NCBI RefSeq assembly: GCF_001429025.1
Contig: NZ_LMHT01000014.1
Span: 83,511 to 147,510 of the forward strand
Length of the DNA: 64,000 nt
Source of the DNA: Phenylobacterium sp. Root700
GTDB taxonomy: Bacteria > Pseudomonadota > Alphaproteobacteria > Caulobacterales > Caulobacteraceae
Direction: 5' to 3'
The position numbers were made by a program, and so were the translations under genes. Positions 1 to 64,000 of the stretch are shown here, one piece after another (position 1 is the stretch's first letter; every line of letters begins with the position of its first letter). The notes beneath the pieces are model-generated. The model was not told the origin of the DNA, did not search any database, and worked only from the letters and a program-made list of their open reading frames with translations.

Positions 1-2
1 TG

Positions 3-1124
3 AAGCAGGCCCGCGCCGAGGCTGGCGGCCAGATGACCATCGCCGTCGCCGGCTGCGTGGCCCAGGCCGAGGGCGAGCAGATCATGATCCGCCAGCCGGC
101 CGTCGACCTGGTGGTCGGACCGCAGGCCTATCACCAACTGCCCGAACTGATCGCGCGCACCCATCGCAAGCGCGGCGAGCGGTTGGCCGCCGACTTCGCC
201 GCCGACGAGAAGTTCGACGCCCTGCCGGTGGAGCGCAATCCGACCGGCGTGACCGCCTTCCTCACCGTGCAGGAGGGCTGCGACAAGTTCTGTACCTTCT
301 GCGTGGTGCCCTATACGCGCGGCGGCGAGTGGTCGCGGCCTGTGGAAACCGTCCTGGCCGAGGCTCGAGATCTGGCCGCCAAGGGCGTGCGTGAGGTCAC
401 CCTGCTGGGCCAGAACGTCAACGCCTACGCCGGCGAAGGCGGCCTGGCCGGCCTGGCGCGCCAGTTGGCCAAGATCGAGGGCCTGGACCGCATCCGCTAC
501 ACCACCAGCCACCCGGCCGACATGGGCGACGACCTGATCGCCGCGCACGCCGAACTGCCGCAGCTGATGCCCTATCTGCACCTGCCGGTGCAGGCGGGGT
601 CGGACAAGATCCTCAAGGCGATGAACCGCGCCCATACCGCCGAAAGCTATCTGCGGCTGGTGGAGAAGATCCGCGCCGCGCGGCCCGACATCGCCATGGC
701 CGGCGACTTCATCGTCGGCTTCCCCGGCGAGCGCGACGCCGACTTCGAGGCGACGCTGCAGCTGGTCCGCGAGGTCGGTTACGCCGGCGCCTTCAGCTTC
801 AAATATTCCCGTCGCCCCGGCACGCCGGCCTCGGCCCTGCCGGGCCAGGTGGCCGACGAGGTGAAGGAGGAGCGGCTGGCGCGGCTGAACGCCCTGCTGG
901 ACGAACAGCAGCGCGCCTTCAATGTCAGCCAGGCGGGCAGGGTGCTGCCCGTGCTCTTTGAAAGACCCGGGCGTCATCCGGGACAGTTGTCAGGCCGCAG
1001 TCCCTATCTGCAGGCCGTGCATGTCGAGGGGCCCGATCACCTGATCGGCCAGATCGTTCCGGTGCGGATCGAGTCCGGCCAGAAGATGAGCCTCGCCGGC
1101 GTGCTGGAAATGGAAACCGCGTGA
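3..1124 (+). CDS. miaB: tRNA-2-methylthio-N6-dimethylallyladenosine synthase MiaB, 5' end missing
   Basis: Radical-SAM methylthiotransferase that converts i6A37 to ms2i6A37 in tRNAs reading UNN codons. The frame is open from the window edge and the true start lies upstream, so the N-terminal UPF0004 domain is only partly present (its last cluster Cys is in the AGCVAQ motif). The radical-SAM triad CxxxCxxC is visible in GCDKFCTFC at about 276-302, followed by the central SAM barrel and a C-terminal TRAM domain ending at 1124. The stop overlaps the next start by four bases (GTGA at 1121-1124), so it is translationally coupled to phoH. The miaB-phoH-ybeY-corC-lnt order is common in proteobacteria. 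Confidence 0.96.
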
Positions 1125-2071
1125 GCAGACCCGAATATATCCAGTTGTCCGACGCCGCCGCCCGTGCGGTGGCCGGCCCCTCCAGCCGCCATGCGGCTTT
1201 GATCGAAGACGCCTTCAACGTGCTGATCGAGACCCCCGGCGGCGGCGTGTCGATCGACGGCGACGCCAAGGCGCGCGGCGGCGCCAAGCAGGTGATCGCC
1301 ACCCTGGCCACCCGCGCCGACGCCGGTCAGGAGGTCGGCGAGGCCGACGTGCGCGTGGCCATCGGCCAGGTCCGGGTCGGCGCGGCCAAGGCGCCCGGCG
1401 GACTGCCGGCCGGCAAGCGCGGCCAGGTGGCGCCGCGCACGCCGGGCCAGGCCCGCTATCTCGACGCCCTGGCCAGTTGTGAACTGGTCTTTGGCCTGGG
1501 TCCCGCCGGCACCGGCAAGACCTTCCTGGCGGTGGCGCATGGGGCGGGCCTGCTGCTGCGCGGCGAGGTCGAGCGGCTGATCGTCTCGCGCCCCGCGGTG
1601 GAGGCCGGCGAGCGCCTGGGCTTCCTGCCGGGCGACCTGTCCGAGAAGGTCGATCCCTATATGGCGCCGGTCTGGGAGGCGCTGACCGACATCCTGGGCG
1701 TCGACCAGTTCCGCCGACGCCGCGAGAAGGGCGAGATCGAGGTCGCGCCCATCGCCTTCCTGCGCGGCCGCACGCTCAGCCACGCCTTCGTCATCGTCGA
1801 CGAGGCGCAGAACACCACGCGGCTGCAGATGAAAATGGTCCTGACCCGGATCGGTGAAGGCTCGCGCATGGCGGTCACCGGCGACCCGACACAGATCGAC
1901 CTGGTTAACGCCTCGGACTCGGGCCTGGCCCACGCCGTCAGCCTGCTGGAGGGCGTGAAGGGGGTCGGCGTGAACCGGTTCGCGGCCGAGGATATCGTGC
2001 GCCACCCGATGGTCGAGCGTATCGTGCGGGCCTATGACGCCGACGCCGCCAAACGCGGACGAGCGATTTGA
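1121..2071 (+). CDS. phoH: PhoH-like ATPase (YbeZ family)
   Basis: Cytosolic P-loop ATPase of the PhoH/YbeZ family, thought to work with YbeY in RNA and ribosome quality control; its exact reaction is not established. The 316-residue product has a Walker A motif GPAGTGKT at about residues 127-134 and a Walker B-like IVDEAQN at about 225-231, with an N-terminal region before the NTPase core. It starts at GTG 1121, inside the miaB stop, and its own stop overlaps the ybeY start (TTGA at 2068-2071). This tight packing supports one operon. Confidence 0.95.
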
Positions 2072-2532
2072 TCGACATCGAAATCGAAGACGAATCCTGG
2101 ATCAAGGCGGCGCCTGACGCCGAGCTTCTGGTCGAGGACGCGGCTGTCGCAGCCCTGACCCAGATCGACTTCGACGGCGGCGGGGTGACCATCTTGCTGA
2201 CCGACGACGAGAGCGTGCGCGAACTCAACGCCCGCTTTCGCCAGAAGGACTACGCGACCAACGTCCTGTCGTTCCCGGCCCCGCAGAATCCCGAAGGTCA
2301 CCTGGGCGACATCGCCCTGGCCTACGGCGTCTGCGCCCGCGAGGCGGCCGAACAGGACAAGCCCCTGGCGCACCACCTGCAACACCTGGTGGCGCACGGG
2401 GTGTTGCATCTTGTAGGGTACGATCACGAGACCGACGCCGAGGCTGAACAAATGGAAGGCCTTGAGCGCGTCATCCTGGCCGGGTTGGGGGTCCCAGACC
2501 CCTACGCGGCCGAGCAGGGAGACCATGACTAG
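2068..2532 (+). CDS. ybeY: Endoribonuclease/rRNA maturation factor YbeY
   Basis: Metal-dependent single-strand endoribonuclease family involved in 16S rRNA 3'-end maturation and ribosome quality control. The 154-residue product carries the zinc-binding signature HxxxHxxxxxH at residues 110, 114 and 120 ([11 protein letters not shown]). The start is TTG 2068, overlapping the phoH stop, and the 3' end overlaps the next gene by eight bases. Length matches the family, with a slightly longer acidic N-terminus. Confidence 0.95.
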
Positions 2533-3409
2533 CTCTACGGATGGATCATCCAGTCCGCCCGAACCCGGCAGGCAAGGCCGCGGCGTTCGGGCGTTTCTAC
2601 GCAGGCTTTTGGGCGGGGGCGGCAGCGATTCAAGCGCCGCGTCGCAGCCGAACCGGGGGGCGGTGAACGGGCTGGTCGAACAGGCCGCAGCCTTCCAGTC
2701 CATGCGGGTGGGCGACGTCATGACTCCGCGCGTCGACATCGTGGCGGTGGAGCTCTCCACCCCCTTCGCCGAAGTGGTCGAACGCTTCGCCGAGGCCGAG
2801 CACAGCCGGATGCCGATCTATCGCGAGACGCTGGACGACCCGGTCGGCGTCATCCACGTGAAGGATATCTTCAAGGTGCTGGCGGGCCGCGGAAAGCGGC
2901 CGGGGCCGGCGGACCTGATCCTGCAGAAGCTGCGCCGCGACGCCCTCTATGTGCCGGGCTCGATGCGGGCCGCCGATCTGTTGCTGCGCATGCAGGCCGA
3001 GCGCATCCACATGGCCCTGGTCATCGACGAGTTCGGCGGCACCGACGGGCTGGTGACCATGGAGGACCTGGTCGAGGCGGTGGTCGGCGACATCGACGAC
3101 GAGCATGACGAAGCGGCGGTGGCCAGCGTCACGCCCCGCCCCGGCGGGGTGTTCGAGGTCGACGCGCGCGCGCCGCTGGAGCAGCTCGAGGCCGCCATCG
3201 GCGTGGACCTGGCGCCGGGCGAACTGGACGAGGAGATCGACACTGTCGGCGGCCTGGTCTCGGCGCTCGCCGGCCGGGTGCCGCAACGCGGCGAGGTGAT
3301 CGCCCACCCTGCGGGCTACGAGATCCAGGTGCTGGATTCCGACGCCAGGCGGGTGAAGCGCGTACGGTTCAAGCCCATCGTGGCGGCTGGATCCAACGAC
3401 GAGGCCTGA
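2525..3409 (+). CDS. CBS-domain protein of the CorC/HlyC (TlyC) family
   Basis: Cytosolic regulatory protein with two CBS domains and a C-terminal CorC_HlyC domain. E. coli CorC was linked to Mg/Co efflux, but family function is not settled. The 294-residue product has a low-complexity N-terminus, then [12 protein letters not shown] opening the first CBS repeat, a second repeat ending near [15 protein letters not shown], and the FAD-binding-like CorC_HlyC fold at about 205-285. No DUF21 membrane domain is present. I chose ATG 2525 inside the ybeY 3' end because upstream codons in this frame are ybeY shadow. It precedes lnt as in many genomes. Confidence 0.93.
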
Positions 3410-3410
3410 C

Positions 3411-4991
3411 CTGAAACTGTCTTCCCCCTGGATCTCGCGCCTGCTGGCGCTCGCGGCCGGTTTGGCCGCGGGCCTGGCCCATCCGCCGTTCGGGCTGCTG
3501 CCTGGGCTGCTGGGCTATGCGCTGCTCATGGGCCTGTCGGACACCGAGGGGCCGCGCCCGCTGCGCTCGGCCTTCTTCCGCGGTTGGTTGGCCGGGGTCG
3601 GCTATTTCGCGATCGGGGTCTGGTGGATCACCGAGGCCTTCATGGTCGACGCCGCCGCCCATGGCTGGATGGCGCCGTTCGCCCTGTTGTTCATGGCCGG
3701 CGGCCTGGCGCTGTTCTGGGGCCTGGCGGCCTTGGCCTATCGGCTGGCCGCCATCAAGGGGCCGTTGCGGGTCCTGGTGTTCGCCGGGTGCCTGGCGCTC
3801 GCCGAGTGGGTGCGCGGCCACATTTTCACGGGATTTCCCTGGAACCTGCCAGGCGAGACCTGGGCGGCGGGAAGCGCGATATCCCAGACCGCGTCGGTGG
3901 TCGGTTCCTATGGCTTGAGCTGGATCACCGTGGCGATCGCCGCCAGCGCCGCCCTGGTCCTGGACGCCGGGCCACGTCGCGGTCGGGCGATCGGCCTGGG
4001 GCTCGCGACCGCGACGCTCATGGGCCTGGTGGTGTTTGGCGCCTTGCGGCTGGGCGGCGCCCCGGCCGTGGCGGCCGACGCTCCGAAGATCCGCATCGTC
4101 CAGGCCGATATCGACCAGAAGGACAAGTGGAAGCCCGAGAACCTCGACCAGATCGTTGACACCTATGTCGATCTGTCGCGCGGGGACCCGGGCAAGCCGG
4201 CCCCCGACATCGTCGTCTGGCCCGAAGGGGCTCTGCCGGCGGTGATCGACGACTTGCTGGCGCCTGGCAGCCCCTATGTGCCGCGCATCGCCGGCGCGCT
4301 CGCACCCGGCCAGACCCTGCTGCTCGGGGCCAATCGGATGGGGCTGTCGGCCAGCGGCGAGCCTGACTACTTCAACAGCCTGATCGCCCTGCGGCGCGAG
4401 CCTGCCGGCCTGAAGGTGACCGGCGTCTACGACAAGTACCGGCTGGTGCCGTTCGGCGAGTTCCTGCCGTTCGGCGAGCTGGCCACCAAGCTCGGGATCC
4501 GCAGCCTGGTCCACATGCCCGAGGACTTCACCGCCGGTCCGCCGCCGACCTTGCTGACGCCGGAGGGCCTGCCGCCGGTCCAGCCGCTGATCTGTTACGA
4601 GGCGCTGTTCCCGGGCCTGGTCGAGGGTGCGGCCAAGCGGGCTGGGACGCGGGCGAAGTGGTTGCTGAACGTCTCCAACGACGCCTGGTTCGGCGCCACC
4701 AGCGGCCCGTGGCAGCATCTCAACATCGCCAGCTACCGGGCTATCGAGACCGGCCTGCCGATCGTGCGGGCGACGCCGACCGGGGTTTCGGCGGTCATCG
4801 ACGCCCAGGGCCGAATTCTGGCCGGCGCCCAACTGGGTCTGGGCGAGTCCGGCGTCATCGACGCGCACCTGCCGCCGGCCCGGCCGCCGACTATCTACAA
4901 TCTTGTCGGTGAATCAGGCTTCGCCTTGATGTTGCTCATTTCCGCGACCACGATCGTTTGGGGACGCTACCGTAGAGCTGTACGAAGTTGA
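3411..4991 (+). CDS. lnt: Apolipoprotein N-acyltransferase Lnt, probable CTG start
   Basis: Inner-membrane enzyme that N-acylates the diacylglyceryl-cysteine of apolipoproteins, the last step of lipoprotein maturation. About six membrane segments precede a nitrilase-like domain with the expected Glu (WPEGALP), Lys (DKYRLVPFGEF) and Cys (CYEALFP), and a last helix sits near the C-terminus. No ATG or GTG exists in this frame between the stop at 3354 and the first membrane helix. CTG 3411 has GAGG six bases upstream and restores the first helix (LLALAAGLAAGLAHPPFG). TTG 3462 is possible but would cut into that helix. The identity is firm; the start is not. Confidence 0.93.
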   Translation: MKLSSPWISRLLALAAGLAAGLAHPPFGLLPGLLGYALLMGLSDTEGPRPLRSAFFRGWLAGVGYFAIGVWWITEAFMVDAAAHGWMAPFALLFMAGGLALFWGLAALAYRLAAIKGPLRVLVFAGCLALAEWVRGHIFTGFPWNLPGETWAAGSAISQTASVVGSYGLSWITVAIAASAALVLDAGPRRGRAIGLGLATATLMGLVVFGALRLGGAPAVAADAPKIRIVQADIDQKDKWKPENLDQIVDTYVDLSRGDPGKPAPDIVVWPEGALPAVIDDLLAPGSPYVPRIAGALAPGQTLLLGANRMGLSASGEPDYFNSLIALRREPAGLKVTGVYDKYRLVPFGEFLPFGELATKLGIRSLVHMPEDFTAGPPPTLLTPEGLPPVQPLICYEALFPGLVEGAAKRAGTRAKWLLNVSNDAWFGATSGPWQHLNIASYRAIETGLPIVRATPTGVSAVIDAQGRILAGAQLGLGESGVIDAHLPPARPPTIYNLVGESGFALMLLISATTIVWGRYRRAVRS

Positions 4992-4998
4992 CGATTTA

Positions 4999-5019
4999 GT
5001 CAGGTTTCTGACGTGTCAG
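4999..5019 (+). promoter_or_regulatory. Repeated GTCAG/CTGAC half-sites upstream of the XRE gene
   Basis: GTCAG (4999-5003), CTGAC (5008-5012) and GTCAG (5015-5019) form two overlapping inverted repeats, one of them the perfect CTGAC-GT-GTCAG. They lie 26 bases before an XRE regulator start, so an autoregulatory operator is a reasonable guess; no direct evidence exists. Confidence 0.4.
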
Positions 5020-5044
5020 TTCGGGCTCGTTTAAGGATGAGCCT

Positions 5045-5467
5045 ATGGCCAAGGACATCGAGAACGCTCCGAACCCTGTCGACGTGCATGTCGGTCTGCG
5101 GATACGGCTGCGCCGCAAGGAACTGGGCGTCAGTCAGGAACGGCTCGCCGAAGCCATCGGCCTGACCTTCCAGCAGGTGCAGAAGTACGAGCGCGCGGCC
5201 AACCGTGTCTCGGCCTCGAAGCTCTATGAAATGGCCCGCGCGCTGGACACCTCGACCGCCTATTTCTTCGAGGGCCTCACCGACGCCCACATCGCGGCGG
5301 CCGGCGAGCCGGGCGGCCAGACCCAGATGCAGGCCTTCCTGTTGACGTCCGAGGGCGTCGAACTGGCGGCCACCTTCCCGAAAATCCAACCCCCCAGGGT
5401 GCGCCGGCGCATCCTCGACCTGGTGCGCGCCATGGTCGATGACGAGCCCGAACCGACCCAGGATTGA
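5045..5467 (+). CDS. XRE-family helix-turn-helix regulator
   Basis: A 140-residue Cro/CI-type DNA-binding protein. The HTH occupies roughly residues 17-72, with the alphaproteobacterial signature LTFQQVQKYERAANRVS, followed by a helical tail of unknown ligand or partner. It belongs to the widespread alphaproteobacterial family that begins PNPVDxHVGxRxRxRR. A second, divergent member of the same type lies at 35109-35489. It has its own upstream spacer after lnt with inverted repeats that may be its operator. Targets are unknown. Confidence 0.92.
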   Translation: MAKDIENAPNPVDVHVGLRIRLRRKELGVSQERLAEAIGLTFQQVQKYERAANRVSASKLYEMARALDTSTAYFFEGLTDAHIAAAGEPGGQTQMQAFLLTSEGVELAATFPKIQPPRVRRRILDLVRAMVDDEPEPTQD

Positions 5468-5510
5468 GGTTTGAGGCCGGCGGCGCCTTAACCCTGCGGC
5501 GATTGACGCG

Positions 5511-5574
5511 ACTTGCGGGATATAAAGATTTCTTTATAGGTTTGCGCCGACGTCCAATTGGGGCTGCCGCAAGT
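5511..5574 (+). promoter_or_regulatory. metK control region with perfect palindrome (SahR-like operator candidate)
   Basis: The leader of metK holds TATAAAGA-TT-TCTTTATA (5521-5538), a perfect 8-2-8 palindrome that stands out in this GC-rich DNA. It is enclosed by an 8-base inverted repeat, ACTTGCGG (5511-5518) and CCGCAAGT (5567-5574). A TTGACG at 5503-5508 could be the -35 element, placing the palindrome over the -10 region. Palindromes of this kind before methionine/SAM-cycle genes are known targets of ArsR-type SahR repressors in proteobacteria. Assignment to SahR is inference. Confidence 0.55.
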
Positions 5575-5604
5575 TGGCGCCTGCACGATTTCCGGAGCTA
5601 ACAC

Positions 5605-6825
5605 TTGAGCCGTTCCTCCTATATTTTCACCAGCGAAAGCGTGTCCGAAGGTCACCCGGACAAGGTCGCTGACCGCATCTCCGATACGGTGGTCGACGCC
5701 TTCCTGGCCGCCGAGCCCGAGGCCCGCGTGGCCTGCGAAACGCTCGTGACCACCAACCGGATCGTGCTGGCCGGTGAAGTCCGCGCCGGCAAGCCGGGCG
5801 CCTCCAAGGCCGAAAACAAGCAGCTGACCAAAGACATCATGGCCAGCCTTGAGCCCAAGGTCCGCGCCGCGGTGAAGGACATCGGCTACGAGCAGAAGGG
5901 CTTCCACTGGCAGAAGGCGAAGTTCGCCAACTATCTGCACGCCCAGTCCGCCGACATCGCGGTCGGCGTCGACTCGACCGAGAAAAAGGAAGAGGGCGCG
6001 GGCGACCAGGGGATCATGTTCGGCTACGCCTGCGACGAGACCCCGTCGCTGATGCCGGCCACCCTGCAGTTCTCGCACGACATCCTGCACAAGCTGGCCG
6101 AGGTCCGTCACTCGGGCGAGTGCGAGGCTCTCGAGCCCGACGCCAAGAGCCAGGTCACGGTGCTCTATCAGGACGGCCGTCCGGTCGAGATCCTGAAGAT
6201 CGTCGTCTCGACCCAGCACAAGAAGAAGGTCGGCGACCAGGCCGCCAATTCGAAGCGCATCCAGGCGCTGATCAAGCCCTATGTCGAGAGCGTGCTCCCG
6301 TCCGGCCTGATCACCAAGAAGACCAAGTGGCACGTCAACCCGACCGGCCGCTTCCTGATCGGTGGTCCTGACGGCGACGCCGGCGTCACCGGCCGCAAGA
6401 TCATCGTCGACACCTACGGCGGCGCCGCGCCGCACGGCGGCGGCGCGTTCTCCGGCAAGGACCCGACCAAGGTCGACCGTTCGGCCGCCTACGCCTGCCG
6501 TTACCTGGCCAAGAACGTGGTCGCCGCGGGTCTGGCCCGCAAGTGCACCATCCAGATCAGCTACGCCATCGGCGTGGCCGATCCGCTGAGCTTCTATGTC
6601 GACCTGCACGGCACCGGCGAAGTCGATCCGGCCAAGCTGGAACTGGCCCTGCCGCAGATGATCGGCGGCGCCACGCCGCGCGCCATCCGCGAGCACCTGC
6701 AGCTCAACCGTCCGATCTACGCCCGCACCGCGGCCTACGGCCATTTTGGCCGTCAGCCCGACAATGAAGGCGGCTTCTCCTGGGAAAAGACCGATCTGGT
6801 CGACCAATTGAAGAGTCTCGCGTAA
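5605..6825 (+). CDS. metK: S-adenosylmethionine synthetase
   Basis: Makes SAM from methionine and ATP in the cytosol. The 406-residue product shows the family signatures GHPDKVAD near the N-terminus, [12 protein letters not shown] in the centre and [19 protein letters not shown] in the C-terminal third. The start is TTG 5605 behind CGGAG (5593-5597); the second residues ([19 protein letters not shown]) match family N-termini. It stands alone behind a palindromic control region and is followed by a terminator before trmB. Confidence 0.97.
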
Positions 6826-6870
6826 ACGAGGTCCTGAGCCCCGCTTCGGCGGTTCGTTCAGTCTGTGTGG

Positions 6871-6904
6871 GGGCCGTCGTGCGCAAGCGCGGCGGCCCTT
6901 TCTC
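6871..6904 (+). terminator. Intrinsic terminator after metK
   Basis: GGGCCGTCG (6871-6879) pairs with CGGCGGCCC (6890-6898) with one U-G wobble, followed by TTTCTCTT. It lies 45 bases past the metK stop. Confidence 0.75.
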
Positions 6905-6963
6905 TTGGTCGCGATGCGCTCCGCCGCATTCCCTCGGCGGCGCGAGCGCGCTAGAGGGCGGCG

Positions 6964-7641
6964 ATGGAAGATACTGCTCACCCGCTGCTCCGCTCCTACG
7001 GCCGGATCAAGTCGCGCCCGATCAAGCCGCGCCAGGCCGCCCTGGTGGAGACCCTGCTGCCGCAGATCCGCGCGCCCCAGGCGCCGTTCGATCCCGTCGA
7101 GCTGATGCCGGAGGCCGACGAGGTCTGGCTGGAGATCGGCTTTGGCGGCGGCGAGCATATGGCCAGCCAGGCCGCTCGCGCGCCGGGCGTGTTGATCATC
7201 GGCTGCGAGCCGTTCCTGAACGGCGTGGCCAGCGCCGTGCGTCACGTCGACGAGCAGGGACTGAAGAACGTGCGGATCAAGGACGGCGACGCCCGTGAAT
7301 TGATCGCGCACCTGCCGGACGCCTGCCTGACGCGGGTCTTCATCCTGTTCCCCGATCCCTGGCCGAAGGCGCGTCACCACAAGCGCCGGATCGTGCAGCC
7401 CGAGATGCTGGTCGACCTGGCCAGGGTGCTGAAGCCGGGCGGCAAGCTGCGCTTCGCCACCGACGTCGCCGGCTATGCTGACTGGGCGTTGGAGCGGGTG
7501 CTGGCCTCACCGGACTTCACGTGGGCGGCGCAGCGCGCCGACGACTGGCGGACCCCGCCCGCCGATCACATCACCACGCGCTATGAAGAAAAGCGCCTGG
7601 GCGACTGCGAGCCGGTCTTCTTCGACTTCGAACGGGTCTAG
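6964..7641 (+). CDS. trmB: tRNA (guanine-N7-)-methyltransferase TrmB
   Basis: SAM-dependent methyltransferase forming m7G46 in the variable loop of tRNAs. The 225-residue product has the SAM-binding loop EIGFGGGEHM, the acidic EPF motif after the second strand, and the family signature FPDPWPKARHHKRRI, with the conserved C-terminal TRYEEK. The start is ATG 6964. It follows metK in the same direction but behind a terminator, so it may have its own promoter. Confidence 0.96.
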   Translation: MEDTAHPLLRSYGRIKSRPIKPRQAALVETLLPQIRAPQAPFDPVELMPEADEVWLEIGFGGGEHMASQAARAPGVLIIGCEPFLNGVASAVRHVDEQGLKNVRIKDGDARELIAHLPDACLTRVFILFPDPWPKARHHKRRIVQPEMLVDLARVLKPGGKLRFATDVAGYADWALERVLASPDFTWAAQRADDWRTPPADHITTRYEEKRLGDCEPVFFDFERV

Positions 7642-7717
7642 GCGGACCTGACTTCGCAGGTAATGGCCGGTCCTTCGCGCCTTTCCTAGGCTGGCGACAG
7701 CATGAGGAGGGCGCGCG

Positions 7718-8146
7718 ATGTCACGTTTCTGGCGAACCTGGACGATCGGGTGGTGTTGGGCGGTCAGCCTGTTCGGGCTGATCCTGGCGGCGAGCGCCTT
7801 TGAGGCGACCAGCGGCCCGACGCGTCTGCTGTTTGGCTTGCTGAACGCCCACGCCGCGCTCGATCTCGATGCGCCTATGCGCTTCAGCCTGGGGATCCTG
7901 GGCGCGGTGACCGTCGGCTGGAGCTTGACCCTGCTGGCGGCGGTTCAGGCCGCGCACCTGCTCGGCGACCGGGCCAGGCCGATCTGGATGCTGGTGATCG
8001 GCAGCCTGGTGGTTTGGTACGTGGTCGACTCGGCCCTGTCGGTCGCGACGGGCTTCGGGCTCAACCTGCTGCCGAACACGATCTTCGCGGCGGCGTTCCT
8101 GCTGCCGATCATTGGCGGCGGCGTGCTCAAGCCGCCGGCGCCCTGA
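7718..8146 (+). CDS. Hypothetical four-helix membrane protein
   Basis: I do not recognise this 142-residue protein. It has four predicted membrane segments: about residues 9-28, 57-77, 87-110 and 117-135. Short loops and no obvious catalytic residues are visible. GAGGAGGG lies just upstream of ATG 7718. It ends against a strong inverted repeat shared with convergent ppa. Confidence 0.8.
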   Translation: MSRFWRTWTIGWCWAVSLFGLILAASAFEATSGPTRLLFGLLNAHAALDLDAPMRFSLGILGAVTVGWSLTLLAAVQAAHLLGDRARPIWMLVIGSLVVWYVVDSALSVATGFGLNLLPNTIFAAAFLLPIIGGGVLKPPAP

Positions 8147-8149
8147 GCG

Positions 8150-8184
8150 ATCTGCATCACCAGGCTGGGCCCGGTGATGCAGAT
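8150..8184. terminator. Perfect 12-bp inverted repeat between convergent genes
   Basis: ATCTGCATCACC (8150-8161) and GGTGATGCAGAT (8173-8184) form a perfect hairpin with an 11-base loop. It lies between the stop of the plus-strand membrane protein and the end of ppa. There is no clear T-run on either side, so a bidirectional terminator is likely but not certain. Confidence 0.6.
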
Positions 8185-8194
8185 AGGTTCAGGC

Positions 8195-8746
8195 CTACTT
8201 CTGGCCCCAGCCCTTGCCGGCGGCGTTGGCGCGTTCGATGCCCTGGCGGATCAGTTCGCCGGTTTCTTCCGGATCGGCCCAGCGGACAATCTCGACCGAC
8301 TTGCCCTTTTCCAGGTCTTTGTAGTGCTGGAAGAAGTGGGCGATCTGCTCGGTGAGGATGGCGGGCAGGCCGCGCCAGGAATCCACGCCGGCGTAGAACG
8401 GGTGCAGCTTGTCGACCGGCACGGCCAGGACCTTTTCGTCGCCGCCGGCCTCGTCGACCATCATCAGGGTGCCGATCGGCCGCACGCGGATCACCGCGCC
8501 CGGAACCACGGGGGTCGGGCCGACCACCAGCACGTCCATCGGGTCGCCGTCATCCGACAGGGTGTGGGGGATGAAGCCGTAGTTGCCCGGATAGTACATG
8601 GCCGTGTGCAGGAAGCGGTCGACCATGATCGCGCCCGACTCCTTGTCGAGCTCGTACTTCACCGGTTCGCCGCCTTGCGGGATCTCGATGATGGCGTTGA
8701 CGTCGTAGGGCGGGTTCACGCCGGTGGGGATCTTGGAGATGTCCAT
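8195..8746 (-). CDS. ppa: Inorganic pyrophosphatase (family I)
   Basis: Cytosolic soluble pyrophosphatase that hydrolyses PPi to 2 Pi and pulls biosynthetic reactions forward. The 183-residue product has the family I signature DGDPMDVLV with the metal-binding aspartates, plus the ELDKESGAI and YPGNYGFIP segments. The frame is open further upstream, but ATG 8746 (MDISKIPTG) has GGAGGAGG-like sequence before it and matches family N-termini. It is transcribed away from the rimP operon. Confidence 0.96.
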   Translation of the reverse strand: MDISKIPTGVNPPYDVNAIIEIPQGGEPVKYELDKESGAIMVDRFLHTAMYYPGNYGFIPHTLSDDGDPMDVLVVGPTPVVPGAVIRVRPIGTLMMVDEAGGDEKVLAVPVDKLHPFYAGVDSWRGLPAILTEQIAHFFQHYKDLEKGKSVEIVRWADPEETGELIRQGIERANAAGKGWGQK

Positions 8747-8896
8747 GGGGAGGAGGACCTTGAAGACGTGGGGAGTTGAGGGCGCCGTCTGTGGACTATT
8801 CGGAGCCCGTGGAAAAGGGGCGCTGGGCTTTCGATCATGCGAATGCTGGGAAAAGCGGCGGAAAAAGCAGACCTGAGCGACCGAAACCACTAGGGG

Positions 8897-8925
8897 CTGA
8901 CAAACCGGGGAGCACGCGTTATATA
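8897..8925 (+). promoter_or_regulatory. Candidate promoter of the rimP-nusA-infB operon
   Basis: CTGACA (8897-8902) and TATATA (8920-8925) are separated by 17 bases, a near-consensus housekeeping promoter. Transcription would start near 8932, giving an untranslated leader of roughly 85 bases before rimP. Confidence 0.55.
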
Positions 8926-8964
8926 GGCCATCACATCGTCCGTTAGCGCTGGATAGCGCCTACG

Positions 8965-8994
8965 AGCGGCAGGCTTCGGCCCGGCCGCTTTTTT
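8965..8994 (+). terminator. Terminator-like hairpin inside the rimP leader (attenuator candidate)
   Basis: AGCGGC (8965-8970) pairs with GCCGCT (8984-8989) around an inner GGC-TTCG-GCC hairpin, followed by a run of six T. It lies between the candidate promoter and the rimP start, and no other plus-strand gene ends here. A smaller hairpin GCGCT-GGAT-AGCGC (8946-8959) precedes it. This layout fits transcription attenuation of the operon. Confidence 0.6.
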
Positions 8995-9017
8995 GTTGCC
9001 GGAGAGTAGCCAAGCTT

Positions 9018-9563
9018 ATGCGAGGCAAGACCGCGGAAGACCAAAGGCTCGTCGAGCTCCTCGATCCCGTCGCCGAAGCCGCAGGCTACGAGATCGTACG
9101 TCTGCGCCTGATGGGCAGCGACCACGCCCGCCGGCTGCAGATCATGGCCGAGACACCGGACGGCGAAATGGTCGTCGAAGATTGCGCGCGCCTCAGCCGC
9201 GCCATTTCCGAAATCATGGACGCCGCCGATCCGATCTCCGGCGAATATACGCTGGAAGTGTCCTCGCCCGGCGTCGACCGGCCGCTGACCCGGCTGAAGG
9301 ACTTCGTCACCTACGAGGGCCATGAGGCCCGCATCGAACTCGACCGTGTCGCCGAGGGCCGCAAGCGGTTCCGCGGCGTGCTGGCCGGCGTCGAGGGCGA
9401 CAATATCGGCATCGACCTGGAAGGCGAGGAGGCCACCGCCATGGTGCCGTTCTCCTGGATCGTCGACGCCAAACTGATCCTGACCGACGCCCTGATGAAG
9501 CGCGGCGCTGAAGAGCGCGCCGCCCGCATCGAGGGCGACGACCAACAAGATACACCCGAGTAA
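9018..9563 (+). CDS. rimP: Ribosome maturation factor RimP
   Basis: Factor for late 30S subunit assembly. The 181-residue product has the two-domain RimP layout: an N-terminal domain with [14 protein letters not shown] and the junction motif [14 protein letters not shown], then an SH3-like C-terminal domain. It is the first gene of the conserved rimP-nusA-ylxR-infB operon, 13 bases before nusA. An overlapping frame at 8993 is a shadow. Confidence 0.96.
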
Positions 9564-9576
9564 AAGGACACAACCG

Positions 9577-11340
9577 ATGAGCCTGACCGGCATTTCCGCC
9601 AACCGGCTTGAGCTGTTGCAAATCGCCGAGGCCGTGGCCCGCGAGAAGTCGATCGACAGAGAGATCGTCATCGAGGCCATCGAGGAAGCGATCCAGAAGG
9701 GCGCCCGCGCCCGCTACGGCGCCGAGCACGACATCCGTGTCCATATCGATCAGAAGACCGGCGAGACCACGATCAAGCGGGTGATCACCGTCGTTCCCGA
9801 CGAGACCATCTACGAGAACGAAGAAGGTATCCCGGAAGAGCCGGTCGGCGTGCGCCGTCTGTCGGACGCCCTGCGCGACGACAAGACCGCCGCGATTGGC
9901 AAGACTTACGAAGAGGTCCTGCCGCCGTTCGAGTTCGGCCGCGTCCAGACCCAGATGGCCCGCCAGGTGGTGACCGGTAAGGTCCGTGAAGCCGAGCGCG
10001 AGCGTCAGCACGAAGAATTCAAGGACCGCGTGGGCGAGATCGTCAACGGCGTGGTCAAGCGGGTCGAGTACGGCAACACCGTCGTCGACCTGGGCCGCGG
10101 CGAAGGCATCATGCGCCGCGACCAGTCGATCCCGCGCGAGAACTTCAACATCGGCGACCGGATCCGCTGCTACATCTACGACGTCCGTCGCGAGACCAAG
10201 GGCCCGCAGATCCTGCTGTCGCGTGCGCACGGCGGCTTCATGGCCAAGCTGTTCGCCCAGGAAGTCCCGGAAGTTTACGACGGCGTGATCGAAATCCGCG
10301 CCGTGGCCCGCGACCCCGGTTCGCGCGCCAAGATGGCGGTCGTCTCCAACGACAGCTCGATCGACCCGGTCGGCGCCTGCGTCGGCATGCGCGGTTCGCG
10401 CGTGCAGGCGGTGGTGGCCGAGCTGCAGGGCGAAAAGATCGACATCATCCAGTGGAGCCCGGACGAGGCGACCTTCATCGTGAACGGTCTGGCCCCAGCT
10501 GAAGTCTCCAAGGTGGTGATGGATGAAGAGGACGAGCGCGTCGAAGTGGTGGTTCCGGACGAGCAACTGTCGCTCGCCATCGGCCGCCGCGGCCAGAACG
10601 TCCGCCTCGCCAGCCAACTGACCGGCTGGCAGATCGACATCATGACCGAAAGCCAGGAGAGCGAGCGCCGTCAGCGTGAGTTCGCCGAGCGTACGGCCCT
10701 GTTCCAGGAAGCGCTGGACGTCGACGAGGTCATCGCCCAGCTGCTGGTCACCGAGGGCTTCGCCACCGTCGAAGACGTGGCCTATGTCGACAACTCCGAA
10801 GTCGCCGCCATCGAAGGCTTCGACGAGGACACCGCCGAGGAAATCCAGGCCCGCGCCCGCGACTTCCTGGAAAAGATCGCCGCCGAATACGACACCAAGC
10901 GCGTGGCGCTGGGCGTCGAGGACGCGCTGCTGGAAGTCGAAGGCGTCACCCTGCCGATGGCCGTGGCCCTGGGCGAAGGCGACGTGAAGAGCATCGAGGA
11001 TCTCGCCGGCCTGATCCCCGACGACCTTCGCGGCTGGTTCGAAACCAAGGACGGCGCGCGCGTGCGTGAGCCGGGCATCCTGGAAAGCTTCAACATGGAC
11101 GCCGGCGACGCCGAAGCCCTGATCATGCGCGCTCGCGTCGCCATGGGCTGGGTCGAGGCCCCGGAACCGGAGCCGGAAGCCGAGGTCGAGTACTCGGAAG
11201 TCGACGCCGTGTTCGGCCACGCCCCCGCCCATGCGGCGGTCGAGGTCGAAGCTGAAGCTGAAGCTGAAGCTGAAACCGAAGCCGAGGCCGAGGCGCCCGT
11301 CGCCGAAGCTCCGGCCGCTGAAGAAGACCCGGAGGCCTAG
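9577..11340 (+). CDS. nusA: Transcription termination/antitermination factor NusA
   Basis: RNA polymerase-binding elongation factor for pausing, termination and antitermination. The 587-residue product has the N-terminal polymerase-binding domain, an S1 domain ([13 protein letters not shown]), two KH domains ([12 protein letters not shown] and [14 protein letters not shown]) and C-terminal helix-hairpin-helix repeats. It ends in an acidic Glu/Ala tail encoded partly by four tandem GCTGAA units (11251-11274). The tail makes it about 90 residues longer than E. coli NusA. Confidence 0.97.
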
Positions 11341-11346
11341 GACTAG

Positions 11347-12027
11347 GTGACCAGTCCCGCCCCCTCCGAGACCGCCGTCCGGGCGCCAAAAACGCTCGCG
11401 GCGGCTTCGCGGGAGCGGCGGGATATCGTCTCCGGCGAGGTGATGGATGAGGATCGCCTCATCCGTTTCGTCATCGGTCCGGACCTGACCGTGGTTCCCG
11501 ATCTGGCGCGAAAGCTGCCGGGACGGGGACTGTGGGTGGCCGCCGACCGGACTTCGGTGGAGACCGCCGCCAAGAAGGGCCTGTTCTCGCGGGCCGCAAA
11601 GACCAAGCTCGCGCCGCCCGTCGGGTTGGCCGATCAGGTCGATGAACTCTTGTTGAAGCGCCTTCTGGACGGTCTCGGGCTTGCGAAACGGGCCGGCGAA
11701 CTTATCTCGGGCTACGAGAAGGTCGCCTCGGCCCTGAACGCCGGCAAGGCCGCCTGGCTGATCGAGGCTTCGGACGGCGCTCCCGACGGCCGCCGAAAGA
11801 TGCTGAATGTGGCCCGCAAGTCACCCAAACCCACGCAGGTCTTCGGACTCTTTGCTGCTGAGGAATTGGGTTTGGCCTTGGGGGCGGAGAATGTGATACA
11901 CACCGCCTTCCTTGCGGGGCGTGGCGCCGGTCGCTGGACTGTGGATGTCCAGAGGTTGACTGGCTTCCGCCCGCTCCTTCCCGAGAGTTGGTGCGAGGAA
12001 AAGCCTTCTGAGGCGGGCGGAACCTAA
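11347..12027 (+). CDS. YlxR-type RNA-binding protein fused to an L7Ae-like domain
   Basis: The 226-residue product joins an N-terminal DUF448/YlxR domain (LIRFVIGPDLTVVPDLARKLPGRGLWV) to an L7Ae/L30e-like domain (LGLAKRAGELISGYEKV) in the second half. Between nusA and infB, YlxR-type proteins are thought to bind RNA or modulate transcription; the precise role is open. The alphaproteobacterial two-domain form is common. It starts with GTG 11347, six bases after the nusA stop, so it is in the same operon. Confidence 0.9.
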   Translation: MTSPAPSETAVRAPKTLAAASRERRDIVSGEVMDEDRLIRFVIGPDLTVVPDLARKLPGRGLWVAADRTSVETAAKKGLFSRAAKTKLAPPVGLADQVDELLLKRLLDGLGLAKRAGELISGYEKVASALNAGKAAWLIEASDGAPDGRRKMLNVARKSPKPTQVFGLFAAEELGLALGAENVIHTAFLAGRGAGRWTVDVQRLTGFRPLLPESWCEEKPSEAGGT

Positions 12028-12064
12028 GTCGGTTTCGCGCGCCTAGAGCTATTGAACTGCCCGT

Positions 12065-12083
12065 GGTCGGGACCGTCCCGACC
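12065..12083 (+). promoter_or_regulatory. Hairpin upstream of infB
   Basis: GGTCGGGA (12065-12072) and TCCCGACC (12076-12083) form an 8-bp stem with a three-base loop, 18 bases before the infB start. There is no T-run, so it is more likely an mRNA structure affecting infB translation or stability than a terminator. Confidence 0.35.
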
Positions 12084-12101
12084 TGTAAGTAAAGCGAGCG
12101 C

Positions 12102-15100
12102 ATGAGCGACGAGAACGACAACGGCCGGGCCCCTGGTGGGCGAGCTCCCCTGACCCTTAAGCCCCGTGGGGCTGGATCGGTCAGCGCGGGCACGGTGAAG
12201 CAAAGCTTCAGCCACGGCCGCTCCAAGACCGTGGTCGTGGAGACCAAGCGCCAGCGGATGCATAACGCGCCGTCGGGCAATCTCGCCGCGCCTTCGTCGG
12301 CCGAGAAGCGCGCCTTCACGCCGCCGTCCTCCGCGCCGCGCTCCTCGCAAGGTTCCTCGGGCGACAACTCGAACCTGTCGGCCGAAGAGCAACGCGCCCG
12401 TCAGCGCGCCATCGAACTGGCGCGCGAACATCAGGCCCGTCAGGCCGCCGAGCAGCGCGCCCGTGAAGAACGGACTCGCGCCGAGGCTGACGCCGCCGCT
12501 CGCGCCGCCGCCGCTGCGGCCGCCGCAGCTGCTGCAAAGCCCGCTGAGACCCCGGCCGCCGCGCCGACCCCGGCTCCGGCTCCGGCTCCTGAAGCGCCCA
12601 GCGCGCCGCAGGCCGCCGCGCCTGAACCTGCGCCCGCTCCGGTCGCGCCCGCCGCCCCGGTGACGCCGGTCGCTCCGGCCGCCCCCGTGGTGTCGGCCCC
12701 GGCCGCGCCGCAGGCTGCTGCGCCCCAGGCTCCGCAGGCCCCCCAAGCTCCTCAGGCCCCGACGCATCAAGCGCCGCGGAACGAAGGCCCGCGGCCTTCG
12801 TCCGGCCAGACCCGTACCTACGAGCCGTCCCGCGAACGCCGCGACGACCGCGCCTCGACGACGACCTATCGTCCCGAACGCGCGCCCGGCCGTTTCGAGA
12901 ACGCCAACTTCGGTCAGCGCGCGCCGCGCGCCGATGGTGGTGGCCAGCAACGGCCGCCGGCGCGTGAAAACGACCGTCCGCAGGGCGGTGATCGCGGTCC
13001 GCGCACCGATCGTCCGCAAGGTGATCGGCCGCAGGGTGATCGTCCCCAAGGCGGCGGCGATCGTCCGCGGCCCAGCGGTGAACCTGTTCGTTATTCGGCG
13101 CTCGCGCCGCGTCCGGCGCCGGGCCGTCCCGGCGATCGTCCCGGTGGGCCCCGCCCGCCGCGCGGCGGCGCGCCGAACGCCCCGCCCGCTACGCCTGAAG
13201 TTCAACGCGCCACCCGTTCGGCTCCCCGCCCCGGCGGTGAGACCGGTCGTCGTCCCGACGATGATGAGGATACGCGCCGCAAGACCGCGGCCAGCGCCCC
13301 CAACAAGGCGATCAGCCGCGTCAAGGGTGCGGCTCAGCGCCGCGAAGGCCGCCTGACCATCCAAGCCGTAGCCGGTGACGATGAGGGCGCCGTCGAACGG
13401 ATGCGCTCGCTCGCCTCGGTTCGCCGGGCTCGCGAACGTGAACGTGAAAAGCGCAAGGGCGGCGGCCAGGAAGCGGCCCGCGCGGCTCGCGAAGTCGTCA
13501 TCCCCGACGTCATCACCGTGGCGGAACTCGCCAACCGGATGGCGACCCGCGGCGTTGAGATCATCAAGTTCCTGATGCGTCAGGGCGTGATGCTGAAGGT
13601 CAACGACGTCATCGACAACGACACCGCCGAGCTGGTGGCCACCGAATTTGGCCACACCGTGCGCCGGGTTTCGGAATCTGACGTCGAAGAAGGCTTCATC
13701 GGCGAAGAGGATGTCGACGATCACCTGCTCCCGCGTCCGCCCGTCGTGGCGGTCATGGGTCACGTCGACCACGGCAAGACCTCGTTGCTGGACGCCCTGC
13801 GTTCGGCCGACGTCGCCGGCGGCGAACGTGGCGGGATCACCCAGCACATCGGCGCCTATCAGGTGCGTCTGGAAAGCGGCCAGTCGGTCACCTTCCTCGA
13901 CACCCCTGGCCACGCGGCCTTCTCGGCCATGCGGGCTCGCGGCGCCGACGTCACCGACATCGTCATCCTGGTGGTGGCCGCCGACGACGGCGTCATGCCC
14001 CAGACGATCGAAGCCATCCACCACGCCAAGGCGTCGGGGGCTCCGATCATCGTGGCGATCAACAAGATCGATAAGCCGGGCGCCAACCCGCAAAAGGTCA
14101 TCAACGAGCTGCTGCAGCACGAGATCGTGGTCGAGAGCCTGGGTGGCGAAACCCAAGCCATCGAAGTCTCGGCCCTGCAGAAGCTGGGCCTGGACGACCT
14201 GATCGAAGGCATCCTGCTGCAAGCCGAGGTCATGGACCTGAAGGCCAACCCGGACCGCATTGCGGACGGCACGGTCATCGAGGCCAAGCTCGATCGTGGA
14301 CGCGGCGCGGTTTCGACCGTGCTGGTCAAGCGCGGTACGCTGAAGCGCGGCGACATCGTCGTGGCCGGCTCCAACTTCGGCCGCGTGCGCGCCCTGCTCA
14401 ACGAACGCGACGAACAGCTCGACTCCGCTGGCCCCTCGGTGCCGGTGGAAATCCTTGGCCTGGACGGCACGCCCAGCCCAGGTGAGGCCTTCGCCGTCGT
14501 GGAAAACGAGGCTCGCGCTCGCGAGCTGACCGAGTACCGGACCCGTGTGAAGCGCGAAAAGGCCGGTTCGCCGGTCTCGGCGGGCGTCACCATGGCCGAC
14601 TTCATGGCCAAGCTTCAGGACAAGAAGATCTCGGAGCTGCCGGTCATCATCAAGGCCGACGTCCAAGGTTCGGCCGAAGCCATCGTGGGTTCGTTGGCCG
14701 CCCTGGGCACCGACGAGGTCCGCGCGCGGATCATCCTGCAAGGCGCCGGCGCGATCAGCGAGAGCGACGTCATGCTGGCCAAGGGAGCGGGTTCCCCGAT
14801 CCTCGGCTTCAACGTCCGCGCCTCGAAGCAGGCTCAGGCCCTGGCCGAACGCGAAGGCGTGGAAATCCGCTACTACGCGATCATCTACGACCTGATCGAC
14901 GACATCAAAGGCGTGCTCTCGGGCATGCTGGCGCCGGAACAACGCGAAACCTTCCTGGGTAACGCGCGCGTCCTGCAGGTGTTCGATATCACCAAGGTCG
15001 GCCGGGTCGCCGGTTGCCGGGTCACCGACGGCGTGGTGCGCCGCGGCGCTCGCGTCCGGATCATCCGCGACGATATCGTGGTCCTCGAACTGGGCACCCT

Positions 15101-15245
15101 CAAGACCCTCAAGCGCTTCAAGGACGAGGTGGTGGAAGTCACCGCCGGCCAAGAGTGCGGGATGTTCTTCGAAGGCTTCCAGGACATCAAGGAAGGCGAC
15201 GTCATCGAGTGCTTCAGCCTCGAAGAGGTCAAGCGCAGCCTCTAA
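12102..15245 (+). CDS. infB: Translation initiation factor IF-2
   Basis: GTPase that recruits initiator tRNA and promotes subunit joining. The 1047-residue product has a long Ala/Pro-rich and then Gly/Arg/Asp-rich N-terminus, including tandem GDRPQ units near 13005-13060. A conserved IF2_N segment ([22 protein letters not shown]) follows. The GTPase domain has G1 GHVDHGKTS near residue 551, G3 DTPGHAAF near 598 and G4 NKIDKPGAN near 653, and domains II-IV run to the C-terminus. The long disordered N-terminus is typical of alphaproteobacteria. A terminator follows. Confidence 0.97.
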
Positions 15246-15273
15246 GGCGGCGGCTTTCTTCAAGGCGGCTTTT

Positions 15274-15305
15274 AAGGGCGCGGAACTCCAGGGTTCCGCG
15301 CCCTT
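15274..15305 (+). terminator. Intrinsic terminator after infB
   Basis: GGGCGCGGAAC (15276-15286) and GTTCCGCGCCC (15293-15303) form a perfect 11-bp stem with a six-base loop, followed by TTT. It closes the rimP-infB operon. Confidence 0.85.
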
Positions 15306-15412
15306 TGTCGTTCGTGCCGCCGAGACGCGTTTCGCCCCAAGGCCGCCTTGTTCTTCACGCCAATTTCAGAGGCGGCCGTCCCGGTCAGCAGTCCCGCCGG
15401 AGGTGGCCGCCC

Positions 15413-15949
15413 GTGCGTATCGTGATCGTCGCCGTTCTCGTCCTGATCGCGGCCGCCTGCTCGCGCGGCCCGGTCGGCAATATCAGCGTCCCGCCGCCGG
15501 CCAAGAGCGTGGATCTCCTACGCTACAAGGGCCTGTGGCACGAGTTCGCCCGCTACGAAAACGCCTTCGAGGACGACTGCGAGGGCGTCACCGCGGAATA
15601 CACGCCGCGGGCCGACGGCGACCTGTCGGTCAAGAACACCTGCCGCGAGGCCACGCTGAATGGTCCGCTGAAGGTGTCGGAGGGCTACGCCAGGCCGGCT
15701 GGCGATCCGAGGGGCGGCAAGCTCAAGGTGTCGTTTTTCGGCCCCGCTCTCATGACCAACTACTGGGTGCTGGATCGCGGCGACGACTACAGCTGGGCGA
15801 TCGTCGGCGAGAAGTCGGGCCGGTTCCTGTGGATCCTGACCCGTGAGGCCCGGCCGAGCGCCCAGCGCCGCATCGAACTGATCGCGCGCGCCAAGAGCTT
15901 GGGATACGACACAGACATGCTTCGCTACACGGAACAGCCCGCCCGATGA
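15413..15949 (+). CDS. Bacterial lipocalin (Blc-like lipoprotein)
   Basis: Likely outer-membrane lipoprotein of the lipocalin family, which binds fatty acids or lysophospholipids. The 178-residue product starts at GTG 15413 behind GGAGG (15399-15403), has a short hydrophobic signal ending in the lipobox IAAAC, and then the lipocalin opening YKGLWHEFARYENAFE. Later NYWVLDRGDDYSWAIVGE and the LWILTR segment match Blc. Longer upstream readings of this frame are infB shadow. Its stop overlaps the next start (ATGA). Confidence 0.9.
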   Translation: MRIVIVAVLVLIAAACSRGPVGNISVPPPAKSVDLLRYKGLWHEFARYENAFEDDCEGVTAEYTPRADGDLSVKNTCREATLNGPLKVSEGYARPAGDPRGGKLKVSFFGPALMTNYWVLDRGDDYSWAIVGEKSGRFLWILTREARPSAQRRIELIARAKSLGYDTDMLRYTEQPAR

Positions 15950-16452
15950 GATACCTGATCCTGGCGCTCGCCGCCCTGACCCTCTCGGCCTGCGCGACCG
16001 CCCAACGCTATGACGCCGCCAACGACGTCCACGCCCTGCTGGTCTCGATCCGTGACAACGACCAGGCGGCCTTCGACGCCCATGTCGACCGTCCGGCCCT
16101 GAAGCGCCAGATCGAAAGCCGGCTGACGGCCGAGGGCCGCAAGGCCGGCGGCGACGGGTTGGGCGCGCTCTCGGCGATCCTCGCGCCGGCCCTGGCCGAC
16201 ATCGCCGGCGACGCGCTGATCCAGCCGCGGGTGTTCCGCTCGGTGGCCGACTATTACGGCTATGACGCCTCCAAGCCGCTTCCCGGCGCCCTGGTGATCG
16301 GCGGCCAGCTCAAGGCGGTGGGCGACGGCCAGGTCTGCGCGACGCGCAAGAAGGACGGACCCTGCCTGCTGGTGTTCACGCAAAGCGCGGGGACCTGGAA
16401 ACTCTCCGGCTTCGACGGCGATCTTTCGATGCTGCGGACCAAGGGCCGATAG
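15946..16452 (+). CDS. Putative lipoprotein of the DUF2939 type
   Basis: A 168-residue exported protein with a lipoprotein signal (LAALTLSACA). The following region resembles DUF2939: an N-terminal YDAANDVHALL helix, the DRPALKRQIESRL segment and a C-terminal WKLSGFDGDLSML. The function of this family is unknown. It overlaps the lipocalin stop by four bases and is probably co-transcribed, suggesting a shared envelope role. Confidence 0.8.
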   Translation: MRYLILALAALTLSACATAQRYDAANDVHALLVSIRDNDQAAFDAHVDRPALKRQIESRLTAEGRKAGGDGLGALSAILAPALADIAGDALIQPRVFRSVADYYGYDASKPLPGALVIGGQLKAVGDGQVCATRKKDGPCLLVFTQSAGTWKLSGFDGDLSMLRTKGR

Positions 16453-16490
16453 GCTTAAGGTCCCCTCCAACGACTTCCGGGGAGGGGGCG

Positions 16491-17282
16491 ATGGGCTACG
16501 AGGCCGCACTTTCGGACTACGAGGAAACCGCCTTCAGCCATGGCGGCAGGACGCGTCAGGTGTTCAAGCGCGGCTCGGGCCCCGCGGTGATCGTCATCCA
16601 TGAGATGCCAGGTCTGCACCCGCTGGTGATCCGGTTCGCCGATCGGGTCGCGGCCAGCGGCATGACCGTTTATTGCCCCAGCCTGTTCGGCGACCCTGGC
16701 CGCCCGGTCTCCACCGGCTACGCCCTGCGCGAGATGATCACCGGCATCTGCATTCGCCGCGAGTTCAATGTCTGGGCCACCGACAAGTCGAGCCCGATCG
16801 TCGACTGGCTGAAGGCCCTGGCCCGCCAGGCGCACGCCGATTGCGGCGGTCATGGCGTCGGCGCGGTCGGCATGTGCTTCACCGGCGGTTTCGCCCTGGC
16901 CATGATGACCGAACCTTCCGTCGTCGCGCCGGTGCTGTCGCAGCCGTCGCTGCCGCTGGCGGGCAAGAACGCCAGGCGCGCCGCCGGCATCGGCGTCTCG
17001 CCAAAGGAGATCGCCTGCGTCCGCCAGCGGTTTGAGGGCGAGGACCTCTCGATGATCGGGCTGCGGTTCAAGAGCGACGACTTCGTCCCCGACGCCCGGT
17101 TTGAAACCTATCGCCGCGAGTTCGGCGACAAGTTCGAGGCCATCGAGCTGGAGGACGCCGACGCCGCCCCGGCTCAGATGAAACCCCACTCGGTGCTGAC
17201 CCTCCATCTGAAGGAAGACGGCCCGACCAAGGCCGCCGAGCAACGGGTGCTGGATTTCTTCCGGGAGCGGACGGGCGCTTGA
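16491..17282 (+). CDS. Dienelactone hydrolase family protein
   Basis: Alpha/beta hydrolase of 263 residues. The nucleophile elbow reads GMCFTGG, with Cys in the nucleophile position as in dienelactone hydrolases, preceded by HEMPGLHP near the oxyanion strand and followed by a C-terminal KPHSVLTLHL that probably supplies the His. It starts at ATG 16491 behind GGGAGGGGG. The substrate cannot be read from sequence. It separates the infB group from rbfA. Confidence 0.88.
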   Translation: MGYEAALSDYEETAFSHGGRTRQVFKRGSGPAVIVIHEMPGLHPLVIRFADRVAASGMTVYCPSLFGDPGRPVSTGYALREMITGICIRREFNVWATDKSSPIVDWLKALARQAHADCGGHGVGAVGMCFTGGFALAMMTEPSVVAPVLSQPSLPLAGKNARRAAGIGVSPKEIACVRQRFEGEDLSMIGLRFKSDDFVPDARFETYRREFGDKFEAIELEDADAAPAQMKPHSVLTLHLKEDGPTKAAEQRVLDFFRERTGA

Positions 17283-17364
17283 GCGGGGTGGACTTCTTGG
17301 GATCACACGCCTAGAAGCCCGCGCTTCTCCTGAGCTGCCGCGTCCGAGCCGCGGGCCAGGTCCT

Positions 17365-17817
17365 ATGAAGGCCAAGTCCATGAAACGTACTCCCCCCAAG
17401 GCCAAGAAGGCCCCAACGGGCCCCTCGCAACGCCAGCTTCGCGCGGGCGAGCTGATGCGCCACGCCCTGGTCGAGATCCTCCGCGAGGAGGATTTCACCG
17501 ACGAGGCCCTGGCCGGCGTCTCGGTGACGATCACCGAGGTCCGGATGAGCCCCGATCTGCGCCACGCCATGTGCTTCATCGAGCCCCTGGGCGGAAAGAA
17601 CGCCGAGGCCGTGGTCAAGGCGTTGACCGTGCACACCAAGTTCCTGCGCGGCCGGCTTGGCCGCTCGATCGACATGAAGTTCACGCCGGAGCTGAAGTTC
17701 ATGCACGATCAGAGCTTCAACGAAGCGACCCGGATCGGCGCCCTGTTCGATAATCCCAAGGTGCGCCAGGACCTGACGCCCGACGAACCGTCCGACAGCT
17801 GGAAGGACGAAGACTGA
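17365..17817 (+). CDS. rbfA: Ribosome-binding factor A
   Basis: Cold-shock-associated factor needed for 16S rRNA 5'-end processing in 30S assembly. The 150-residue product has a lysine-rich N-terminus, then the KH-like RbfA fold with [31 protein letters not shown] and the C-terminal [20 protein letters not shown] 17365 and ATG 17380 are both possible starts. Its stop overlaps the truB start, so the two are coupled. Confidence 0.95.
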
Positions 17818-18761
17818 TGGCGCGCCGCCGCAAGGGTGACGCGATCTCGGGCTGGATCTGCCTGGACAAGCCCTACGACCTTGGCTCCACCCATGCGGTC
17901 AGCCGCGTGCGCCGGCTCTACAACGCCCAGAAGGCCGGCCACGCCGGAACCCTCGACCCGCTGGCCACCGGCATCCTGCCGATCGCGCTGGGCGAGGCGA
18001 CCAAGACGGTCTCCTTCCTGGTCGACGCCGACAAGGCCTATCGCTTCACCATCGAGTGGGGCCGAACCACGGCCAGTTTCGACCGCGAAGGCGCGACCAC
18101 GGCGACCTCCGACGTGCGACCGAGCGTCGCTGAGGTCGAGGCCATGCTGCCGGAGTTCGTCGGCGAGATTCAGCAGGTGCCGCCGATCTTCTCGGCCATC
18201 AAGGTCGACGGCGAGCGCGCCTATGATCTGGCCCGCGCCGGCGAGGAGGTTGAGCTGAAACCCCGCGCCGTCACCATCCATACGGCGCGCGTGGTGTCGG
18301 CGCCGGACGTCGATCACGTCGAGATCGAGATCGAATGCGGCAAGGGCACCTATGTCCGCGCCATCGTCCGCGACTTGGCCGACCGGCTCGGCGCCTGTGG
18401 ACATGTCAGCGCTTTGCGCCGCACTCGCGTCGGCCCGTTCGATGAGGCCAAGGCGATAACACTGGAATTACTTGAGGAATTGGGCCATAAGGCCCGCTGC
18501 TTGGAGGCGATGCTTCCGGTCGAGACCGCCCTGGACGACATCCCGGAGTTGGCCGTGACCACTGAAGATGCCTTCAAGTTGAAGCAGGGACGGCCGATCG
18601 TTCTCGTTCCCCGACAGGTCGAAGCGCTGAAGGCCCGGCTAACCCCCGGGACCCGAACCGTTTCAGCCATGGCGGACGGGGTCGTGGTGGCGCTCTGCGA
18701 GATGCGTGCGGGCAAGCTCGAGCCCTCGCGGGTCTTTCATCTGGAAAAGAGCGGAGACTGA
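17817..18761 (+). CDS. truB: tRNA pseudouridine-55 synthase TruB
   Basis: Isomerises U55 to pseudouridine in the T loop of tRNAs. The 314-residue product contains the catalytic-Asp motif [22 protein letters not shown] near residues 42-63 and the family segments GxxxQxPP ([15 protein letters not shown]), YDLAR and [16 protein letters not shown]. It overlaps rbfA by one base and ends four bases before rpsO. Confidence 0.96.
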
Positions 18762-18764
18762 CCG

Positions 18765-19034
18765 ATGTCGATTACTCTCGAGCGCAAAGCTGAGCTCATC
18801 AAGACCCACGGCCGTTCGGCCGGCGACACCGGAAGCGCTGAAGTGCAGGTGGCGATCTATTCTGAACGGATCTCCAACCTCACCGAGCACTTCAAGACCC
18901 ACAAGAAAGACAACCACTCGCGTCGTGGCCTGCTGAAGCTGGTCTCCGCGCGTCGTTCGTTGCTCGATCACCTGAAGAAGTCCGACGAGGGCCGCTATCA
19001 GTCCCTGATCGAAAAGCTGGGCCTGCGCCGCTAG
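18765..19034 (+). CDS. rpsO: 30S ribosomal protein S15
   Basis: Primary 16S rRNA-binding protein of 89 residues, the usual length. Helices and the signature [19 protein letters not shown] through [14 protein letters not shown] are intact. The start is ATG 18765, four bases after truB, so rbfA-truB-rpsO form one unit that ends at a strong terminator before pnp. Confidence 0.97.
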
Positions 19035-19046
19035 GACCGAAAGGTC

Positions 19047-19070
19047 AGCCCCCGGGAAACCGGGGGCTTT
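19047..19070 (+). terminator. Intrinsic terminator after rpsO
   Basis: AGCCCCCGG (19047-19055) pairs perfectly with CCGGGGGCT (19060-19068) around a four-base GAAA loop, followed by TT. It separates rpsO from pnp. Confidence 0.85.
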
Positions 19071-19094
19071 GCGTATCAGGCTATGACTACAGCG

Positions 19095-19162
19095 CCGCTC
19101 GCTCCGTAACAGGCCGGAGCGGCCAAGCGGCGATCCGGGCGACCCATGTCGGGCCGCTCGCT
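19095..19162 (+). promoter_or_regulatory. Structured leader upstream of pnp
   Basis: In the gap between the rpsO terminator and pnp, CGCTCCG (19100-19106) and CGGAGCG (19115-19121) form a hairpin. The 10-mer GCCGCTCGCT occurs twice (19095-19104 and 19153-19162), which could allow alternative pairing with intervening AGCGGC words. PNPase mRNAs are often autoregulated through leader structure; whether this one is cannot be shown here. The rest of the gap holds no gene I can support. Confidence 0.35.
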
Positions 19163-19281
19163 ACACGCCGAGGGTTCCAAAGAAATCCTCACCCCCGCCT
19201 GTTTGTCTGGAGAGGTTTTCGGAAGTCCGACGCCCTGTCCGCCCCCGTTGGGAATACGCCCGCGGGATAGAAAGAAGCAAA

Positions 19282-21423
<2,142 letters not shown>

Positions 21424-21451
21424 GGCTTCTCCACCATCTAGGTGAATTGAG

Positions 21452-21483
21452 AGGGCGGCCGCAGCGATGCGGCCGCCCTTTTC
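21452..21483 (+). terminator. Intrinsic terminator after pnp
   Basis: GGGCGGCCGC (21453-21462) and GCGGCCGCCC (21469-21478) form a perfect 10-bp stem with a six-base loop, followed by TTTTC. Confidence 0.88.
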
Positions 21484-21514
21484 ATTGGGCCGCGTGAACC
21501 GTTAGGCTTGGCCC

Positions 21515-22114
21515 ATGTGCAACGAGTTCCAGCGCCACAAATTGCTGACCGCCGCCATCGAGGAATTCGACCGGCGCTCGCTGCCGTTGTTCAAATGGCA
21601 GGACGGGCTGGTCCCCAATCTCGGCGCCCAGCCGTCGATCAAGATCCGAGACAGCGCCGTGATCGTGCGGCTGGCGGGGCGCGAACTGGTCGGCTCGACC
21701 GCGACCTGGGCCTGGCCGGGGCCGGGTGGCGCGCCGGTGTTCAACTTCCGCTCGGAGGGGCGGGATTTCTCTCATAGCGACCGGGTGCTGATCCTGGCCG
21801 ACGGCTTCTTTGAATACACCCAGCCGCAGGCGCCGAAGGTGAAGCTGAAGGACCGCCACCTGTTCACCCATGCGGGCGACGACTGGTTCTGGATCGCCGG
21901 GATCGTGAAGGAGGGCTGCTTCACCATGCTCACCACCTCGCCCGGCCCTGATGTCGCGCCCTATCACGACCGCCAGATCGTCACCTTCGGCCCGGAGGCG
22001 GGGATGGAGTGGCTGAAGCTGTCCCGCTCGCCCGCCGAACTGCTGGGCCCTTCGCCGGGCGGAACCCTGGTGGTGCGGACCTTGCGCAAGGACGGGGTGG
22101 AGCTGGCCGCCTAG
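21515..22114 (+). CDS. SRAP-domain protein (YedK/HMCES family)
   Basis: Family that forms DNA-protein crosslinks with abasic sites in single-stranded DNA through Cys2, shielding them during replication. The 199-residue product begins MCNEF rather than the usual MCGR, but retains the expected active-site set: Cys2, Asn77 (FNFRSE), Glu100 (ADGFFEY) and His151 (YHDRQIV). It is thus a divergent but apparently functional member. It stands alone and its end meets the convergent kinase gene with a four-base overlap. Confidence 0.88.
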   Translation: MCNEFQRHKLLTAAIEEFDRRSLPLFKWQDGLVPNLGAQPSIKIRDSAVIVRLAGRELVGSTATWAWPGPGGAPVFNFRSEGRDFSHSDRVLILADGFFEYTQPQAPKVKLKDRHLFTHAGDDWFWIAGIVKEGCFTMLTTSPGPDVAPYHDRQIVTFGPEAGMEWLKLSRSPAELLGPSPGGTLVVRTLRKDGVELAA

Positions 22115-24486
22115 GCGGACATCGCCTCGCGGCTCCGCTCCAGGGCCTCGCGGACCGCCGAGCCGAGCTGCTCGGCGCGGAACGGCTTGCGCAGCAGCGG
22201 CCAGCTCAGGGTCTCGGCGCTCTCGCCCAGGCGCTCGCCGGCGTAGCCGGTGGTCAGCACGATGGGCAGGCGCGCGTCGCGGGCGTGGGCGGCCCTGGCC
22301 AGGTCGACGCCGCTCATGCCGCCCGGCATGACGATGTCGGAGATCAGCAGGTCGAAGCGCTCGCCGGCCTGCAGGCGGGTCAGCGCGCTCGGGCCGTCGG
22401 CGGCGCCCTCGACCTGGCAGCCGAAGTCGGTCAGCAGGCTCTCGGTGACGGCGCGGACCGCGGCGTCGTCCTCCACCAGCAGCACGCGGGCCCCCAGCGC
22501 CCAGGGCGCGTCGGCCGCGTAGGCCAAGGCCGACGGCGGCTTGATCGCGAGGGCCTCGGCCGCCGGCAGATAGAGGCAGACCGTCGCCCCAAAGCCGATC
22601 GAGGAGTCGATGGTCACCGTGCCGCCGGCCTGATTGACGAAGCCGTGGACCTGGGCGAGGCCCAGCCCCGTGCCCTTGCCGACGTCCTTGGTGGTGAAGA
22701 AGGGCTCGAACGCCCGCGCCAGCGTCGAGGCGTCCATGCCGGCGCCGTTGTCGGACACCGCGACGACCACGTAATCGCCGGCCTTCACGCCGGCGACCTC
22801 GCCCTCGGCCAGGGTGCAGCGCTCGGTGGCGATCTCGACATCGCCGCCGGACACCGACACCGCGTCGGCGGCGTTGACCACCAGGTTCAACAGGGCGGCC
22901 TCGAACTGGGCGGCGTCCAGGCGCGCTGCGCCGACCGCGCCCTTGTGCCGGACGGTCAGGTTGACGGCCTCGCCGACGGCGCGCCGCACCAGCGGTTCGA
23001 CCTGCTCGATCAGGGCCGGGACATCGATGACCTCCAGCTTCAATTCCTGACGCCGCGAGAAGGCCAGCAACTGACGGGTCAGGCGTTCGCCTCGGCGCCC
23101 GGCGGCCAGGGCGGCCTCGGCCAGCCGCGTCACGCGCGGGGTGTCGGTGGGGCGCTTTAGGATCATGTCCAGCCCGCCGATCACCACGGTCAGCAGGTTG
23201 TTGAAGTCATGCGCGACGCCGCCGGTCAGGCGCCCCACGGTCTCCAGCCGCTGCGCCTGGGCGAGGGCGGCCTCGGTCTCGGCGCGCTCATGCAGGCTTT
23301 GCTCAAGCTCGCGGGTGCGTTCGGCGACCCTCAGCTCCAGATCGCTGCGTGACTCGACGATCTCGGTGATGTCGCTGGAGGTCCCGAACCATCGATGAAC
23401 GCCGCCGGTCTCGTTGCGGACCGCCGCCGCGCGGCCGGCGACCCAGCGCCAGACCCCGTCATAGCGACGGAGCCGATACTCGATGTCGTAGGGCAGCCCG
23501 CCCTTCACGGCCTGGCTCCAGGCCTGCTGGACGCCGTCCCGATCTTCGGGGTGGACAGCGTCCAGCCAGCCGCTCCCGAGGTGCTGTTCGGCCGGGCGGC
23601 CGGTGAACGCCGCCCACTGCGGGCTGAGATAGTCGCAAGCCCCGTCGGCGCGGGTCGACCAGATCAGTTGCGGCAGGCTGTCGACCAGGGCCCGGATGCG
23701 CGCCTCGCCGGACCGCAGCGCGGTCTCCGACTGTCGTTGGGCGGTGACGTCCCGGAAGGTGACCGCCAGGCCGCCGGCCACCGGCACGGCGCTGGACCGC
23801 AGGTAATGTTCCTGGCCGCGGATAACCCGGCGAACCTCGACGTCGTCGGATCCGCCGCTGTGCAGGACCGCGGCGAGTCTCGTGAACAGGTGCTGGTCGT
23901 TCTCGTCGGGATAGATCTCCAGGATACGCCGGCCCTTGAGACCCGGCAGGCCGGCCTGGGCCATCCGCTCGGCCGCTGGGTTGCCGTAGGAGCAGAGGAA
24001 GTCGACCAGTGCGCCCTCGCTGTAGATCGGTTCGACGATCACAAAGCCGTCGCGGGCGTGTTCCTGGAAGATCCGGAAGCGCTCCTCGGCGGCGACGCCG
24101 CGCAGCACCGCGATGCGGATCGCCCGGCCGATGAAGACCGTGGCCGCGGCGCTGGCGACGAACATGGCGAGTTCGAGCAGGTGAGGTTCGGGCAGCCAGA
24201 GGGCCCAGACCGTGCCGGCGGCGGCGAGGGTCGCCAGCAGGCCGCCGCGCGCGCCGGCGACTAGGGTCGCGAACAGCACCGCCGGATAGAAGGCCATGTA
24301 GTTGGGCGGCGAAGTCATCAGCAGCCCGGCCGCGCCGCGTAGGGCCGCCGCCGCGCCGACCGCGCCAACCGCAGCGGCATAGGCGAGAGTCGGACGCTCG
24401 ATCGCCGTCGCGAACCGCTGCGCCCATCGTCCCATCATGGCGCTATCAGAGCCCCCCACGAAGTTCCGCCGATACGGAACCCCCAA
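22111..24486 (-). CDS. PAS-domain hybrid sensor histidine kinase
   Basis: A 791-residue membrane kinase. An N-terminal multi-helix region (about 34-125) resembles the KdpD-like DUF4118 sensor. PAS domains lie at about 133-250 and 257-378, a coiled coil at 380-412, then the dimerisation/phosphoacceptor helix with His426 (GGVAHDFNNLL), an ATPase domain (DNGAGM, GTGLGL) and a receiver with Asp717 (LISDIVMPGG). The start may be M1 or M17/M18, just before the first helix. The signal is unknown, and no cognate separate regulator adjoins it. Confidence 0.92.
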   Translation of the reverse strand: MGVPYRRNFVGGSDSAMMGRWAQRFATAIERPTLAYAAAVGAVGAAAALRGAAGLLMTSPPNYMAFYPAVLFATLVAGARGGLLATLAAAGTVWALWLPEPHLLELAMFVASAAATVFIGRAIRIAVLRGVAAEERFRIFQEHARDGFVIVEPIYSEGALVDFLCSYGNPAAERMAQAGLPGLKGRRILEIYPDENDQHLFTRLAAVLHSGGSDDVEVRRVIRGQEHYLRSSAVPVAGGLAVTFRDVTAQRQSETALRSGEARIRALVDSLPQLIWSTRADGACDYLSPQWAAFTGRPAEQHLGSGWLDAVHPEDRDGVQQAWSQAVKGGLPYDIEYRLRRYDGVWRWVAGRAAAVRNETGGVHRWFGTSSDITEIVESRSDLELRVAERTRELEQSLHERAETEAALAQAQRLETVGRLTGGVAHDFNNLLTVVIGGLDMILKRPTDTPRVTRLAEAALAAGRRGERLTRQLLAFSRRQELKLEVIDVPALIEQVEPLVRRAVGEAVNLTVRHKGAVGAARLDAAQFEAALLNLVVNAADAVSVSGGDVEIATERCTLAEGEVAGVKAGDYVVVAVSDNGAGMDASTLARAFEPFFTTKDVGKGTGLGLAQVHGFVNQAGGTVTIDSSIGFGATVCLYLPAAEALAIKPPSALAYAADAPWALGARVLLVEDDAAVRAVTESLLTDFGCQVEGAADGPSALTRLQAGERFDLLISDIVMPGGMSGVDLARAAHARDARLPIVLTTGYAGERLGESAETLSWPLLRKPFRAEQLGSAVREALERSREAMSA

Positions 24487-24517
24487 AAGGCCGCGACGTA
24501 AAGTGTCGCTGAAAATT

Positions 24518-24550
24518 CATGAAGGCCGCCGGGCCCCGGCGGCCTTCATG
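24518..24550 (-). terminator. Long palindrome terminating the SDR gene
   Basis: The arms 24518-24533 and 24535-24550 (CATGAAGGCCGCCGGG and complement) are a near-perfect 33-bp palindrome. On the minus strand it is followed by AATTTTC, fitting a rho-independent terminator between the SDR gene and the kinase gene downstream. Confidence 0.8.
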
Positions 24551-24557
24551 GTGGAGC

Positions 24558-25340
<783 letters not shown>

Positions 25341-25397
25341 GGACGCTTGGCTCCCGTTCACGTCTAGTATGGTCTCGTTATCTGAGGCTTTAGCTTG

Positions 25398-25826
25398 ATG
25401 AGCGCGAACTCAAAAGCGTCACCCCACGTCAATGACCCGGCTTTCGATGCGAAGGACGCCTTGAATCCATCGCGAGCGATGGTTCCGGCCGTGGCCCGCG
25501 TCAACGAGCGACGGGTGGCGCGGGGCTTCTGGCCGAAGATCCGGCGGGTGGCGGCCAAGGTTCCCTTCGCCGGCGACGCGCTGTCGATCTGGTTCTGCGC
25601 GCGCGATCCGGCGACGCCGGCGGGCGCCAAGGCGATGATGATGGCGGGGCTGGCCTATTTCGTCGTGCCGACCGACGCCATTCCCGACTTCCTGGCGGTG
25701 GTCGGCTTCACCGACGACGCGGCGGTGATCGCGGCCCTGCTGGCCATCGTCGGCAAGAACCTCAAACCGCGCCACAAGGCCGAGGCCCAGGAGCTGTTGG
25801 CGCGGATGGTGCGCGAGCCTGAGTGA
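25398..25826 (+). CDS. YkvA/DUF1232 family protein
   Basis: A 142-residue protein with the DUF1232 core AYFVVPTDAIPDFLAVVGFTDDAAVI near its centre, the family hallmark, and a likely short membrane-associated segment. Its function is unknown. The ATG at 25398 immediately follows an in-frame TTG at 25395. It is divergent from the SDR gene and convergent with the EamA transporter. Confidence 0.87.
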   Translation: MSANSKASPHVNDPAFDAKDALNPSRAMVPAVARVNERRVARGFWPKIRRVAAKVPFAGDALSIWFCARDPATPAGAKAMMMAGLAYFVVPTDAIPDFLAVVGFTDDAAVIAALLAIVGKNLKPRHKAEAQELLARMVREPE

Positions 25827-25832
25827 GCGCCT

Positions 25833-26771
25833 CTAAGCGGTGAGGTCTGAACTCGCCGTCGCGGCGGCGGCCTTGGTCTTGCTGATCTGATGCTCGCGCC
25901 AGGTGATGAAGAGGGTGGAGACGACCACCACGCCCGACCCGACCACGGTCCAGATGTTGGGGATCTCGTGGAACAGGGCGACGCCGACGATCACCGTGAA
26001 CACCAGGCGGATGTAGTCGATCGGCGCCATCGCCCCGGCGTCGCCGATCGACATGCCCTTGATGTAGCAGCCCTGGGTGATGGTCCCCAGCACGCCCATC
26101 GCCCCCAGCAACACCAGGTCGAAGGGCTCTGGCCAGCGCCAGGTGAAGAAGGCGCCCGGAATGCCCATGAGCAGGCCCAGCGTCGCGGCCCAGACCAGCA
26201 GGACGGTCGGTGAGTGGTCGCGGGTCATCACCTTCATGCCGGTGATGGTCAGCGCGAACAGGAAGGACGAGGCCAGCATGGCCGCCGCCGGCCAGCCGAT
26301 GGCGAACTCGCCCCCGACGCCGGGCCGCAGCATGATCAGCACGCCGATGAAGCCGATGACCGCGGCGCCGATGCGCAGGGGGCCGACGGTCTCGCGCACC
26401 ACCAGGGCCGCCAGCGGCACCAGCCACAGGGTGCGGGTGAACGACAGCGCGTTGGCGTCGGCCAGCGGCATCTTCTGGAACGCATAGAACGACAGGATCA
26501 TCCCCAGCGTCCCGGCCGCCGAACGGAAGATCAGAATGCCAGGCCGGGTGGTGGCGAAGGCCGCGCGCCGCCGCTTCAAGATGATCGGCAGCAGGATGAT
26601 GAACCCGGCCAGCTGCCGATAGAAGGTCTGCAGCGACGCCGGATAGTCGTCGCCGAGATACTTGATCAGGGTGGTCATGGCGGTGAAGGCGACCGCCGAG
26701 GCCACCATCCACAGCGCGCCTTCCAGGTTGCGGTCCGCGGCCGGCGCGGCAGGCTTGTCGTCGTGGCTCAC
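25833..26771 (-). CDS. EamA/DMT-superfamily transporter
   Basis: A 312-residue inner-membrane protein with ten predicted helices arranged as two EamA repeats, the DMT superfamily layout. Each repeat carries a family Pro/Gly-rich helix end (for example LVPLAALVVRE and APIDYIRLVFTVIVGV). The substrate is unknown. It lies 31 bases downstream of an SDR gene and is likely co-transcribed with it. Confidence 0.9.
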   Translation of the reverse strand: MSHDDKPAAPAADRNLEGALWMVASAVAFTAMTTLIKYLGDDYPASLQTFYRQLAGFIILLPIILKRRRAAFATTRPGILIFRSAAGTLGMILSFYAFQKMPLADANALSFTRTLWLVPLAALVVRETVGPLRIGAAVIGFIGVLIMLRPGVGGEFAIGWPAAAMLASSFLFALTITGMKVMTRDHSPTVLLVWAATLGLLMGIPGAFFTWRWPEPFDLVLLGAMGVLGTITQGCYIKGMSIGDAGAMAPIDYIRLVFTVIVGVALFHEIPNIWTVVGSGVVVVSTLFITWREHQISKTKAAAATASSDLTA

Positions 26772-26802
26772 GAATCTGACCTGCGCGCCGGCGATGGCCT
26801 GC

Positions 26803-27654
26803 TCAAGGTTGGGCCGGGATCATGTCGCCCAGGATGGTCGCGAACGGCGAGACCTGCGTCGTGTCCCAGGCGTGGCGGCTGCCGACGGTGATGCCGCCGT
26901 CGACCACCAGATGCGTGCCGGAGACGAAGGCCGCGGCGTCGGAGGCGAGGTAGAGCGCCGCCTGGGCGATGTCGTCAGGCAGGCCGGCCTTCGGCACCGG
27001 TTGGGCCTTGGAGGCGTTCTCGGCCACCTGGGCGGCCATTTGGTCGGCCACTTCGCGCGGCAGGCCGAAGGAGGCGCCGAAGATCGAGGTGGCGATCAGG
27101 CCCGGGCAGATGGCGTTGACGCGGATCTTCTGCGGCGAGAGCTGGGCGGCGGCCACGCGGCTCATGTGAATGACGCCGGCCTTGGCGGTCGAATAGGCGA
27201 TCGGGCCATAGCCGGCCTGCAGCCCGGCGATCGAGGCGGTGTTGATGATCGACCCGCCGCCGCGCTCCAGCATCAACGGCACGGCGTGTTTCATGCCCAG
27301 CGCCGGACCGCGGACCAGGATGTCGAAGATCCAGCTCCAGCCTTCGGCGGTGATCTCGGGGATGGAGCTCATCCGGTCGGAGATGCCGGCGTTGTTGAAC
27401 AGGATGTCGAGGCCGCCGAACTCGGTCTTGGCCTTCTTCACCGCGGCCTCGATCTCGGCCTCGCTGGTGACGTCGCAATGGGCGTAGACGACCTTGCCGG
27501 GGAAACGCTTCTCGAGCATCGCGCCCTTTTCGTCCTGGATGTCGGCGGCGACCACCTGGGCGCCCTCGGCGACAAACAGTTCGACCGTGCCCAGCCCGAT
27601 TCCCGAAGCCGCGCCGGTGATCATCGCCACCTTGCCGTCCAGACGCCCAGCCAT
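26803..27654 (-). CDS. Short-chain dehydrogenase/reductase
   Basis: A 283-residue classical SDR with TGAASGIGLGT for NAD(P) binding, NNAGI, the catalytic Ser in NTASIAG, YSTAK and the PGLIATSIF segment. Asp follows the second strand (AADIQ), which favours NAD over NADP. It has a C-terminal extension beyond VVDGGITVGS. The substrate is unknown. It is the first gene of a probable pair with the EamA transporter. Confidence 0.9.
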   Translation of the reverse strand: MAGRLDGKVAMITGAASGIGLGTVELFVAEGAQVVAADIQDEKGAMLEKRFPGKVVYAHCDVTSEAEIEAAVKKAKTEFGGLDILFNNAGISDRMSSIPEITAEGWSWIFDILVRGPALGMKHAVPLMLERGGGSIINTASIAGLQAGYGPIAYSTAKAGVIHMSRVAAAQLSPQKIRVNAICPGLIATSIFGASFGLPREVADQMAAQVAENASKAQPVPKAGLPDDIAQAALYLASDAAAFVSGTHLVVDGGITVGSRHAWDTTQVSPFATILGDMIPAQP

Positions 27655-27737
27655 GTCTCGCTCCCGTTATGTTTTTATATGATCAGCGATCACTAAAGCG
27701 GCTTCGCCTCGGCGTCGAGGCGCCATCTCCTGAAGTT

Positions 27738-27874
27738 CTTTCCTCCGCTGCGTAGCGGGGGAGGGGGACCGCGCGTAGCGTGGTGGTGGGGGCGAGACTG
27801 GGCTCTGAGCTTGTGGCCGCCCCCTCCACCGGCTTCGCCGGTCCCCCTCCCCCATCAAGATGGGGGAGGAAAAG
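27738..27874. repeat. Palindromic intergenic repeat element
   Basis: The gap between the SDR and quinone oxidoreductase genes is filled by a GC-rich element bounded by CTTTCCTCC (27738-27746) and GGAGGAAAG (27865-27873), with several internal palindromes (CACCGGCTTCGCCGGT, CCCCCATCAAGATGGGGG). It resembles the element at 44623-44745 in its CTCCCCC-rich arms, so it is a dispersed non-coding repeat. Such elements are frequent in Caulobacteraceae. Confidence 0.7.
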
Positions 27875-27879
27875 ACCTA

Positions 27880-28881
27880 TCAGTCGACGATCACGACGAC
27901 CTTGCCCATGGCCTGGCGGCTGCCCAGGTGGGCGATGGCGTCGGCGCCGCGTTCCAGCGGGAAGCGCTCGGAGACGTGCGGCTTGACCTTGCCCTGGGCG
28001 TAGAGCTCCAGCAGCTCGTCGATGCTCTGCGAGAATAGCTCGGGATTGCGCGCCGCCCAGTTGCCCCAGAACACGCCGACGATCTGGCAACCCTTCAGCA
28101 GGGCCAGGTTCAGCGGGATCTTCGGGATGTCGCCGGCCGCGAAGCCGACCACCAGATAGCGGCCTTCCCAGGCGATGGAGCGCAGGGCCGGTTCGGCGTA
28201 GTCGCCGCCGATGGCGTCATAGATCACGTCGAAGCCGTGCTCGCCGCCGGCCTCCTTGAAGAGGGCGCCCAGCGCCTTCTGGCCGTCGCGGTCGAACGGA
28301 CCGCGGCCATAGACCACGCCGGCGTCGGCGCCGTGCTTGATCGCCAGGTCGACCTTCTCTTGGCTGGAGCAGGCGGCGACGACGCGCGCGCCCATGGACT
28401 TGCCCAGTTCGACGGCCGCCAGGCCGACGCCGCCGGCCGCGCCCAGCACCAGCAGGGTCTCGCCGGCCTTCAGGTCGGCCCGATCCCTTAGCGAGTGCCA
28501 GCTGGTCCCGTAGGTCAGGATGAAGGCCGCGGCGATGTCATGCGGCATGGTGTCGGGGATGTGCCACAGGCGGTTGGCCGGCAGCAGGACTTCCTCGGCC
28601 ATGCCGCCCGACCCGGTGTTGGCCAGGATGCGGTCGCCGACCTTCACATTGGTCACGCCTTCGCCGACCGACTTGACCACGCCCGACAGCTCGCCGCCGG
28701 GCGAGAAGGGGCGGGGCGGCTTGGACTGATACTTGTCCTCGATCATCAGCACGTCGGGGAAGTTGACCCCGACCGCCTTGACCGAGATCACCGCGTGGCC
28801 GGGCTTCGCCTCGGGCGCGGGGATGTCCTCGACCACCAGGGTTTCGGGTCCGCCCGTCACCTTGCTGAGCACCGCTTTCAT
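27880..28881 (-). CDS. NADPH:quinone oxidoreductase (zinc-free MDR family)
   Basis: A 333-residue medium-chain dehydrogenase/reductase-type quinone oxidoreductase. The N-terminal GroES-like domain has GVNFPDVLMI and PGGELSGVV. The Rossmann domain has VLGAAGGVGLAAVELGK, and a basic patch near the loop (ACSSQEK) would suit NADPH. No structural zinc cysteines are evident. It probably reduces quinones or enoyl/enone substrates. It is separated from its neighbours by repeat elements on both sides. Confidence 0.92.
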   Translation of the reverse strand: MKAVLSKVTGGPETLVVEDIPAPEAKPGHAVISVKAVGVNFPDVLMIEDKYQSKPPRPFSPGGELSGVVKSVGEGVTNVKVGDRILANTGSGGMAEEVLLPANRLWHIPDTMPHDIAAAFILTYGTSWHSLRDRADLKAGETLLVLGAAGGVGLAAVELGKSMGARVVAACSSQEKVDLAIKHGADAGVVYGRGPFDRDGQKALGALFKEAGGEHGFDVIYDAIGGDYAEPALRSIAWEGRYLVVGFAAGDIPKIPLNLALLKGCQIVGVFWGNWAARNPELFSQSIDELLELYAQGKVKPHVSERFPLERGADAIAHLGSRQAMGKVVVIVD

Positions 28882-28990
28882 GTCCGTCTCCCGCGTCTGA
28901 AATTGATTGGCGCGGACGCTAGCGCAGGGGGGGAAGCGGCGAAAGGGGCGGTTCGAACATTTGTTTGAGTTGGGGCGGCGGCGCGCGTCT

Positions 28991-29124
28991 CCAACCCCCT
29001 CGTCATCCTCCGGTCAGCCGCTGGCTGATCCGGGGGACCCAAGCGGCCTAGCCAGTTCTGCACCTCAGCTTGGGTCCCCCGGATCGTCTTTCAGACGACC
29101 GGAGGATGACGATGTGGGGGTTGG
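28991..29124. repeat. Nested long palindromic repeat element in a gene-free gap
   Basis: The 333-base gap 28882-29214 has no gene I can support. Its centre is a two-level inverted repeat. The outer arms (28991-29015 and 29097-29124) share CGTCATCCTCCGGTC and its complement plus a CCAACCCCC/GGGGGTTGG edge. The inner arms (29028-29044 and 29068-29084) are perfect 17-base complements. It would fold into a long cruciform or RNA hairpin and looks like a mobile or dispersed REP-type element. The remainder of the gap holds the rlmN promoter region. Confidence 0.75.
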
Positions 29125-29157
29125 GCGCGGTTCGATATTCAGCCGCAGGGCCGCCCA

Positions 29158-29187
29158 TTTGGAATAAAGCCCCCGATCGCCTATATT
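29158..29187 (+). promoter_or_regulatory. Candidate rlmN promoter
   Basis: TTTGGA (29158-29163) and TATATT (29182-29187) are separated by 18 bases and lie 27 bases before the TTG start of rlmN. The match is moderate and unverified. Confidence 0.35.
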
Positions 29188-29214
29188 CCGCGGCTTCCAG
29201 ACAGCGAGTTTCCC

Positions 29215-30396
29215 TTGGGCGTCACCCTTGATCTTTCGCGCGGGTCTTCCGCGTCCGTCGCTATTAAGCCGAACCTCTCGGGCCTGACCCGCAAGGGGCT
29301 GGTCGAGGCGTTGGTCGCCGCCGAGGTGGTCCGGCCCGAAAAGGCCAAGATGCGCGCCACCCAGCTGTGGCGCTGGATCCACCACTATGGGGTCACCGAC
29401 TTCGCGGCCATGACCGACGTGGCCAAGGAAACCCGCGCGGTGCTGGAGGAGGCCTTCAGCCTGACCCGCCCCGAGGTGGTCGAGCGCCAGGTGTCCAAGG
29501 ACGGCACCCGCAAGTGGCTGATCCGCATGGCGCCGGGCATCGAGGTCGAGACCGTCTACATCCCCGACGTCGGCCGGTCGGGCGCGCTGTGCGTCTCCAG
29601 CCAGGTCGGCTGCACGCTGAACTGCACCTTCTGCCACACCGGCACCCAGGCCCTGGTCCGCAACCTGACCGCCGCCGAGATCGTCGCCCAGGTCCAGGTG
29701 GCCCGCGACGACCTGGCCGAATGGCCGAGCCCCAAGGCCGACCGCCGGCTGTCCAACATCGTCTTCATGGGCATGGGCGAGCCGCTCTACAATCTGGACA
29801 ACGTCGCCGACGCCATCGACATCATCGCCGACGGCGAGGGCATCGCGATCTCGCGCCGGCGGATCACCGTCTCCACCTCCGGCGTCGTGCCCGAGCTGAC
29901 GGCGCTGGGCGAACGCACCCAAGCCATGCTGGCCATCTCGCTGCACGCCTCCAATGACGAGCTGCGTGACGTGTTGGTGCCGATCAATAAGAAGTACGAC
30001 ATCGCCGCGCTGATGGCCGGCATCCGCGCCTATCCGGGTCTGTCGAACGCCCGCCGCGTGACTTTCGAGTACGTGATGCTGAAGGGCGTCAACGACAGCC
30101 CCGCCGAGGCGCGCGCCCTGCTGAACCTGCTCAAGGGCATCCCGGCCAAGATCAACCTGATCCCGTTCAATCCGTGGCCGGGCACCGACTACGAGTGCTC
30201 CGACTGGGGCGCGATCGAGAGCTTCGCGGCGATCCTCAACCGGGCCGGCTACGCCTCGCCGATCCGCACGCCGCGTGGCCGTGACATCCTGGCGGCCTGC
30301 GGTCAGCTGAAGTCCGAGAGCGAGAAGGTGCGGGCCAGCACCCGGCGCAAGCTGGAAGCCGCCGCCGCCGCGGCGGTCGATGAGCCGGCGGCCTGA
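29215..30396 (+). CDS. rlmN: Dual-specificity 23S rRNA/tRNA adenine-C2 methyltransferase RlmN
   Basis: Radical-SAM enzyme that methylates A2503 of 23S rRNA and A37 of some tRNAs. The 393-residue product has the CxxxCxxC cluster at Cys133, 137 and 140 ([12 protein letters not shown]), an N-terminal accessory domain ([12 protein letters not shown]) and the C-terminal region with the mechanistic Cys near DILAACGQL. The start is TTG 29215. A long alanine-rich C-terminal tail follows. Confidence 0.96.
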
Positions 30397-30482
30397 AGCG
30401 CCTTAACCTCTAGCCATTGCCAAGGCGCGGCCCGTCCGTGCTAACCATTCGGCCCAGTTCTTAGATCTTGCTGACGGGTCCC

Positions 30483-30911
30483 ATGCCGCCACAGCTCCAG
30501 TCTCCCGAAATCCAGGCGTTCGCCACCGGGTTCCCGATCACCCTGATGCACATCGGGGTGACGATCCTGATGCTGTTCGTCGGGGCCACGATCTATGTGC
30601 TGATGACGCCGCATCGCGAGATTTCGCTGATCCGGGAAGGCAACGCCGCCGCCGCGATCTCGCTGGGCGGGGTGCTGCTGGGCCTGTCCATTCCGCTGGC
30701 CACGTCGCTGGCCCGCTCGACCTCGGTCATCGAGATCGGCCTGTGGGGCGCGGCGACGGTGGCGCTCCAACTGCTGATATTCCGGCTGGTCGACCTGCTG
30801 CTGCGCGGACTGCCGCAGCGGATTCAGGACGGCGAGGTGGCGGCCGCCGCCTTGCTGGTCGGGGCCAAGCTGGCCTCGGCCTTGATCATCGCCGCCGCGG
30901 TCGGCAGCTGA
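30483..30911 (+). CDS. DUF350 family membrane protein
   Basis: A 142-residue inner-membrane protein with four helices and the typical DUF350 pattern (ISLIREGNAAAAISLGGVLLGLSIPLA and the second repeat-like EVAAAALLVGAKL). The family's function is poorly defined. ATG 30483 is preferred over TTG 30468. It ends 12 bases before a membrane-anchored protease-like gene, so the two probably form an operon. Confidence 0.88.
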   Translation: MPPQLQSPEIQAFATGFPITLMHIGVTILMLFVGATIYVLMTPHREISLIREGNAAAAISLGGVLLGLSIPLATSLARSTSVIEIGLWGAATVALQLLIFRLVDLLLRGLPQRIQDGEVAAAALLVGAKLASALIIAAAVGS

Positions 30912-30923
30912 GTTTGAGCTGAC

Positions 30924-31766
30924 ATGCACTTTCCCCGGCTGCCCGATTGGCTGGTCTATCTGGCGGTGGTGCTCGCCCTGCTGATCGCCGCCATTGGTCG
31001 CCAGGAACGCGCTGACGCCCCGCCGCCGCCGCCGCCGGTGGCGAGCGGCGAGGGGCTGCCGCTGGGGCCGGCCTCGCCGTTCGATCCGCAGGTGGTGGTC
31101 GATGTCCCGGACAAGGCCGAGCCTGGGGTCGGGACGGCTTTCTCGGTGGCCGAGACCGGCGTCTGGATCACGGCTCGCCACGTGGTCGACGGCTGCACCG
31201 AGGCCGCCATCGTGGTGGCCGATGGGCGCGGCGTCGAGGCCAAGGTCCGTATCGATCCGCGCGGCGAGGCCGCCATCCTGACCACTGAAGGCGGCTCGCC
31301 GCCCCTGCCGATGGGCCTGGACCAGCCGCTGCGCAAAGGCGATCGCGCCTTCCATCCCGGCTTCCCGCAAGGCCAGGCCGGGGAGGCGACCTCGCGGCTG
31401 CTGGGGCGCGAGAACCTGGAGGTCCGGGGGCGCGGGGCTCGCACCGAGCCGGTGCTGGTCTGGGCCGAGACCGGCCGCACCGACAGCCTGAAGGGCACGC
31501 TGGCCGGCCTCTCGGGCGCGCCGGCCCTGGATCGCGCCGGGCGGGTGATCGGGGTGACGGTGGCCGAGGCCCCGCGTCGCGGCCGCATCTACACCACGGC
31601 CCCGGAAACCGTCATCGCCGCCCTGAGCGCCACCCATGAGCGGCCCTCGAGCTTCGCGGTCGGCGAGCCGATCACCACCGACAACTACGGCCGGGTGGCT
31701 GACAGCCTGCGCCGCGACCTGCGGGTCGCCCAGGTGATCTGCCTGAAGACCGGCCCGGTGACCTAA
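30924..31766 (+). CDS. Membrane-anchored trypsin-like serine protease with altered triad
   Basis: A 280-residue protein with one N-terminal membrane helix (residues 9-25), a Pro-rich linker, then a trypsin-like fold. His86 lies in TARHVVDGC and Ser197 in GLSGAPALD. Where HtrA-like proteases carry DLAVL, this protein has GEAAIL, so Glu115 (or Asp111 just before it) replaces the usual Asp. The Cys in HVVDGC is also unusual. Activity may be weak or absent. It is paired with the DUF350 gene and overlaps the convergent transporter gene by four bases. Confidence 0.8.
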   Translation: MHFPRLPDWLVYLAVVLALLIAAIGRQERADAPPPPPPVASGEGLPLGPASPFDPQVVVDVPDKAEPGVGTAFSVAETGVWITARHVVDGCTEAAIVVADGRGVEAKVRIDPRGEAAILTTEGGSPPLPMGLDQPLRKGDRAFHPGFPQGQAGEATSRLLGRENLEVRGRGARTEPVLVWAETGRTDSLKGTLAGLSGAPALDRAGRVIGVTVAEAPRRGRIYTTAPETVIAALSATHERPSSFAVGEPITTDNYGRVADSLRRDLRVAQVICLKTGPVT

Positions 31767-33484
31767 GGCGCTGCCGGCGTCTCTTCGTGGATCGGCGGCA
31801 GTCTCGCCACCATGAAGGCCAGGACGATGCCGATCACCCCCAGCAGGGCCGAGTAGCAGAAGAACACCATGTAGCCGGAGCCGAGCGCCGCGGCCGAGAC
31901 GCCGGACTTCTCCATGGCGCTGGCGAAGGTCTCGGGCGGCAGGGCGGCGAACAGGCTCTTAAGCGAGGCGAACAGTCCGCCGGAATCGGCGGCCGCCGCC
32001 GCGCCCTCGACGATGCGGCCCGACTGCGAGGCCACCAGTTTTCCCAGCAGCGCGTAGAGCGAGGAGAACAGCGCGTACTGGGTGGCGGTGAAGCCCTGTC
32101 CGGTCAGGCTGGACATGTAGGCGATCAGGCAGGTGCCGGAGAACCCGGAGGCCACGTTGTCGACGCCGATGGCGACGCTGAGCGCCCAGAGCTGCGGACC
32201 CTGGGTGGCCAGCCAGGCGAAGACTAGGTTCGAGATCGGCCCGGCGAAGGCGCCCACCACCAGCGCCCGGATCAGGCCGAAGCGGGCGATGGCGAAGCCG
32301 CCGAGGCCGACGCCCAGCACCGACATCACCGCGCCCAGCACCTTGCGCACCTCGGCGATCTCGAGCTTCGAGAACCCCATGTCGAGATAGAAGGGGTTCA
32401 TGATGTTGAGCACGAAGTCCGACAATCGGTAGACGCAGATCAGCGCCAGGATCAGGCCCGCGGCCTGGCCGTAGCGGCGGAAGAAATCGGCCAGCGGCGC
32501 GCCCAGCGCCACCCCCAGATAGCGGCCCGGCCGGGTCTTCAGGCCAGGGGCGGGGCGGGCGGCCAGGAAGATCACCACCGCGCCGATCACCACGCCGCTC
32601 ACCTGGGCGAAGACGCCCCAGGGCTTGGCGCTCCACATGGCCTCGACGCCCGCCGCCGCGCCGGGCAGGCCAAGCTTGGTCAGGCCGCCGGAGAGGATCG
32701 CCGCATTGCCCGCCAGGCCCGAACCGAGGACCAGCGCCCCCAGCACGAAGAGCCCGAGGCGGATCGCCCATTCGACGCCGTCGCGGGCCGGGGCGGCGGG
32801 GATGTCGTGGGCGTCGATGCGGCGGATCTCATGCTGCGCCTCGCGCGGCGCGCCGAGCACGCCCAGCACCCCAACCAGCATCAGCAGCGCCATGATGGCG
32901 TAGGAGGTGTTCCAGCCGACGAATTCGGAGAGGGCCAGCGGCACGACGCCGGCCACGATCATCGCGATCCGGTAGCCCCACTGATAGGCCGCGGCCATGG
33001 CGCCCTGTTTCTCGGTCACCGCCGCCTCGATCCGCCAGGCGTCGATGACGATGTCCTGGGTGGCCGAGACGAAGCCCACCATCACCGCGAACAGCGCCAT
33101 CAGGCCAAGGCTGACGGCGGGATTGGTCCCGGCGATCAGCCAGAGGCCCAGCACGATCAGCACCTGGCAGACCAGCATCCAGGATCGCCTGTGGCCGAGC
33201 CACTTGGTCACCAGCGGCACCGTCGCGCGGTCGACCAGCGGGGCCCACAGGAACTTCAGCGAATAGGCCAGGGTGGCCAGGCCGAAGAAGGCGATCACTT
33301 CCAGCGACAGCCCCGCGTCCCGCAGCCAGGCCGACAAGGTGTCGAAGATCAGCAGGTTCGGCAGGCCCGAGGCGAAGCCCAGCGACAGCATCACCAGCGA
33401 GCGGCGCTCGAGATAGACGGCCAGGGCCTGCAGCGTTCCGGGTTTCTTCCCGTCCTGCGCGGCCGCCTGGCTTTCGGTGGTCAT
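31763..33484 (-). CDS. ampG: AmpG-like muropeptide MFS permease
   Basis: A 573-residue major-facilitator protein that imports anhydro-muropeptides for cell-wall recycling. The N-terminus has the AmpG hallmarks FASGLPNLLIFDTLSAWLRDAG and FLWAPLVDR, with SATQDIVIDAWRIE in helix 4 or 5. An extra central helix pair makes it longer than E. coli AmpG, as is common in alphaproteobacteria. It lies 39 bases downstream of a hybrid kinase gene. In Caulobacter AmpG activity matters for beta-lactam tolerance, but regulation here is not visible. Confidence 0.9.
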   Translation of the reverse strand: MTTESQAAAQDGKKPGTLQALAVYLERRSLVMLSLGFASGLPNLLIFDTLSAWLRDAGLSLEVIAFFGLATLAYSLKFLWAPLVDRATVPLVTKWLGHRRSWMLVCQVLIVLGLWLIAGTNPAVSLGLMALFAVMVGFVSATQDIVIDAWRIEAAVTEKQGAMAAAYQWGYRIAMIVAGVVPLALSEFVGWNTSYAIMALLMLVGVLGVLGAPREAQHEIRRIDAHDIPAAPARDGVEWAIRLGLFVLGALVLGSGLAGNAAILSGGLTKLGLPGAAAGVEAMWSAKPWGVFAQVSGVVIGAVVIFLAARPAPGLKTRPGRYLGVALGAPLADFFRRYGQAAGLILALICVYRLSDFVLNIMNPFYLDMGFSKLEIAEVRKVLGAVMSVLGVGLGGFAIARFGLIRALVVGAFAGPISNLVFAWLATQGPQLWALSVAIGVDNVASGFSGTCLIAYMSSLTGQGFTATQYALFSSLYALLGKLVASQSGRIVEGAAAAADSGGLFASLKSLFAALPPETFASAMEKSGVSAAALGSGYMVFFCYSALLGVIGIVLAFMVARLPPIHEETPAAP

Positions 33485-33523
33485 GTTCGGCGTTCCCCAT
33501 GCGTGGGGCCGCCCCCAGGCTCG

Positions 33524-35029
33524 TCAGCCGACCTTGGCGTGGTCCGCCTTTTCCGTCCAGTCGGACGCCCCGGTCCAGCGCGCCAGCGCGCCGCGCAGGG
33601 CGCCCGGGCTGAGCGGTTTGACCAGGAAATCGTCCATGCCGGCGGCGAGGCAGGCGTGGCGGTCTTCCTCGAAGGCGTTGGCGGTCAGGGCGACGATCGG
33701 GGTCCTGACGCCCTGGGCGCGGGCCTGTTGCGCGGTTTCCAGGCCAGACATCCCCGGCATCCGCATATCCATCAAGATCAGGTCGTAGACGCCGACCGAC
33801 AGCGCGGCCAAGGCTTCCTGACCGCCGCCGGCCTGATCGACGCGGCAACCCTCGCGGGTCAGCAGGGTGCGGGCCAGCAGGGCGTTGATCGGATTGTCCT
33901 CGACCAGCAGGATGCGGGCGCCCGGGGCGGCGGCGGGCGCCACCCGGTCGTCGTCGTGGCGTTCGGAGCGCTCGGCGTGGGCGCCGAGCACGGCGAGCAC
34001 CCGTTCGGCCAGCGAGGCGCGGCGCAGCGGCTTGATCAGGTATCCGGCGTATCCGGCCGCCCGGTAGGCGTCGATATGGCCGCGTTCCTCGGGCGCCAGC
34101 AGGATCAGGGCGGTGCGTCCGGCCGGCGGGGTTTCGGGCGCCACGGCGCGGTCGATCATCAGCACGTCGCCCGGCCCGGTCGCCTGCAGCGCGGCGGCCA
34201 GATCCTTGGCGGCGACGGCGAGCCCGCCGGCGGCGGCGATCTGGCGATGGGCGGCGTCGCTGACGATGGGGTTGGCGCAGGCAATGGCGATGGTGCGGCC
34301 GGCCAGGCTCTGGTCGGGCTGGGCCGGCAGCTGCGTCAGGTCCGCCTCGAACCAGAACGCCGCCCCGCCGTGGGCGGCGGTCTCCACCCCGACCGACCCG
34401 CCCATGGCGGCGGCCAGCTTGCGGGCGATGGCCAGGCCCAGGCCCGCGCCGCCTAGCTGTACGTCGTTCAGCGGATCGGCCTGTTCGAAGGCCTCGAAGA
34501 TCTTCTCGCGCGCCGCGGCGCTGACGCCGGGACCGGAGTCCTCGACCGTGAAGCGCAGGCCGGCGGCGACCTGCGCCACCGTGATCAGCACCCCGCCCTG
34601 GGGCGTGAACTTGATGGCGTTGCCGGCGAAGTTCAGCAGGATCTGGCGCAGCCGGCCCTCGTCGGCCACCGCCTGGCCGATGCCGGCCGGGGCGGCCCAG
34701 GCGATCTCCAGGCCCTTTTCATGGGCGCGCGGCGACAGCAGTTCGCAGACCGAGCGCAGCAGGCTCTCGACCTCGAAGGTGGTGGGGAACAACTCGATCT
34801 TGTCGGCGCCCAGGCGCGCGAAATCCAGCACGTCGTTGACCAGCCCCAGCAGGTGCTCGCCGGACTCGCGCAGGGCCGAGACATAGGCGCGCTGCTCCTG
34901 GGTCAGGCGGGTGCCTTCCAGCAGCCGGGCCATGCCGAGCACACCGTTCAGCGGGGTGCGGAATTCGTGGCTCAGCGAGGCGAGTTGCTCGGCGCTGACG
35001 CGCGGGTCTTGGTTTGGATCGACGTTCAT
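33524..35029 (-). CDS. Soluble hybrid histidine kinase with two receiver-like domains
   Basis: A 501-residue cytosolic kinase with no sensor domain: the phosphoacceptor His21 (SLSHEFRTPLNG) lies at the very N-terminus. The ATPase domain follows (NAIKFTPQGG, DSGPGVS, GAGLGLAIARK). A first receiver-like domain (about 243-348) keeps an Asp at 293 and Lys at 333 but lacks the acidic pair. A canonical receiver has Glu-Asp-Asn at 377-379 and Asp421 (LILMDMRMPG). Partners probably supply the sensing input. It is divergent in target from the neighbouring permease but shares its strand. Confidence 0.93.
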   Translation of the reverse strand: MNVDPNQDPRVSAEQLASLSHEFRTPLNGVLGMARLLEGTRLTQEQRAYVSALRESGEHLLGLVNDVLDFARLGADKIELFPTTFEVESLLRSVCELLSPRAHEKGLEIAWAAPAGIGQAVADEGRLRQILLNFAGNAIKFTPQGGVLITVAQVAAGLRFTVEDSGPGVSAAAREKIFEAFEQADPLNDVQLGGAGLGLAIARKLAAAMGGSVGVETAAHGGAAFWFEADLTQLPAQPDQSLAGRTIAIACANPIVSDAAHRQIAAAGGLAVAAKDLAAALQATGPGDVLMIDRAVAPETPPAGRTALILLAPEERGHIDAYRAAGYAGYLIKPLRRASLAERVLAVLGAHAERSERHDDDRVAPAAAPGARILLVEDNPINALLARTLLTREGCRVDQAGGGQEALAALSVGVYDLILMDMRMPGMSGLETAQQARAQGVRTPIVALTANAFEEDRHACLAAGMDDFLVKPLSPGALRGALARWTGASDWTEKADHAKVG

Positions 35030-35108
35030 CGACCAAGAGCCTACGCCTCGCGGCTTAACGGGCGGTCAAATCCGGGATGATCGGTCGCCAGGGCCGGTTG
35101 TCGGCTGT

Positions 35109-35489
35109 TCAGCCGGCCGCCATCTCCTGGGCCAAGGCGACCAGCGCGGCCCGGGCCGAGGCGCGGGGAATGGCGGCGTAGGCCTCCAGGAGCTCGGTGG
35201 CCCCGGTCAGGGCGAGGGCCTGCAGGATCTCGTCGGCGGCGTCGGACATGCCGCCCTCCTCGCCGACCAACCAGCCGACGGTGGTGTCCAGGGCCGAGGC
35301 GATCGCCACCAGCATCGAGCCCGAAACCCGGTTGGCGCCGCGTTCGTATTTCTGGATCTGCTGGAAGGACACGCCGACGCGATCGGACAGCACGCCTTGG
35401 CTGATGCCCAGCGACTTTCTGCGCAGCCGCATCCGCGCGCCAATTGCGATATCGACGGGATCAGGGCCTATGGCGTCATCAAGGGGCAT
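35109..35489 (-). CDS. XRE-family helix-turn-helix regulator
   Basis: A 126-residue Cro/CI-type regulator with HTH at about residues 13-70 (VSFQQIQKYERGANRVSGS), the same family as the gene at 5045. The C-terminal half is helical and unassigned. It is divergently transcribed from the LuxR-type gene and shares a 103-base intergenic region with a perfect palindrome. Confidence 0.92.
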   Translation of the reverse strand: MPLDDAIGPDPVDIAIGARMRLRRKSLGISQGVLSDRVGVSFQQIQKYERGANRVSGSMLVAIASALDTTVGWLVGEEGGMSDAADEILQALALTGATELLEAYAAIPRASARAALVALAQEMAAG

Positions 35490-35523
35490 GGGTTTCTCCC
35501 CGCTCGCTCACGAAATTCTTTCA

Positions 35524-35537
35524 CGGGCCTAGGCCCG
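35524..35537. promoter_or_regulatory. Perfect 14-bp palindrome in the XRE/LuxR divergent region
   Basis: CGGGCCTAGGCCCG is a perfect palindrome between the XRE gene (minus) and the LuxR-type gene (plus), 35 and 56 bases from their starts. It is a candidate operator for one of these regulators; no other evidence. Confidence 0.4.
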
Positions 35538-35592
35538 AATACACCATAACAAGTAGACGGGCTCCTACGCGAGTCGCTAACGTGTTCATCTT

Positions 35593-36402
35593 ATGCGCGC
35601 ACCGCAAGAGATCGCCGCAGACCCAGTCGAGCTTCTGACCCCTCGGGAGCGCGAATGCCTGCGATTGGTCGACCGTCACCTCAGCTCCAAGCAGATCGCC
35701 CGCGAACTCGGGATGTCGAAGGCGTCGGTCGACACCTATTGCGACCGGGCGCGCAAGAAGCTCGGCGTCGGCGACCGTTATTCCGCCGCCCGGGCGCTCG
35801 CGGCGCGTGAAACCGCTGTCCCGATCGTGTCGGGACAAGACGCAATCAGGACAGACGCCACCGCGCTCCTATGGGCTGATGAAGCCCAGCAAGGAGACCG
35901 GACCGATGGGCGATTGGTTGAGAGAACTGGCGGACGCCAGGGTGACGATGGCGGATCTGGAGCCCGATCGCGGGACGACGAGCCGTCGGGCCGCGGTTGG
36001 ACAGGCGATGCGGGTTCGCGACGAGGTGCAAGCCTTCGAACGCCGCTGGCCGACCCCGCAGAACTCCGAGCCGGTGGTCCCGGGCTTTACCTGGACCCAG
36101 CTCGAACGCCAGCTCGCGGACCTGGCCGACACGCCGTTGAAGGCGAACATGGCGCGCGAACTGGTTTCGGCCACCCGCAAGATGTCGCGTTTCAAGCCCC
36201 CGGAAATGGTGCTGAGGGAAATCCTCTGCCTGACCTGGGCGCTGTTGGACGAGGGCTTCCAACCGGACTTGGAGCCGGGATTGGCGGGCGCACCCTAGGG
36301 CCTGCCGCCCGACTGGGCATGGTGGGCGTGATCGCCATCGTCTCGGCCCTGTCGTTCGGGGCGTTGCTGGCGGGCCTCCACGCCCTTCAAGACCTTTTTT
36401 AG
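35593..36402 (+). CDS. LuxR-type HTH protein with C-terminal membrane helix, overlapped by another gene
   Basis: The frame encodes 269 residues. Residues 15-72 are a LuxR/GerE HTH (LTPRERECLRLVDRHLSSKQIARELG) and residues 241-265 a membrane helix (MVGVIAIVSALSFGALLAGLHAL). This HTH-linker-helix layout is known in Caulobacteraceae and sphingomonads. The HTH and helix parts show strong GC preference at third codon positions. The middle (about 35906-36290) does not, and is rich in Gly, Arg and Asp; there the +1 frame looks coding. So either the linker is overprinted, a gene was inserted, or only the HTH part is translated. Confidence refers to the HTH part. Confidence 0.65.
   Translation: MRAPQEIAADPVELLTPRERECLRLVDRHLSSKQIARELGMSKASVDTYCDRARKKLGVGDRYSAARALAARETAVPIVSGQDAIRTDATALLWADEAQQGDRTDGRLVERTGGRQGDDGGSGARSRDDEPSGRGWTGDAGSRRGASLRTPLADPAELRAGGPGLYLDPARTPARGPGRHAVEGEHGARTGFGHPQDVAFQAPGNGAEGNPLPDLGAVGRGLPTGLGAGIGGRTLGPAARLGMVGVIAIVSALSFGALLAGLHALQDLF
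35906..36298 (+). CDS. Hypothetical protein nested in the LuxR-type gene
   Basis: A 130-residue helical protein starting at ATG 35906 behind AAGGAG (35891-35896), nine bases upstream. Third codon positions in this frame are mostly G or C, unlike the overlapping frame. Segments such as MRVRDEVQAFERRW and MARELVSATRKMSRF look like real amphipathic helices with a Trp-rich core. I do not recognise it. It lies wholly inside the longer HTH frame and stops at 36298 next to the segment coding the membrane helix. Confidence 0.72.
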   Translation: MGDWLRELADARVTMADLEPDRGTTSRRAAVGQAMRVRDEVQAFERRWPTPQNSEPVVPGFTWTQLERQLADLADTPLKANMARELVSATRKMSRFKPPEMVLREILCLTWALLDEGFQPDLEPGLAGAP

Positions 36403-36406
36403 GGTC

Positions 36407-36421
36407 TTAATCTTAAATTAA
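36407..36421 (+). promoter_or_regulatory. CtrA-type box TTAA-N7-TTAA
   Basis: TTAATCTTAAATTAA fits the full Caulobacter CtrA consensus TTAA-N7-TTAA exactly and contains a third TTAA at 36413. It begins five bases after the preceding stop and lies 79-93 bases before the next start, where CtrA boxes overlapping a -35 region are normally found. Control of the 36500 gene is inference. Confidence 0.7.
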
Positions 36422-36499
36422 AACGGGGCCTTAGCCCTGATTTCCTACCCTTCACATCGTCAGAAGGCGCCGGCTGCCCCGTGCGCCAGGAGATCCCTC

Positions 36500-36847
36500 A
36501 TGCTTAAGCAACGCCGTATGATCGCCGATCAGGTCGCCGCTAGCCTGTTCGAAGCCGAGGCCGCCATTGATATCGCCCTGGCCAAGACCGCCGGTCTGGC
36601 CGGCGTCATGCCTGGCCTGCGCGCCGACGCCGGCCTCTCGGCCCTGATCGGCCAGGACGCCGTGGAACGGGCCAGCGAGGCCCTTACGCTGCTGGCCCAG
36701 GCCCGCCGCGCCATCTGCGAGACGCACAAGGAACTGGACGTGGCCAAGACCCAGATCGGTCTGGGCGCCGTGATGTACGGCGGCGTGCAGAAGCCGCCGA
36801 ACTTCGCCATGGAAGCCACCCGCCCGCTGCGCGCCGTGGCCAGCTGA
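36500..36847 (+). CDS. Hypothetical helical protein behind a CtrA box
   Basis: A 115-residue protein, starting at ATG 36500 behind CAGGAGATC. It is mostly alpha-helical and Ala-rich, with heptad-like stretches (AASLFEAEAAIDIALAKTAG and AVERASEALTLLAQARRAI) and a terminal MEATRPLRAVAS. No signal peptide or membrane helix is seen. I do not recognise the family. The CtrA box upstream suggests cell-cycle-regulated expression. Confidence 0.8.
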   Translation: MLKQRRMIADQVAASLFEAEAAIDIALAKTAGLAGVMPGLRADAGLSALIGQDAVERASEALTLLAQARRAICETHKELDVAKTQIGLGAVMYGGVQKPPNFAMEATRPLRAVAS

Positions 36848-36893
36848 TCGTCTTCCAGTAAAAGTTGCATCCTGCGGGATTAACCGCAGTATC

Positions 36894-36919
36894 GGGACCC
36901 TCAGGAGGCTGAGGGTCCC
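36894..36919 (+). terminator. Hairpin abutting the next start codon
   Basis: GGGACCCTCAG (36894-36904) and CTGAGGGTCCC (36909-36919) form a perfect 11-bp stem with loop GAGG, ending six bases before the ATG at 36926. No T-run follows. It could terminate the 36500 transcript or mask the next gene's ribosome-binding site. Confidence 0.5.
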
Positions 36920-36925
36920 GTCGTC

Positions 36926-37369
36926 ATGTTCAGCTCGACCCCGGAACGTGTCTGGGCCATCGCAATGTTCGCGGTCTCCGCCTTCGCCCTCTGGCGCGGC
37001 GGGCGGACCGAACGTGTCGTGGCCATCGCCAACATCGTCGCCTGGATCGCCACCATTGTGGTCCAGAACCGCAGCAACTGGGTCGATCCCCAGTGGGGCA
37101 TGTTCGCGGTCGATGTCGCCTTCCTGCTGGTGCTGCTCTGGTTCGTGATCCGCGGCAGCCGCCTGTGGATCCTGCCGGCGGCGGCGTTCCAGCTGCTGGC
37201 GGTGGTGACCCACGGGGCCATCCTCGCCGACGGCGGGGTGCGGGCCTGGGCCTATCTGACCGCGCTGATCCTCTGGAGCTATCTGGTGCTGATCACGCTG
37301 GCGGTCGGCGCCTACACCTACTGGCGGCGCGAGGCGGCGCCGGGCCACGCGCAGGTTCAGGCCTGGTAG
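36926..37369 (+). CDS. Hypothetical four-helix membrane protein
   Basis: A 147-residue protein with four predicted membrane helices at about residues 6-24, 32-48, 58-78 and 103-130, connected by short charged loops, with a soluble tail. I do not recognise it. A strong hairpin sits directly upstream of ATG 36926, and its end converges on the comM-like gene. Confidence 0.8.
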   Translation: MFSSTPERVWAIAMFAVSAFALWRGGRTERVVAIANIVAWIATIVVQNRSNWVDPQWGMFAVDVAFLLVLLWFVIRGSRLWILPAAAFQLLAVVTHGAILADGGVRAWAYLTALILWSYLVLITLAVGAYTYWRREAAPGHAQVQAW

Positions 37370-37385
37370 CGTCCGTCGTCGTGCT

Positions 37386-38537
37386 TCAGACCAGGGCCGG
37401 CGCCGGTTGGCCCATTCGCCGGTAGATCAGCGCCTCGGCCACGTGGATGCGGCGCACCGGGCCGGCGCCTTCCAGATCGGCGATGGTGCGGGCCAGGCCA
37501 AGGGCGCGGGTCCAGCCGCGGGCGGTCAGGCCGCCGGCCTCGGCGGCCTTGGCCAGCAGGGCGCGGCCGGCGGGATCGAGGTCGGCGATCTTTTCCAGGA
37601 AGTCGCCCTGCGCCTGGGCGTTCAGCCTCGCGCCGTCATCCCCGGCGCGGTCGGCCTGCAGCTGGCGGGCGGCGGCCTGCTCCGTGCCCTCGGCCGGGGC
37701 GGGCAGGGCCAGGTCCGCGGCGCTCACCGGCGGCACGTCGATCTGCAGGTCGATGCGGTCCATGAACGGACCGGAGACCTTCATCTGATAATCGGTCTGG
37801 CAGCGCGGCGCCCGGCCGCAGGCCCCGCGTCCGGCCCCGCCCATGCCGCACTTGCAGGGGTTCTGGGCGGCGACAAGCTGGAAGCGGGCCGGATAGCGCA
37901 CATGGGCGTTGGCGCGGGCCACCACCACCTCGCCGGTCTCCAGCGGCTGGCGCAGCGAGTCCAGCGCCTGGCTGGAGAACTCCGGCAGTTCGTCGAGGAA
38001 CAGCACGCCGTTGTGGGCCAGCGACACCTCGCCCGGCTTCACCTTCAGCCCGCCGCCGGTCAGCGCCGCCATGCTGGCCGAATGGTGGGGGGTACGGAAT
38101 GGACGGGTGCGGGTCAGGGCGCCCCTGGCGATCAGCCCGGCCACCGAATGGACCATCGAGGTCTCCAGCAGCTCGGCCGGGGACAGCGGCGGCAGCAGGC
38201 CCGGCAGGCGGGCGGCCATCATCGACTTGCCCGAGCCGGGCGGCCCGCTGAACAGCAGATTGTGACCGCCGGCCGCGGCGATCTCCAGCGCCCGCTTGGC
38301 GTTCTCCTGGCCCTTCACGTCGCGCAGGTCGGGAACCATCATCGGCCCAGGCTTGGGCGGCGACAGGATCTGGGTTCCGCGGAAGTGGTTGACCACGGCG
38401 ATCAGCGACGGCGCGGCCAGGTTGGCGATGATCCGTTTGGACGGCATGGCCAGGCCCAGGCCCGCGAAGGCCGCCCGGACCCGCTCGCGGCTCTCGGCGA
38501 CGGCCTTGTCGCCCAGGCCGACCAGCATGAACTTCAT
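37386..38537 (-). pseudogene. comM: ComM/YifB-family Mg-chelatase-like ATPase with internal deletion
   Basis: AAA+ protein of the ComM/YifB family, known as a branch-migration helicase in natural transformation. The ATPase core is intact: Walker A GPPGSGKS at residues 98-105, Walker B VLFLDELPE, and the CKCG-type cysteine cluster. The N-terminal Lon-like domain runs from IIANLA straight into APSLIAVVNHF (about 38412-38420). Compared with E. coli YifB, some 85-90 residues including PADLPKEG and YDLPIA are missing in frame. Family sequence continues upstream of this ATG to about 38628 (VVTVAFQGVEARRVDVEVQ) but without an ATG, GTG or TTG. The gene is probably decaying. Confidence 0.8.
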
Positions 38538-38645
38538 CTCGCCGCCGGTGAGCTGAACCTCGACGTCGACACGTCGGGCCTCGACGCCCTGAAACGCTAC
38601 CGTGACGACTCGGGACGCCCTGCCAACCCCCAGAAATGGCTCAAC

Positions 38646-38654
38646 TTATCCACA
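38646..38654 (+). promoter_or_regulatory. Consensus DnaA box
   Basis: TTATCCACA matches the classical DnaA-box consensus exactly. It lies in the AT-richer gap between gshB and comM. One isolated box may be chance, but the region is probably origin-proximal by its gene content. Confidence 0.4.
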
Positions 38655-38753
38655 ACCCCAGCACGGCGTGCGGGGCAGATCAAGAACAAAAATAGAACTT
38701 TTGGAGAAGTTGAGACGATTCCGCGACTTATGCGTGTCTCTTTGCGTTACAAA

Positions 38754-39701
<948 letters not shown>

Positions 39702-39795
39702 GGGGAGAGCTCCTTACGGCCAAGGCGCCACGGCCAAGGCGTCTGAGATAGTTCGGCGGCGCTCAAAGCGCCAGCCAGAAGGCCTGGAGGCGCTG

Positions 39796-40623
39796 TCAGT
39801 TCAGCCGCAGGCGGACCCGTTCGCGCTGGGCGCGGGCCGCCAGCGCCGCGCCGCCGTCCAGCGTGCTGGCGTGGGTCAAGGCCTGCAGCGCGCCGGCCAA
39901 GGCGCCTTGGCCCTCGCGGGCGGCGGCGACGTCCAGCCAGGGGCGATGGTCGGCGGGGTCGAGCAGGGCGCGGCGCAGGGCGGCGCGTTCGGCGCGGCCA
40001 TAGTCGCCCGCCGCGCTGGCGCGGGCGTAGACGTTGTTTTGCAGACGGATCAGCACCGCGCGGTCGGGGGCCGGCGCCATCAGGTGGTCCAGGCGGTCGG
40101 CGACATTGGGCGTCAGGCCGGCGTGCAGGGCGCGCCGGGTCAGTTCGGAGGGCAGCACCACGCGACCCTCGCTGAAGGGGTCGATGGCCAGCGGCCCCTC
40201 GGCGGTCTCGATGCGCAGCAGGAAGTGGCCGGGGAAATCGACGCCCTGGACCACCAGGCCGCAGCGGCGCGCCACGTGCAGGTAGAACACGCCCAGCGCC
40301 ACCGGCAGGCCCTTGCGTCGCTCGGCGACGGCCACCACGCAGGCGTTGTCGGGATCGTCGTAGGTGAAGAGGTCGCCGGTCAGGCCCAGATCGCCGGCCA
40401 TGGCCTCGGCCAGCGCCTCCTCCGGGCTCTCGGTGCGCAGCCGGTGGGTCAGGCGCTCCACGCCGGTGCGGGCCAGGTCGCGCGCGGTCTGCGGGTCGCG
40501 CGCCGGATCGTCATGCATGGCGCAGGCGATGGCGGCTTCCAGCAAGGGAAACTCGCCGTCCTGCGCCTGGCCGGCCTCGCGCAATATTCCTTCGGCGTCC
40601 TCGGGGGTCATCGGATGCTTCAA
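39796..40623 (-). CDS. SirB1/transglutaminase-like family protein
   Basis: A 275-residue protein with a SirB1-type transglutaminase-like core (DPDNACVVAVAERRKGLPVALGVFYLHVARR, then GVDFPGHFLLRIE and AIDPFSEGR) followed by a TPR-like helical C-terminus. The conserved Cys is replaced around DNACVV rather than in a classic triad, as in many SirB1 proteins, so catalysis is doubtful. Its start overlaps the yraN stop by four bases (ATGA). Confidence 0.88.
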   Translation of the reverse strand: MKHPMTPEDAEGILREAGQAQDGEFPLLEAAIACAMHDDPARDPQTARDLARTGVERLTHRLRTESPEEALAEAMAGDLGLTGDLFTYDDPDNACVVAVAERRKGLPVALGVFYLHVARRCGLVVQGVDFPGHFLLRIETAEGPLAIDPFSEGRVVLPSELTRRALHAGLTPNVADRLDHLMAPAPDRAVLIRLQNNVYARASAAGDYGRAERAALRRALLDPADHRPWLDVAAAREGQGALAGALQALTHASTLDGGAALAARAQRERVRLRLN

Positions 40624-40868
40624 GCGCCCTTCCAGGCGTCGGGGCTGTGGACCGGCAGCCGTCCAGGCGCCAGCGCGATCAGATCGAGGCGAACCGCGAG
40701 GTTTTGCAAGCTGGGCCGGCGCGATGCGATGGCCTGACCGGCGCGGCGCAGGCGCTCGCGTTGCATCTGGGTCACGGTTTCGAGCGCGGCCTCCAGGGTT
40801 TGGCGCTGTTTCACCTCCACCACGGCCAGCCGGGCGGCGGCGCCTCTGGCCTGGCGGACGGAGGTCAA
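40620..40868 (-). CDS. yraN: YraN/UPF0102 family protein, internally shortened
   Basis: YraN proteins are endonuclease-like (RecB/Holliday-resolvase fold), usually about 115-130 residues. Here only 82 remain. The first 13 residues ([13 protein letters not shown]) look like a normal N-terminus, but they pass directly into LAVVEVKQRQTLEAAL. The stretch that should hold the first helix and the GEIDLI catalytic-type motif is absent, about 40-45 residues lost in frame at roughly 40829. The rest, through LAVRLDLIALAPGRLP, is well preserved. It starts with TTG inside the rsmI stop (TTGA) and is coupled to its neighbours. Confidence 0.8.
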   Translation of the reverse strand: MTSVRQARGAAARLAVVEVKQRQTLEAALETVTQMQRERLRRAGQAIASRRPSLQNLAVRLDLIALAPGRLPVHSPDAWKGA

Positions 40869-41740
40869 GCCTCGCGCTCCTGCTTTAGCTCCATGGCCCG
40901 GCGGTAGAGGTCGCGGCGCGGCAGGCCCAGGGCCTTGGCCACTTCGGAGGCGGCCTCGGCCGGGCGCAGGCGTGTCAGGGCGTCGGCGAGCGCCGTGTCG
41001 GCGTCGGCGGCGGTGGCGGCTTCCTCGCGGCCGGGACCGACCAGGATGACGATCTCGCCCTTGGGCGTGTCGCAGCGCGGATCGGCGGCGAGCTCAGGCA
41101 GGGTTCCGCGGATCACCGTCTCGTAGAGCTTGGTCATCTCGCGGGCGACGGCGGCCTCACGCGGGCCGAACACGGCGGCCATGTCGGCCAGGCTGGAGGC
41201 CAGGCGCGGGCCGCTCTCGAAGAACACCAGGGTGGTGCGGATCCCGGCCAGTTCCTCGAAGAAGGTGCGGCGCGCGGCGCTCTTGGGCGGGGCGAAGCCG
41301 GCGAACATGAAGCGGTCGGTGGGCAGGCCGGCGACCGACAGGCCGGCCAGCAGGGCCGAGGCGCCGGGGATCGGATAGACGGCCGAACCCTGCGCCACCG
41401 CCTCGCGCACCAGCCGGAAGCCGGGGTCGGAGACCAGCGGCGTGCCGGCGTCGGAGACCAGCGCCACGCGCCCGCCCTCGGCCAGCACCGCCAGGGCCTT
41501 CAGCCCGCCGCGCTCGGAGGTGTGCTCGTCGTAGCGTTCCAGCTTCTTCGACAGGCCGTAGGCGGTCAGCAGCTTGGCCGCGACGCGGGTGTCCTCGGCC
41601 AGCACCAGGTCGGCGGCCGACAGCACGTCCAGCGCCCGCAGGGTGATGTCGCGCAGGTTCCCGATCGGAGTCGCCACGATGTAGAGCCCCGGATCCAGGG
41701 GGTTCTCGGACAGGGCGGGCGGGGGCGGGTGACGCGACAT
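40865..41740 (-). CDS. rsmI: 16S rRNA (cytidine-2'-O)-methyltransferase RsmI
   Basis: Tetrapyrrole-methylase-fold enzyme that 2'-O-methylates C1402 of 16S rRNA. The 291-residue product has the conserved opening [19 protein letters not shown], then [23 protein letters not shown] and the [20 protein letters not shown] segment. The C-terminal HTH-like tail is present. The adjacent yraN is the usual neighbour. It is translationally coupled to it. Confidence 0.95.
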
Positions 41741-41764
41741 GTGGGAGGCTTCGCCGGTTATCGC

Positions 41765-42928
41765 TCAGGTCGCAAGCCTGGACGTTACATGGTCCAGGAT
41801 CAAGCGGCCGGCGGGGGTGGCGCGCAGGCGCTCTGGATCGGGGGCCAGCAGCCCGGCGGCGATCAGGGCGCCGACCTGTGGGTGGACCGGCGAAAGCCCG
41901 ATCGCCGCGACGTCTTCGAAGGCGACGCCCTGTTCGATCCGCAGGCCGGCCAGCAGGCGTTCCTCGGCGACCTCGATGGGGGTGAGGCGTTCCTGGGTGG
42001 CGAAGCCCGTTCCGGTCTCGCGCACGGCGGCGATGTAGTCGGCGGGCTTGGCGTGGGCGTGGGTGGCGATGCGCACGCCGTGCCGGGTCAGCCGCCCGTG
42101 GGCGCCGGGGCCGGCGCCGACATAGTCGATCCCGGTCCAATAGACGAGGTTGTGGCGCGAGCGGGCGGCTTGCCCGCGTGCATGGTTGGAGACCTCGTAG
42201 GCGGTGAAGCCCGCGCCCTCCAACACCGACTGGGTGGTCTCGAACAGCTCGGCGGCCAGGTCCTCGCCGGGCGGGACCAACTGGCCGCGCCGCACCGCGC
42301 GGTCGAAGGCGGTGCCGGCCTCGATGGTCAGCTGGTAGGGCGACAGGTGCTCGGCCCCGAGTTCGATCGCCTCGCTCAGCTCCTCGCGCCAGGCCTGCGG
42401 CGTCTGGTTGGGGCGGGCGTAGATCAGGTCCAGCGACAGGCGCGGAAAGGTCTTGGCCGCCAGGGTCGCGGCGCGGCGGGCCGAGGCGGCGTCATGGTTG
42501 CGGCCCAGCAGGGTCAGCGAGGCGTCGTCCAGCGCCTGCAGCCCCAGCGACAAGCGGTCGACCCCGGCCTGCGCGAAGGCCGTGAAGCGACCCGCCTCGG
42601 CGTCGGTGGGGTTGGCCTCCAGCGTCACCTCGACGGGCTCGTCCGGCGACCAAAGCGAGCGGGCCAGGGCGATCAGGTCGGCGGCCCAGGCCGGGTCCAT
42701 CAGCGAGGGCGTGCCGCCGCCCAGGAAGATCGAGACCAGCCGCCGCTCGCCGGTCAGCTCGCGCTGGGCGCGCAGATCATCGGCGATGGCGTGAAACAGC
42801 GCGGCTTGTTCGTCCTGGCGGCCGCGGTCGCGGAAGACGTTGAAGTCGCAATAGGGGCAGATCTTCGCGCAGTAGGGCCAGTGGATGTAGAGCCCGAGCG
42901 GCGGCACGATCTGCGCGACCTCGTTCAC
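41765..42928 (-). CDS. hemW: HemW, radical-SAM heme chaperone (HemN-like)
   Basis: A 387-residue radical-SAM protein of the HemW group, which delivers heme rather than oxidising coproporphyrinogen. It has the cluster motif CxxxCxYC in [12 protein letters not shown] and the LGGGTPSL and ANPTD segments. The N-terminus is short and lacks the extra HemN region. GTG 42928 overlaps the rdgB stop. The gene pairing rdgB-hemW is conserved in proteobacteria. Confidence 0.94.
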
Positions 42929-43524
42929 AGCAGGGCGGCCTTGAGCTTGGCGAAGGCCATGGCCCGGTGGCTGATGGCGTCCTTCGCGTCAGGGTCCATC
43001 TCGCCGAAGGTGATGTCGGCGCCGATCGCCTGGAAGATCGGGTCATAGCCGTGGCCACGGTCGCCGCGACCGGGGAAGACCAGGGTCCCATCGACCCGGC
43101 CCTCGACCACCACCGCCGGGCCGCCCGGCCAGGCCACCGCCAGGGCGCAGGTGAACCAGGCCGAGAAGTCGTCGGCGCCGGCTTCCTCCAGCCGCGCCTC
43201 GACCTTCTTCATGGCCCCGCCGAAGTCCTTCTCCGGCCCGCCCCAACGGGCCGAATAGATGCCCGGTTGGCCGCCCAGCGCGGTGACCGACAGCCCCGAA
43301 TCGTCGGCCAGCGCGATCAGGCCGGACGCCTCGGCGGCGGCGCGGGCCTTGAGCAGGGCGTTGCCGGTGAAGGTCGCCTCGGTCTCCTCGGGTTCCCCAA
43401 GGCCCAGGCTGCCGGCCGTCACCAGTTCGAACCGGTTGTCGAGGATCGCGGCCAGTTCGCGGGCCTTGCCCGGATTGTGGGTGGCGACCACCAGCTTCGC
43501 GCCGGGTTCGAGCTTCAGAGCCAT
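42925..43524 (-). CDS. rdgB: Non-canonical purine NTP pyrophosphatase (RdgB/HAM1)
   Basis: Removes ITP, dITP and XTP from nucleotide pools. The 199-residue product shows [17 protein letters not shown] at the N-terminus, the [18 protein letters not shown] motif, the ADDSGLSV loop and the C-terminal [13 protein letters not shown] 43524 ([10 protein letters not shown]) is chosen; an upstream reading of 20 more codons is not family-like. Overlaps hemW by four bases. Confidence 0.95.
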
Positions 43525-43578
43525 GGGAAAACCTTCTGAAATGCGGGGGCGGCGGACCATATGCCGCCCGCCGCTCTG

Positions 43579-43612
43579 TTGCATTGCAAAAGTTTAATAT
43601 CGTTTTTCGATA
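43579..43612. promoter_or_regulatory. AT-rich divergent control region with two inverted repeats
   Basis: TTGCATTGCAA (43579-43589) is a 5-1-5 palindrome and TATCG-TTTTT-CGATA (43598-43612) a 5-5-5 palindrome, between rdgB and the small gene at 43706. Both are candidate operators; their proteins are unknown. Similar TTGC/GCAA words recur before the 44905 gene. Confidence 0.45.
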
Positions 43613-43705
43613 ATTAGTTTGATCGAAAAGCAATGCGGCCGTATCGAATATCAACACGGGCGACATGGCGTCGCCGCAGCGCAACAAACGATACGGAGAC
43701 CTTCC

Positions 43706-43813
43706 ATGTTCAGCCCCGCAATGAGCTTTCTCGAACGCACCCTGATGGTGGCCGTGGTCCTGATGGCCGCCCTGCCGGTCGCGGCCTTGGTGACCGGCGG
43801 CATGATCGCCTAA
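43706..43813 (+). CDS. 35-residue small membrane protein
   Basis: A 35-codon frame, ATG 43706 behind GGAG (43695-43698) at seven bases. The product MFSPAMSFLERT... has one hydrophobic helix (about residues 13-33, LMVAVVLMAALPVAALVTG) and no charge beyond a Glu-Arg pair. It is a plausible single-pass small membrane protein; no family recognised. It lies 32 bases before the DUF2975 gene and may be co-transcribed with it. Confidence 0.6.
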   Translation: MFSPAMSFLERTLMVAVVLMAALPVAALVTGGMIA

Positions 43814-43845
43814 TCTCTCCGATGTTTCTTGGACGGAGGGCCGCG

Positions 43846-44376
43846 ATGCGCGCCTTGGGGCCGGGCTCGGTGTCGAGCTTCCTGAAGATCATTCTCGACG
43901 TGGTGTTCGTCGCACTCTGGATCGGCCTGGGCGCCGTGGCCCTGATGATGCTGGCCGCGCTGCTGTTCAGCTTCAATCCCGAGCTGCTCGAGAACTTCTC
44001 GATCCGCGCCGGCGAGGCCGAGATCGGCGCGCGTGGCCCGGTGCTGCTCGGCGGCCTGGCGGCGGCCGGCCTCTATCTGACCGGCGTGCTGGTGATCGTC
44101 GAACGCCTGCGCCGGATCTTCTCGACCTTGACGGCGGGCGATCCCTTCCATCCGGAGAACGTGCGCCGCCTGCGAGTGATCGGCCTGGTGCTGGCTGGCC
44201 TGGAGGTCGGGCGCTACGTGATCTACGGCCTGGGAATGTGGGCGCTGCCCGGCGCCAACATCCAGCGGCCCGAGTTCAGCCCGACCGCGTGGTTTTCGGT
44301 GCTGGTGGTGTTCGTGCTGGCCGAAGTGTTCCGCGAAGGCGCGCGCCTTCGCCGCGAAGCAGAGTTGACGATCTGA
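43846..44376 (+). CDS. DUF2975 family membrane protein
   Basis: A 176-residue membrane protein with four helices and the DUF2975 signature (DPFHPENVRRLRVIGLVLAGLEV). ATG 43846 has GGAGG (43835-43839) at six bases; the upstream reading is out of place. Its function is unknown. DUF2975 proteins are repeatedly encoded just before small YozG-type HTH proteins, as here, with a one-base gap. They probably form a regulatory pair. Confidence 0.9.
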   Translation: MRALGPGSVSSFLKIILDVVFVALWIGLGAVALMMLAALLFSFNPELLENFSIRAGEAEIGARGPVLLGGLAAAGLYLTGVLVIVERLRRIFSTLTAGDPFHPENVRRLRVIGLVLAGLEVGRYVIYGLGMWALPGANIQRPEFSPTAWFSVLVVFVLAEVFREGARLRREAELTI

Positions 44377-44377
44377 C

Positions 44378-44617
44378 ATGCCGATCCGCGTAAATCTCGA
44401 CCGCGTGCTGCTCGACCGACGCATGTCGCTGACCGAACTGGCCGACCGGGTCGGCGTCACCATCGCCAACCTCTCGATCCTCAAGACCGGCAAGGCCCGC
44501 GCCGTGCGGTTCTCGACCCTGGCGGCCCTCTGCCGAGAACTGGACTGCCAGCCGGGCGACCTGGTCATCTACGAGCCCGGCCCCGACGACGGCCCGATGG
44601 ACGAGGACCTGGACTAG
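44378..44617 (+). CDS. Small XRE-type HTH regulator (YozG-like)
   Basis: A 79-residue protein that is almost entirely a Cro/CI HTH (RRMSLTELADRVGVTIANLSILKTGKARAVRF), with the CREL-DCQPGDLV ending typical of the YozG family. It follows the DUF2975 gene by one base. The membrane protein may control it or be its target; this is inference. Confidence 0.9.
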   Translation: MPIRVNLDRVLLDRRMSLTELADRVGVTIANLSILKTGKARAVRFSTLAALCRELDCQPGDLVIYEPGPDDGPMDEDLD

Positions 44618-44622
44618 CGGTC

Positions 44623-44745
44623 CTAGATCCTCCCCCGCTGGGGAAGGTGGCGCGCGCAGCGCGACAGAGGGGGCTTGCCGAAGGAGTCCTGCTCCCCCTC
44701 ACCCGGCCAAAGGGCCGGGAGCTCCCCCAGCGGGGGAGCATCTAG
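44623..44745. repeat. Palindromic intergenic repeat element
   Basis: CTAGATCCTCCCCCGCTGGGG (44623-44643) and CCCCAGCGGGGGAGCATCTAG (44725-44745) are matching arms of a 123-base inverted repeat, with internal palindromes such as CCCGGCCAAAGGGCCGGG. It resembles the 27738-27874 element. The 287-base gap 44618-44904 holds this repeat and then the promoter of the next gene. Confidence 0.75.
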
Positions 44746-44834
44746 CGAGCCCCCCAAGCGTGGCTATTATGCCGCAGCGCAGCGATACTCGCCGAAAAAT
44801 TGCAGCGCACCCGTCAAAAATGACGGTGTAACTG

Positions 44835-44863
44835 TTGATAACCCAGCGTCACCCTCCTATATG
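44835..44863 (+). promoter_or_regulatory. Near-consensus promoter of the 35-codon gene
   Basis: TTGATA (44835-44840) and TATATG (44858-44863) are spaced by exactly 17 bases, a strong sigma-70-like promoter for this genome. The predicted start near 44870 leaves a leader of about 35 bases. GCAA/TTGC words flank it. Confidence 0.6.
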
Positions 44864-44904
44864 CGATGCAACAATTGCTGCAACGCACAACAAAGGAGAT
44901 GGAC

Positions 44905-45012
44905 ATGGCCCAAGCCATTGAAAGCTTCATCGACCGCCTGATGGGTCCCTTCGCTCGCGAACTGGCCCGCATGCCGGCTTCGTCGTTCCGCTATCTGCTG
45001 AACGGCTTCTAA
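44905..45012 (+). CDS. 35-residue small protein with own promoter and terminator
   Basis: ATG 44905 has AAGGAG (44893-44898) at the ideal spacing of six bases; an in-frame ATG at 44899 overlaps the ribosome-binding site. The product (MAQAIESFIDRLMGPFAREL...) is amphipathic rather than transmembrane, with basic residues and a LLNGF end. No family is recognised. It is a complete small transcription unit between a strong promoter and a strong terminator, and could also act as a regulatory RNA. Confidence 0.7.
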   Translation: MAQAIESFIDRLMGPFARELARMPASSFRYLLNGF

Positions 45013-45057
45013 GAGCACACTCGGCGACATGAGCGCCGGGCGCGCCTGTCGATGATC

Positions 45058-45092
45058 GAAACGCCGCTCCGTCCTCCCCGGAGCGGCGTTTC
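45058..45092 (+). terminator. Strong intrinsic terminator after the 35-codon gene
   Basis: GAAACGCCGCTCCG (45058-45071) and CGGAGCGGCGTTTC (45079-45092) form a perfect 14-bp stem with a seven-base loop. The arm ends in TTTC, and on the minus strand in TTTC too, so it may also terminate rph. Confidence 0.85.
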
Positions 45093-45109
45093 TGATTCTG
45101 GGGGCTGGC

Positions 45110-45826
45110 TTAGCCGCCGACCGCCTGGCGCTGCAGCGCGCACAGTTCGCCGATGCCCTTGCGGGCCAGCGAGAACAGGCCGTCGAACTCTTCCTGGCTG
45201 AAGCCGCGCTTTTCGCCGGTGGCCTGGACCTCGACGATCGAGCCCTTGCCGGTCAGCACGAAGTTGGCGTCGGCCTCGGCGTTGGAATCCTCTTCATATT
45301 CCAGGTCCAGCACCGGCACGTTCTTGAAGATGCCGCAGGAGATCGCCGCGACCTGGTCGAGGATCGGGTCGGTGGTGATCAGGCCTTCTTCCATCAGGTA
45401 CTTGGTGGCCATCCGCAGGGCGACCCAGGCGCCGGTGATCGCCGCCGTGCGGGTGCCGCCGTCAGCCTGGATCACGTCGCAGTCGAGCGAGATCTGGCGT
45501 TCGCCTAGCGCCGCCGGATCGACCACGGCGCGCAGCGAGCGGCCGATCAGCCGCTGGATTTCCTGGGTGCGGCCCGATTGCTTGCCTTCCGAGGCTTCGC
45601 GACGGCCGCGCGTGTGGGTCGCGCGCGGCAGCATGCCGTATTCCGCCGTCACCCAGCCCTGGCCGCGGCCGCGCATGAAGCCGGGCACCCGGTCCTCGAC
45701 GCTGGCGGTGATCAGCACCTTGGTGTGACCGAACGTCGCCAGGCAGGAGCCTTCCGCATAGCGGTTGACGCCGGTTTCGAGGGTCACGAGGCGGAGCTGG
45801 TCGGGGGTACGTTCTGAGGGGCGCAT
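45110..45826 (-). CDS. rph: Ribonuclease PH
   Basis: Phosphorolytic 3'-5' exoribonuclease that trims tRNA 3' ends. The 238-residue product opens [14 protein letters not shown] and has the family segments [31 protein letters not shown] and [19 protein letters not shown]. The length is standard. Divergent from hrcA with a short shared upstream region. Confidence 0.97.
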
Positions 45827-45896
45827 GGGAAACCTTGGCGTATGGGTCTGGCGTCTTGCGCCGGCGGGCTTATCCTAGATCAAAGAGGTTCAGTCC

Positions 45897-45929
45897 ATGG
45901 CTCTGACCGAGCGCCGTCCCCCGTCGTGA
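45897..45929 (+). CDS. Possible 10-codon leader peptide overlapping hrcA
   Basis: ATG 45897 with AAGAGG (45883-45888) eight bases upstream opens a ten-codon frame that stops at 45927-45929, so its TGA overlaps the hrcA GTG start (GTGA). hrcA itself has only a weak ribosome-binding site. This may couple hrcA translation to a leader; it could equally be chance. Confidence 0.35.
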
Positions 45930-46993
45930 CCAGCCCGCTGCTTTTCTCAGGCCCCTCGTTGGCCGAGCTGGACGAACGCGCCCGCGAGATCTTCCGCCGC
46001 GTCGTGGAAGGCTATCTGGAGACCGGCGAGCCGGTCGGTTCGCGCACCCTGTCCAAGGGCGGCGTCCACCTGTCCTCGGCCTCGATCCGCAACACCATGC
46101 AGGACCTGACCCAGCTGGGCCTGCTGGGCGCGCCGCATGTCAGCGCCGGACGGATCCCGACCCATGCCGGCCTGCGGCTGTTCGTCGACGGCCTGCTGGA
46201 GGTCGGCGATGTGTCCGAAGACGACCGCCGCGCCATCGAGACGCGGCTCTCGGCCAAGGGCCGCAACTTCGAAGAAGCCCTGAACGAGGCGACCGCGATC
46301 CTCTCGGGCCTGGCCGGCGGCGCGGGCGTCGTGGTCAGCCCGGTGCGCGACGCCGGGGTCAAGCATGTGGAGTTCGTCTCGCTGTCGGCCGAGCAGGCCT
46401 TGGCGGTGATGGTCTTCGAGGACGGCGTGGTCGAAAACCGGCTGATGAAGCTGGCGGCCGGGGTGACGCCGTCATCGCTGCAGGAGGCGTCGAACTTCAT
46501 GAACGCCCGGCTGCGCGGCCGCACGCTGGGCGAGGCCGGGGCCGAGATCCGCACCGAACTGGACGCCGCCCGCCGCCACCTGAACGAGGCCGCCGCCCGG
46601 CTGGTCGAGGACGGCATGGCCGCCTGGGGCGGGGGAGAGGGCTCCGATCGCGCCCTGATCGTCCGGGGCCGGGCCAACCTGCTGCATGACCGCGAAACCC
46701 TGGACGACCTGGAGCGCGTCCGCATGCTGTTCGACGATCTTGAACAAAAAGAACAGCTTATCGGTTTGTTGGACGACGTCCGCGAGGCTCAGGGCGTGCG
46801 GATCTTTATCGGCGCCGAAACGCGACTCTTTTCCCTTTCGGGTTCCGCCGTCATCGCCGCGCCCTATATGACGGGCCGACAGAAGGTGCTGGGCGCGATC
46901 GGCGTGATCGGTCCGGCCCGCCTAAACTATGCCCGGGTCATCCCGCTGGTGGACTATACCGCCCGCGTCCTGTCCCAGGTGACGAACACGTAG
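45926..46993 (+). CDS. hrcA: Heat-shock repressor HrcA
   Basis: Winged-helix repressor that binds CIRCE operators at chaperone genes and depends on GroE for activity. The 355-residue product has the N-terminal DNA-binding domain ([40 protein letters not shown]) and the HrcA C-terminal domain. GTG 45926 gives the family N-terminus MTSPLLFSG. No CIRCE palindrome is seen upstream in the window. It is 11 bases from grpE, the usual operon. Confidence 0.95.
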
Positions 46994-47004
46994 AGGATTA
47001 GAAG

Positions 47005-47622
47005 ATGTCCGACGATCAAACGCCGGCCGAAGAGTTCAACGAAGTCGCGGACGCCGCAGCCGATGAACTGCTGGCCCTGCGCGCCGAAAATCAGGCCCTG
47101 AAGGACCAGATCCTGCGGGTCGCCGCCGATGCGGAGAACACCAAGCGACGTACCGAGCGCGAGGCCAATGACGCCCGCGCCTACGCCATCCAGAAATTTG
47201 GCCGCGACCTGCTGACCGTCGCCGACACTCTGGCCCGCGCCCTGGCCAGCCCGCACGAGAGCGCCGATCCGGTGCTGAAGAACTTCGTGGTCGGCATGGA
47301 GATGACCGAGAAGGCGCTGCAGACCGCCTTCGAAAACAACGGCCTGAAGCAGATCGATCCGCCCAAGGGCGAGAAGTTCGACCCGCACCAGCACCAGGCG
47401 GTGATGGAGCAGCCCTCCACCGAGGTCGGCGCTGGCGGCGTCATCCAGGTGCTGCAGCCGGGCTATGAGCTGCTGGGCCGCCTGATTCGTCCGGCCATGG
47501 TGGTGGTCGCGGCCAAGGGCTCGACCGGCGAGGTCGTGGGCGGCGAGAGCCCCGCCGCCGCCAATCCCTATGCGGCCCACGACGGCGAAGACGCCGGCGG
47601 GTCCGTCGACACCCGCGCCTAG
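47005..47622 (+). CDS. grpE: Nucleotide exchange factor GrpE
   Basis: Co-chaperone that releases ADP from DnaK. The 205-residue product has a long N-terminal coiled coil (LRAENQALKDQILRVAADAENTKRR) and the C-terminal beta domain with the GrpE signature HQAVMEQPSTEVGAGGVIQVLQPGYELLGRLIRPAMV, starting near residue 133. It follows hrcA and precedes a small gene by four bases. Confidence 0.96.
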   Translation: MSDDQTPAEEFNEVADAAADELLALRAENQALKDQILRVAADAENTKRRTEREANDARAYAIQKFGRDLLTVADTLARALASPHESADPVLKNFVVGMEMTEKALQTAFENNGLKQIDPPKGEKFDPHQHQAVMEQPSTEVGAGGVIQVLQPGYELLGRLIRPAMVVVAAKGSTGEVVGGESPAAANPYAAHDGEDAGGSVDTRA

Positions 47623-47626
47623 CGGC

Positions 47627-47872
47627 ATGGCGGACCTCGAGACGACCCAGGTCACGCTCCGCGAGGTCGCCGACGTCGTCGCGCTGGTCGCCATCGAACT
47701 GGTCGGATCGGTCTCCCAGGACACCCGGGAGGCCGACGTCCGGTTGGAGGAGCTGGCCGGCCGGCTGATGGACTATGTCGACGCCCTGCCGGAGGGCAAT
47801 CAACGGCTGCTGATGGGCGCCATCGCCGAGACCCTGATGGCGACCGAAGAGGGGTCTTCTCCGCCGGACTAG
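47627..47872 (+). CDS. Small hypothetical protein downstream of grpE
   Basis: An 81-residue acidic helical protein (VTLREVADVVALVAIELVGSVS, then RLEELAGRLMDYVDALPEG). ATG 47627 lies four bases after the grpE stop; longer readings overlap grpE. I do not recognise it. Position suggests heat-shock co-expression with hrcA-grpE. Confidence 0.7.
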   Translation: MADLETTQVTLREVADVVALVAIELVGSVSQDTREADVRLEELAGRLMDYVDALPEGNQRLLMGAIAETLMATEEGSSPPD

Positions 47873-47965
47873 GACCTGGCGGCCGGCTCGCTAACCTCCC
47901 AGAAAAATTGACCGAATTCCTCGCCGGGCGTAGGCTTGGCCTTAGGTCATAAGGGATGAAAAATC

Positions 47966-48946
47966 GTGCTGGCCGGGTCACCGACTCGCCGACATGCACT
48001 TGGGCAGTTCGCCGCCGCGGGCGGGGTTCTGCTGGCGGCTCCCGTGATCGCCTTCGCCCAGGATCAGGCCGCCCCTGCGCCGGCCGCGCCGGTGGTCGAG
48101 CCCGACGCCGACGAAGCCCCGACCCAGATCAAGATCACCCGCGAGCTTTTCGATCAGGTCACCGCCCCGGTGATGATCAACGGCCAGGGGCCGTTCCGCT
48201 TCATGGTCGACACCGGCGCCAACGTCTCCTGCGTCTCCCAGCGCCTGGCCCAGTCCCAGCAGCTGCCCGCCGGGCGGGAGCTGCAGGTCAACACCATCGT
48301 CGGTCGCCGCGCCCGGCCCAGCGTGCTGATTGACCGGTTGGAGCTGGGCACGCGGGTTCGGCGGCGGGTCGAGGCGCCAGTGCTGCCAATGGGCGCCTTT
48401 GATATCGACGGCGTGCTGGGGATCGACTGGCTGAAGGGCCAGCGCCTGGTGTTCGGGTTCGCCGGCAATACGCTCGAGATCACAAAATCGCGTGCGGAGG
48501 GTACGACAAAGGGCAGTGTGGTGGTGCCCGCCCGCCGCAAATCGGGCCAGCTCACAATCGTCGACGCCGATATCAGCGGCCGCAAGATCAGCGCCATGAT
48601 CGACACCGGCTCGCAGTTCTCGCTCGGCAACGGGGCGTTGCGGACGCTGATCGAGCGGATCGACCCGACCGCGCGCCAGCGGGTCAGCAAGGTCGGGCTG
48701 ATTTCCATCGCCGGCGAGTCCTTCACCGGAGAACAGCTCTACCTGCCGTTCATGCGGCTGGGCGGCCTGACCCTGGGCAATGTGCCTGTGGTTTTCAGCG
48801 ATATGCCGATCTTCAAGCTGTGGGATTTGCACGATACGCCGACCATCATGCTCGGCATCGATCTGCTGACGCAGTTCACCACGGTGGCGGTCGACTTCGG
48901 CCGTTCGGCGGTGCGGTTCGACATCGCAACGGCGGCTTCGGCTTAA
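47966..48946 (+). CDS. Exported retropepsin-like aspartic protease
   Basis: A 326-residue protein with a twin-arginine-like signal (TRRHALGQFAAAGGVLLAAP) ending near AFAQ. Two retropepsin-type motifs follow: DTGANVSCVS with Asp82 and DTGSQFSLGN with Asp213, each at the start of an aspartyl-protease lobe. This single-chain, two-lobe arrangement is found in bacterial retropepsin-like proteins. The substrate is unknown. The start is GTG 47966. Confidence 0.86.
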   Translation: MLAGSPTRRHALGQFAAAGGVLLAAPVIAFAQDQAAPAPAAPVVEPDADEAPTQIKITRELFDQVTAPVMINGQGPFRFMVDTGANVSCVSQRLAQSQQLPAGRELQVNTIVGRRARPSVLIDRLELGTRVRRRVEAPVLPMGAFDIDGVLGIDWLKGQRLVFGFAGNTLEITKSRAEGTTKGSVVVPARRKSGQLTIVDADISGRKISAMIDTGSQFSLGNGALRTLIERIDPTARQRVSKVGLISIAGESFTGEQLYLPFMRLGGLTLGNVPVVFSDMPIFKLWDLHDTPTIMLGIDLLTQFTTVAVDFGRSAVRFDIATAASA

Positions 48947-49070
48947 TCATCCCCATCAGATCGCAACAGCCCCTTTCCTGTGCCGGGATTTTGGCTAATG
49001 TCCCAAGTCCCTCCAGCGTTGGGGGCGACGGCGTATCGAGGCGCCGGCGCGTGGAGATTCGGACCAGACC

Positions 49071-50189
49071 ATGAAGCTTACGATCGAACGGGCGGCGCTG
49101 ATGAAGGCGCTGGGGCATGTGCAAAGCGCCGTCGAACGCCGCAACACAATCCCGATCCTGTCCAATGTGCTGCTGTCGGCGGAACGTGACCGGCTAACCT
49201 TCTCGGCCACCGATCTCGACATGGAGATCATCGACGAGGCCTTGGCCCAGGTTGATCAGCCCGGTCAGATCACCGCCCCGGCCCACACCTTGTACGAGAT
49301 CGTGCGCAAGTTGCCGGAAGGCGCTGACGTCTCGCTCAGCTTCACCGGCGAGGATCCGCGCCTGACCGTGGCCGCGGGCCGTTCGCGGTTCAACCTGCCG
49401 GTGTTGCCGGCCGGCGACTTCCCGGTGATGTCGTCCGACGGGCTGTCGGCGCCGATCGCCGTCGATGTCGGCGACCTGATCCGCCTGATCGACAAGACCC
49501 GGTTCGCGATCTCGACCGAAGAGACCCGCTATTATCTGAACGGCCTCTACATCCACGCGGTGGTCGAGGGCGGCGTCCAGAAGCTGCGCGCCGTGGCCAC
49601 CGACGGCCACCGGCTGGCCCTGGCCGAGATGGCCGCGCCGGAAGGTTCGGCCGGAACCCCTGGCGTGATCGTGCCGCGCAAGACCATCGGCGAGATCCGC
49701 CGCCTGCTGGATGACGCCGGCGAGTCGGTGGACCTGCAGGTCAGCCCGCAGAAGCTGCGGCTCGATTTCGGCGGCGCGGCCCTGACCTCCAAAGTCATCG
49801 ACGGCAACTTCCCCGACTACAGCCGCGTCATCCCCAAGGGCAACGACCGGGTGATGATGGTCGACAACAAGCTGTTCGCCAAGGCGGTGGACCGCGTCGC
49901 CACCATCTCGGCCGAGAAGAGCCGCTCGGTGCGCATGGCCATCGAGCCGGGCCGCGTGATCCTGACGGTGCGCAACATGGAAGCTGGCCAGGCGGTCGAA
50001 GAGGTCGAGGTCGAGTACGACGGCGAAGCCTTCGAACTGTCGTTCAACGCCCGCTACCTGCTGGACGTCACCGACCAGATCGGCGGCGAGCAGGCCGAGT
50101 TCCGCTTCGGCGGCCCCAACGACCCGGCCCTGGTCCTCGACCCCACCGACTCCGACGTCCAATACGTGCTGATGCCGCTGCGGGTCTAA
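49071..50189 (+). CDS. dnaN: DNA polymerase III beta sliding clamp
   Basis: Processivity clamp of the replisome. The 372-residue product has three similar clamp domains, with MKLTIERAALMKALGHVQSAVERR at the start, the FNLPVLPAGDFP and GNFPDYSRVIP segments and the conserved C-terminal PLRV. It heads the dnaN-NUDIX-recF-gyrB group. dnaA is not adjacent, as usual in Caulobacter. Confidence 0.97.
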   Translation: MKLTIERAALMKALGHVQSAVERRNTIPILSNVLLSAERDRLTFSATDLDMEIIDEALAQVDQPGQITAPAHTLYEIVRKLPEGADVSLSFTGEDPRLTVAAGRSRFNLPVLPAGDFPVMSSDGLSAPIAVDVGDLIRLIDKTRFAISTEETRYYLNGLYIHAVVEGGVQKLRAVATDGHRLALAEMAAPEGSAGTPGVIVPRKTIGEIRRLLDDAGESVDLQVSPQKLRLDFGGAALTSKVIDGNFPDYSRVIPKGNDRVMMVDNKLFAKAVDRVATISAEKSRSVRMAIEPGRVILTVRNMEAGQAVEEVEVEYDGEAFELSFNARYLLDVTDQIGGEQAEFRFGGPNDPALVLDPTDSDVQYVLMPLRV

Positions 50190-50191
50190 GG

Positions 50192-50620
50192 GTGCTGCGC
50201 CACGGCGACTTCGCCTGCGTCATCCTCTGGCGCGACGGCAAGTTGCTGCTGGGTCTGCGAAGCGCGGACAAGCGCACCTATCCGAACTGCTGGGACATCC
50301 TCGGCGGCTATGTCGAGGCCGGCGAGACCATCGAGCAGGCCCTGGCGCGCGAGCTTGTCGAAGAGGTGGGCGTGACGCCGGTCGAGTTCTTCAAGCTCGC
50401 TGTGGTCGATGAGCCCGACAAGGCGCGCCACGGCGAGGCCCGCTATCACGTCTATGTCGTCACCGGCTGGGCGGGCGGCGAGCCGGCCATGCTGGGCGAT
50501 GAGCATGTCGATATGGCCTGGTTCACGCCCGCCGAAGCCGCCGTGCTTCCCGCCTTGGCGATGCCTGAATATCGCGAGCTGTTCGAGATGGCCGCCGTGC
50601 GGATGCGCCAGCGCGCTTGA
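50192..50620 (+). CDS. NUDIX hydrolase
   Basis: A 142-residue NUDIX protein starting at GTG 50192, two bases after dnaN. The Nudix box reads GGYVEAGETIEQALARELVEEVG, with the REL-EE core intact. The substrate is unknown (nucleotide diphosphate-X). Its place between dnaN and recF is unusual enough to suggest nucleotide-pool cleaning near the replication genes, but this is inference. Confidence 0.93.
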   Translation: MLRHGDFACVILWRDGKLLLGLRSADKRTYPNCWDILGGYVEAGETIEQALARELVEEVGVTPVEFFKLAVVDEPDKARHGEARYHVYVVTGWAGGEPAMLGDEHVDMAWFTPAEAAVLPALAMPEYRELFEMAAVRMRQRA

Positions 50621-50668
50621 CGTGTCGAGGCGTTGGGACGGCGCGGCGAAACCCGCTATGACCGGCGC

Positions 50669-54246
<3,578 letters not shown>

Positions 54247-54259
54247 GGCGCGGACCTAG

Positions 54260-55954
54260 CTACTGCGCCGCGGCCTTCGGAGGGTCCACAGTCGCGGTGA
54301 CGACCGTGCATCCGAGGAACGCCGGGGCGCTCGGCTTGGCGCAGACGTCCTTCTTCGCTTGGGCCGCCTCGGCCTCGGTCGCCGGGCGCACGAGGATGCG
54401 GCCGGCGCGGTTGTCCGAGAAGGCCGTGGTCCAGTATTCGGCCACCGCGAAGGCGTAGGCCGGGCGCGGATAGGCGGGGTCGGGCGCCAGCAGCAGCGTG
54501 TGCTCCCGGCCGGCCGACGACGGCGCGGACTGGGCCGGATCGGTCACGCGGTCGGTGGCGGGGCGGCTGCAGCAGGACGCCACGACGCCCGAGGGCCGCC
54601 ACTCCTCCAGCACGTCTCCAGGCGATTGCCGATCCTTGCTCCGGGCCGGGCCGAAGAAGTCTGGAACATCCAGATAGACCTGATCCGTCAGGCGGGCGGT
54701 GGCGGCCAGCAGGGCGGTGTCGGCCGGCTCCGCGCCGCCGAGGTACTTGGCGATGGCCTGCATCTGGCTGTTCGACATCTGCAGCGTCTCGCCGGGCGGC
54801 GGCGGCCAGGCCACGACCGCAACGCGGCGTCCGGCCTGCAGGAGCTCCTGCCTGTCGAAGGCTGAGAAGCACCGGCTCGACACCAGGTCAGGACGCTTGG
54901 TCCAGTCCGCCGCATTGAGCGCTTCGAAGAGGCTCAGATTGACGTCGAAGTCCGACATCGCCATCGCCCGTGCGCCGGTGCGGAATTCCAGGCACTTGGT
55001 TTCGAACGCCGCGGCCCGGGTCTTCGGGTCGCCGACGGCGTGAGCCAGGGCGGTGTAGAAGGCCTGGCTTTGGACGGTCGCCGGCGCCCCGCCGGCCGGC
55101 TTGAACATCTGGTTGCTGAGCAACACGCCCTCGCCGATCGGGCCAACCACCGGCGGAATATTCTGCGCGACGACCAACGGCGCGGCGAAGGACCGCTGGA
55201 ATTCGAGCGCGACCTTTACGGTTCCAATGGTCGGGCCCGTCAGGTCCGCAGGGTTCTTCACCAGGATCGCATAGCCGGCGCTTCTCGTGCCCAGCGGGTC
55301 GAGAATGAGGGTCTTGGCCTCGGCCCTGGGAAGGTTTCGGCTGGGGTCCCTAACGAGGTTGACCAGGTTGTCGACGGCCCCGCCGGCCGATTGGATATCG
55401 CCGTCGCTGATCTGCTTTGGCCACTGTCCGCCAAACGCCGAATAGGCGCTCAATGCGCTTGGCAGCAGGGTCGAGAACGCCGCCCATTGGGTTGAATCGA
55501 AGCCCTGAACCGTCAGGTCGACATCGATCATCATCCCCTGGTCCAGGCGCACCCACGGTGTGATCAGCGGGGTCGCCCTTTGCTGGGACGCCAGCGCCTT
55601 GCCTTCGCCCTGGCTGTTCACCCCGACGCTCAGGACGGCGACGGCGGGAATTTCGGTTGTCGTCGTGGCGCTGCGGATGCTCAGCTTGGGCGTGACGGCG
55701 ACGCCGCGGGCCTGCTTCCACGCGAGGTGGGCGAACTTGCCGCCCTTCTTGGCCTGGAGCGCCTTGACGCCTGCAGCGTCGAACTCCGGGGTGATGACCA
55801 CCCGCACGTACAGCATGCCGGCGCTGGCCTGCGCCGTAAGGTAGGCTGGTTCAGACGGCACGAACGCCTGGGCGACCGCCAGGCTCGGCGCGCCGACCAA
55901 GGCGCCGGCGCAGAGCGCCGCCACGGCGGTCCGCCGGATTTTGGATTGGATCAT
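54260..55954 (-). CDS. Large secreted protein of unknown function
   Basis: A 564-residue protein with an N-terminal signal peptide (AVAALCAGALVGAPSLAVAQA, cleavage after AQA). The mature part is rich in Ala, Val and Pro, with few Cys, and probably beta-rich (repeated VVVAWPPPP, PAYAFAVAEY). I recognise no domain or catalytic motif, and it is not clearly a TonB-dependent receptor. It lies between gyrB (convergent) and the PepSY gene on the same strand, so a link with the iron-uptake operon is possible but unsupported. Confidence 0.75.
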   Translation of the reverse strand: MIQSKIRRTAVAALCAGALVGAPSLAVAQAFVPSEPAYLTAQASAGMLYVRVVITPEFDAAGVKALQAKKGGKFAHLAWKQARGVAVTPKLSIRSATTTTEIPAVAVLSVGVNSQGEGKALASQQRATPLITPWVRLDQGMMIDVDLTVQGFDSTQWAAFSTLLPSALSAYSAFGGQWPKQISDGDIQSAGGAVDNLVNLVRDPSRNLPRAEAKTLILDPLGTRSAGYAILVKNPADLTGPTIGTVKVALEFQRSFAAPLVVAQNIPPVVGPIGEGVLLSNQMFKPAGGAPATVQSQAFYTALAHAVGDPKTRAAAFETKCLEFRTGARAMAMSDFDVNLSLFEALNAADWTKRPDLVSSRCFSAFDRQELLQAGRRVAVVAWPPPPGETLQMSNSQMQAIAKYLGGAEPADTALLAATARLTDQVYLDVPDFFGPARSKDRQSPGDVLEEWRPSGVVASCCSRPATDRVTDPAQSAPSSAGREHTLLLAPDPAYPRPAYAFAVAEYWTTAFSDNRAGRILVRPATEAEAAQAKKDVCAKPSAPAFLGCTVVTATVDPPKAAAQ

Positions 55955-56047
55955 CAGTTCGCCCCCCAGAACGTCGTTACATCTGACGCAAATCCCCCTT
56001 GGGTTGCAAGGTGGCCGGGTAAACTTAATGGGCGCGCCCGGTGAGGC

Positions 56048-57142
56048 TCAGGCCGTCTGGGGTTCTCGGGCCCGGCGCTTGCGCTTCTGGAACTTCGGGT
56101 TGGCCCAGAAGGTGTAGACGGCCAACGTTCCCAGCATGGCCAGGGTGAGGCCCGACAGCGTCATCACCAGCCGGTAGGGCAGGCCGCCGACCTTGGCGGC
56201 GTGCACCGGATATTCCAGATTGGCGACGCGCACGCCCATCGGCAGGGTCTGGGCGTCGCGGTTGGCGACTTGTCGGCCGGTCGCCGGATCGAACCAGAAC
56301 ATGGTGCGGCCGTTGGGCAGCCATTCGGCCTGTTGGCGCAGCCGCACCGAGATCAGCGCGCCGGGCTTGGCGGGCAGGCCGAGGCTGCGGATCTCGGCGT
56401 CTGGATACTTGGCGCGGGCCTCATCCAGCAGGGCGCGCCAATCGGTGGCCGGGGCCAGGGCGCGGCCCTTGACCTTTGGAGGCGCCTGCGCGGCGTCCAT
56501 TTCGGCGGGCTTGGAGAAGACCGAGAGCAGGACTTCCTCGACCTTGGGCAAGGTCATGGCCACGCCTGTCAGCAACGATACGAATAACAGCGGAGAGACC
56601 AGCATCCCGAGGTCGCGATGCTGGCGGACCACGGCCGTGCGCGACATCTTCGCGGGCCAGAGGCTGAAGGTGAACAGCCGCCGCGTCGGCCACCAGAGGA
56701 TCACGCCGGTGATCACGAACGCCAGGCCAAACAGCCCCAGCGTTCCGGCCACGAACTTCCCGGTGTCGCCGATCAGCAGATAGTGGTGCAGGTCGAACAG
56801 CCAGACCTCCGGCCGCTCCCATTTCGAGGCCCAGCGGGCGACGATCTCGCCGGTCTGGTCGGCATAGGCGCCGCGTTCCTTGTCCGTATAGGACAGCCGG
56901 TGCAAGCCCAGGCGCTCGCTGGCCAGCACGATGGAGCGCGGCCGGTCGGGATCAGCGAAGATCTTCGTGACGGCTGCGGCGACGGCGGCGGTGTCCTGCA
57001 CCTGTTGGTCGGCGGCGTGGGGCATGGTCGCCCGCAGCCAGTCGTCCTTGTGCACGAGCATGGCGCCGCTGAGGCCCAGGATGGCCAGGAACAGCCCGAT
57101 GAGCCCACCAGCCCAGCGGTGCGCGAGGCGCAGGATCGACAT
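56048..57142 (-). CDS. PepSY-associated membrane protein
   Basis: A 364-residue inner-membrane protein of the PepSY_TM type: the N-terminal helix IGLFLAILGLSGAMLVHKD, a periplasmic PepSY-like domain with LHHYLLIGDTGKF, and three further helices (WWPTRRLF end, HRDLGMLVSPLLF, LSGLTLAMLGTL). Such proteins are found beside TonB-dependent siderophore receptors and are thought to assist iron reduction or release. It overlaps the receptor stop by one base (TGATG), so it is in the same operon. Confidence 0.9.
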   Translation of the reverse strand: MSILRLAHRWAGGLIGLFLAILGLSGAMLVHKDDWLRATMPHAADQQVQDTAAVAAAVTKIFADPDRPRSIVLASERLGLHRLSYTDKERGAYADQTGEIVARWASKWERPEVWLFDLHHYLLIGDTGKFVAGTLGLFGLAFVITGVILWWPTRRLFTFSLWPAKMSRTAVVRQHRDLGMLVSPLLFVSLLTGVAMTLPKVEEVLLSVFSKPAEMDAAQAPPKVKGRALAPATDWRALLDEARAKYPDAEIRSLGLPAKPGALISVRLRQQAEWLPNGRTMFWFDPATGRQVANRDAQTLPMGVRVANLEYPVHAAKVGGLPYRLVMTLSGLTLAMLGTLAVYTFWANPKFQKRKRRAREPQTA

Positions 57143-59301
57143 CAGAACTTGCGTTCCACACCGAGGGTGAAGCTGCGGCCGCGACCGGCGAAATAGCGCA
57201 GGTTGTCGGTCGGGTTGGCGGTGTCGGAGCTGTAGCTCAGGTACTGCTCGTCGAACAGGTTCTGGATGCTGAAGAAGACGTCGGCCACCGGGGCGGAATA
57301 GCGCACTGAGACGTCCACCAAGGTGTAGCCGCCAAAGCTGTTGCGCGGATCGGCGCCGTCGAAGTCGCGCTCCAGATAGGTCTGGCTCTGCAGCCGGGCG
57401 GCCAGCGGTCCGCTCTGATAGGTCAGGGCGACATTGACCCGGTCGGGCGAGATGTTGGCGCCGTCCAGGTCGATGTCCACCGAGCCGTCGGCGTTGCTGT
57501 CGGCGCGGCCCTTGAGCTTGGCGTAGCCGGCGGAGAGCTTCACGCCGGGGACCGGGGTCTGGGCGGTGACGTTCAGTTCCAGGCCCTCGATCTCGACCCG
57601 CTGGCGCTGCACGTCATAGACGGCGGTGGCCGGGTTCAGGACCAGCAGCTGGCCGAGCTTGGAGGTCGACCAGAAATAGGCCGCGGTCGCCTCGATGGGG
57701 CCGTGCTTCCATTCGGCCCCGATTTCCTGGTTGTCGGAAACCACCGGGTTGATGTCGAGGAAGTTGTCGACGTCGACGCCGTTGCGGTTCACCCCGCGCA
57801 GGATGCGGCCGACGTCGGGCACCGTGTAGCCCTCGGCGTAGCTGGCGTAGAGGCGCAGGGCGTCCATCGGCTTCACGACGATCCCGCCGTTCAGCAGGGT
57901 GGCCCCGAAGGACGGCTCGCCGCCGCCGACCGCTCGCGATCCGTAGGAGGCCAGGGTGGTGTAGTCGCCGACCTTGAGGGTCACCGACTCGTAGCGGACG
58001 CCGCCGGCCAGGTGCACCCTGTCGTCCAGCAGCGCCAGATTGGCCTGCGCGAACGGCGCGATGCTACGGAACTCCGTCGGCGGCACCCAGACGCGCTTGG
58101 TCTGGATCAGCGACTGCTCGGTGCGGTCCTTCATGGCGTCCAGGCCGAAGGTCGAGGTCAGGCCGGGCACGAACGGGATTTCGCGCTCATAGCCGAGCCG
58201 GGCGCCCAGCTTCTTGGATCGGTTCGAGGACTGGTCGAACAGCGTGCCGGCGGGCGCCAGGCGAACATCCTGGAAGGTGACGCTGCGGTCTCCGCCGAAG
58301 GTGTCGCGTGAGCGGTTGTAGAAGACCTGGGCGGTCAGGTCGCCGCCCAGCAGGTCGTCGTCGGTCACCGAGAGCGACACGGTCTCCACCCGGTTGGCGG
58401 CGGGCTGTCCGTCGACGGTTCCGCGCATGCTGCTGGCCGGGCGGTTCTGGGTGCGGTCGCCGGCGATAATCACATAGTCGCCGTCGCCCTTCAGTTCGAA
58501 ACGGTTGGCGACCACGTCGACGCGCAGGCTCTCGTCGATCTGCCAGCCGAACCGGCCGAACACCGAGGTGCTTTTGGAGTTCTGGATTTCGCCCTGGGTG
58601 TTGTCGACGCCGATCCGCCGGCCCAGGCCGTCATAGAAGGCGCCGCGCGCCTCATAGGCGAGGCCGAGCGTGGCGTCGAAGGCGCCGGACCGATAGCCGA
58701 CCAGGCCCGCGGTCTTCCAGCCGAGCCCGTCGCCGTGGAAGCGGCTGTCGCTACCAACCTGGGCCAGGACGCGGCCGGAGACGCCGTCCGTCTTGGGCGG
58801 GCCGACCGTCACCTGGTTGACCACGCCGCCGGTGGCGCCGATGCCCTGCAAGGCGTTAGATCCGTAGATCAGCTCGACATGGTCGATGAAGAAGGCGTCG
58901 ATGGTGAACCCGTCGCGCGACCCGTCGCGGATCGGGGTCGATTGCGGGATGCCGTTGATGGCGAACAGCGGCGAGCGGCCGCGCAGGGTCTCGCCGCTGC
59001 CCGACAGTTTCTGGCGGGTGGGCGAGAAGGACGGCGACAGCGAGGAGATCGCCTCGACGATCGAGCCGCTGATCGACACCTGTTGCGACAGGGTGCTGGC
59101 GTCGACGATATCGACCGTCATCGGCAGGGCGCTGGCGGGCAGGGTGGTGCGGGCCGCGGTGATGACCAGCTCCGACACGTCGGTCGGGTCGCTCTTGGCC
59201 TGGGCGAAGGCTTGGCCGCCACAGGCCAACGCGATCAGGCTCGCCCCGGCGACCAGCCGTACGCCTCGCATGCGCGCCGCGCGCGCAGTTCCCAAAGCCA
59301 T
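57142..59301 (-). CDS. TonB-dependent siderophore-type receptor
   Basis: A 719-residue outer-membrane receptor with signal peptide (cleavage near AQA34), a plug domain beginning VSELVITAARTTLP with the segment QQVSISGSIVEAIS and RGRSPLFAINGIP, then a 22-strand barrel. The C-terminal aromatic ending is GVERKF. The preceding Fur-like box and the coupled PepSY gene suggest ferric siderophore uptake; the ligand is unknown. Confidence 0.93.
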   Translation of the reverse strand: MALGTARAARMRGVRLVAGASLIALACGGQAFAQAKSDPTDVSELVITAARTTLPASALPMTVDIVDASTLSQQVSISGSIVEAISSLSPSFSPTRQKLSGSGETLRGRSPLFAINGIPQSTPIRDGSRDGFTIDAFFIDHVELIYGSNALQGIGATGGVVNQVTVGPPKTDGVSGRVLAQVGSDSRFHGDGLGWKTAGLVGYRSGAFDATLGLAYEARGAFYDGLGRRIGVDNTQGEIQNSKSTSVFGRFGWQIDESLRVDVVANRFELKGDGDYVIIAGDRTQNRPASSMRGTVDGQPAANRVETVSLSVTDDDLLGGDLTAQVFYNRSRDTFGGDRSVTFQDVRLAPAGTLFDQSSNRSKKLGARLGYEREIPFVPGLTSTFGLDAMKDRTEQSLIQTKRVWVPPTEFRSIAPFAQANLALLDDRVHLAGGVRYESVTLKVGDYTTLASYGSRAVGGGEPSFGATLLNGGIVVKPMDALRLYASYAEGYTVPDVGRILRGVNRNGVDVDNFLDINPVVSDNQEIGAEWKHGPIEATAAYFWSTSKLGQLLVLNPATAVYDVQRQRVEIEGLELNVTAQTPVPGVKLSAGYAKLKGRADSNADGSVDIDLDGANISPDRVNVALTYQSGPLAARLQSQTYLERDFDGADPRNSFGGYTLVDVSVRYSAPVADVFFSIQNLFDEQYLSYSSDTANPTDNLRYFAGRGRSFTLGVERKF

Positions 59302-59345
59302 CGAAATCCCCGTCGTGTCGTTGTGTGGGGCGCTCTATAGCCGCG

Positions 59346-59365
59346 AATGAGAACGACTTGCAATT
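59346..59365 (-). promoter_or_regulatory. Fur-like box upstream of the TonB receptor
   Basis: AATGAGAACGACTTGCAATT, 45 bases upstream of the receptor start, resembles AATGAGAAT-type Fur boxes of alphaproteobacterial iron genes. The match is imperfect and was judged by eye. Confidence 0.5.
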
Positions 59366-59468
59366 GTCGTCTTGATCGCAGGGAAGGACGCGCGGCTTGC
59401 CGCTGACGACCGGCGCCATCTATGACTCATGGCCAAGCCGCGACCCGGTTCAAACAGCGAGCTCGCCC

Positions 59469-60563
59469 ATGATGCGCGACGATGTCGGCGACCTTGCATT
59501 CCGCTCCCTGGATTCGCTGGAGGGCGCGCCCGATCGGACCGGCGGCGCGCCTGGCCCGCGCGAAAGCCTGCTGGCCAAGGCGCGTCGTTATGCGCCCGGC
59601 GTGATCATCGCCGGCCTGGTCGCCCTGGCCGCCCAATGGCTGTCCGAACACTACAAGGCGCCGGTCATGCTGTTCGCCCTGCTGCTGGGCATGGCGGTGA
59701 ACTTCACCGGCGATGATCCGCGCTGCCGGCCGGGCATCGATTTCGCCGCGCGCCAAATTCTGCGGATCGGTGTGGCCTTGCTCGGCATGCGCATCACCTT
59801 CGACCAGGTCCGTTCGGTCGGCGCCGGCGCCCTGTCGCTGACGGCGGTCGCGGTCGTCCTGACTATCCTGGTCGGGTGGCTGATGGCGCGGTCGATGAAG
59901 CTGCGCGGGCCGCTGGGGATCTTGATGGGCGGGGCGGTGGCGATCTGCGGCGCCTCGGCCGCCCTGGCGATCGCCTCGGTCCTGCCGCGCAGCAAGACGC
60001 ACGAGCGCGACGTCGTGCTGACAGTGGTCGGCGTCACCACGCTCTCGACCGTGGCGATGATCGTCTATCCGACGGTCGCCGCCATGCTGCATTTCAGCGC
60101 CAGCGCGTCCGGCATGTTCTTCGGCGCCACCATCCACGACGTCGCCCAGGTGGTCGGCGCGGGCTACAGCGTCTCGCCCGAGGCCGGCGACACCGCGACC
60201 ATCGTCAAACTGTTCCGGGTGGCGCTGCTGCTGCCGGCGGTGGTGATCATCTCGCTGATCTATCGGGGCTCGGCCGAGCCCAACGCCAAGCGGCCTCCGC
60301 TGATCCCGGTGTTCCTGATCGCCTTCGCGGCCCTGGTGGCGATCAACTCCACCGGGGTGATCGGCGCCTGGATCCGCGATCCGTTGCAGGACGCCTCGCG
60401 CTGGTGCCTGGTCACCGCCATCGCCGCCCTCGGCGCCAAGACCGCGCTGGGCGACCTGGCCAAGGTCGGTTGGCGGCCGATCCTGGTGCTGGTCGGCACG
60501 ACGTTGTTCGTCGCGGTGTTCATCCTGGCGGGCCTGGTCCTGCTCGGCGGCTGGCCGCCCTAG
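59469..60563 (+). CDS. YeiH-family membrane transporter
   Basis: A membrane protein of the YeiH/UPF0324 group, annotated as putative sulfate exporters, though this is not proven. About ten helices are visible, with the family segment GVALLGMRITFDQV, the ICGASAALAIA loop and FGATIHDVAQVVGAGYSVS. ATG 59469 or 59472 gives a soluble N-terminus before the first helix (residues about 43-60). Divergent from the receptor operon and 89 bases before the monooxygenase. Confidence 0.86.
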   Translation: MMRDDVGDLAFRSLDSLEGAPDRTGGAPGPRESLLAKARRYAPGVIIAGLVALAAQWLSEHYKAPVMLFALLLGMAVNFTGDDPRCRPGIDFAARQILRIGVALLGMRITFDQVRSVGAGALSLTAVAVVLTILVGWLMARSMKLRGPLGILMGGAVAICGASAALAIASVLPRSKTHERDVVLTVVGVTTLSTVAMIVYPTVAAMLHFSASASGMFFGATIHDVAQVVGAGYSVSPEAGDTATIVKLFRVALLLPAVVIISLIYRGSAEPNAKRPPLIPVFLIAFAALVAINSTGVIGAWIRDPLQDASRWCLVTAIAALGAKTALGDLAKVGWRPILVLVGTTLFVAVFILAGLVLLGGWPP

Positions 60564-60652
60564 GGGGCGAAAACAAAGAAGCGCGCATAGGCCGTTGCCT
60601 TCCCCAAGGTGAGATGCTTTTTGATGAAGCGGTATGTTCTCGGGAGGAACGC

Positions 60653-62473
60653 ATGGCGGATTCAGCAGACACCATCGAGGCGGCGAGCGGGCTGGGGTTC
60701 GACCCGGAGCAGCTGCGCGAGAAGTACCGTATCGAGCGCGACAAGCGCCTGAAGGCCGAGGGCAACGCCCAGTACCAGCAGATCGCAGGCGACTTCGCTC
60801 ACTACCTGGACGATCCCTATGTCGCGCCGGGCTTCACCCGTGAACCGCTGACCGACGAGGTCGAGGTGGTGGTGATCGGCGGCGGCTTCGGCGGCCTGCT
60901 GGCGGCGGCGCGGCTGCGCGAGGCTGGGGTCAGCGACATTCGCGTCATCGAGAAGGGCGGCGATTTCGGCGGCACCTGGTACTGGAACCGTTATCCGGGC
61001 GCGGCCTGCGACGTGGAATCCTACGTCTACCTGCCGCTGCTGGAGGAGATCGGTTACATGCCGGTCGAGAAGTATTCCCGCGCGCCGGAGATCCTGGCCC
61101 ACAGCCGCGCCATCGCCGAGAAATACGACCTCTATTCCAACGCCTGCTTGCAGACCGAAGTCACCGGCATGGCCTGGGACGAGGCGGCCTGCCGCTGGAT
61201 CATCTCGACCAATCGCGGCGATGCGATGAAGGCCCGCTTCGTCTGCATGGCCAACGGCCCGCTGCATCGTCCCAAGCTGCCCGGCATTCCGGGCGTCGAG
61301 ACCTTCAAGGGCCACTCCTTTCACACCAGCCGCTGGGACTACGACTACACCGGCGGGACCTCGAGCGGCGGGCTGAGCGGCCTGGCCGGCAAGCGGGTCG
61401 GGATCATCGGCACCGGCGCGACCGCCGTGCAGTGCGTGCCCCATGTCGGCGCGGCGGCGGACCAGCTCTATGTCTTCCAGCGCACCCCGTCCTCGATCGA
61501 TGTCCGCAACAACCGACCGACTGACCCCGAGTGGGTCGGCGAGCTGGCGCCCGGCTGGCAGCAGGCGCGGATGGACAACTTCAACACCCTGGTCTCGGGC
61601 GGCTTCGCCAAGGAGGACCTGGTCAATGACGGCTGGACCGACATCATCCGCAACCTGGGCATGATCGCCCGGACCAAGGCGGCGGGCGACGGCGTTCAGG
61701 ACCCGGCCACCCTGGTCCAGCTCGCCGACTTCCAGAAGATGGAGCAGATCCGCGGCCGGGTGGATCAGGTGGTGGCCGACGAGGCGACCGCCGAGGCGCT
61801 GAAGCCCTACTACAACCAGTTCTGCAAGCGCCCCTGCTTCCACGACGAGTATCTCGACACCTTCAACCGTTCGAGCGTCACGCTGGTCGACACCCAGGGG
61901 CAGGGCGTGGAGCGCATCACCGAGACCGGGGTCGTGGTCGACGGGGTCGAGTACGAGATCGACTGCCTGATCTACGCCACCGGCTTCGAGGTCGGCACCG
62001 AATACGCCCGCCGGGCCGGCTACGAGATCCAAGGCCGGGGCGGCAAGACCCTGACGCAGAAGTGGAGCGAGGGCGTCTCCACCTTCCACGGCATCCATGT
62101 CCGTGACTTCCCCAACTGCTTCGTGATGAGCAACAGCCAGTCGGGCTTCACGGTGAACTACCCGCACATGCTCAACGAGCAGGGCAAGCACATCGCCTAC
62201 ATCCTGGCCCACGCCCAGCAGAACGGCGTGACCCTGGTCGAGACCTCGCAGGCCGCCGAGGCCGAGTGGGTCGAGACCATCATCGCCTCGGCCCTGCAGC
62301 GGGCGAAGTTCGCCGAGGAGTGCACCCCCGGCTACTACAACAACGAGGGCAAGCCCTCGGCGCTGGCGGCCCGCAACGGTCCCTATGGCAAGGGCTCGAT
62401 CGCCTTCATCGAACTCCTGGAGGCCTGGCGCGCCGAGGGTGCTCTGCAAGGGCTGGAGCTGAAGAGCGCCTGA
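60653..62473 (+). CDS. Baeyer-Villiger-type flavin monooxygenase
   Basis: A 606-residue FAD/NADPH monooxygenase of the type I Baeyer-Villiger group. It has an N-terminal extension (about 65 residues), the FAD Rossmann motif GGGFGG at 76-81, the fingerprint FxGxxxHxxxW at 218-229 (FKGHSFHTSRWD) and the NADPH motif GTGATA at 253-258. ATG 60653 has GGGAGG upstream; readings back to 59876 overlap the transporter. The substrate is probably a cyclic or steroid ketone by family resemblance, unproven. A divergent TetR gene lies downstream. Confidence 0.92.
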   Translation: MADSADTIEAASGLGFDPEQLREKYRIERDKRLKAEGNAQYQQIAGDFAHYLDDPYVAPGFTREPLTDEVEVVVIGGGFGGLLAAARLREAGVSDIRVIEKGGDFGGTWYWNRYPGAACDVESYVYLPLLEEIGYMPVEKYSRAPEILAHSRAIAEKYDLYSNACLQTEVTGMAWDEAACRWIISTNRGDAMKARFVCMANGPLHRPKLPGIPGVETFKGHSFHTSRWDYDYTGGTSSGGLSGLAGKRVGIIGTGATAVQCVPHVGAAADQLYVFQRTPSSIDVRNNRPTDPEWVGELAPGWQQARMDNFNTLVSGGFAKEDLVNDGWTDIIRNLGMIARTKAAGDGVQDPATLVQLADFQKMEQIRGRVDQVVADEATAEALKPYYNQFCKRPCFHDEYLDTFNRSSVTLVDTQGQGVERITETGVVVDGVEYEIDCLIYATGFEVGTEYARRAGYEIQGRGGKTLTQKWSEGVSTFHGIHVRDFPNCFVMSNSQSGFTVNYPHMLNEQGKHIAYILAHAQQNGVTLVETSQAAEAEWVETIIASALQRAKFAEECTPGYYNNEGKPSALAARNGPYGKGSIAFIELLEAWRAEGALQGLELKSA

Positions 62474-62484
62474 TCGCGCGGGCG

Positions 62485-62510
62485 GGCCGCGGGGCGTAGA
62501 CCCCGCGGCC
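62485..62510. terminator. Bidirectional terminator-like hairpin
   Basis: GGCCGCGGGG (62485-62494) and CCCCGCGGCC (62501-62510) form a perfect 10-bp stem with a six-base loop between convergent genes. There is no T-run. Confidence 0.6.
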
Positions 62511-62515
62511 GCAGC

Positions 62516-63190
62516 TCAACTTCCCAGCTGATCGGCGTAGTGATCGCGCATTTGGCGTGCGAGCAGTTCGATCGACTTGGTGATTTCGCGCGGATTGCGG
62601 TGGAGCGTCGCGTCGACTGAAAGCCCGCGCAGGGCTGCGGCGATGAGCCGGTGCAGATGCAGGCCATCCTTCACCTGCTGCAATCCGGCCTGGCGTCGGT
62701 ACTCGGCGACCTGTTCGACGGCCTCGGCCTCGATGCGCGCCTGCACCGGCGCGAGCCGCTCGGGCAGTCCGGGCTCGCTCCGCGCGGCGTTCATGATCTC
62801 GAAGGACGCCAGGCCAGCGGGCCGGCTGAGCGCGAACCAAGCCGCCTGCGGCAGGGAGAAGAAGCGCTCCACGGGGTCTTTTATACGGCCCAGGCGATCG
62901 GCGTAGATGACGATCTCCTCCTCGTAGGCGTCGCGGACGACAGCGACCATCAGGTCGACCTTGGTGGGGAAGTGGTGAAGCATGGCGCCGCGACTGACGC
63001 CGGCCTCCTTGAGCACAACCTCGGTGGAGGTTCCGGCATAGCCGTAGTCATTGAGGCAACGGACCGTCGCATCAAAGAGCCGGCGTTTGGTGTCGGCGCT
63101 GCGCTCGGCCTGCGGCCGCCGCCTGGGCTTCGAGCCGGGAGTCGCCTGCGCCTTTTCCTTTGTCGACGGCAGGTGATCGGGAAGGGGCAT
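62516..63190 (-). CDS. TetR-family transcriptional regulator
   Basis: A 224-residue repressor-type protein. The HTH spans roughly residues 33-82 (RRLFDATVRCLNDYGYAGTSTEVV, KEAGVSRGAMLHHFPTK), after a basic N-terminus rich in Lys/Arg (SKPRRRPQAERS). The C-terminal domain is ligand-binding and unassigned. It is convergent with the monooxygenase gene, and a regulatory link is only plausible by proximity. Confidence 0.92.
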   Translation of the reverse strand: MPLPDHLPSTKEKAQATPGSKPRRRPQAERSADTKRRLFDATVRCLNDYGYAGTSTEVVLKEAGVSRGAMLHHFPTKVDLMVAVVRDAYEEEIVIYADRLGRIKDPVERFFSLPQAAWFALSRPAGLASFEIMNAARSEPGLPERLAPVQARIEAEAVEQVAEYRRQAGLQQVKDGLHLHRLIAAALRGLSVDATLHRNPREITKSIELLARQMRDHYADQLGS

Positions 63191-63252
63191 CAGGCGATCC
63201 GGAAATGCGGGCGGTGGCCAACCCTAACTCAAGATTCTTCGCGATGTGAGCA

Positions 63253-63283
63253 CCGCAACTCCGATCGCAGACCGGAGTTGCGG
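63253..63283 (-). terminator. Hairpin after the partial TonB receptor gene
   Basis: CCGCAACTCCG (63253-63263) and CGGAGTTGCGG (63273-63283) form a perfect 11-bp stem with a nine-base loop, downstream of the receptor on the minus strand and upstream of the TetR gene. It could instead be an operator for TetR. Confidence 0.55.
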
Positions 63284-63298
63284 GGTGTCACCTCTAGC

Positions 63299-64000
63299 TT
63301 AGAACCTGGCGTCCAGCGAGACGCCGACGACCCGTCGGTAGTCCGGCCCCAGGAACTGGATGTGCGAGGCCGGATCGCCCAGTTGCACGCCCAGCGGATT
63401 GGTCGTGATGAAGCCGGGGACCTGTTCGTCGGTCAGGTTGCGGGCATATATCGCCAGGCCATAGCGGCCCTCAGGGCTGCGAACGCCGACGCGCCCGCCG
63501 AGCACCAGGTGAGCGCCGGTCGTGGCCTCGGCGTCCGGGAACTGGGTGAAGACGACCGAGGAGCTATAGACCCCGTCCAGCTGCACATAGCCTTCGTAAC
63601 CGTTTTCCCAGGCGTGAACGTATTCGCCGCTGAACGTCATCTTCCAACGTGGCGTGGCGCTCAGGCGGCGGCCGACGGCGCTCTGACGACCGCCTACGCA
63701 GCCTTGGGCCGCCGTCTGGTTGGGCCCGCAAACCGTGAAGAAGCCTTCGCCATAGGTGGCGTCGGTGTAGGCCAGCCCGCCGTTGAGCGACAAGCCGTCG
63801 ATCGGCCGGCCGAACAGGGTGATTTCGACGCCCTTGGTCGTGAGCTCCGGGGCGTTTCCGTAGATGAACTGCATCGATGCGGGATCGAAGAACTGCGCCT
63901 GGAAGTCGCTCACCTGCGTGTGGAACACAGCCAGGTTCAGCGCCAGGCGGTGCTCGAGCAGGTCGGACTTGATCCCGGCTTCGATCTGTTTGGGGATCTC
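63299..64000 (-). CDS. TonB-dependent receptor, 5' part beyond the window
   Basis: The frame is open to the window edge and encodes the last 233 residues of a receptor barrel. It shows the EIPKQIEAGIKSDLLEHRLALNLAVF strand segment typical of TonB-dependent receptors (residues split here by the edge), later GRVGVRSPEGRYGLAIYARNLTDE, and the terminal GVSLDARF with the aromatic last residue. The ligand cannot be inferred. Confidence 0.9.
   Translation of the reverse strand, partial: EIPKQIEAGIKSDLLEHRLALNLAVFHTQVSDFQAQFFDPASMQFIYGNAPELTTKGVEITLFGRPIDGLSLNGGLAYTDATYGEGFFTVCGPNQTAAQGCVGGRQSAVGRRLSATPRWKMTFSGEYVHAWENGYEGYVQLDGVYSSSVVFTQFPDAEATTGAHLVLGGRVGVRSPEGRYGLAIYARNLTDEQVPGFITTNPLGVQLGDPASHIQFLGPDYRRVVGVSLDARF

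Follow-up and report, generated by a model that had tools for sequence, protein, structure and literature searches.

A small conserved gene nested in the linker of a LuxR-type regulator gene: a probable overprinted pair in Caulobacteraceae

Long genes that lie fully inside another gene are well accepted in viruses, and most of the cases reported from cellular genomes are isolated, young or disputed. Among bacterial membrane proteins that bind DNA, the one-component regulators of the ToxR/CadC kind consist of a DNA-binding domain, a membrane helix and then a periplasmic sensor domain. The locus described here touches on both subjects.

In the lambda Rz/Rz1 pair, the larger gene encodes a membrane protein, and a small gene on its strand lies wholly within it in frame +1. 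Such embedded copies often go unannotated, and the overlap region of Rz also includes a linker, according to the portions of PMC6139136 at hand. The present pair is like Rz/Rz1 in all of these respects. It is unlike them in that Rz and Rz1 are phage lysis genes whose complex is known, whereas here the host is a chromosomal regulator gene and an interaction between the two products is a proposal. The laoB and pop genes of E. coli O157:H7 are likewise bacterial genes called overlapping and attributed to overprinting in the parts of the reports available; judging by the titles they are antisense, whereas the pair described here lies on one strand and is conserved across genera.

A likely case of the same kind comes from C. 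crescentus, for which the available part of PMC4117421 reports that CCNA_00832 has an internal transcription start, an 804-nt coding sequence and a 360-nt coding sequence in the +2 frame, with peptides detected by mass spectrometry for both frames. It is described there as a case of alternative start-site use, and domain, homologue, conservation and neighbour are not given in that part of the text. At five Caulobacter loci of our sample (L251, L255, L256, L257 and L260), the outer coding sequence is exactly 804 nt with its stop, counted from ATG, and the inner one is 363 nt with its stop and 360 nt without it, counted from an ATG, GTG or TTG behind AAGGAG; lengths of 804 and 360 nt counted in one and the same way occur at 0 of 94 loci. 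Matched by its lengths and frame only, CCNA_00832 is very likely a member of the pair that we describe. It is the sole case of such a nested gene found in the literature, as far as the accessible text of the sources goes, and it is not mentioned in the portions at hand of PMC3951458 and PMC4287350. PMC3951458 does give, in that portion, an annotation rule that rejects overlaps beyond a few bases, and this rule may explain why such pairs have stayed hidden.

The outer and inner genes

In the window, the 64,000-nucleotide stretch of Phenylobacterium sp. Root700 DNA that was analysed, the outer gene occupies positions 35593–36402 (+) and encodes 269 residues, with a LuxR-type helix-turn-helix (HTH), a disordered linker and a C-terminal membrane (TM) helix in one continuous frame. 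The HTH (residues 14–67; 35632–35793, +) scores 46.1 bits against Pfam GerE (PF00196; cut-off 23.5), as a GerE/LuxR-type DNA-binding protein should, and is modelled as four confident helices within residues 17–75. In the structure model of the outer protein, the HTH and the C-terminal helices are confident, and nearly all of residues 79–225 (35827–36267, +), in a linker of about 150 residues, fall below a pLDDT of 50. Since most of the overlap with the inner gene is held in this stretch of predicted disorder, the overlap sits in the disordered tether. The membrane helix is predicted at residues 237–268 (36301–36396, +) from a pLDDT of 86–92 in the last blocks and from the hydropathy of homologues. 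It stops one residue before the C-terminus, with no sensor domain beyond it, and in this the outer gene differs from the ToxR/CadC-like regulators, whose sensor domain follows the membrane helix. Taken together, sequence and structure prediction identify the outer product as a predicted tail-anchored LuxR-type DNA-binding protein, and we infer that it resides in the membrane.

Wholly inside the outer gene and in frame +1 to it, an inner (nested) gene of 130 codons starts with ATG and runs from 35906 to 36298 (+), with the Shine–Dalgarno (SD) sequence AAGGAG (35891–35896, +) 9 nt before its ATG. In the overlap, the third-position GC content (GC3) stands at 0.84 for the inner frame and 0.496 for the outer frame, whose HTH and TM parts have 0.75 and 0.824. 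From an alignment of 43 inner proteins, it is clear that the sequence is closely held, with 32 invariant columns that include W, QLERQ, KP.EM and REIL residues. An AlphaFold2 model (mean pLDDT 83) has helices at residues 22–47, 63–73, 77–96 and 99–114, and the inner product is predicted to be small, helical and folded. All four features that an earlier note had read from these letters, namely the unbroken frame from HTH to membrane helix, the GC-rich third positions of the +1 frame, a good ribosome-binding site and a plausible inner protein, have been borne out. Searches with the 130-residue product alone, which that note had suggested, returned homologues across the Caulobacteraceae but no convincing known family or fold. 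There was no match in NCBIfam; the best Pfam match, Wzy_C_2, reached E 0.0073 and appeared in 11 of 40 members, the window protein scoring 14.2 bits against a cut-off of 28.5; and nothing convincing was found among solved structures (best Foldseek E 2.2, best sequence-profile E 0.21).

Distribution of the pair and its likely origin

Of the 101 Phenylobacterium genomes searched, a match to the outer protein (E ≤ 1e-4) is present in 82, in some of them to the HTH only, and one to the inner protein (E ≤ 0.01) in 81, leaving 20 with no inner match. We have analysed 75 loci of the genus at which the outer match is nearly full-length, 30 of them taken from the search and 45 fetched; two matches at contig ends, in G055 and G041, were left out. 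At all 75, the HTH, linker and TM helix lie in one open frame with the inner ORF inside it in frame +1. The inner and outer stop codons are spaced by 95, 104, 110, 116, 119 or 122 nt, with the phase always kept. At one locus, L092 of genome G080, an early TAG breaks the inner gene and the outer gene is intact.

In the whole family, the inner-protein profile matches 123 of 249 Caulobacteraceae genomes, in 9 of 22 genera; 80 of the roughly 101 places outside Phenylobacterium were fetched, and then three more. A sample of the order (299 genomes) contained 40 matching Caulobacteraceae genomes, one of them from a further genus (g14), as well as two weak inner hits outside the family (E about 0.009), and samples of the class (385 and 289 genomes) gave no inner homologue beyond the Caulobacteraceae except one weak hit. 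The weak hits outside the family (L345, L346 and L347) are not nested in HTH–TM genes and have been rejected. One duplicate was discarded, and the 179 unique Caulobacteraceae loci that encode the inner protein were classified. At 174 of them, in 10 genera, the inner gene lies inside an HTH+TM frame on the same strand, always in relative frame 1, which is the embedding of the Rz/Rz1 type (a small ORF wholly inside a larger one, same strand, +1). The same geometry was found at 80 of 80 loci on named contigs, these coming partly or often from genomes already counted.

The earlier note had offered three readings of the layout and chosen none of them: overprinting of a disordered linker, insertion of a gene that kept the outer frame open, and two compensating frameshifts. 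Recurrence at 174 of 179 loci in ten genera rules out the last of these, and a sequencing error as well. No homologue with HTH, inner protein and TM helix in one frame was seen, and the inner frame, far from lacking conservation in close relatives, is strongly conserved there. The overprinting reading is supported by the predicted disorder of the linker, the predicted fold of the inner protein and the number of nested loci.

Among the five loci that are not nested, L114 and L264 have the HTH in the inner frame, and there the TM-side frame still has no stop within the inner domain; in L301 the outer frame stops before any TM helix. At L288 and L304, also within the Caulobacteraceae, the inner gene is present with no HTH detected upstream; it may be a remnant of a nested gene there, possibly free-standing. 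Because the frames are broken at three of these loci and an HTH was not detected at the other two, the pair is not indispensable. Where both genes are present, HTH and inner-protein distances correlate (r 0.746 for 50 representatives, against a maximum of 0.350 over 2000 permutations), and therefore both genes have been inherited and duplicated together.

Downstream of the pair lies a conserved small gene that we call DOWN (36500–36847, +; 115 residues; no Pfam or NCBIfam family), found on the same strand downstream of 158 of the 174 nested loci. Its product is helical-looking, and a second, more distant copy is located at G000:C34:341633-341959. On the upstream side, a divergent XRE-type regulator gene (35109–35489, −) has counterparts near 49 of the 75 genus loci, and a gene for a histidine kinase/receiver protein (33524–35029, −) near 72 of the 75; within short flanks, a kinase homologue was seen at 2 of 77 family loci.

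DOWN also occurs in 33 of 69 genomes of another alphaproteobacterial family, which we tentatively take to be the Sphingomonadaceae because the plasmid hits of one member are mostly to Sphingomonas, Sphingopyxis and Novosphingobium. Of 30 DOWN loci in that family, 14 have an HTH-linker-TM gene directly upstream and 16 have no HTH hit. None of the 14 genes has an inner match, and their linkers span 52–129 residues. In Sphingomonas parapaucimobilis (NZ_CP155750.1), an HTH-linker-TM gene at 27137–27697 is followed by a DOWN homologue at 27751–28098 (E 6e-27), with no inner ORF. The Sphingomonas-type LuxR/GerE genes are like the outer gene in having the HTH, the linker, an RND-type motif before the C-terminal helix and a homologous downstream gene, and are unlike it in lacking an inner ORF and in having a shorter linker of ordinary composition. 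Since HTH-linker-TM genes and DOWN exist in another family without the inner ORF, the outer gene and DOWN probably predate the inner gene, which appears to have arisen in the Caulobacteraceae.

Some further relatives were encountered. One Phenylobacterium locus (L120, G030:C16) has two tandem HTH–TM genes of 175- and 144-residue frames with short linkers and no inner ORF, and related HTHs are found inside Sphingopyxis and Sphingomonas proteins annotated as DUF4019 domain-containing (plasmid hits H3 and H4). A class-wide search with the whole outer profile returned mostly ordinary LuxR proteins, with an HTH-linker-TM arrangement at 1 of 29 loci examined.

Two accounts of the origin of the inner gene have to be weighed. 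A ready-made small gene could have been inserted into the linker with the outer frame staying open, and the shorter linkers both of the 14 relatives in the other family and of the tandem genes at L120 are what this account expects. It also calls for a source, and none appeared: inner homologues were confined to the Caulobacteraceae in the class samples (the weak hit L345 is not nested), no match was found in plasmids or phages by tblastn with the window protein as the only query, and none was confirmed in viral contigs. The two HTH-less inner genes, L288 and L304, lie within the Caulobacteraceae themselves and may be remnants. A mobile origin has been rejected on the lack of plasmid, phage and confirmed viral-contig matches. 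The insertion reading of the earlier note thus keeps its linker lengths but has no free-standing source family outside the Caulobacteraceae, and we consider it unlikely; de novo origin of the inner gene in place is the account that we favour as likely.

Coding in both frames

The constraint on the outer frame can be checked by a simple property of the overlap. Wherever an inner codon precedes a codon that starts with AA, AG or GA, a T at its third position would create a stop in the outer frame, and we call such a position a hazard position. In 151 loci, which were picked as nested (the outer frame covers the inner domain at 77 of 80 family loci, so that only 3 were removed) and from which L092 was left out for the stop in its inner frame, 0 of the 2912 hazard positions carry a stop-making T, against 373 expected from the rate of T at safe positions in these genes (1064 of 9066). 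As a control, we took 13 ordinary genes of the window, in which the rates of T are alike at hazard and other positions (85 of 1264 and 413 of 4827). When one locus was taken from each 45%-identity cluster (24 loci), the count was 0 of 335 with 47 expected (log10 P −23.6). In the third same-strand frame, there is a mean of 3.66 stops per inner domain, and that frame is stop-free at 1 of 174 loci; the 174 loci used for the clustered and third-frame tests were likewise selected as nested.

The residues that the outer frame encodes in the overlap are constrained only weakly. Divergence at 4-fold sites (L092 again left out) is 0.445 in the overlap, compared with 0.478 for the HTH part and 0.536 for the TM part, and the closest pairs do not show a lower value in the overlap. 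This gives little evidence of outer constraint, and the outer linker is held mainly to staying open. Across 13 representatives, 0.406 of the outer residues in the overlap are alike, compared with 0.351 after synonymous recoding of the inner gene (sd 0.008, maximum 0.370), and in the same comparison by column 11 of 111 columns have z > 3 and none has z < −3. For the inner gene, the amounts of change at its three codon positions are 0.256, 0.214 and 0.410, the third varying most, and in the same representatives the inner protein is more alike across the overlap than the outer one (0.577 vs 0.406). Its ATG is kept at 74 of 75 Phenylobacterium loci, and an SD-like sequence precedes it at 63 of 74, compared with 201 of 1480 random inner positions. 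Selection thus acts on both frames, as judged by conservation for the inner gene and by the no-stop constraint for the outer one, with weak selection on the outer residues. On these comparisons we regard real dual coding as nearly certain.

The inner frame could instead encode a domain of the outer protein that is joined to the HTH by programmed frameshifting, since in some species it extends upstream without a stop through much of the HTH and since L114 and L264 do have HTH and inner domain in one frame. This account is very improbable and has been rejected: the conserved ATG and SD of the genus point to an independent start of the second frame, a TGA immediately 5′ of the inner ATG means that no readthrough fusion is made at L031 and L093, and PMC4117421, in the available part, places a transcription start inside CCNA_00832.

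The idea that the inner ORF is the sole gene, with the HTH and TM parts separate or dead and the linker frame open by GC-rich chance, agrees with the third-position GC over 35906–36298 and with the weak constraint on outer linker residues, but a chance open frame is rejected by the hazard positions and the third-frame control, and the constant phase of HTH and TM in 174 loci of differing lengths, together with the one-frame relatives that share the downstream gene in another family, makes it extremely unlikely. Equally so is the converse, in which the outer gene alone is real, as the only frame with a recognised domain, and its choice of codons produces the inner ORF incidentally; this is at odds with the higher identity, the variable third positions, the invariant residues and the conserved start signals of the inner gene, and with its presence at two loci where no HTH was detected.

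The 40-bp element and the proposed roles of the pair

A 40-bp cis element lies within the outer coding sequence upstream of the inner start (35817–35856, +). It consists of a dyad and a third half-site, TGTCCyGA-N5-TCrGGACA-N8-TCAGGACAGAC, also written TGTCCyGA-N5-TCrGGACA-N8-TC.GGACAGAC, and it is present at 75 of 75 Phenylobacterium loci. Its arms are perfect 8-bp complements at 69 of these (the sixth position is T/A in 58 and C/G in 11) and have one mismatch at 6; of the eight pairs, one covaries (11 of 33 distinct rows) and six never vary. The element lies 89 nt from the inner ATG at 71 of 75 loci and 86 or 92 nt from it at three; at L092, where the choice of ATG is unsafe, the distance is 170 nt. 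Over the 14 codons of the element, third-position identity reaches 0.826, whereas equally long windows of the HTH do not exceed 0.672. In 13 of the 14 genomes that were searched, a single perfect dyad is present, and in the remaining one, G050, one arm differs. In Caulobacter, a different conserved block is found at the corresponding place (two groups of 15 and 8 loci).

We have taken the element as a putative operator, acting on an internal promoter from which the inner gene would be transcribed. Because it is nearly unique in each genome, the HTH of the outer protein itself is the candidate that we would name to bind it, an assignment that is close to evenly balanced and stays tentative. It is also possible that the element acts as RNA rather than as DNA: the fold of 35810–35910 is stable (z −4.21), although the dyad does not form a hairpin in the fold of minimum energy.

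It is highly probable that the locus is an ancient overprinted gene pair on one strand, for which we propose roles as tether, internal start and partner. The outer protein would place its HTH in the cytoplasm on a long disordered tether that is held by one membrane helix at the extreme C-terminus. The inner gene, with its own ATG and Shine–Dalgarno sequence within the tether-coding DNA, would encode the small helical protein; the dual coding itself is borne out by the comparative evidence. The 40-bp dyad element would control the internal promoter of the inner gene, and binding of the outer HTH to the dyad would give self-control of that promoter. Most likely, the inner protein would be soluble and act on the tethered regulator as its partner or modulator, and the DOWN protein may be a third member of the partnership. 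That the inner protein acts together with the outer one we hold to be slightly more probable than that it does not. The tether can tolerate double coding because openness and flexibility are needed there, not a particular sequence. In a fuller reading, a speculative one that we place below an even chance, three messages share one stretch of DNA: a regulator's tether, a +1-frame protein that arose de novo, and an operator through which that regulator controls the promoter of its nested partner. Under the three-message reading, the inner protein would have been born at the base of the Caulobacteraceae and retained since then in at least ten genera, with duplication alongside its host gene.

Double coding at 174 loci in ten genera, with an internal control (0 of 2912) and probably with published peptides, is unusual for cellular life. 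It also means that annotation rules barring overlaps can hide a conserved gene. The pair offers a tractable system for studying how a protein originates inside another gene, and one in which to ask how overprinting is accommodated by disorder and whether partnership is common among nested genes.
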